Below, one piece after another: positions 1 through 33,611 of a stretch of DNA of 33,611 nt (its first letter is position 1; every line of letters begins with the position of its first letter). The stretch comes from Nitrospirota bacterium (GTDB lineage: Bacteria > Nitrospirota > Nitrospiria > Nitrospirales > UBA8639), in assembly GCA_003696975.1 (NCBI GenBank), contig RFGT01000017.1, positions 1 through 33,611 of the forward strand. Reading direction: 5' to 3'. The notes below the pieces were generated by a model. It saw nothing but the letters and a program-made list of their open reading frames with translations, was not told where the DNA came from and searched no databases. Made by a program: the position numbers and the translations under genes.

Positions 1-752
1 ACAGTGAGGAGCTTGCTGAAGTGGGCGAGCTTTTTCGTCAGGGGAGTGGTGATCTCTGGCGCGTGTCCGACCAGTTGATGAATCCGGCCAAGTTCCGTTG
101 CGGCTCCGGTGGTCACGACGATCCCCAAGCCCCGTCCGCGAATCACCAGCGTGCCGGAGTAGGCCATATTGAGCCGATCGGCCATGAGCGTGTCTTGCGG
201 TAGGATATGATCCACCTTGGAGACGGCAACGGATTCGCCCGTAAGTGCCGATTCATCGATTTGAAGGTCGCGGACGGAGACAAGGCGGAGATCGGCTGGG
301 ACCTTATCGCCGGACTCCAAAAACACGACGTCGCCGGGGACCAGTTCGGCGGATGAGATGCGGTGTTTTTGCCCATCTCGCAAGACCGTGACCTCGGTTT
401 TTACCAGGGTGGTCAGGGCCTGCAAGGCTTGCTCCGCACGGTATTCTTGAATGAAACCCACAATGGCGTTGACCAACACCACGCCAAAAATCACGCTGGA
501 GTCAATCCATTCTCCAAGCCACGCCGTCGTCAGGCCTGCCGCGAGCAGAATATAAATGAGGGGATGATGAAACTGGAGCAGGAACTGCATCAGCGGGCCG
601 TGTCGGCGCATCAGGGGAAGCACATTGGGGCCGAATCGCTTGAGTCGTTGAGCCGCCTCTTTCTTCGTCAGGCCGCGTGAGAGATCTGTCTCCAGCAAAA
701 GCAGGATCTCATGAGCCGGCAGATGATGGGTGTCTTGGGTAATCATGGCCAT
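1..752 (-). CDS. Cation-transporting P-type ATPase, N-terminal part (runs off the left edge)
   Basis: Minus-strand reading from ATG at 752: MAMITQDTHHLPAHEILLLLETDLSRGLTKKEAAQRFKRFGPNVLP...GDVVFLESGDKVPADLRLV...IDESALTGESVAV; cation-ATPase N domain plus the E1-E2 TGES motif. Absent from the ORF track because it is open at the edge. Confidence 0.9.
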   Translation of the reverse strand, partial: MAMITQDTHHLPAHEILLLLETDLSRGLTKKEAAQRLKRFGPNVLPLMRRHGPLMQFLLQFHHPLIYILLAAGLTTAWLGEWIDSSVIFGVVLVNAIVGFIQEYRAEQALQALTTLVKTEVTVLRDGQKHRISSAELVPGDVVFLESGDKVPADLRLVSVRDLQIDESALTGESVAVSKVDHILPQDTLMADRLNMAYSGTLVIRGRGLGIVVTTGAATELGRIHQLVGHAPEITTPLTKKLAHFSKLLT

Positions 753-898
753 AGCTGACTGCTCCTCAGCGATTTCTCATGAAGGTTCTACTAAATCCTA
801 CACATGTCGAACAGTTCTCGGGTTGACCGCAGATGGATCATTGCGCCTATTGCCGTGAAGTGGTGTGTCATGCGGCTGACAAGGTTAGAGACTGGTGA

Positions 899-2323
899 TT
901 ACGGTGCCATGAATGTGTGGGTTGTCGTCTGCAACAGCTCGCCTTTCCTTCCATAGATCTCCACGGTTATTCCGGTTGGATTGACTCGCAGTCTGGTGAA
1001 ATTGTCCGTGGCAATAAGGGAGCTGACATGGGTCAGCGTATAATCCCGAGGTTCAATACAGGCCAATTGTCCGGATAGATTGAACCAACTGGGTTTGGGA
1101 TGCCGGTAGGGCCAGAAAAACGGGGAAGAGATGATGGAAATAACCTGAAACGCCGGCATGCTTGGGCTCATCAATTCTGCGGAGAGGGAGCAATGCACAT
1201 CCCCGGAAAGAAAGACAACCCTGTTGATGTTCTGGTCGCGGATGTAATCAAGTAGCTCCGTGCGTTGGGTGAGGAATCCGCTCCATTTATCAAGGGTTTC
1301 AATGGTATGATCGGGAAAAAGCGGAACAGGAGAGACCACGAGCTTGACGCGACCCGATCCATTGGCCAGCCAGGTTTTGAGAGCCTGCAATTGTTCCGGA
1401 CTTACGAGATTTCGTGCGTGAGTAGGTTCGAGTATCCGCTCAGTCCGCGTATCCATCATAAAGATATCACAGCATCCATCCTGAAAGGTGTACCACAGTT
1501 TCGTTGGGATGCCTTCAAGCTTACCCTGTGCGTTGGCGGAAAATAACGGATTCCCCGCCATTTGATAGGTCAGATACGCATGCATCGCCGCGGGAAATTT
1601 GACCAGCCAATCTTTGTGGTGGGCATGCGCCGGCCAATCGTTTTCAACCTCATGATCATCCAAGGTCATGTAGGTGGGAACCCGACTCATGAGGTCACGA
1701 ATCCAGGGTTGTGAGAACACGACGCGATAGCGAGCATTGAACTCCTCTAAGGTCTCATCCATTTTGATGGCGCCGAGATCATCAGCGTAAATCTGATCTC
1801 CAATCATTAGCAAGATATCAACTGGATCGTTGTCCTGAATTTGCCTGAGAATCGAGCGAAATGTTTTATCACCTCGGGTGTCATACCATGCCAGGCCGAA
1901 CAACGAGAGTAGATTTCGGCATGAACCAAAGACAATCGAGCGTGGAGCGGTCGCATCTACAGAAGCGGTTTTCACAGAACCCCAATTGGCCTGGGTCCAA
2001 TCGAATGGTCGGGTGCGATGCGAGATATCCCAAAAGTGGCGAGAGGACAGGAACCATCCCATCTGATATTCGTATTCACTTTCTGGGTGGAGCCCGGTAA
2101 AGATGGTCACTCCCGTCATGTCGAAGTTGGGATTCATCTGAAAGAACTGAGGAGGCCCATACCGGCCGTTTTGGGAGCGGAGTCGAGCAATGCCAATGCA
2201 GTATTTACTGGTTTGGGCGCGGCGGCCTGAACGAGGTGGCCAGTCTCCGCGGCCCCATAGCCGCACGCTTGTTCCATCCACGGTGCGAATGATGGGACCA
2301 ACGGTTAAGGATCGTACAATCAT
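899..2323 (-). CDS. PhoD-like alkaline phosphatase family metallophosphoesterase
   Basis: 474 aa; FGSCRNLL, MIGDQIYADD, LDDHEVENDW and LSGDVHCS motifs typical of PhoD-like phosphatases. Confidence 0.88.
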   Translation of the reverse strand: MIVRSLTVGPIIRTVDGTSVRLWGRGDWPPRSGRRAQTSKYCIGIARLRSQNGRYGPPQFFQMNPNFDMTGVTIFTGLHPESEYEYQMGWFLSSRHFWDISHRTRPFDWTQANWGSVKTASVDATAPRSIVFGSCRNLLSLFGLAWYDTRGDKTFRSILRQIQDNDPVDILLMIGDQIYADDLGAIKMDETLEEFNARYRVVFSQPWIRDLMSRVPTYMTLDDHEVENDWPAHAHHKDWLVKFPAAMHAYLTYQMAGNPLFSANAQGKLEGIPTKLWYTFQDGCCDIFMMDTRTERILEPTHARNLVSPEQLQALKTWLANGSGRVKLVVSPVPLFPDHTIETLDKWSGFLTQRTELLDYIRDQNINRVVFLSGDVHCSLSAELMSPSMPAFQVISIISSPFFWPYRHPKPSWFNLSGQLACIEPRDYTLTHVSSLIATDNFTRLRVNPTGITVEIYGRKGELLQTTTHTFMAP

Positions 2324-2350
2324 AAAGATGCCTCCTTGGAAGCCAGATTG

Positions 2351-3718
2351 TTATGAAACCGAATGGCCAAGCCAGAGGGGTTCTGAGGAAAAGAAGGGTT
2401 CTCCTTCGCCGGCGGCGAGTGCTCGCAGGGTGATACCGTGTAACGCTGCTTCCACAGCTTGGTCCCGGCGCAGAAGAAGCGTTGAGACCATATCCGAGGG
2501 TTCAGATGGGTGGCTAGGCACAGGAAATTCCTGATAATGCACCAACCCCAGAATTTCCAGCACGGTCACATGCTCGGGAGGTCGTCCGAGGGTGATGCCT
2601 TTTGGTTCCGCCGTGCGATAGATCAGGCCCTGTTCAAGAAAGAGGTCCAACAGATCTTCGACGATGGAAAGTGGCACGTGCAAGGTGCTTGCAAGTTCGG
2701 ATGGATCAAAAGGACGTTCTCCACTCAAATATCGCTTGGTGATCTGAACCAGCAAAGCCAGGGCCAAGCGTTCCCTAAAGGCAGGGGTCTTATGCTTCCA
2801 CCGAAACTGGGTGAGGTAGGCCATGGGATGTTGGTGATAATACGCCACTTGGGCACCCAGAAGGACAATGAGCCATCCCACGTAGAGCCAGATGATAAAC
2901 AGAATGAGAATGGCAAAACTGGAATAGACGGCACTATAGCGGACAGATCCACTGACAAACGTCGCAAAGACCACCCCGGCGAGATGCCACAAGATACCCG
3001 CGGTAACTCCTCCGACCAGAGCTGGGACAAGACGCACCTGGGTATGAGGCATGCATTTGTACAAGAACGTGAACAATCCACAGATGAAGAGAAACGGGGT
3101 GAGGTGCGAGACAAATACCACAGCCGCCCCGAGGGGTTCGATCTGTAACACCGTCTGCACGAGCCAGTGACTTTGTGCGGAGGCTGTGAGGGCGAATGCG
3201 GTGAAGATCAGCACCGGCCCCACGAGTATCACGCTCAGATAGTCGGTAAACTTGCGAATCAGCGGGCGACTTTCTCGAACGCGCCAGATACTGTTGAGCG
3301 CTTCTTCAATCTTGTCGATCAAGGAGAAGGTTGTATAGAACAATCCCAGCAGACCCACCGCGCCCAATGCTCCAACTCGCAGATTGTTGACAAACTGAAT
3401 GATTCGGTTTGTAATCTCTGTGCCCTTGGGCCCCAATGGATCAAGAGCTTGAGCCAAGAAAGGCTCGATGTGCTGGTGAACTCCAAATGCTTTAAGAACG
3501 GAAACCGTTACGGCCAAAAAGGGCACAAGGGAGAGCAGAGTCGTGGAGACCAGGCTAGTAGCCCGCATGCTGAGCGCGTCTTCGCGAAAATCGGAAACGG
3601 CCACCACGATGAACCGGCAAGCTCGGATGCCAAAGGCCTTCCACCAGGGGAGGGTTGAAAGGTCGTAAGCCCACACATCGCGCTCAAAGAAGTGGCTAAT
3701 GCGGGAAAAAAGTTGCAT
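2351..3718 (-). CDS. YihY/virulence factor BrkB family membrane protein
   Basis: Multi-TM protein with ALSMRATSLVSTTLLSLVPFLAVTVSVLKAFG and the WRVRESRPLIRKFTDYLSVILVGP region typical of YihY/BrkB, plus a C-terminal cytoplasmic extension. Start at 3718 (MQLFSR) preferred over 3742. Confidence 0.88.
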   Translation of the reverse strand: MQLFSRISHFFERDVWAYDLSTLPWWKAFGIRACRFIVVAVSDFREDALSMRATSLVSTTLLSLVPFLAVTVSVLKAFGVHQHIEPFLAQALDPLGPKGTEITNRIIQFVNNLRVGALGAVGLLGLFYTTFSLIDKIEEALNSIWRVRESRPLIRKFTDYLSVILVGPVLIFTAFALTASAQSHWLVQTVLQIEPLGAAVVFVSHLTPFLFICGLFTFLYKCMPHTQVRLVPALVGGVTAGILWHLAGVVFATFVSGSVRYSAVYSSFAILILFIIWLYVGWLIVLLGAQVAYYHQHPMAYLTQFRWKHKTPAFRERLALALLVQITKRYLSGERPFDPSELASTLHVPLSIVEDLLDLFLEQGLIYRTAEPKGITLGRPPEHVTVLEILGLVHYQEFPVPSHPSEPSDMVSTLLLRRDQAVEAALHGITLRALAAGEGEPFFSSEPLWLGHSVS

Positions 3719-3858
3719 ACTCTTTCTAGCAGGTCTTTCCAAATGCCACTGGCGCCGATCATGCCGACATTTACGTAGACTACCTTATGTCAGCAAGAAT
3801 GTCCAGCATACGTGAAAGGAAAGAGCGTTTGCACTGAAAGTCGACAAAGGAGACTCTC

Positions 3859-4494
3859 GTGGCTTTGATGCGGCAAAAAGTCTGGTGGGGTGCCCTGGTG
3901 ATAAGGATCATGTTGGGATGCCTCATCGTGTGGGGGGTATTGGGGTGTGGGGAACACCCGAGTCGATGGGAGCAGTCGATGCAGTTGTCTCGGGAGGCCA
4001 TTGAGCAGGGAAACTACCAACAGGCCGAATCGCTCCTGCTCACGGCTCTTGAGGAGGCCAAGCAATGGGGGGATCGTGATGTTCGGCTGGCAACCACGCT
4101 TCACCAGCTTGGAGAGCTTTATCGATTACAGGGGAAGTTCGACAAAGCAGAGCTGTTCTTTTGGCGAGCACTGCCGGTGTGGGTTGCCTCAGTGGGCCCC
4201 TATCATCTCAAGATGGTGGAAAGTATGACCCAACTTGCGCAACTTTTCCAAGATCAACAGCAATACGACAAAGCCGAACCGCTTCTCCAGCAAGCGCTGG
4301 TCTTTTGCGAACGGCTTTTTGGAACGTCTGACCCCAGGCTCCTCCCGGCATTGGAGAAGTATGCGGCTCTGTTGCACGTGATGCATCGCCAGCGTGATGC
4401 CCAAGCGGTGGAACGCCGAATGCAGGCCATTCGTGACCAAGGGCAACTCTCCTCGACGACACACAAATCGCGGATCAGCAAACAAGGTGTCTGA
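3859..4494 (+). CDS. TPR-repeat lipoprotein
   Basis: Signal peptide with lipobox (GVLGCGEHP) and several TPR-like helices (AIEQGNYQQAESLLLTALEEAK, GKFDKAELFFWRAL, QQYDKAEPLLQQAL). Confidence 0.75.
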   Translation: MALMRQKVWWGALVIRIMLGCLIVWGVLGCGEHPSRWEQSMQLSREAIEQGNYQQAESLLLTALEEAKQWGDRDVRLATTLHQLGELYRLQGKFDKAELFFWRALPVWVASVGPYHLKMVESMTQLAQLFQDQQQYDKAEPLLQQALVFCERLFGTSDPRLLPALEKYAALLHVMHRQRDAQAVERRMQAIRDQGQLSSTTHKSRISKQGV

Positions 4495-4515
4495 ATCCGT
4501 GACGGAGCCTTGCCT

Positions 4516-5520
4516 CTACAGACAGGCCGTCTCCTGTTGGGGTTGCGAATGACCAGCCTCCTGTGCCCGCTCCAAGAGGTGATGGGCATGTGCGAGATTA
4601 GAATTGGCCTTTTCATAGAATGTGGGCTCGAGTTCAATGGCTTTCTGAAAACAGGAAACTGCCCGTTGAACTTCTCCTGCCTCCAGCAAAGTTACCCCCA
4701 CATTATTGAACGCTTTCGCAAGATTTGTTCCACGTCTGAAGGCATCAAAGGCTTCCGAGAAGCGCCCCAATTTTGACAAGGCTAATCCCAAGTTGTTGGC
4801 AACCTTGGGAGAAGTGGCTCCGGCTTGAAGCGCGCGGTGAAAGGCATTCACGGCTTCACGATATTGCCCATTCAAGTAATACGCCATGCCGAGATTATTC
4901 AGCACCGTGGGCTCCGCGGGTTTGATCGCCAGAGCGGCCTGATATGATTTGATGGCCGAAAGATGGAGGTGCCGGCGATCAGCCAGAATGCCTAAGTAAT
5001 TGTGAGCCATCCACAACTGGGGGTCGCGTTCAAGTGCGCGGTGGAATTCTTCAGCCGCTTCTTGTTCCTTATCCATCTGGAGCAAGGCTTCCCCCCGCCC
5101 AATATATGCCATGGCAAAGGTTGGATCCTCATCCAGCACCTGACCCAGTTGAATGTAGGCTTCCTCGGGAAACCCTTTTTCCAGCAACAACATGCCGTAT
5201 TTGTACCGAGTCGTTGTCCTAGCGGGTTCCAGCTTGAGGGCCTGTTCATATTGGGTGATGGCCATGGGGAGATTATCTTGGCTGACGTACGTGTCCCCGA
5301 GTTTGTCGAGCTCCTCTGCCGTCATCTCCGGCAATTTTTTGAGTGTGTCGTCTTGGGGAGCAATGCCAGCTTTCTGATGCTCGATAATAGGCTGATAATG
5401 TTCTTGTACAGTCAGAAATGGAACTGAGACGGTTTTTTTTGTGGTGGTTTCCGTGGCACACCCCATGAGCGCTGCACTGAGAAACCCAGCTAGCATAAAG
5501 CAATTGAATCTCATATCCAT
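4516..5520 (-). CDS. tadD: Tad pilus TPR lipoprotein TadD
   Basis: Lipobox AALMGCATET, many TPRs, last gene of the tad locus. Start at 5520 supported by an AAGGAG-type SD. Confidence 0.82.
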   Translation of the reverse strand: MDMRFNCFMLAGFLSAALMGCATETTTKKTVSVPFLTVQEHYQPIIEHQKAGIAPQDDTLKKLPEMTAEELDKLGDTYVSQDNLPMAITQYEQALKLEPARTTTRYKYGMLLLEKGFPEEAYIQLGQVLDEDPTFAMAYIGRGEALLQMDKEQEAAEEFHRALERDPQLWMAHNYLGILADRRHLHLSAIKSYQAALAIKPAEPTVLNNLGMAYYLNGQYREAVNAFHRALQAGATSPKVANNLGLALSKLGRFSEAFDAFRRGTNLAKAFNNVGVTLLEAGEVQRAVSCFQKAIELEPTFYEKANSNLAHAHHLLERAQEAGHSQPQQETACL

Positions 5521-5565
5521 GATGTCACTCCTTGTCCATTCGCATGTCGATTCTAAAAAATCCAC

Positions 5566-6516
5566 CTACTGGCTAAACATGGGAAAGATATCTCGCATTA
5601 GTTTGATGATCCCAGGACCCATGATGACGATGAGTAAGCTGGGGAAAATAAACAAGATCAGCGGAAACATGAGCTTCACGGGCAACTTGGCCGCTAGTTC
5701 CTCGGCTTTGAGGCGGCGATTGAGCCGCATCGAGTCGGAGTGCACACGAAGGGCTTGGGCAATGCTTGTTCCGAACCGGTCGGTTTGAATGAGCAAGGCG
5801 ATGAGACTTCGAATGTCCTCCAATTCAGTTCGTTCTCCGAGGTTGCGCAGGGCTTGTTCACGGGTGAATCCAGCTCGAAGCTCGAGACTTACGAGTTGAA
5901 ACTCTTCAGCCAGCTCTGGGTGGCCAAGTTTGATCTCTTCACCTACTCGCGCAATGGCTTGATCGAGCCCCAGTCCCGCCTCCACGCAAACCACCATTAA
6001 ATCCAACGCGTCGGGAAACCCTTTGATGAGCTTCTCCTTCCGATGGGTTATGGCCCAACTCAACCAGAATTGGGGGGCATAAAATCCGGCCAATGCACAG
6101 GCGAGTCCGGTTAAAGGGATCCAATTAGCCGGAAGGGTTCTCAGATACTCCGCTCCAAACACAAAGAACAGTCCCACCATGCACAACGCCAAGAAGAGTT
6201 TCGTACCGAGGAAGATAATCGGGGCTTGTGCTCCTCGATACCCTGCGGTGATCAGAGCGCGTCGCAGGCGCGACGTTTCGGTTTGGTCTTTGGGTTTGGT
6301 GGCTTGGCCGAGTCGCTCCAGGATCTTTAAAAACACTGTGTTGAGATATGCAATCCCCTTTTCAGTCTGGGTGACTTCTACGGTCGGACTCTTTCCACGG
6401 ATACGTTCGCCCCATGCCCGTACGCGCTGCCTGGATCCCATCAGCGAGTAGGCCCACAGCATGAAGAACAGGGTCACAGCAAATACCATCAGACTGATCA
6501 GCAGTGCGTGATCCAT
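5566..6516 (-). CDS. tadC: Type II secretion system F domain protein TadC
   Basis: T2SSF region (GFPDALDLMVVCVEAGLGLDQAIARVGEEI...LELRAGFTREQALRNLGERT) with C-terminal TMs. Start at 6516 (MDHALLISL) avoids the long overlap with tadB seen for the 6561 start. Confidence 0.9.
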   Translation of the reverse strand: MDHALLISLMVFAVTLFFMLWAYSLMGSRQRVRAWGERIRGKSPTVEVTQTEKGIAYLNTVFLKILERLGQATKPKDQTETSRLRRALITAGYRGAQAPIIFLGTKLFLALCMVGLFFVFGAEYLRTLPANWIPLTGLACALAGFYAPQFWLSWAITHRKEKLIKGFPDALDLMVVCVEAGLGLDQAIARVGEEIKLGHPELAEEFQLVSLELRAGFTREQALRNLGERTELEDIRSLIALLIQTDRFGTSIAQALRVHSDSMRLNRRLKAEELAAKLPVKLMFPLILFIFPSLLIVIMGPGIIKLMRDIFPMFSQ

Positions 6517-6526
6517 CACTTGGCTC

Positions 6527-7501
6527 CTAGACCTGAATCGCCACCATCTTCTTGGTGACAACCGCCCCGATGCTCATCATCGTGCCTCCGACAATTAACA
6601 TGGTTCGGCCGAGTGGATCCTCAATGAGAAGTCCCATGTACGAGGGATTGAGATGCCACAAGAGTGCGCCAATGCCAAACGGAAGCAAAAACAAGACAAT
6701 CGCCGACAGTCGACCTTCCGCCGAAAGGGCTTTCACCCGACCCAACAATTCAAACCGCTGCCGAATCAGCCGACTGATTGATTCGAGAATTTCGGCGAGA
6801 TTCCCGCCGGTCTCTCGTTGAACAATGAGCGAGGTAATAAAAAAACGCAGGTCGACACATTCAATACGGGTCGAGAGGTTTCTTAAGGCTTCCGCGACGT
6901 CGATGCCAAAGGAGATCTCCTCGACAACCCTGTTGAACTCCGGGCCGATTGGCTCAGGGAATTCATCCCCGACCATCTTCATGCCCACGGTAAAAGCATG
7001 GCCCGCGCGCAGCGCCCGCGATACCAGATCCAAAGCGTCGGGTAGTTGACGATGAAACTCCTGAAGCCGCCGCGTTCGCTTTCGATACATATAAAGAAAA
7101 GGCAGCAAGCCCGCGCCGACTGCATACAGGAGCATGATCAGCGGGGCACTTTGGTTCATGATGGCAACCATCAAACCAGTGACTGCGAGAACGCCGGACA
7201 ACAGCAAAAAAACACCAAGGGGCATGGTGCTGTTGGCTTGCTGAAGCAGGTGCTCAATGGAAGCAAGACGGGGGATTCTGGAAAGCACGGCATCCATCCA
7301 GGGAATGCCGCTTGTGGCTCGCTTGCGCAAGATCTCGACACGTTCGGCGGGATTCCGGTGACGGGTGGGTTGAACGGTTCCTCGCAGACGCCGCTTGAGT
7401 TTCTTGGTGCGCGGGTTGAGAAACGCATGATAGGCATAGAAGCCCCCCTCGATAAGCAAGACCACAGTGAGAAACATGCCGAGGCTGATGAGAATAGTCA
7501 T
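6527..7501 (-). CDS. tadB: Type II secretion system F domain protein TadB
   Basis: QLPDALDLVSRALRAGHAFTVGMKMVGDEF...RRQTGGNLAEILE-type T2SSF signature, next to tadC. Confidence 0.9.
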   Translation of the reverse strand: MTILISLGMFLTVVLLIEGGFYAYHAFLNPRTKKLKRRLRGTVQPTRHRNPAERVEILRKRATSGIPWMDAVLSRIPRLASIEHLLQQANSTMPLGVFLLLSGVLAVTGLMVAIMNQSAPLIMLLYAVGAGLLPFLYMYRKRTRRLQEFHRQLPDALDLVSRALRAGHAFTVGMKMVGDEFPEPIGPEFNRVVEEISFGIDVAEALRNLSTRIECVDLRFFITSLIVQRETGGNLAEILESISRLIRQRFELLGRVKALSAEGRLSAIVLFLLPFGIGALLWHLNPSYMGLLIEDPLGRTMLIVGGTMMSIGAVVTKKMVAIQV

Positions 7502-7534
7502 GATGGATCCGCCGGTTCTCTCGTCACGCTTGGC

Positions 7535-8884
7535 CTACACTTCATAAACCTTATCGGGGTCAAAAAGGTCTGGGGAAAGATCAATCCCCAAGGCTCGGAA
7601 TTTATCAGCGAACTTGGGCCGAACTCCTGTGGCGTAAAATCGGCCCTTGACCTTTCGGTCTGGCGTGAGACCGGTTTGTTCAAAAGTAAAAATTTCTTGC
7701 AGCGTAATGATTTCTCCTTCCATCCCGGTAATTTCTTGTAAGCTTGTCAGTTTACGCGATCCGTCAGAGAGTCGGGTCATTTGAATGATCACATCAATGG
7801 CGGAGCTAATATAATGTCGAAGGCCTTTGGTGCTGATATTCAATCCCGCTAACGCTACAAGAGTTTCGACTCGAGTTAAGGCATCGCGGGGTGAGTTGGC
7901 GTGGATCGTAGTCAGCGAGCCGTCATGTCCGGTGTTCATGGCTTGCAACATATCCAAGGTTTCCGGACCTCGGACCTCACCCATGACGATGCGATCCGGC
8001 CGCATCCGCAGGCAGTTTTTCACCAGATCTCGCTGGGTGATCTCTCCCTTGCCTTCCACGTTGGCCGGTCTGGTCTCGAGCCGCACCACATGTTCCTGCC
8101 GGAGCTGCAGCTCCGCAGCATCCTCGATGGTGATGATGCGTTCGTCATTGGGAATAAATCCTGACAAGATATTGAGAATGGTCGTTTTTCCACATCCCGT
8201 TCCCCCGGCGATCAAGACATTCAGCCGAGCCTTCACAATGCCTTCGAGCAATTCCGCAATCTCTGGAGTCAAGGATCGCTTCTCGATCAAATCCTCAATT
8301 TGGAGTTTGTCCTTGCTGAATTTCCGGATGGAGATGGCTGAACCATCAAGCGCCAGAGGTGGAATGATGGCATTCACACGTGAGCCATCAGCCAGACGGC
8401 AATCACACATGGGGGTGGATTCGTCGATCCGACGTCCCACCGCCGAAACGATCTTTTCGATCACTTTCCGCAAGTGGGCTTCGTCGCGAAATCGGATATT
8501 GGTGAGCTCTAATTTGCCCCCACGTTCAACATAGACCTGATCGGCACGGTTTACCAAGATATCATTGACGGTAGGATCTTGGAGGAGAGGCTCCAAAGGG
8601 CCGAGACCGAGGACCTCATTCTGAATATCGGTGATGAGCTGTTCGCGCTCTCGAACATTGAGGGGGGCGGCTTCTTGTTCCAGAAGGTGCTCGACCAGAT
8701 TGCTCAGCTCGACCTTCAGCAGTTCCGGATTCAGTTTTGACACAACCGACAAATCGAGAGACTCGATGACTTGCCGGTGCAAGCGATGCTTTAAGTCATT
8801 GAAATCGGTGACGGCAACGCCAACTTCATCCCAATTTGGATTAAACATGGTCCATTGCTGCCTGTGAATGGGTGTTGTGATCAT
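7535..8884 (-). CDS. cpaF: Tad secretion ATPase CpaF/TadA
   Basis: Walker [75 protein letters not shown]. Alternative start [10 protein letters not shown] at 8848. Confidence 0.96.
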
Positions 8885-8893
8885 GAGTGGTTG

Positions 8894-10165
8894 TTACGAC
8901 GCCTTGGCTCGTGCAAGTGCCGTGTGACCGGTCATGATCTCTCGAACCCGACCGAGCCATGAGGAACTGGTTTTGCGTGGTGTCGCGGGGGCAAGAACTG
9001 TCTCGGCCATCTCCTGAAACGCCTTGGCGATAGCGGTGCGAGGTGCTGCCGTGATGACGGGCGTGCCATTGTTGATCGCACTACTCACCGTGGGATAGTC
9101 ATTAGGAATCGTCTGGAACGTTTTGAATTTTAAGGCTTCCTCCGTTTCTCGCAGGATCTCTTTTTCTGCGGGTGCATACCGATTGATGACGACTTTAATT
9201 TTGTCAGGCTCACATCCCGAACCCTTCAGTAAATCGAGGACGCGTTTGGTCCGATGCACCACGGGTACAATCAACGTAGAAACCACAAAGACCGTGGTGG
9301 CGGTTTCCAAGACTTTCTTGGCCGTGATGTCTAACACATGCCCGCAGTCCACCACGATATAGTCGAACAGAGAATGAAGCAATTTCAGTGTAGCCTCCAC
9401 GCATTCCGGCGTGAGGCGCCCGGAGCTGAGATCGTCATAGCCGGACGGCAACACATGCAATCCTGAATCGTGTTGGGCGAGGATTCGCATGAGCAAGGCC
9501 GTATCGAGACGCGAGACATCCGACCCAATGTCCCGAAAACTCGTGGTTGTCTGTAAATCAAAAAACAACGAAAGATCGCCAGAATGTTGATTAACCTCAG
9601 CGAGAACCACAGTCTGGTCTTGCCTCGCTTGCTGAAGTGAGAGGGCGACATTGGCCGCGATCGTGGTGGTGCCCACTCCTCCTTTTCCCCCGAAAACCGC
9701 TAGAATCTCCCCCATCTTTTGCCGGGCGGGTTCATGGGTTGAGGCCTGACAGCGATCGAGAAACTTTGACAGTGCCTTTATGACCTCATGAGGCTGGATG
9801 GGTTGCGGAAAGAACTCCTTCACTCCGGCCCGAAGTGCTTCTAGGAGAATGGAAGGATCCATATGAGATGCAGTGAGGAAAATTTCTCGCTGGTCTTCTT
9901 TGTTTCGCAGGATCGTGTGGATAAAGGAAAATGTCTGCGCAGGATCTTCGTCCAGCTCAAGGATGAGAAGCTTGGGCGCCTCTGCGTCTTGGGGAGATTT
10001 GAGGTAGAGTCCGCGCTGAGTGCGAATCGCCTCCTCAAAGACCTGCCGTGCTGATTCGGTTCTTACAGCGAGTTCAATCCCGATGCTTCCGTGGGATCGG
10101 CGAGAGGGCCGTGCCTGGTCCTTGTCCCCTTTCAATCGAACCGGTTTCCATTCTCGTTGGCTCAT
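8894..10165 (-). CDS. cpaE: Tad pilus assembly ATPase CpaE/TadZ (ParA/MinD-like with receiver-like N-terminus)
   Basis: Deviant Walker A AVFGGKGGVGTTTIAANVAL; receiver-like N-terminal domain; position in the tad locus. Confidence 0.92.
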   Translation of the reverse strand: MSQREWKPVRLKGDKDQARPSRRSHGSIGIELAVRTESARQVFEEAIRTQRGLYLKSPQDAEAPKLLILELDEDPAQTFSFIHTILRNKEDQREIFLTASHMDPSILLEALRAGVKEFFPQPIQPHEVIKALSKFLDRCQASTHEPARQKMGEILAVFGGKGGVGTTTIAANVALSLQQARQDQTVVLAEVNQHSGDLSLFFDLQTTTSFRDIGSDVSRLDTALLMRILAQHDSGLHVLPSGYDDLSSGRLTPECVEATLKLLHSLFDYIVVDCGHVLDITAKKVLETATTVFVVSTLIVPVVHRTKRVLDLLKGSGCEPDKIKVVINRYAPAEKEILRETEEALKFKTFQTIPNDYPTVSSAINNGTPVITAAPRTAIAKAFQEMAETVLAPATPRKTSSSWLGRVREIMTGHTALARAKAS

Positions 10166-10527
10166 GGCTTCCCTCCTCTCCTATTCGGGGTAGCAGTATA
10201 GGGAGGTTGTGTAAAGAATCCGCGATAGCGCGTGAATGCCTGATGGGCGGCTTGGCCATCTAGTGTTGTCACAGGGTCGAGGCTCACCTTTGCGTTGGGG
10301 TTCAAAATTTGGCGGTCTCGTGCAAGGCGGAACGAGTCGCCAAAATCTTCGGCGAGCACGGTTGGTCGCGTTGCATGCGGCCAAAGAATTTGATCGCTTT
10401 TATCCATGGCAATGGGGCGCTGCCATTCGTGGGGTGACATGATAGGCCACACCGTGCATCCACTCAGCACCATAATTAATGCCCCACTCACCGTCTGGAA
10501 GATTCTCTTATATGACATGTCTCGCAT
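10162..10527 (-). CDS. Small lipoprotein at the CpaD position of the tad locus
   Basis: Lipobox MVLSGCTVWP; EDFGDSFRLARDRQILNPNAKVSLDPVTTLDGQAAHQAFTRYRG resembles the C-terminal part of CpaD-like proteins. ATGA overlap with cpaE. Confidence 0.72.
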   Translation of the reverse strand: MRDMSYKRIFQTVSGALIMVLSGCTVWPIMSPHEWQRPIAMDKSDQILWPHATRPTVLAEDFGDSFRLARDRQILNPNAKVSLDPVTTLDGQAAHQAFTRYRGFFTQPPYTATPNRRGGKP

Positions 10528-10545
10528 GAGATTTCCTCACGTCGT

Positions 10546-12060
10546 TTACGGCACCAAATGTCCAAAAGGCCCCTCTAGTCCTCCCTCAATGGGTACAGGG
10601 AGAAGCTGTGGGGTGGATTCTTGTGCCACAAGTTGCTCATTGTTGCCGGATTCCGAACGCGGCTTTGACTGGCCATTGGATGCAGAGATGACTTTTTTGG
10701 CTCCTTCCATATAACCCATCAGCATAAATTCAAAATCATTCGGCTCGAGGTAGGAATCCGTTGGAAGAGATTGAGTCTTGATGTCCAATGGTTTGACCAG
10801 GCGTGGTGTTACGATGACCACCAGCTCCGTTTCATTCTTCTGAAAGGAGGAACTCCGAAACAACGCTCCCAGGATGGGAATGTCGCCCAAGACCGGGTAT
10901 TTGTTGATGGCCTCTTTCACATTGTCTTGAATGAGTCCGGCAATGGCAAAGCTTTGACCATCTTTGAGCTCGATGACGGTTTCCGCTCTGCGCATGGTAA
11001 TCGCCGGAACCGTGATGCCGCCGGTCACGCTGATACCGCCGGAAAAATCCAGTTCTGAAACTTCCGGGGCCACCTTCATACTGATTCGACCATTGCTCAA
11101 CACAATAGGGCTAAAGTTAAGCCGCACCCCGAATTTCTTGAATTTGATCGTCGTCACACCAAACGATTGCGGAACCGGGATGGGAAATTCTCCGCCGGCC
11201 AAGAAGCTTGCCTCCTGGCCGCTTAACGCCACCAAAGTGGGCTCGGCCAGTACTTTCGTCAGATTGTTTTGTTTCAAGGCATCGATGAATCCTGTCCAAG
11301 TCATGTTGCCGCTTGCGACACGGAACAGGAAGTTGGGAGTAAAAATGAAGCCGAATGGATCAGCGCCTCCACTAGCCGAATCAAGCGTCGCACTTTTCAA
11401 GGGTACCACAGTGCTGAGGCTGTTCAAGGTGGTGACCCCAAACCCGTTTCCATCATTTCTCACAATTCCAAAGTTGACGCCAAGCCGCTTCAGAAGACTT
11501 CGTTGCATTTCAGCGACGCGGACTTCCAGCATGACCTGTTGGACGCCTGAGACCTGCAAGAGATTTTTCACCTTCTTCGGGGCGTAGGTTTCCGCCAGTT
11601 CCACCACTTGGGTGACGATGTCCGGACCGGAAACCGAGCCGGAGAGCGTGATGTAGTCGTGACTGCCGCGCACCTTGATATTTGTTTCCTCGGGAAACAA
11701 TTCGTGGATTTGCGCTTTCAACCGACTGAGCTCGGGCGTGACGATGAGATCATACATGGCGAAGACCTTTCCTGCCTTGTCCCAAAAGATCAGCGTTGTC
11801 GCCCCGATGGTTTTGGCAAATACGTAGACTTGGGTCGTGGAGAGAACAAGGGCTTCGGCAATCTCAGGGTTAGCTAATGAAGCACGCTTGATCGGACGAT
11901 CGCTGTTCAACACGATAGACTTCCCTACGACCAATTCCAGTTCCTGGGGAGCCTCCATGGCCGTGATCTGTTGGGTCAGTGCAACCGTCTGAGGAGGATC
12001 AAGTCCCAACAACGCGAGTGCCATGCAACTCACTGTCCAGAAAAACACACAATGTCTCAT
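10546..12060 (-). CDS. cpaC: Tad secretin CpaC/RcpA
   Basis: N-terminal LELVVGKSIVLNSDRPIKRASLANPEIAEALVLS; secretin domain EASFLAGGEFPIPVPQ...RRAETVIELKDGQSFAIAGLIQDNVKEAINKYPVLGDIPILGALFRSSSFQKNETELVVIVTPRLV. Confidence 0.96.
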   Translation of the reverse strand: MRHCVFFWTVSCMALALLGLDPPQTVALTQQITAMEAPQELELVVGKSIVLNSDRPIKRASLANPEIAEALVLSTTQVYVFAKTIGATTLIFWDKAGKVFAMYDLIVTPELSRLKAQIHELFPEETNIKVRGSHDYITLSGSVSGPDIVTQVVELAETYAPKKVKNLLQVSGVQQVMLEVRVAEMQRSLLKRLGVNFGIVRNDGNGFGVTTLNSLSTVVPLKSATLDSASGGADPFGFIFTPNFLFRVASGNMTWTGFIDALKQNNLTKVLAEPTLVALSGQEASFLAGGEFPIPVPQSFGVTTIKFKKFGVRLNFSPIVLSNGRISMKVAPEVSELDFSGGISVTGGITVPAITMRRAETVIELKDGQSFAIAGLIQDNVKEAINKYPVLGDIPILGALFRSSSFQKNETELVVIVTPRLVKPLDIKTQSLPTDSYLEPNDFEFMLMGYMEGAKKVISASNGQSKPRSESGNNEQLVAQESTPQLLPVPIEGGLEGPFGHLVP

Positions 12061-12112
12061 AATCTGTGCTCTTTCATTGCTGATGATCTATCACCTAGCT
12101 GATAGACTTGGT

Positions 12113-12937
12113 TCAAAATTTCACGAGTGTTCTCCTTCCTCCTGCAATGATCTCGACACGCTCCCGGCGGCTCCGGCGCGTCTGGGGATTTGTGGGCTTG
12201 GGACGATAGGAGGAAATGAGAGTACGGTTTGTGGCCCCTTTGGTCAGCTCGGGTTTTGTATTCAATGGGCTCCGTAGCGCGAGTCGCAATTTTCCCTCGT
12301 TTGAGGCCAATGCCAACTTTTCCGCTTCCTTGAGTGAGACCTCAACGGTGATCACTTTTACGGGTTTAGGCTTTTCGCCGGGCCCTTGTCGCTCCATCTG
12401 GGTTCCCGTGGCCAGCACAAGTGTGTTCTCTAGAACAGTCTTTGTGATCGTCCCACCCCGTCGGCGAGGATTTTTCAAGGTCACCATGATATCCACGCGG
12501 TCACCAGGTTTAACAAATCCGGGCAGTCCAACGACCTCATCCACGCGGACGGCCATAGCGCGTTTGTCAGGGCTCAAGATTCCCACCACCCCTCCATGCC
12601 GGACGTCCTGCGGTGCGAGCTTGGATTCGAGAATGGGCTCATACTGGTTGAGTGGTGTGAGCACGATACGTCCTATTAATGCCTTGGGATCTTGGAACGC
12701 CCCTTCAGGAACATAAGTGTCCGGATAGTCCACAACATGAATCATGTCTGGAGTGAGAGGGGTGCCCCATGCAATAGCTGTACTGGCGACTGCAACTGGC
12801 ACGCCCGTCCGCTGGACCTCTTCCGCCTGAACGGGCTCGGGACTTTGCTGCTCCAGCCATCGATAGGTCAGAATGGTGGTGCCCAGACCTATGGCGAGTG
12901 CCAAGCCAAGAAACAGCACAGAACGATTCTGAAACAT
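12113..12937 (-). CDS. cpaB: Flp pilus assembly protein CpaB/RcpC
   Basis: N-terminal TM, SAF domain (VPVAVASTAIAWGTPLTPDMIHVVDYP), RAMAVRVDEVVGLPGFVKPGDRVDIMVT. AGGGAGGA SD upstream. Confidence 0.94.
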   Translation of the reverse strand: MFQNRSVLFLGLALAIGLGTTILTYRWLEQQSPEPVQAEEVQRTGVPVAVASTAIAWGTPLTPDMIHVVDYPDTYVPEGAFQDPKALIGRIVLTPLNQYEPILESKLAPQDVRHGGVVGILSPDKRAMAVRVDEVVGLPGFVKPGDRVDIMVTLKNPRRRGGTITKTVLENTLVLATGTQMERQGPGEKPKPVKVITVEVSLKEAEKLALASNEGKLRLALRSPLNTKPELTKGATNRTLISSYRPKPTNPQTRRSRRERVEIIAGGRRTLVKF

Positions 12938-12974
12938 TGAAGGCGTTCCTCCCTCTAAGGGTTGAGCCGATCAG

Positions 12975-12999
12975 AAAAAATGGCCAGACGTGGGGCCAT
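12975..12999 (-). terminator. Intrinsic-terminator-like hairpin between cpaA and cpaB
   Basis: Minus strand: ATGGCC-CCACGTCT-GGCCAT followed by a T6 run (TTTTTTCTG): a 6-bp perfect stem plus U-tract, about 40 nt upstream of the cpaB start. Confidence 0.55.
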
Positions 13000-13039
13000 C
13001 CCCTTTATCGGTTGAACTATTGATGACTTTAGAGAAAAT

Positions 13040-13084
13040 GCTGATGGTTGCGAACGGGACCGCGATAGCGGCAAACCACTAAGC
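13040..13084 (-). promoter_or_regulatory. Structured leader element upstream of the cpaB attenuator
   Basis: Minus strand GCTTAGTGGTTTGCCGCTATCGCGGTCCCGTTCGCAACCATCAGC: outer TGGTT(T)GC/GCAACCA pairing around an inner CCGC-TATC-GCGG hairpin. Confidence 0.35.
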
Positions 13085-13111
13085 TGTGAGGAGGGTCGAT
13101 GGACCCTGTGA

Positions 13112-13642
13112 TCAAGCAATTCCCAACCAGTACCATGCTTTGTAGGTCAGAGTCCCCAACGCGATTACTAGTCCATAACGCAATTTGGGTTGCGACGAAG
13201 AAGACGAGTCAGCAAAAGCCACGCGGACCTTTCCTGTGAGAAGCAGGGTCTTGCCAATCAGGCCAATCCAGCAAAAAGTTCCCTTGATCCCGGCGTGGTG
13301 GATCATCATACCAATGGCATACACGCCACCTAACAACGCCGTCATTAAAAACACCAGAAAGACATCCATGGGGCCGAGAAATGCACCCACTGCCCCGAGC
13401 AGTTTCACATCGCCGGCCGCCATGCCACCGAGCATGTAAAAACCGAGCAGGAGTCCTATGCCGAGAAACAGCCCTTCGGCACTGAAGAGAAATCCAGAGG
13501 CGCCATGCATGAGCGTGTGGCCGATTACTCCCGTCAACATCGCTGGAAACGTGAGGATGTTGGGAATTTTGTGCCAGCGCCAATCCGTGACAGCCGCACA
13601 CAGCACAACACTGGTGACCAATACGCTCAGAGCTAGTTCCAT
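13112..13642 (-). CDS. cpaA: A24-family prepilin peptidase CpaA/TadV
   Basis: DWRWHKIPNILTFPAM and GDVKLLGAVGAFLGP, containing the two catalytic Asp motifs; about 176 aa, multi-TM. Confidence 0.94.
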   Translation of the reverse strand: MELALSVLVTSVVLCAAVTDWRWHKIPNILTFPAMLTGVIGHTLMHGASGFLFSAEGLFLGIGLLLGFYMLGGMAAGDVKLLGAVGAFLGPMDVFLVFLMTALLGGVYAIGMMIHHAGIKGTFCWIGLIGKTLLLTGKVRVAFADSSSSSQPKLRYGLVIALGTLTYKAWYWLGIA

Positions 13643-13645
13643 TCT

Positions 13646-13840
13646 CTAACTGCCGCTTCCTCCTCCTGTCCCTCCTGGGAATCCATCGATAGCGGTCATA
13701 AAGAGTTGGATCACCATTTGGGAAACGTTAAACAAAGCTGTTACAATCGCCGCGGCAATAAACGAGGAGAGAATTGCATATTCCAATGCCGTGGCCCCCT
13801 CTTCCTCGAACACAAACTGTCTGATTGCCTGGAGAATCAT
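13646..13840 (-). CDS. flp: Flp family type IVb pilin (second copy)
   Basis: MILQAIRQFVFEEEGATALEYAILSSFIAAAIVTALF...GGTGGGSGS; G^ATALEY processing site. Start at 13840 with AAAGGAG SD. Confidence 0.93.
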   Translation of the reverse strand: MILQAIRQFVFEEEGATALEYAILSSFIAAAIVTALFNVSQMVIQLFMTAIDGFPGGTGGGSGS

Positions 13841-13930
13841 GTGCGCTCCTTTTGCTCGTCTCATGCGGGAAGGACGATCCATGGTTTGGCTCCATAGACC
13901 GTCCCGTTATCCGTTTCACTGTGGTGGCTA

Positions 13931-15316
13931 TCATTGAATAAGCCGCAACTTGATATTCGTGGCAATTTTTTGAAACAGGGCTTCGAGTTCCGCCGAATCG
14001 GGTGTGTAATATTCAAATGCCGGCCCGCTGGCGATCGCACTTAAAAACTCCTGATCGACATTACCAAGCCCAATGGTATAGATCTTTACTCCCTTCGCCT
14101 TAAGCTCCGCCGCATGATCAATGGCCATTTGTTTGGTAATGGCTTCGGCATAATTTTTCATCCGCCACTTGCTGATGTTGCACTGCTCAGGATCCGAGGT
14201 ATTCAACAAATCGACATAGTAGACATCGAGAAACTCGCTATATCCTGAGACCCCATACACTGGATCCTCCAAAACCCACCATTTGGTATTGTAATACCCT
14301 TTGGGTGGAGACCCCGACTGACATGAGGTTGAACTCTTGGGTAGGCCATCGCCTGTTCTATACTGGTATACATTCAAATAGGTAAATTGCTCGTCTGGCT
14401 TCATGAGCCGAATATTCCAATCTGCCGCATAGCCGACCGCGTCGTAATCGACCCCGTTTCTTGTGAACATGCCACGGAAGGCCGTGGGATTGCCATCCGA
14501 GAAGAAAATGAGGAATTGCTGGACCCGCTCGTCACCGGGCACGCCGGTCTGGTCGGTAAACCCATAGGGACCGTCGGCCTGATCAAGTGCGTCCTCGGTA
14601 TTGGTCCCTCCGCTGGCGACGAGACTGTCGATGGCGGCCTTCATGGGTTGAACGAAATTGGGCCCCAACGGGAATTTAACTTCCACACCCGAAGCGAAGG
14701 CGATTAACGCAAACTTGTCATTTGCTTGGGTTTGAGTAAAGAAATCGAGAAAACTTTTGGCGGCCACCTTCAGATCTTCGATAGGCTGCCCAGCCATGGA
14801 CCCTGATTCATCTAAGACCATGACAATCTCGACATCTCGCTGCTGCGCAGCCCCAAATGCGCTTACGCCGGTCGTCGTTAGTGGATTTTCTTGGCCTACA
14901 GGCGGCTCACCGGCAAAGGCTTGAGCAATCTGGTTGAGCACGTTGGCGCTGGCGGTCACATAGACTTTCCCTTGTTCGCCGATCGTTCCCGTGATCTGAA
15001 CGGTCCCATCAGTTCCGAACAGGCCGGGTTTGAAATTCGCTTGCCCGACTTGTGTCATCAGGGTTTCAGCGTTGACATAGGGGTTGGAGATATTTTTGGC
15101 GCCAACCAGGGCGGCGGCATCCACGGCTTTAGACAATTCTGCACGGACCACATACCAGCGCCCTACCTCGATACCTAGAGCGATAAAGCCTAGCATGGTC
15201 AACAAACTGAAAGCCATTGTGACCATGAACGCTCCCCGCTGATTGCCTAATGCGTGAAAGCCATGGTGCTGAGAAGAGTGTTGGTTCCTATGGCAAATGT
15301 TCTTGAATCGCTTCAT
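13931..15316 (-). CDS. TadG-like pilus-associated protein with von Willebrand factor A domain
   Basis: TadG-type N-terminus NQRGAFMVTMAFSLLTMLGFIALGIEVGRWYVVRAELSKAVDAAALVGAK, then vWA MIDAS VMVLDESGSMAG. Start at 15316 (MKRFKN) preferred over 15388. Confidence 0.9.
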   Translation of the reverse strand: MKRFKNICHRNQHSSQHHGFHALGNQRGAFMVTMAFSLLTMLGFIALGIEVGRWYVVRAELSKAVDAAALVGAKNISNPYVNAETLMTQVGQANFKPGLFGTDGTVQITGTIGEQGKVYVTASANVLNQIAQAFAGEPPVGQENPLTTTGVSAFGAAQQRDVEIVMVLDESGSMAGQPIEDLKVAAKSFLDFFTQTQANDKFALIAFASGVEVKFPLGPNFVQPMKAAIDSLVASGGTNTEDALDQADGPYGFTDQTGVPGDERVQQFLIFFSDGNPTAFRGMFTRNGVDYDAVGYAADWNIRLMKPDEQFTYLNVYQYRTGDGLPKSSTSCQSGSPPKGYYNTKWWVLEDPVYGVSGYSEFLDVYYVDLLNTSDPEQCNISKWRMKNYAEAITKQMAIDHAAELKAKGVKIYTIGLGNVDQEFLSAIASGPAFEYYTPDSAELEALFQKIATNIKLRLIQ

Positions 15317-15508
15317 GTGCAACCTCATCAAACAACGGACACTCGATGAATGTTCCCTGTACCGCCGCGACGCACGGGCGCAGTTCATAAGGGGCGCAGG
15401 TGAGTCAATAGCCGGTTCAGGTCACAAAGGTTTCCTCTGTTTGTTCAACGACGGCAAGATAAGCAACGACAACATGACCAACATTGTGCACCTGTCAAGA
15501 CAAGAATG

Positions 15509-16108
15509 TTAGAAAATCGCTGTACTCCCAATGAGCATGGCATCGGGGATATTGTCAGCGTCAGTGTCGATATTGAGCAGTGGTTGTCCCGAGTTATCCA
15601 GAAGATTTTCCAACGGGGTGAGCGGCTTGTGCGCATAGAACACTTTGACGACTGTGAATTGAGACAGGGGAGAGGTCTGGATTGTGTCATCGAATTTCAA
15701 CAGATCGTACAAATTCTGCGGGAGGTCACATGTGGCGCTCATCGCTGGAGAGACCACGGCCTCCCCTGAAAGTGTGCCGCTCTCTTGTACGGTGCAAACA
15801 GGATCAGGAGCTGCTGCGGATTCTCCCGCATCCACTTTGGCAATGTAGATCTTGTACAGTTCAGGATGGGTTTCGAACTCCAGTGGCGCGCTGGACGCTG
15901 CAAGGAGGTTCAACAAATCGGGGCCGTTTTTTAAGTCGCGAGAAGCCAGGCTTCCCCCCTCACGGCTGATGTTGGTGACCACAGCTTGCGCCTGAATGAG
16001 TGAACCGAAGTCGATAATGACGAAGGCCATGATCAGCAACATGCTGGCCACAACGGCAAATTCAAGGGTGGCCATACCTTTTTGTGACTGTATACGCGGT
16101 GTACCCAT
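15509..16108 (-). CDS. tadE: TadE-like pseudopilin
   Basis: QKGMATLEFAVVASMLLIMAFVIIDFGSLIQAQAVVTNISREGG; TadE-like N-terminal hydrophobic helix with Glu. Confidence 0.88.
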   Translation of the reverse strand: MGTPRIQSQKGMATLEFAVVASMLLIMAFVIIDFGSLIQAQAVVTNISREGGSLASRDLKNGPDLLNLLAASSAPLEFETHPELYKIYIAKVDAGESAAAPDPVCTVQESGTLSGEAVVSPAMSATCDLPQNLYDLLKFDDTIQTSPLSQFTVVKVFYAHKPLTPLENLLDNSGQPLLNIDTDADNIPDAMLIGSTAIF

Positions 16109-16114
16109 ATGGTT

Positions 16115-16642
16115 TCATACCTCCTGAAACAATTCATTCCGATATGTCCCTTCAGCCCAGAGCGTGATATGCCCATCATTAGAAAACAATTGTCCAATAA
16201 GGGGGATAAGGAACTCATGCTCATAGCTGGTTTTGATCCGCATGTAATCGGCAGGATTGCCGGCATTGGGTGCTAGCGTCTCCCACCCTGTAGGATCTTC
16301 ATAGTTACTGCCGACCTTGAAGATCCAAACTTGGACGGCATTTGGATCCATGGCTAAGCTGGCTTTTTCTTTGATGGTCTGGATGATTGATTCTTCACGG
16401 GAGAGGGGATTGCCTTGGTCGTCCATCAATGTCTCGCCGACAAGCGCCAACCGCATGCCCTCTCGTGTAGCGAACTGCAAAGTATGTTGATGGAAGAAAT
16501 ACCAGCCAAATTCCATGATCCCTGTCAGCAACAAGAAGAACGGGAGTATCAGGAACGCCATTTCTACGGTCAAATTTCCGCTTTGATAGCGCCAATGGGA
16601 TGTGCTAGGTTGTCTCCATATCTTGTTCCGTGGCACGTTCAT
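16115..16642 (-). CDS. tadE: TadE-like pseudopilin
   Basis: YQSGNLTVEMAFLILPFFLLLTGIMEFGWYFFHQHTLQFATREGMRLALVG; TadE-like family. Confidence 0.86.
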   Translation of the reverse strand: MNVPRNKIWRQPSTSHWRYQSGNLTVEMAFLILPFFLLLTGIMEFGWYFFHQHTLQFATREGMRLALVGETLMDDQGNPLSREESIIQTIKEKASLAMDPNAVQVWIFKVGSNYEDPTGWETLAPNAGNPADYMRIKTSYEHEFLIPLIGQLFSNDGHITLWAEGTYRNELFQEV

Positions 16643-16789
16643 AAGAACATCCTCACTTAATAGCCACTAACACGTCCTCGCTTTCAGTCTCGGTCATTGA
16701 GATGGAAAACGAAGCAGTGGACCAGCATGATTCTTGTATTCTCTTATTCTTTCTGTGATTCTGTAGATATCTCGAATATGCCCGGGTAG

Positions 16790-16823
16790 CGGGGCTATCC
16801 GGCTGAAACATCGGATAGCCCCG
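16790..16823 (-). terminator. Strong hairpin downstream of flp (mRNA 3' end/processing or partial terminator)
   Basis: Perfect 12-bp inverted repeat CGGGGCTATCCG-N10-CGGATAGCCCCG, 33 nt after the flp stop and before tadE. No clear U-tract on the minus strand. Confidence 0.65.
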
Positions 16824-16855
16824 TCCGGTTCTAGTGCTACGCTAAGAATTGGGGA

Positions 16856-17044
16856 TCAGCTCCCGCTTCCTCCGCCGGCCGCTGAGCCGATGGTGTTGGC
16901 TACATTGGTGAAAGCAGTATTTAGAGAACCTTGTAAGAGTTGGACCGCCGTGACGATCCCGGCAGCGATCAAAGCTGCCAGCAATCCGTATTCCAAGGCG
17001 GTAGCTCCCTCTTCATCGTGTAAAAATTGCATGATAGACCTCAT
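16856..17044 (-). CDS. flp: Flp family type IVb pilin (first gene of the tad operon)
   Basis: MRSIMQFLHDEEGATALEYGLLAALIAAGIVTAVQLLQGSLNTAFTNVANTIGSAAGGGSGS; AAGGAG SD 7 nt before ATG at 17044. Confidence 0.95.
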   Translation of the reverse strand: MRSIMQFLHDEEGATALEYGLLAALIAAGIVTAVQLLQGSLNTAFTNVANTIGSAAGGGSGS

Positions 17045-17081
17045 AGGACATCTCCTTTCGGGCACAATGGGCTAGACATTC

Positions 17082-17119
17082 GTCGGTAGGATGTGGCCCT
17101 GTTTTTCATCGCTACCAAC
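17082..17119 (-). promoter_or_regulatory. Leader hairpin between riboswitch A and flp
   Basis: Minus strand GTTGGTAG-C-GATG AAAAACAGGGCCA CATC-CTACCGAC: 12 bp with one bulge and one G-U pair. Confidence 0.5.
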
Positions 17120-17135
17120 TGTCCCCTTGACGCTA

Positions 17136-17230
17136 TTCCTCTTCCGGCAACCCGGCTGTCAGGTCAGAGGCCTGATCCGTGGCTTTGCGCCCCCGCTTCG
17201 CAACGGGTTTGCCTTTATCGGGAAGGGGCA
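17136..17230 (-). promoter_or_regulatory. GEMM-I (c-di-GMP-I) riboswitch aptamer A, upstream of flp
   Basis: Minus strand CCCCTTCCCGATAAAGGCAAACCCGTTGCGAAGCGGGGGCGCAAAGCCACGGATCAGGCCTCTGACCTGACAGCCGGGTTGCCGGAAGAGG. Matches GGCAAACC ... GNRA-capped P2 (CCCGTT-GCGA-AGCGGG) ... GCGCAAAGCC ... P3 (TCAGG/CCTGA) ... GCCGGGTTGCCG, closed by a P1 helix. Confidence 0.88.
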
Positions 17231-17398
17231 CCCGATTGGGAATATGTTTGGCGGTCATAGCTAAGTGTTCGTTCACCCAGGCGAATCGGTTGGTCTGCGC
17301 GATATGCTGGTCCGTTGTCCGGGGAATTGAGTAGACAGCGGTCTTATGTGATGAAAGAGAAGGCGGGCAATGCCCCTGGGTTCGGCACCGAAGTCCGG

Positions 17399-17590
17399 TT
17401 AATCCGTCATCTCCCCTGTGTAGGACATGTCGCCGAGTGTTGAGAGAACGCACATGGCGTCCTGCAGGCTGTCTGAATCTGTGGTGATTGCCAATCGCGC
17501 TCCATGGACGGAACAGGAACTGAGGGTTCGTTGAAACGATTGGATGTGCCCACCCGGAGCCAGGGAAGGGGCGTGGGTCTGAATACTCAA
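17399..17590 (-). CDS. Possible small protein between the two riboswitches (frame uncertain; SD-preceded ATG is at 17612 in another frame)
   Basis: TTG-start frame SIQTHAPSLAPGGHIQSFQRTLSSCSVHGARLAITTDSDSLQDAMCVLSTLGDMSYTGEMTD. A strong SD (AGAAGGAGGAGAACCTC-ATG) lies at 17612 in a different frame. Confidence 0.3.
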   Translation of the reverse strand: MSIQTHAPSLAPGGHIQSFQRTLSSCSVHGARLAITTDSDSLQDAMCVLSTLGDMSYTGEMTD

Positions 17591-17612
17591 AAGCTACGTA
17601 TCCCCGCGACAT

Positions 17613-17645
17613 GAGGTTCTCCTCCTTCTGATGGTGCAGGAGAAC
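17613..17645 (-). promoter_or_regulatory. Shine-Dalgarno-sequestering hairpin (expression platform of riboswitch B)
   Basis: Perfect inverted repeat GTTCTCCT (minus strand, 17645-17638) with AGGAGAAC (17623-17616) placing the SD immediately upstream of ATG 17612 in a stem. Confidence 0.6.
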
Positions 17646-17667
17646 TCCATCCCGTGGGACTTTTCGG

Positions 17668-17760
17668 TTCCTTCCTTCGGTAACCCGGCTATCAGATTCC
17701 TCTGACCCGTGGCTTTGCGTCCCCGCCTCACGACGGGTTTGCCGTTTCGGGAAGGAGTTC
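17668..17760 (-). promoter_or_regulatory. GEMM-I (c-di-GMP-I) riboswitch aptamer B
   Basis: Minus strand CTCCTTCCCGAAACGGCAAACCCGTCGTGAGGCGGGGACGCAAAGCCACGGGTCAGAGGAATCTGATAGCCGGGTTACCGAAGGAAGG. Consensus GGCAAACC, P2 CCCGTC-GTGA-GGCGGG, GGACGCAAAGCC, P3 TCAGA/TCTGA, GCCGGGTTACCG, P1 TCCTTC/GAAGGA. Confidence 0.92.
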
Positions 17761-17801
17761 CTGCATATGAGCGTTTCACCGGATGCGAACGTCTGTCCGG
17801 T

Positions 17802-17832
17802 ATTATCGGTGATATCTCAGCAAAACTTGCAA
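17802..17832 (-). promoter_or_regulatory. Candidate sigma70-type promoter for the riboswitch/tad transcript
   Basis: Minus strand TTGCAA-N19-GATAAT (-35 at 17827-17832, -10 at 17802-17807), about 40 nt upstream of aptamer B. The spacer is long. Confidence 0.35.
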
Positions 17833-18284
17833 CTTAAGGTGTAGGCTTCTCATCGTGTCAGTTCTTGTCCAGTGTGCTGTGAGATCGAAAAAGTCTCTGT
17901 CAATAACTCCTTGCTTATGCGAAAATGATGATGACGTTCTTATGTCTGTATGTGTCTGCCTGAACGTTGAGTTGTTCTGTCTATCGGCATCTTGCAGTGG
18001 AAATTGATTCAAGCGACGTGCAGAACCCGGCGTTCCTGTGCCTTTGGGACAAGCGGAAGACATGTTTTGGAAGGTTCGTAGGCTTCATTGCAGGATGATT
18101 CGCGATGCTGAAATCCCTCGTGGTTGCAAGGAATCAGTTTGGTGTTACGTGGATTGCAAGAGCAAGACAATTCCTTCTTCAAGCCAGCAGGAGTTCGAAT
18201 CCGAAAACAGTCAGAGAGGATGCTACCCTTCTTATTGCAGAATGAGAAAAAAGATGACAACCTCATTCAACATCCAGAGAATCC

Positions 18285-19172
18285 ATGCTTACGCAGAGAG
18301 AGAATTCTGTATTGAGCTCTATCCAGCGTCTCAAAGCGCGGGTGACCCCGACTGGAGGGTTTTCCCCCACAGGATCTTCCCGTGAGGATCGCCCTGATGC
18401 CACGGCATGGGCGATTCTTCTTTTAGCGGCTGTGCACCCTGGCTCAGAATTGCTGGAACCGGCTCGGACGCGGTTAGTGCATTATCAACTTAACGATGGC
18501 CGGGTGGTCATCTCGCTTAACTATCCTGAGGTGTTCTGGCCCACGGCACTGGCGATTCTGGCCTGGCATCCCTCTCCTGCGCATCAAGTCTATCAAACCA
18601 AAGCCGTGGAATTTTTGTTGAACACCACAGGAAAGCATTGGATCAGAACATCCGATAGCCCTGTAGCACATGATACGGCTCTCCGTGGCTGGCCGTGGAT
18701 TGAACACACCCATTCCTGGGTCGAAGCCACCGCGCTAGCGATGCTCGCCCTGTACACGGTAGGCCGTGGCGAACACGCTCGCGTGAAAGAAGCGATCGCC
18801 TTGCTCCTCGATCGGCAATTGCCTCACGGAGGCTGGAACTATGGCAATACACTGGTTTTCGGCCACGAGCTGTGGCCTTCCCCGGAAGATACGGGAGCGG
18901 CCCTGACAGCTCTGGCCGGGCAAGTTGCGGAAGCGGCCGTGCAACGCAGTCTTGAGTATCTCGCCACTCGTGTGACTCGCATTCGCACGCCTATTGCCTT
19001 AGGGTGGAGTCTACTGGGGCTCAAAGCGTGGGGGAAGCTCCCGAAGGACGCTCATGCCTGGATTGAAGAAACACTGCGGCGCGAAAGCCGCTATGGAGAA
19101 TACGATACGGCCTCGCTGTGCCTTCTCCTGGCCTCTCAGGTAGAGCTCCAAGGACTCTCGCCTCGCCACTGA
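18285..19172 (+). CDS. Prenyltransferase/squalene-oxidase repeat (terpenoid cyclase-like alpha-alpha toroid) protein
   Basis: Toroid repeat motifs: DATAWAILLLAAVHP, HSWVEATALAMLALYTVG, LPHGGWNYGNTLVFG, PSPEDTGAALTALAG, YDTASLCLLLAS. Confidence 0.75.
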   Translation: MLTQRENSVLSSIQRLKARVTPTGGFSPTGSSREDRPDATAWAILLLAAVHPGSELLEPARTRLVHYQLNDGRVVISLNYPEVFWPTALAILAWHPSPAHQVYQTKAVEFLLNTTGKHWIRTSDSPVAHDTALRGWPWIEHTHSWVEATALAMLALYTVGRGEHARVKEAIALLLDRQLPHGGWNYGNTLVFGHELWPSPEDTGAALTALAGQVAEAAVQRSLEYLATRVTRIRTPIALGWSLLGLKAWGKLPKDAHAWIEETLRRESRYGEYDTASLCLLLASQVELQGLSPRH

Positions 19173-19178
19173 GCCATC

Positions 19179-20231
19179 GTGCATGCGCCTGCATCCGATG
19201 AGGGGATAATGTCGAGCTCATCGTATTGGGGAATTCGGCTGACGCGGCGTGAGTTGCTGCTGGCGACGCTGGCGAGTGGCGCACTTCTGGGATCCGGAGT
19301 TTCATTCCTGCGATGGCTGATTGATTCTCCGCTCGCCTCTGCGACGACATTTATTGGCCGCGCCGATTCCTACGACGCGGACATTCGTGGGATCATCCTG
19401 CGAGGGCTCAACGAGTTGGGTGTTACGGCTACTCATCTGCGAGGCAAGCGCATTCTGCTGAAACCCAATCTTGTGGAAACGCATGAAGGTGCTCCGCATA
19501 TCAATACCCACCCCCATGTGGTGCGAGGTGCCATCGAAGCGTTTCTCTCCCTGGGGGCGGAATCAGTGGTCATTGGAGAAGGGCCGGGCCATCGACGCGA
19601 TACGCTGGAGGTCTTGGAGGCCTCTGGGCTCGGGAGCCTCTTGTATGAAGACCGCATTCCTTTTCTCAATGTGAATTACGAAACAGGCATTCAAGTGCCG
19701 AATCGAGGTGGACAGAGCCGGCTCTCCACGCTGACCTTTCCCCGGGTCGTGCAAGATGTGGACTGGATCGTATCGATGGCCAAGCTGAAAACCCATCATT
19801 GGGCCGGCGCCACCCTGGCCATGAAAAATCTATTCGGGATCATGCCGGGGCTGTATTACGGGTGGCCGAAAAATGTCCTCCATCAAGCGGGGATTCCCCA
19901 AACTATCGTGGACATTACGGCTACGCTCCGCCCGCACCTTGCCATCGTTGATGGGATTGTGGGGATGGAGGGTGATGGGCCCATTATGGGAACCCCTGTC
20001 CAGGTTGGGGCCATTATTATGGGGCGCAATTTCCCCGCCGTAGATGCCACGTGCTGCCGCATCATGGGGATTGATCCGTACAAGATCCGGTATCTGCGGA
20101 TGGCGGATCAGTGGTTAGGGCCCATTCATGAGGGCCAGATTGAACAACGTGGAGAACTCATCTCAACGGTGCAAAAGCCTTTTGCGCTCATTGACGCCAT
20201 TCCCGCCCATCGGGGGATTCGCCTACGCTGA
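19179..20231 (+). CDS. DUF362 domain-containing protein with Tat-like signal
   Basis: LTRRELLLATLASGALLGSG twin-arginine-like signal; KRILLKPNLVETHEGAPHINTHPHVVRGAIEAFLSLGAESVVIGEGPG...MAKLKTHHWAGATLAMKNLFGIMPG typical of DUF362. Internal start at 19209 (MSSSSYWG) also plausible. Confidence 0.88.
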   Translation: MHAPASDEGIMSSSSYWGIRLTRRELLLATLASGALLGSGVSFLRWLIDSPLASATTFIGRADSYDADIRGIILRGLNELGVTATHLRGKRILLKPNLVETHEGAPHINTHPHVVRGAIEAFLSLGAESVVIGEGPGHRRDTLEVLEASGLGSLLYEDRIPFLNVNYETGIQVPNRGGQSRLSTLTFPRVVQDVDWIVSMAKLKTHHWAGATLAMKNLFGIMPGLYYGWPKNVLHQAGIPQTIVDITATLRPHLAIVDGIVGMEGDGPIMGTPVQVGAIIMGRNFPAVDATCCRIMGIDPYKIRYLRMADQWLGPIHEGQIEQRGELISTVQKPFALIDAIPAHRGIRLR

Positions 20232-20419
20232 GTATCCGCACTCCCATTGGTGTCTCCGTTGCGACTAAAGCAATGACCACGTATTGCGGGGACTGCGGCA
20301 GGTGGTCTCCATCCGGCATTCAAGTGTGAACCAAGTTTAGCCGAAGATACCAAGACAAGGCGACGTTTGCGTTCACGAATCACCTGCAGTCGCTAACTTT
20401 TCAACGGAGAGGTCAACGC

Positions 20420-20656
20420 ATGAGACGATTTGGTGAGTTGATCACATGGCTAGGAGTTCTTTGGCTCGGACAAGCGCTTTTCGCGTCAGCAGCTTGGGCG
20501 TATATCGATCCCGGGACGGGCAGTTATCTGTTTCAGTTGCTGATGGCGGGATTGTTGGGAGCCGTCTTTGCGGTGAAGATGGCCTGGCGCAATGTGAAAA
20601 CCTATCTGGCGTCATGGTTTGCTCGACACCATGCTTCAGATGCGGACATCCACTGA
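20420..20656 (+). CDS. Small membrane protein with YIDPGTGSYLFQLL motif
   Basis: 78 aa: signal peptide, AYIDPGTGSYLFQLLMAGLLGAVFAVKMAWRNVK; SD AACGGAGAGG upstream; overlaps the start of the next CDS. Confidence 0.78.
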   Translation: MRRFGELITWLGVLWLGQALFASAAWAYIDPGTGSYLFQLLMAGLLGAVFAVKMAWRNVKTYLASWFARHHASDADIH

Positions 20657-22028
20657 AGCGGTTCTTCCCAGTTCATTTCGAGATCCCAGCGGATTTCTGT
20701 TTCGAGACAATGGGATCTTGTATCGTCAGATCAATCGAGTTTACCAATCGCAATATGAGCATCTTATACGCTCAGGGCTGTATCGCGCGCTCATCTGCGA
20801 CAATCTCCTGGTCGCTCACCAGGAGGTTCCCACCGAGATAGCACCGGTTCCCCAGCTCAACCCTTATATCGTGATCCGGCCTGAGCCCATTCCCTTCATT
20901 TCCTATCCCTATGAGTGGAGTTTCAGCCAACTGAAAGCCTGTGCTTTACTCACGCTTCAGGTCCAAAAGCGTGCCCTTGACTATGGTATGACGTTGAAGG
21001 ATGCCAGTGCCTACAACATCCAGTTCAAGGCGGGAAAACCCATCTTGATCGACACGCTCTCGTTTGATCGGTATCAAGAGGGTGAGCCATGGGCAGCCTA
21101 TCGTCAATTCTGCCGGCATTTTCTGGCGCCTCTGGCACTCATGGCGTACAAGGACCTTCGCCTCAACCAGCTCTTTCGCCTCTATATCGATGGGCTTCCG
21201 CTGGATTTGACCAGTTCGCTGCTCCCGTTGAGCACGTATTTTCGGATCTCGATTCTCTCGCATCTCCACCTTCATGCCCGAGCGCAACAGGTGTGGTCTG
21301 ATCCAGCGACCACACGCCGAAGGGTTCGCATGTCACGTCGGGCGCTTCTTGGATTGATCGAGAGCTTAGAAACAGGGATCCATCGTTTGCGACCTCCGGC
21401 CAACCCGTCGATCTGGTCTCAGTACTATGAAGATCATACTTACTCACGTGAAGCCTTCTCGCATAAGTTGGCCCTTGTCGAGGCTTTCCTCGAGATCACC
21501 CAACCGCAAACAGTATGGGATATGGGGGCCAATACCGGCCGGGTGAGTCAACTAGCAGCCAGAAAGGGGAGTTTGGTTATTGCCTTTGATGCCGATCCCC
21601 TTTGCGTGGAACTGACCTATCGAACATGTGTCGAGCGGGGTGAGGCGCGAATTTTGCCCTTGTACCTCGATTTGACAAATCCGAGTCCAAGTCTGGGGTG
21701 GGCACATCAAGAGCGTCTTTCGCTGGCAGAACGGGGGCCAGTGGATATGCTTTTGGCCTTGGCACTGATTCATCATCTGGCGCTGGCGAACAATGTGCCT
21801 TTGGAGAAAATCGCCCAATTTTTTCACGGTCTCTGCCGCATGCTGGTGATCGAGTTTGTACCGAAACAGGATGCGCAAGTTCAACGCTTGTTGGCTGTCA
21901 GAACGGATATCTTCCCTGAGTACACGCAGGGAACATTCGAACAGGTGTTTGAACGGTATTTTCTCATCGAACGCATTGCTCGCATTCGCGGCACGGAGCG
22001 AACACTCTATCTCATGCGAGCCAAGTAA
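20619..22028 (+). CDS. NoeA-like SAM-dependent methyltransferase with N-terminal kinase-like region
   Basis: SYPYEWSFSQLKACALLTLQVQKRALDYGMTLKDASAYNIQFKAGKPILIDTLSFDRY (NoeA-like), then SAM motif I TVWDMGANTGRVSQLAARKGSLVIAFDADP. Confidence 0.8.
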   Translation: MLDTMLQMRTSTEAVLPSSFRDPSGFLFRDNGILYRQINRVYQSQYEHLIRSGLYRALICDNLLVAHQEVPTEIAPVPQLNPYIVIRPEPIPFISYPYEWSFSQLKACALLTLQVQKRALDYGMTLKDASAYNIQFKAGKPILIDTLSFDRYQEGEPWAAYRQFCRHFLAPLALMAYKDLRLNQLFRLYIDGLPLDLTSSLLPLSTYFRISILSHLHLHARAQQVWSDPATTRRRVRMSRRALLGLIESLETGIHRLRPPANPSIWSQYYEDHTYSREAFSHKLALVEAFLEITQPQTVWDMGANTGRVSQLAARKGSLVIAFDADPLCVELTYRTCVERGEARILPLYLDLTNPSPSLGWAHQERLSLAERGPVDMLLALALIHHLALANNVPLEKIAQFFHGLCRMLVIEFVPKQDAQVQRLLAVRTDIFPEYTQGTFEQVFERYFLIERIARIRGTERTLYLMRAK

Positions 22029-22050
22029 CCCGTATTGTGAGAATGGAGAC

Positions 22051-23646
22051 ATGAGAGGTTTTGCGAAACTGCTTATCGGAGCAAGCCGGCTCAGGCATTT
22101 GGCGTGGCATCCACTCTGTTTTGCGTTCTTCCCCGTCTTGTTTCTGGCGACCTACAATGCGGCACACATCTCATTCACCCAAGTTATGGGACCACTGGTT
22201 GTGGTCTGGATCCTGCTGGCCGGTGTCTGGCTCATCTTGCAACGCTGGTATCGTGATCCGCACCAGTCCGGTCTGGCTGTTTCCTGGTTTTTCCTGCTCT
22301 TTTTTCTCTATGGCCATGCTGTTGATGCGTTCTCTGTGGAATTCCTCAGACCTCACAGGCATACATATGCACTTGCTGCGTGGATTCTTTTGTTCCTGGC
22401 GGGGCTGTGGGGTATTCGTCGCCTGTCATCCATGAAGCTTCCCCTCACGCAAGGGCTCAATGGCGCAGGTGCTCTGTTGCTATTTTTCACCTTGACGCAT
22501 GGGATGTTCCTCTCTGTGACGACGGCTTCTGAGGACTCCTCTCCCATCACGATTGGACCGTCTCTCGCCAACGAAGCGTTACTTCACCCGCAGTCCTTAC
22601 CAGACATGTACTATATTGTTTTGGACGCCTATGGCCGAGCCGATTCCCTGCATGCAATCTTTGGCTACGACAACACGGAATTTCTGAATTTCTTGGAATC
22701 GAAAGGCTTTGTAGTCGCTCGAACAAGTCGAGCCAATTACAACCAAACCTGGCTGGCATTGGCTTCGGCATTGAACATGGCCTACCTGAACCATCTGGTG
22801 GGAAAACATGGGCTGGTGGGTGACAATCGCAAGCCGCTCAAACGCCTCATTCACCGCAACCGAGTCGTGACGTTCTTGAAGCAACTTGGGTATACCGTTG
22901 TGTCGTTTGAATCAGGGCAATCGTTTACCGATCTCCCAACAGCCGATCGGAGGATGCCGCCTCGTCCGCCGGCTGATGAATTTCACCTGGCGTTTTGGGA
23001 GATGACCCCGATTCCTGGGGTTCTTTCGGGAGTCGGCAGGCTCGTTGGCACTCCCTATTCCGCCTATCAAATGCATCGCGATCGGATCAATTACGCTTTC
23101 GATCATTTGGCAGACTGGGCTGGCGTGGAAACACCGATCTTTGTCTTCGCACATATTTTGGCACCCCATCCCCCTTTTGTCTTCGGGCCCCGGGGAGAAC
23201 CCATCGACCCCCCTCGTCAGTATTGGCTAGGTGATGGCTCAGCGTTTATGGAAAAAGGGGGAACGCGAGAGGAATATCGCAAACGGTACGCAGGAGAGAT
23301 TGAGTATATCAATGCCCGACTCAAAACGGTGATCGAACGCATCTTGGCGCGCTCTCCAACCCCGCCCGTAATTATCCTCCAATCCGATCATGGCTCCCGT
23401 CTTGAGTTAGATTGGGAACATCTCGAACGCACCAATGTGCAAGAAACGTTTTCCATTTTCACGGCCATCCATTTTCCAGGAGGTCGTCCTACGGGATTTT
23501 ACCATGAGCTTTCCCCGGTGAATACCTTTCGACTGGTCTTCAACACGGTCTTTGGCACAACGTTCAATCTCTTGGAGGACAGAAGTTTTTATTCTATGTG
23601 GACAGCCCCCTATCAGTTTCAGGACGTGACAGATCGGCTTTGGTGA
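22051..23646 (+). CDS. Membrane-anchored sulfatase-like/alkaline phosphatase-superfamily protein
   Basis: N-terminal TM helices, then PDMYYIVLDAYGRADSLHAIFGYDN...ANYNQTWLALASALNMAYL...FVFAHILAPHPPFVF...PPVIILQSDHGSRLEL. Start at 22051 preferred over 21856. Confidence 0.85.
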   Translation: MRGFAKLLIGASRLRHLAWHPLCFAFFPVLFLATYNAAHISFTQVMGPLVVVWILLAGVWLILQRWYRDPHQSGLAVSWFFLLFFLYGHAVDAFSVEFLRPHRHTYALAAWILLFLAGLWGIRRLSSMKLPLTQGLNGAGALLLFFTLTHGMFLSVTTASEDSSPITIGPSLANEALLHPQSLPDMYYIVLDAYGRADSLHAIFGYDNTEFLNFLESKGFVVARTSRANYNQTWLALASALNMAYLNHLVGKHGLVGDNRKPLKRLIHRNRVVTFLKQLGYTVVSFESGQSFTDLPTADRRMPPRPPADEFHLAFWEMTPIPGVLSGVGRLVGTPYSAYQMHRDRINYAFDHLADWAGVETPIFVFAHILAPHPPFVFGPRGEPIDPPRQYWLGDGSAFMEKGGTREEYRKRYAGEIEYINARLKTVIERILARSPTPPVIILQSDHGSRLELDWEHLERTNVQETFSIFTAIHFPGGRPTGFYHELSPVNTFRLVFNTVFGTTFNLLEDRSFYSMWTAPYQFQDVTDRLW

Positions 23647-23895
23647 CTTCGCACCTCCCAAGACTCTGATATGTCGGTGGGTGATCCCAGATGGGAAGGA
23701 ACTCCCCAACTTCGAAAGACCCAACCAAGTGTTGAATCGTGTATGGAAAAGGGCTCTCCGAAAATTTCCCAATGAAACATTGCTTGCCTCTTGGTGGATA
23801 ACAGCAAAACACACACATTCAGTCCCCGATGGGTTGACCCCATGGGCAATTCTTCGGTGCCCAAATCGAACCAAAGGGGTATGCGCGTGCTCTGT

Positions 23896-25314
23896 TCAGG
23901 AATTCGTATGGAGCAAGTGATCCACTTCAGTGAGTTTGGTTGAGGCGAGTGTTGCCTCTGGGCTCCGGGGATAGGCGCGTATCAGGTGGCGCAACGTCGT
24001 GCGTGCCTGGAGAGGATCGTGCAACTCGAGATAGGAGTATGCAATCTTGAGCAAAGCAGCGGGAACTTTTTCACTGGTAGGGTAACGAGTTATGACTTGG
24101 TGAAATTCGGTAATTGCCCGAGAAAATTGGCGCATGCCGTAATAACATTCTCCAAGCCAATATTGGGCATTGGCGGCAAGAGGAGAATCGGGATAGCGCC
24201 CGAGAAATGCGGTGAAGCTCTCTACGCCGCGGCGATACTGCCCAGCTCGTACCTGCTCGTAAATACGCCGGTATTCCTCTTTCACCTGTGGCGAGAGAGT
24301 CTTGGAGAGCGGAGAGATAGCGGAAGAGGAAGATTGGTGGGGCAATGCTTCAACATCTGGCAGAACGGCCTGCCGAGGAGCTCTCTCCTTGTGGGCGAGA
24401 GTCTGTCGCTCTTCAGACAGAGCCGATGACGGATTGTTGGATGGGGTTGCCCCCTTTAGATGTGTCTTTGAATGCTGAATCCAGTGCTCAACCTGCTCCA
24501 GCCGGCGAGCCTGTGCGGTCAGTTGAGCATCTGACTTCTGCTGGACTTGTTGAATGGTGTCGACGATGGATTGCAGGCTTTGATTGACTGTGTGGAGGTA
24601 AGCAGATACCTCTTCCGAGTCCGAGGAAACTTTCTGCGTCAGCCCTTGCACCTGTTGGTCTAATTGCTCTAGGTGTTGAGCCTGGTCCTGCTGGTGAGTT
24701 TGAAGGGCCAGCATGGCTTGTCGAAACTCGCGCAACGCTTCCTGGAATTGTTGTCCTTGGGTATGCCGGGCAGCTAGCTCTTGGGTTTGAAGCTCGATGG
24801 TTTTCTCAAGGGTGATGAGCCGCTGCTGGTTGTCACGTTCCTGCTCCAGCACACGAGCATGCCGAGCCTCAGCTTCCTTTTGAAGCCGCTCGATCTGTTG
24901 AACCAACTGGTGCACGTGATGCTGCGTGCGTTCCAGTTCCCCTTGTAATGTGGAGAACTCTTGCTCTCGAAGGCTCGCCAGTTCCTCGAAGAACTCAGCT
25001 CGGTCTAGGTGGAGCTTATTGAGCTCCTTCCGTTGGCGAGCAATGACTGCCTGAGTCTTCGTTAAGGCTTGGTTCGCTTGCGCCACAGCCGCTTCCAAGG
25101 CTTGGCGCTGCTTGTGGAGGCTGCTAATCTTGGCCTCAAGCTCCCGTTTCATATGGAGCAGGTCGGCCTGTTGGGCGACACACCCCCCTGGGGGGAAGAA
25201 CAGTCCTATGATGATGAGCCACCAAGCCCACCGTTGACTGCCTTCGGTCTTCAGAAAGGCGGACCGCTTGAGAAGAGATGAAAGGACAACGTAAAGGGGG
25301 CGACCAGATACCAT
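23896..25314 (-). CDS. ybgF: YbgF/CpoB-like cell division coordinator (coiled coil plus C-terminal TPRs)
   Basis: Long Gln-rich coiled coil; EEYRRIYEQVRAGQYRRGVESFTAFLGRYPDSPLAANAQYWLGECYYGMRQFSRAITEFHQVITRYPTSEKVPAALLKIAYSYLEL typical of YbgF. Start at 25314 (TGATG-coupled to the pal stop). Confidence 0.85.
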   Translation of the reverse strand: MVSGRPLYVVLSSLLKRSAFLKTEGSQRWAWWLIIIGLFFPPGGCVAQQADLLHMKRELEAKISSLHKQRQALEAAVAQANQALTKTQAVIARQRKELNKLHLDRAEFFEELASLREQEFSTLQGELERTQHHVHQLVQQIERLQKEAEARHARVLEQERDNQQRLITLEKTIELQTQELAARHTQGQQFQEALREFRQAMLALQTHQQDQAQHLEQLDQQVQGLTQKVSSDSEEVSAYLHTVNQSLQSIVDTIQQVQQKSDAQLTAQARRLEQVEHWIQHSKTHLKGATPSNNPSSALSEERQTLAHKERAPRQAVLPDVEALPHQSSSSAISPLSKTLSPQVKEEYRRIYEQVRAGQYRRGVESFTAFLGRYPDSPLAANAQYWLGECYYGMRQFSRAITEFHQVITRYPTSEKVPAALLKIAYSYLELHDPLQARTTLRHLIRAYPRSPEATLASTKLTEVDHLLHTNS

Positions 25315-26114
25315 CAGGGATCTCCAGGGTGCTGAACGAATTGAGAGGCGACGGTCACTTGCGGTGTGAAATGAGCCCGGCGGTTTCGGCGAAAACATGA
25401 CTCAGCGAAACTGTGACACACCGGTTTTTCTTTTCCATAAGAGATAATCTCAAGCTGTCGGGAAGGGACTCCCAAATACGAGAGATATTGCTTAACAATA
25501 GCGGCTCGTTTTTCTCCTAGGACGTAGTTGTAGGCCTGCGTGCCCCGAGCGTCACAATGCCCTTCAATGGTGATCCGCTGTTGCGGGTGTGCTTTCAACC
25601 ATGCGGCGTTGACATGAAGCGCATGCTTGGCTTCGTCGGTCAGCCGCCAACTATCGTATGCAAAGTAGACGTCCTCAAGAAAATCAGGCTTTCCCTTATC
25701 CTCAGAGGCGAGAAGTGTGTCATTGGTCTTTGACAAGGAAGAATGGTCTTCCGTCTGCTGCACAGTAGGAGCAGATGAAGCGGAAGGGGATCGGGAAGAT
25801 GCTTGGGTAGCCTCTTGAGGAGTCGAGAGCAACTCGGCATCTGTGAGGGTTTCAATAGCGGCAGGCAAATTCATGGGAGAGGGCTGCGAGTTGGCGTCAT
25901 TCTCCTTGAGTATGAGATCTGCGGGATCTTCGGAGGATGACGATGAGTAGGAGGCCTGTTGGTATGGAGAGGAAGACGCAAAGGAAGGAGATGGGCTTGT
26001 TGTGCTGGTGCGTGCGGAGCTGCGAGTGATATGCTTGCCGCATCCTGCGGAAATGATGAAAATAATCATCAGAACAGCAAGATATTTTCTATGGATTCCC
26101 CAACTGATCATCAA
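25314..26114 (-). CDS. pal: Peptidoglycan-associated lipoprotein (Pal/OmpA family)
   Basis: Lipobox IISAGCGKHI; OmpA/Pal domain VYFAYDSWRLTDEAKHALHVNAAWLKAHPQQRITIEGHCDARGTQAYNYVLGEKRAAIVKQYLSYLGV. Confidence 0.9.
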   Translation of the reverse strand: MMISWGIHRKYLAVLMIIFIISAGCGKHITRSSARTSTTSPSPSFASSSPYQQASYSSSSSEDPADLILKENDANSQPSPMNLPAAIETLTDAELLSTPQEATQASSRSPSASSAPTVQQTEDHSSLSKTNDTLLASEDKGKPDFLEDVYFAYDSWRLTDEAKHALHVNAAWLKAHPQQRITIEGHCDARGTQAYNYVLGEKRAAIVKQYLSYLGVPSRQLEIISYGKEKPVCHSFAESCFRRNRRAHFTPQVTVASQFVQHPGDP

Positions 26115-26594
26115 CTGATCCCTCCCATCGTGAGCGAATATTTTTGTTTAAGACTTTTAGCAACAAGGCTTAGTGAACAACTAGAAACGGTCACTTATTT
26201 TTAAGCATGCAAAATGCAGGCCAACTATTGCTTGCGCTACTGAGGCGCCTTCCTGAGCAGCCTACGGCCTGCCATCTCTGAAGGAATTGCGAAAAATCAC
26301 AGAAAAAAACGGAGAAAAAACGGATGGGTTTGCCGAGAACGGATGAAGGAGGGTGCTTTAGCCTCTCAGGTGATAGCTAAGCTGAAGCATTTGTCCAACA
26401 GAAGCGTTGCACGAATTCAACGACCAACCGGTCAGGAGCTGCCGGCTCGTAGTCGAGTTATCCTACACGCCGCCTACTTTCTCCCGGAAGTTGGCCAATA
26501 CTCTTCTTGAGGCCTCTTTCTGTAAAAGATTTTCTACAACCGGCTATGGCTTCAGACCGGCATTCTATGCGCAATGCACAAAAGCCAGCAGTCC

Positions 26595-27716
26595 CTAATA
26601 TGCTGCCGGCGGAGAAAGCGGCCGATTCGTGACCATCTCGATCAAGTGAAGACGATCAAATTGGACAACAGCGTTTCCTTTGGTCACCAACCCAATTCGT
26701 CCGGTGTCTCGGATATAGTCCATCATCTCCATTGGGGCTTCTCGTCCATCTACATAAATATCTAAACGGGGATGATCCACATGAGCCGAGTTCACCACTT
26801 GCACGCGGAGAACATGCCAGGGTTCCAACTTTGGTGTAGCGGACGCTTCACCCAATATGGTTGCCACTCCCTTGTTGATGCGATAAACCCGTAGATGGGT
26901 GGCAGATGCATTGATAGTCACGGCGTAGAAATGCTGAATATCTTTGGCGGCTAACGCGATGCCGGCCTCGCCAGAAGCATCCGGAGAAGGGAACCGCACA
27001 TAGACGACAATATCCGGAAGCTCTAACGCGCGGGTATCCGCCAATAAGAGACGGAAACAATCATGGCTTGAACATGGAGAAGCCTGCATCACCACATGGG
27101 GATGTGATGGCGCATGGGGATCTGCCACCACGTGCCATGATTCGGGTTCTTGTCCATTGGAATCCAGTACCTCAAACCCTTTCGGTGGCATCCCTTTCAC
27201 ATCCTTGTCAAAATCCCAGGTCTTATAGATATCTTGGGGTGGAGCCTGTCGGGCAATCGTGAGCAGCCCCCGATAGCGACGGATCCGCTCGTGCAATGAG
27301 GGAAGTTGGCTAATCTCGTGCAAACCGCCTTCAAAACGAATGGGATCGTCTTCCCACTTCCGCCATTGTGAAAAATCCGGCACGATGCCGAGAACCGTCG
27401 GGCTTGCGATTATTTTGGGAGCGTCAGGGATTGCATTATTGATGACTGCCTGATGGACAGGAAGCTCCCGTGACCGGAGCCCACTCATCCCAACGAACCG
27501 AGCAAAGAGGAGATCTGGCACAGGCCCGTACTGTCGAACAACTGGTCTCGCCCCCCAGGGTTCTTCAGCGGATGCTTCATGCGCAGGTTTCATGTGGGGC
27601 TGAGGCTGTGCCAGGCCAGTGGCCCATGCAGGCGAACTCAGAGAGAGGAACACGCCAAGAAGAGATGCTGTCACAGTTTGTAAAACAGATAGTTGTAAGA
27701 CCATGATTGACTTCAT
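26595..27716 (-). CDS. Secreted hypothetical protein with C-terminal LamG/concanavalin-like domain
   Basis: Signal peptide (SLLGVFLSLSSPAWAT). C-terminal IVVYVRFPSPDASGEAGIALAAKDIQHFYAVTINASATHLRVYRINKGVAT...LRVQVVNSAHVDHPRLDIYVDGREAP...TGRIGLVTKGNAVVQFDRLHL resembles 3-keto-disaccharide hydrolase/LamG-like folds. Confidence 0.7.
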   Translation of the reverse strand: MKSIMVLQLSVLQTVTASLLGVFLSLSSPAWATGLAQPQPHMKPAHEASAEEPWGARPVVRQYGPVPDLLFARFVGMSGLRSRELPVHQAVINNAIPDAPKIIASPTVLGIVPDFSQWRKWEDDPIRFEGGLHEISQLPSLHERIRRYRGLLTIARQAPPQDIYKTWDFDKDVKGMPPKGFEVLDSNGQEPESWHVVADPHAPSHPHVVMQASPCSSHDCFRLLLADTRALELPDIVVYVRFPSPDASGEAGIALAAKDIQHFYAVTINASATHLRVYRINKGVATILGEASATPKLEPWHVLRVQVVNSAHVDHPRLDIYVDGREAPMEMMDYIRDTGRIGLVTKGNAVVQFDRLHLIEMVTNRPLSPPAAY

Positions 27717-28006
27717 GAGCAATACTCCCGCCGCCTTTCCCGTGGAAATTCTTCACGAATTCTGAAACTTCATCATAACAGTTTGTTTCTACTGGTTCCA
27801 GGATATCAATTCCACCTTATTCCTGTGTCGAAACGAACAACAAGTTTGGGAGAAAAGCGAGATTTGTGGAGTGTAGCAAGGGTGGCGCGGGGTTTCCTGC
27901 TCATGGTGCTGATAGGTAGGGCCTTTCCTTCCCGCCTCGTTAGCATGTCCGTCTGATGGCTCAGGTCCATAGGTTTTTTTCTCTGGAGTTGCCAGTCAGA
28001 TAGAGC

Positions 28007-30799
28007 TTAGAATTCAGAGCCCCACCAACCCCGAAGCAATATGGTCATCTCGTCTGCTGATAAGGGCCGTGAACAGAGATAGCCTTGCACGTGGTGACAC
28101 CCCTGGCTTCGGAGAAAAGCCACCTGTTCAGGGGACTCTACGCCCTTCGCAATGAGGGGTCGCTGGAGCCTATGACTCAGATCGAGACAGGTGCGAAAGC
28201 CTGTAACGGCCTCAGGATTGTGAGGCAATTGTGAAACGATGGTCGAAGCGAGCTTCAAGCTATGGAGAGGAAGGGGCTCGAGTAAGCCTGCAGGAAACTC
28301 CTGGCACTCGCAATCGTCGATGATGAGTTCAAGACCTAGTGAGGCCAGTGTCGCTCCCCACGATTCCATGGAGACTCGGCGGTTCATAAAAGTGGATGCA
28401 GGAATTTCCAGTTTGATGGCCTGAGGTGCAATGTGGGTATCCGCCAGCACTTGGCGGATGACGGTGGAGTAGGCGTCCTCTTGCCCAGGGTCCACAAGGA
28501 GATTGACGGTCAAGGGGGCCTGAAAGAGTCCTTGAGCTTGCCATTGAAGGTTCTGAAGGCAAGCCGCGCGCAGGACCCATTCCTGGATTGTCATCAGGAG
28601 ATGGTGTTCTTGTGCCAAGGGAATAAATTGTTGAGGAAAGATCAGTCCCAACTCTGGATGCTGCCAGCGGATGAGGGCCTCAATCCCAATAAGCATCCCC
28701 GTGTGCAAGTTCACGAGAGGTTGGAAGTGCAAGAGAAATTCTTGCCGATTCCAGGCGTGGTGTAGGCTCCTTTGCAACAGAAGGCGTTCGAACACTTGGG
28801 CATTTAACTCGTCGGAGACAAATTGATAGCAATTCCCGCCTTTTTCCTTCGCGCGGTACATAGCCCGGTCGGCATGGGTCAATAGACTCTGAGGATCGGT
28901 GGTGTCGAGAGGATACAAAGCAATCCCTAGGCTTGCTGTGGTGGAAATTGATGTGCCAGCGAGTTCCATGGGGTGTGCGACAGCCTCGAGGACTTTGCGG
29001 GCTACGTGACCGGCATCCTGGCCCCGTTCCAAGTCCTGGAGAATCAATACAAATTCATCTCCACTCCATCGGGCCACCGTATCGGTTTCGCGTACGCAGC
29101 GACGGAGCCGCTCTGCCACAATCTTGAGCAAGACATCTCCTTGTTCGTGCCCTAAGGAATCATTGATCGGTTTGAAACGATCCAGATCGAGGAAGACCAC
29201 AGCGACATTGAGTCCATGGCGCCTGGCATGGGCCAGTGCCTGTTTGAGGCGATCGTGAAACATGGTGCGATTGGGAAGGTCCGTGACGGGGTCATAATGC
29301 GCGAGATAGAAAATCCTGGCTTCCGTTTCTTTGCGAGCCGTAATGTCCTGGTGGATGGCTACGAAATGCGTCACCTCTCCGGTTTCATTACGAAGGGGCG
29401 TGAGCACTTGCTCCACAAAAATGGTCTGTCCGTCTTTGCGTTTCTCGACGAACTCATGCCGCCACGCCTGCCCTTTTGTTTGGTGACGTCGGGCTTGCCG
29501 CAGGATCGAGCGAACTTTGCCCGATTTCAAAAATGGCGGGACGCGGCCGATGGCTTCTGCCGCGGTATGACCAGTGAGACGAGTATAGGCATCGTTGATC
29601 CACTCGATACGGCCAAAAGGGTCAGTGATCAAGATAGCATGCTCGGCGGACGCCAAGACAGCTTCTTGCAAGCGGAGGCGTTCTCGATCCTTGGCCAGCG
29701 AGAGAGTGAGTGAGAGTTGAGCGGCCAATCGTTCGAACCAGGCAATGACTCCATCATTGAAGGCCTCGCGGTGTGGCGCACTCACGGTCAGGACGCCGAG
29801 CACCTGTTTATGAGTCTTGAGGGGCACCATCAGCATGGATTGCCACCCCAGCGCGAGGGTTTGTGCTACCCAGGGTTTCCAGGCTGGATCATCGCGCTGG
29901 ACGATATATGGTGTTTGGGTGGCAAGCACGTGGTTTAAGGGATTTCCGGTTTCCGCATGCCAGTCGGGAGAGGAGTTCAGAAGAAGAGGTGCCTGGTGGC
30001 CCGCAGCAGCCAGGATGGTCAGGGCGCCATCATCTTCTTGGTGAGTGATCCAGACCAGAGGATACCCAAACAGATGGTTCAACTGCTCACAGATCTGTGT
30101 GAACAGCCCTTGAATCTCTCGCCCTTCCAGAAGTTGTTCTCCAAGGTGGCGAAAGAGTTCGTTGGCAACATGGGCCCGTTGTTCTTCAGTGATATCACGA
30201 ATCAACCAATGAATGGCCGTCACATGTCCTGCCGGTTCTCTCAAGGCTGAGGCCGTCAGAGACGCGGGGAAGGCAGGGCGCTGTTTGGGGCAGACGGTGA
30301 GGTTCCATTCATGGGCCGTCTGGCCGCGTGCGAATTGCCGGAGCACCTGCTTGAGGTGTTGGTGATCACCAGGGTGGACAAACTCATGGAGTCGCATGCC
30401 CGTCAGTTGGCTCTGTTCCATCCCGACCAATTGCGCGGCGCGCCCGTCGGCGAGATAAATGCAGCCATGCTGATCAGTAATCAGATGGCCGTCGCATGCG
30501 CGTTCCTGATAGGAGGCTCTCCCTGGCAACCGGGTCGAGAGAAAGAATAGGTTGGGAGAAAGGAGGCGTGCATGATGTGCCTGAGACGTGGTCAAGAGTT
30601 TCGCGCTGAGCTGAGAGAGTGAAGAGTAGAGATGGCTGAGCTGCGCCAAGACCGCCTGACAGTCTTCACCGGATAAATTCGCCAGAGAGGCGGGCAGGTC
30701 TTCGGCAAATTGTTGGAACGCTTGGAGTTGCGAGAGGAGTTCCTGCGCCGCATTGGTCATGCGAGTCGTTGCGGTACGGGCACGTTGTGGGTGTGGCAT
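28007..30799 (-). CDS. PAS-GAF-PAS-GGDEF-EAL c-di-GMP signalling protein
   Basis: PAS (DGHLITDQHGCIYLADGRAAQLVGME), GAF, PAS (HAILITDPFGRIEWINDAYTRLTGHTAAEAIG), GGDEF (VARWSGDEFVLILQDL with RETD I-site), EAL (IGIEALIRWQHPELGLIFPQQFIPLAQ). Confidence 0.93.
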   Translation of the reverse strand: MPHPQRARTATTRMTNAAQELLSQLQAFQQFAEDLPASLANLSGEDCQAVLAQLSHLYSSLSQLSAKLLTTSQAHHARLLSPNLFFLSTRLPGRASYQERACDGHLITDQHGCIYLADGRAAQLVGMEQSQLTGMRLHEFVHPGDHQHLKQVLRQFARGQTAHEWNLTVCPKQRPAFPASLTASALREPAGHVTAIHWLIRDITEEQRAHVANELFRHLGEQLLEGREIQGLFTQICEQLNHLFGYPLVWITHQEDDGALTILAAAGHQAPLLLNSSPDWHAETGNPLNHVLATQTPYIVQRDDPAWKPWVAQTLALGWQSMLMVPLKTHKQVLGVLTVSAPHREAFNDGVIAWFERLAAQLSLTLSLAKDRERLRLQEAVLASAEHAILITDPFGRIEWINDAYTRLTGHTAAEAIGRVPPFLKSGKVRSILRQARRHQTKGQAWRHEFVEKRKDGQTIFVEQVLTPLRNETGEVTHFVAIHQDITARKETEARIFYLAHYDPVTDLPNRTMFHDRLKQALAHARRHGLNVAVVFLDLDRFKPINDSLGHEQGDVLLKIVAERLRRCVRETDTVARWSGDEFVLILQDLERGQDAGHVARKVLEAVAHPMELAGTSISTTASLGIALYPLDTTDPQSLLTHADRAMYRAKEKGGNCYQFVSDELNAQVFERLLLQRSLHHAWNRQEFLLHFQPLVNLHTGMLIGIEALIRWQHPELGLIFPQQFIPLAQEHHLLMTIQEWVLRAACLQNLQWQAQGLFQAPLTVNLLVDPGQEDAYSTVIRQVLADTHIAPQAIKLEIPASTFMNRRVSMESWGATLASLGLELIIDDCECQEFPAGLLEPLPLHSLKLASTIVSQLPHNPEAVTGFRTCLDLSHRLQRPLIAKGVESPEQVAFLRSQGCHHVQGYLCSRPLSADEMTILLRGWWGSEF

Positions 30800-30920
30800 C
30801 TCAGTGATCCTTGATTCTTCGAGTGGAGATCCGCCAAAAGCTCGAAAGAGAAGAATGCATTAGCCCATCATTGAAGTGTTTCTGCATATCTCACGAGGAT
30901 GACTTCAGGAATGCAATGCG

Positions 30921-31718
30921 TCATTCAGGATGGGTAGGAGAAGGGCGTTCTCCCGAGATCGAAATCTCATTGGAAGATCCTTCTGGCCAAGATAGCCGCA
31001 ATATCCCTGCCTTAACATCCTCCTGGACTTGGGCATATCGTTCCGGCGTCCCGATATCGGACCAATAACCTGAAAACGGGTAGCCCCAGATTCCCGCGTC
31101 CTGCTGAAGCCATCCAATATAGGCCTCAATGATGGAAGACGGCACTCCCTTGGGAACCTTATGGAGGAAAAGCGGGTCCATGACATGGGCGCCAGCGAAC
31201 ATCCGTCGATACACAGTCGCATGTCGCGAAGCCGGACTCCGACCTTGGCCAAGGATAGTGACCACTCGACTCTGGGCGTCAGTTTCTACCACGCCCCAAC
31301 GCTCGACATGAGGGTCATCCCGCAGGGCCATCGTGGCGATTCCTCCACGGGCTCTATGGTGAGCCACCATGGCGGTGAGATTCAAGTCGAGTAGGGTGTC
31401 CCCATTAACCACAACGAACGGCTTGCCCTCGAAGAAGTCTTCGACCTGTTTGATCCCTCCACCGGTTCCTAGCAGGGTGGTCTCAAAGGAGTAACTCAGC
31501 CGCACGCCCCAGCTTGAGCCGTCGCCGAAGGCCTGTTGGATCTGGTCGGCCAGGTAATGCACGTTCACAATGATGTCGGTTAGGCCATGCCGCCGGAGAA
31601 GAAGAATATTCCAGCCTAAGAGCGGAATCCCGGCGACGGGCAGCAGCGGTTTGGGAGTGGATTGGGTGAGCGGTCGAAGACGAGTTCCCAGACCTGCGGC
31701 TAAAATCATGGCCTTCAT
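30921..31718 (-). CDS. murU: NDP-sugar nucleotidyltransferase, MurU-like
   Basis: MKAMILAAGLGTRLRPLTQSTPKPLLPVAGIPLL nucleotidyltransferase signature; immediately downstream of an AmgK-like kinase. Confidence 0.75.
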   Translation of the reverse strand: MKAMILAAGLGTRLRPLTQSTPKPLLPVAGIPLLGWNILLLRRHGLTDIIVNVHYLADQIQQAFGDGSSWGVRLSYSFETTLLGTGGGIKQVEDFFEGKPFVVVNGDTLLDLNLTAMVAHHRARGGIATMALRDDPHVERWGVVETDAQSRVVTILGQGRSPASRHATVYRRMFAGAHVMDPLFLHKVPKGVPSSIIEAYIGWLQQDAGIWGYPFSGYWSDIGTPERYAQVQEDVKAGILRLSWPEGSSNEISISGERPSPTHPE

Positions 31719-31721
31719 GAC

Positions 31722-32834
31722 TCAATGCCATTCGGGAATATAAGGCCGCAGCAACTCGTAGAGCCGGTGCAACTCGGAATATTTTTGGAGCGTGTTTTGA
31801 ACATAAGCCAATGTCCGCGGAATGTCCGCCAGAAATTTGGGATTGTGCTTGACGCGCTCGATATAGACAAACCGCCCCACGGCCTTCAGATTCCGCTGGA
31901 TGCTCGTGAAATCGAACAACCGCCGGAATGCTTCATGATCGGCCAACAGCAGTCGGTCTTGCATCTCTGCAGAAACGCTTTGCATCATCTGTTCGCGATA
32001 TCGGTCGAGAAGCATGTCTACGATCCCTTCCTCCAACCTGATATAGGAGTCGCGTAACAGTGAGGCAAGGTCATAAGTGGGAGGCCCCATCAGCGCATCT
32101 TGGAAGTCGAGTACGCCGATCTGTCCACGCGACACCATCAGGTTACGGGAATGATAGTCGCGATGGGTGAATACATAGGGTTGACTGGCCAGCCAGTGCA
32201 CGATTTTCCGGAATTCTTCACGAATTCGATGTTCTTCCCGTGTGGCCAACGGAGAGCCCTGTCGGGCGGCGATGCCATATTCGAGAAAATGATCAAATTC
32301 CCACAGAAAGAGCGATATATCGAACGAGCGGGTTAGGGCGAGGCACCGGTGGCCAAGCGAATGGGTTGCGTGAAGCTGCATGTGAACGAGCAAATCAATG
32401 GCCTGTGGATACCACGTCCGCTGGTGTTGGATATCTTTGGCGCAGGCTGTCAGTAACGATGTGTCGCCAAAGTCTTCCAGGTAGAGGAGCCCGCGTGCCT
32501 GGTCGTACCAGTAGAGCGTGGGAACGGTGATTCCTGCAGCGGAGAGGTGTCGGTGTACATTGATAAACGGCAGTTCATCGATGGGTTCAGCAGAAGTACC
32601 TATTGCCTCTTCCGAAGCCTTGAAGGCTTCCGGCTCCGCCAACTGCATGAGGATGACCGAAGGGAGCGGACTGTCATCTAGAAACAGCCGATAATAGCGG
32701 CGATTGGAGGCATCGCCGGCCAACGGGACTAGTGAGGCCGCACGTGCGGGAAACGGGAAGTGCAGGCGAACCGTCTCAGCGACAATTGGAGGAGGGGGGT
32801 CAGCGTGTGAGGCTATATCCAAGGGGTTCATCAT
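31722..32834 (-). CDS. amgK: Aminoglycoside-phosphotransferase-fold sugar kinase, AmgK-like
   Basis: LVPLAGDASNRRYYRLFLDD, YVFTHRDYHSRNLMVSRGQIGVLDFQDALMGPPTYDLASLLRDSYI. Start MMNPLD at 32834 preferred over 32993. Confidence 0.75.
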   Translation of the reverse strand: MMNPLDIASHADPPPPIVAETVRLHFPFPARAASLVPLAGDASNRRYYRLFLDDSPLPSVILMQLAEPEAFKASEEAIGTSAEPIDELPFINVHRHLSAAGITVPTLYWYDQARGLLYLEDFGDTSLLTACAKDIQHQRTWYPQAIDLLVHMQLHATHSLGHRCLALTRSFDISLFLWEFDHFLEYGIAARQGSPLATREEHRIREEFRKIVHWLASQPYVFTHRDYHSRNLMVSRGQIGVLDFQDALMGPPTYDLASLLRDSYIRLEEGIVDMLLDRYREQMMQSVSAEMQDRLLLADHEAFRRLFDFTSIQRNLKAVGRFVYIERVKHNPKFLADIPRTLAYVQNTLQKYSELHRLYELLRPYIPEWH

Positions 32835-33102
32835 ACCGGAAGCTCTTATTATAGGATGCAAGGCAGGATCTGTCACGATGGGCTGAGAACCCCAGGGCAT
32901 TGATCTGTTGCCCATGCAAGAAGTGGATTTGGATGCAACTCGTTCGCCATGCGGCGCTTGACGGTTAGTGGTCATTTTCGCGTGATGGCGCACACACGGG
33001 TAAGGTTCTGGCAGTTTGTGACCGACAAAATAAGAATGAGAACGTGTGAAAGAAGGTCACACCTCAGGACGAGGACCGCGAATCGAGAATGGAAAAGGAG
33101 AG

Positions 33103-33293
33103 CCATGGACAGCGTGTCAGGCCTTCACATCAATCCGCTCTACGCCACCACGGCGATTGGAGATCGTGACCCGGGCAGGAACCCCTCTCTGGGATCACAT
33201 CGCAGGCGGTCGAACTCCCAATCCCCAGTACCTCAGGACTCGGAATCCTCAGAACCCTCTGCTCCTACCCACCTGATTGATGTGGTAGTGTAG
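33103..33293 (+). CDS. Possible small hypothetical protein
   Basis: AAAAGGAGAGCC-ATG SD context; MDSVSGLHINPLYATTAIGDRDPG...SAPTHLIDVVV, 62 aa. Confidence 0.4.
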
Positions 33294-33579
33294 TTTGGGG
33301 GCTGTGTCCTAGTGAAACGGGGCGAAATTTTGATTGAGGACGAGCGCCGAGTTCCTATAGTCTGCCCAATGGCGTGGCAAGATGATCCCCAGAAGAGGGA
33401 AACTCTTCGCGGCGGATTTGTGCCTCGCCGAGGATTGTGCTAGGGTCGGCATCCAACATTTATTGGTCGGGGATAAATGCTTGCGACATTGCTGAAGAGA
33501 AAAAAAGACCTTTTTGAACGAATTTGAACGAACCGGGCTCAACGAAGGGAGGAGAAAAAAATGATGCGAGGGGTATGGC

Positions 33580-33611
33580 ATGAGCTATAAAAGTATCGGG
33601 GACTATGGAAT
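33580..33611 (+). CDS. Start of a possible GH15-type glycosyl hydrolase (runs off right edge)
   Basis: ATG at 33580: MSYKSIGDYGI, resembling the (I)xDYxxIGD N-terminus of bacterial GH15 glucoamylase/trehalase-like proteins. Only 10-11 residues visible. Confidence 0.4.
   Translation, partial: MSYKSIGDYG

Follow-up and report, generated by a model that had tools for sequence, protein, structure and literature searches.

A proposed two-sensor cyclic di-GMP leader of a Tad pilus operon in the Nitrospirales, with one aptamer inside a conserved leader gene

Results and Discussion

The leader of a Tad pilus operon in a Nitrospirota genome carries two GEMM-I (cyclic di-GMP, c-di-GMP) aptamers, and the downstream copy, A, forms the 3' end of a conserved protein-coding gene that itself stands behind the upstream copy, B. 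We consider it reasonably probable that the arrangement constitutes a two-sensor c-di-GMP leader of the operon, in which B would switch the leader gene while ribosomes and c-di-GMP would compete at A. The features discussed below are listed in the order in which they would be transcribed, with positions in the window (the whole 33,611-nucleotide stretch of DNA that was analysed).

17803-17828, minus strand: putative sigma-28 (FliA)-type promoter, AAGTTT-N14-CGATAA; exact, and the sole window match at no more than one mismatch (0.09 expected)
17754-17761, minus strand: 5' strand of aptamer B helix P0, GGAACTCC, pairing with 17648-17641
17675-17752, minus strand: aptamer B, GEMM-I/c-di-GMP-I; RF03167 70.5 bits, E 5.9e-15; RF01051 73.0 bits
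17611-17650, minus strand: predicted sequestering hairpin that buries the Shine-Dalgarno and start of the leader ORF, its 5' arm being the 3' strand of P0; MFE -15.5 kcal/mol
17133-17612, minus strand: conserved leader ORF of 159 aa with a strong Shine-Dalgarno, GAAGGAGGAGAA, its 3' end being aptamer A; supported by family protein matches, a coding test and open-frame statistics
17223-17228, minus strand: 5' strand of aptamer A helix P0, CCCCTT, pairing with AAGGGG at 17128-17123
17142-17222, minus strand: aptamer A, GEMM-I/c-di-GMP-I, within the coding sequence of the leader ORF; RF03167 68.9 bits, E 1.8e-14; RF01051 66.3 bits
17082-17119, minus strand: hairpin H, loop GGGC at 17099-17096, with a homologous hairpin in 20 g10-type leaders
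17059-17065, minus strand: GTGCCCG, immediately 5' of the Shine-Dalgarno of flp; by covariation, the strand that pairs with the loop of hairpin H in a pseudoknot
16856-17044, minus strand: flp, major pilin; PF04964, E 1.4e-16; ATG at 17044, Shine-Dalgarno AGGAG at about 17056-17052
4516-16642, minus strand: rest of the Tad locus by Pfam, namely two TadE, VWA/Tad, flp2, A24 peptidase, RcpC/CpaB, secretin, ParA-like ATPase, T2SSE, two T2SSF and a TPR protein

Two GEMM-I aptamers upstream of a Tad locus

At gathering thresholds, a cmscan search of the 33.6-kb window with Rfam 15 gave two RNA matches and no others, each of them on the minus strand. The original prediction had placed two GEMM-I elements there, and the covariance scores bear it out, both copies lying far above the RF01051 gathering score of 35 bits. 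The places it gave were right, with true extents that are slightly tighter (17752-17675 and 17222-17142), and its spacing of about 440 nt comes near the 452 nt found between the cmscan coordinates. Both aptamers lie upstream of flp, again as predicted. The joint presence of flp, TadE-like proteins, a prepilin peptidase, RcpC/CpaB, a secretin, a T2SSE ATPase and T2SSF identifies a Tad/Flp locus, and this locus is complete-looking. A second flp-like gene at window positions 13646-13882 (minus strand) scores 28.4 bits, just under the Pfam cut-off of 32.2, and four to five consecutive flp genes stand behind the riboswitch leader in L176 (G024) and L020/L039 (G016). A GGDEF domain is encoded in a long frame at 28832-29302 (minus strand) of the same window.

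Both copies also exceed the gathering score of RF03167 (c-di-GMP-I-GGC, 59 bits), which is the best Rfam label for them. The 'GGC' of that name we take, on our own reading, to denote the G of CGC[G]AA; in the cmscan alignments both copies have an A at this site where the RF03167 consensus has G, and so depart from that model at this residue. The same alignments give the canonical G in GGCAAACC and the canonical C near the 3' end. The pocket residues G, A and C, which are presumably the c-di-GMP contacts G20, A47 and C92 in the numbering of Vibrio Vc2, are present in both window copies and invariant in aptamer A across 20 relatives. The 3',3'-cGAMP variant of GEMM-I has A at position 20, where both copies have G. 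An altered ligand specificity was considered on the strength of the 'GGC' label and rejected, the deciding residue being the canonical A in both copies. Since A is kept where RF03167 has G, c-di-GMP is the expected ligand of both copies, whose pockets look ordinary.

A third GEMM-I was found in the window genome, on another contig, by the RF01051 search. Across the family, GEMM-I matches occur in 34 of 50 genomes and in none of the fourteen genomes of genus g2 (G001-G014). A second large set of copies in the family (L010-L049 and others), with the translation PLSDKGKPIV.WGRKATGQ, does not precede flp in any stretch that was examined.

A conserved leader gene that runs through aptamer A

A short cistron had been proposed between the two aptamers. 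The ORF exists, but it has 159 codons (17612-17133) and does not end before aptamer A: its last ~30 codons are the aptamer, and its stop lies just past it. Protein searches found relatives of the leader protein in most GEMM-I-carrying genomes of this Nitrospirales family. When GEMM-I copies close upstream of flp were collected, 23 leaders with an aptamer A were obtained, and in 21 of these a frame is open through the aptamer, the same frame throughout. The breaks, an additional base immediately ahead of aptamer A in G019 (g7) and an out-of-frame deletion in G031, represent either assembly errors or real losses. In genus g10 the ORF has 76-91 codons and its ATG lies, in most cases, exactly six bases past the CGATAA of the promoter, as if the mRNA were leaderless.

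Substitution in the ORF outside the aptamer is codon-structured, as expected of a protein-coding sequence. Upstream of the aptamer the BLOSUM sum is 1872, against -1618±1013 in shuffled columns (0 of 300 shuffles), no stops occur where 29 would be expected, and the synonymous fraction is 0.25 against 0.146; in the other two frames of this region the same test gives no coding signal. Overall the pN/pS ratio is 0.57, and within a close subclade it is 0.35. For the g10 codons past the aptamer the coding test yields no clear signal (39 of 300 shuffles).

The leaders of genus g8 consist of the promoter, one B-type aptamer, an ORF of 96-183 codons and flp, with no aptamer A, and the W...H...T.K motif by which the leader gene is recognised recurs in the ORF of four of the five g8 genomes, all without aptamer A. 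Because the ORF exists without aptamer A in g8, aptamer A is judged to overlap a genuine gene in g1, g9, g10 and G018 (g6), and a single run of bases appears to serve as both the coding sequence of a protein tail and an RNA sensor. By these comparisons the leader ORF is a real protein-coding gene, and one that evolves fast outside one motif. Neither Pfam nor NCBIfam has a match to its product, and neither a protein-profile search of 296 genomes of the phylum nor a scan of GTDB species genomes turned up the full ORF beyond the family; the matches that these searches returned outside the family are restricted to the aptamer-encoded part of the protein. Structure prediction (pLDDT 58) gives short helices and otherwise low confidence.

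Aptamer B and the start of the leader gene

In all nine B-type leaders a helix P0 of 6-10 bp extends P1 of aptamer B, GAACTC 5' of the aptamer pairing with a downstream GAGTTC. In most of these leaders the downstream strand doubles as an arm of a hairpin over the ORF Shine-Dalgarno; P0 and the sequestering hairpin are mutually exclusive, and equivalent hairpins occur in relatives. For the window leader, folding predicts the hairpin state as the MFE (-73.5 kcal/mol), with P0 lying 4.0 kcal/mol higher; ligand binding could cover this gap, and an ON switch is accordingly predicted. Binding of c-di-GMP to aptamer B would favour P0 and thereby remove the strand that otherwise buries the Shine-Dalgarno of the leader gene, which would be translated once that site is freed. 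Aptamer B is thus most likely a translational ON switch for the leader ORF, a sign that we infer from structure. For the six B-type leaders of g8/g4, folding predicts P0 as the MFE to begin with, and their switch range is less certain.

Conserved RNA structures between aptamer A and flp

Between aptamer A and flp three conserved elements were recognised. The P0 helix of aptamer A pairs at 100% across 20 leaders, those of g10 and G018, and 3 of its pairs show compensatory changes; hairpin H is 91% paired in 20 g10-type leaders, with 4 compensatory pairs; and the pseudoknot between the loop (CGGGC) and GCCCG is 100% paired in relatives, including a double compensatory change in L026 from CGGGC/GCCCG to CGAGC/GCTCG. 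Taken together, the three show 8 pairs with double changes against 3.2±1.2 in shuffled alignments (0 of 500), and slid controls are 51% paired or less. Since g8 leaders, which lack aptamer A, contain a comparable hairpin with its partner strand, the hairpin-pseudoknot beside the ribosome site of flp is probably a control of flp separate from aptamer A. A permissive Rfam search assigned it (window 17059-17119) to no known family. The g10 ORF stop sits in the 3' arm of hairpin H, and stop positions vary elsewhere.

The original prediction had assigned one sensor to each cistron. For B this stands, insofar as its platform sits where it could govern translation of the cistron between the aptamers; a classical switch from A to flp is not established. 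An exhaustive search of the 20-sequence alignment found no conserved alternative helix linking aptamer A to the flp start that is decisive in all lineages, and a switch of this classical kind was set aside. The search returned P0, the aptamer helices, H, the pseudoknot, several short GGG/CCC options and a GTTGCC/GGCAAC anti-aptamer helix, the last confined to g10 by our own reading.

Instead, a ribosome on the leader gene would have to unfold aptamer A. Because the 3' end of the gene is aptamer A, ribosome traffic and c-di-GMP binding would compete on the same RNA, just upstream of the point where the hairpin-pseudoknot meets the ribosome-binding site of flp, and the outcome of this competition may then be coupled to flp.

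A sigma-28-type promoter and GEMM-I upstream of fliA

The sigma-28-type promoter sits directly upstream of aptamer B with the -35/-10 spacing of its class, and the motif abuts tad leaders in most relatives. A genome-wide pattern with N13-14 was uninformative for g10 and the search was rerun with N12; this form gave 47 matches in the 50 family genomes, 19 of them at tad leaders, and the reversed control gave 10. The leader is therefore described here as putatively transcribed from a sigma-28-type promoter, the sigma factor itself being suggested by the motif. Transcription would thus lead from this promoter into a leader with two c-di-GMP sensors and on into the Tad pilus operon.

The third GEMM-I of the window genome lies upstream of a gene for a FliA/WhiG-type sigma factor (TIGR02479, 218 bits, cut-off 189.6). 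GEMM-I upstream of fliA was found in 12 of the genomes examined, the window genome and eleven relatives, and in 11 of these 12 leaders an intrinsic terminator separates the aptamer from the gene, the exception being the window genome. In about half of the fliA leaders the aptamer strand GGGCGCA is clearly complementary to a terminator arm or to the stretch just before it. The terminators and this complementarity together suggest that c-di-GMP represses fliA, though support for such an OFF switch is moderate. The copy of the window genome (G000:C219:3084-3177; L003, L052) has no terminator but carries GTAGTTTGCC, which is perfectly complementary to the core sequence GGCAAACTAC of the aptamer. 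The window genome encodes five GGDEF domains and a flagellin. A site resembling TTAG-N15-CCGATAA, on the minus strand of L216 at about 2807 (G000:C124, about 17390), is close to the gene for this flagellin and precedes a GGDEF domain; it may be another connection from sigma-28 to the synthesis of c-di-GMP. The fliA GEMM-I, the sigma-28-type promoter, the hairpin-pseudoknot and the position of aptamer A inside a coding sequence formed no part of the original prediction.

Alternative explanations

Three other accounts of the leader were weighed, which differ in what they make of the ORF. The ORF could encode a functional small protein and overlap aptamer A for compactness only, A being an ordinary flp riboswitch with no meaningful interplay with ribosomes. 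The protein motif is kept in genera with and without aptamer A, the region upstream of the aptamer is under purifying selection, and P0, the hairpin and the pseudoknot are conserved between aptamer A and flp, all of which this account would accommodate; against it, the search gave no conserved switch helix from A to the flp start, the predicted structure of the leader protein has short helices and otherwise low confidence, and any ribosome translating the ORF must cross aptamer A. We regard it as rather unlikely, though the strongest of the three.

Less probable still is a purely regulatory frame, whose translation would couple leader and flp by opening the hairpin or blocking Rho while the peptide has no role. 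The position of the g10 stop, in the arm of a hairpin whose loop pairs beside the flp Shine-Dalgarno, speaks for such coupling, as do the overlap of the ORF stop with the flp start in G020 and the fast evolution outside one motif, but stop positions vary in other g8 genomes and selection at the protein level is clear in the motif region. As for the ORF being a by-product, with the leader untranslated and its long open frames kept by RNA constraints, the aptamer consensus has no stop in the ORF frame and other GEMM-I copies of the family read through for 17-20 codons. Against it stand substitutions upstream of the aptamer that fall at third positions and are synonymous in the ORF frame only, the open frames in eight long leaders, whose joint probability is about 1e-18 under a first-order Markov model uncorrected for frame choice, and a strong Shine-Dalgarno or an ATG placed 6 nt past the promoter -10; this account we hold to be very improbable.

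The two-sensor leader, with B acting on the leader gene and competition at A, thus stays the preferred reading. An extended form of it is offered as a tentative suggestion that may well be wrong. In this form aptamer A, overprinted on the coding sequence, would read ribosome traffic and c-di-GMP together: translation of the leader gene, turned on by c-di-GMP by way of aptamer B, would unfold A while the ligand competes for those nucleotides, making a pulse or threshold device for the Tad pilus. The sigma-28 promoter and the fliA GEMM-I would add an incoherent feed-forward loop, in which motile cells make the pilus mRNA and translate it once surface contact raises c-di-GMP.

Relation to known systems

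GEMM-I, tandem GEMM-I, Tad loci and FliA regulons are all already known; the parts are of known kinds, and their arrangement appears to be new. The window copies resemble other members of RF01051 in score, secondary structure, canonical pocket and a downstream surface-appendage gene, and differ in that one lies inside a conserved coding sequence and the other is placed to control that sequence. From RF03167, their best label, they differ by the canonical A. Two aptamers in one leader with an ORF between them had been called an unusual layout. Tandem GEMM-I as such is not unusual, a survey of tandem c-di-GMP-I riboswitches having catalogued 347 doublets (PMC9481103), where a triple tandem in Bacillus thuringiensis is also cited. 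Like these, the window leader has two aptamers for the same ligand; unlike them, it has a 452-nt gap that holds most of a 159-codon ORF. Because the survey discarded pairs with a gap above 300 nt or an intervening ORF (PMC9481103), the window pair falls outside its definition, and a layout of this kind would have been left uncounted.

Frames that overlap riboswitch aptamers are known from the B12 riboswitches of Mycobacterium tuberculosis, with a uORF inside the aptamer of metE and uORF coupling in ppe2 (PMC11260477). There a translated frame overlaps the aptamer, much as is predicted here, and its translation affects downstream expression; the frame in the window, in contrast, is a family-conserved gene under protein-level selection, which enters the aptamer from upstream and stands behind a second aptamer of its own. 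In Bdellovibrio, FliA-type promoters extend to surface genes and occur beside a c-di-GMP riboswitch RNA (PMC3627812); that RNA has no conserved downstream gene, whereas in the window genome both fliA and tad lie behind GEMM-I. As far as the literature compared here shows, no GEMM-I aptamer was previously known to be conserved within a protein-coding gene that in turn stands behind a second GEMM-I.

Significance

Riboswitches are normally catalogued in untranslated leaders. That many species retain a GEMM-I aptamer within the coding sequence of a conserved gene suggests that similar overlaps may have gone unnoticed in other systems, and the leader offers a testable system for competition between ribosome and aptamer on one RNA. 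For the poorly cultured Nitrospirales it leads to a proposed wiring of surface attachment, in which c-di-GMP would act on fliA and, together with sigma-28, on the Tad pilus leader.
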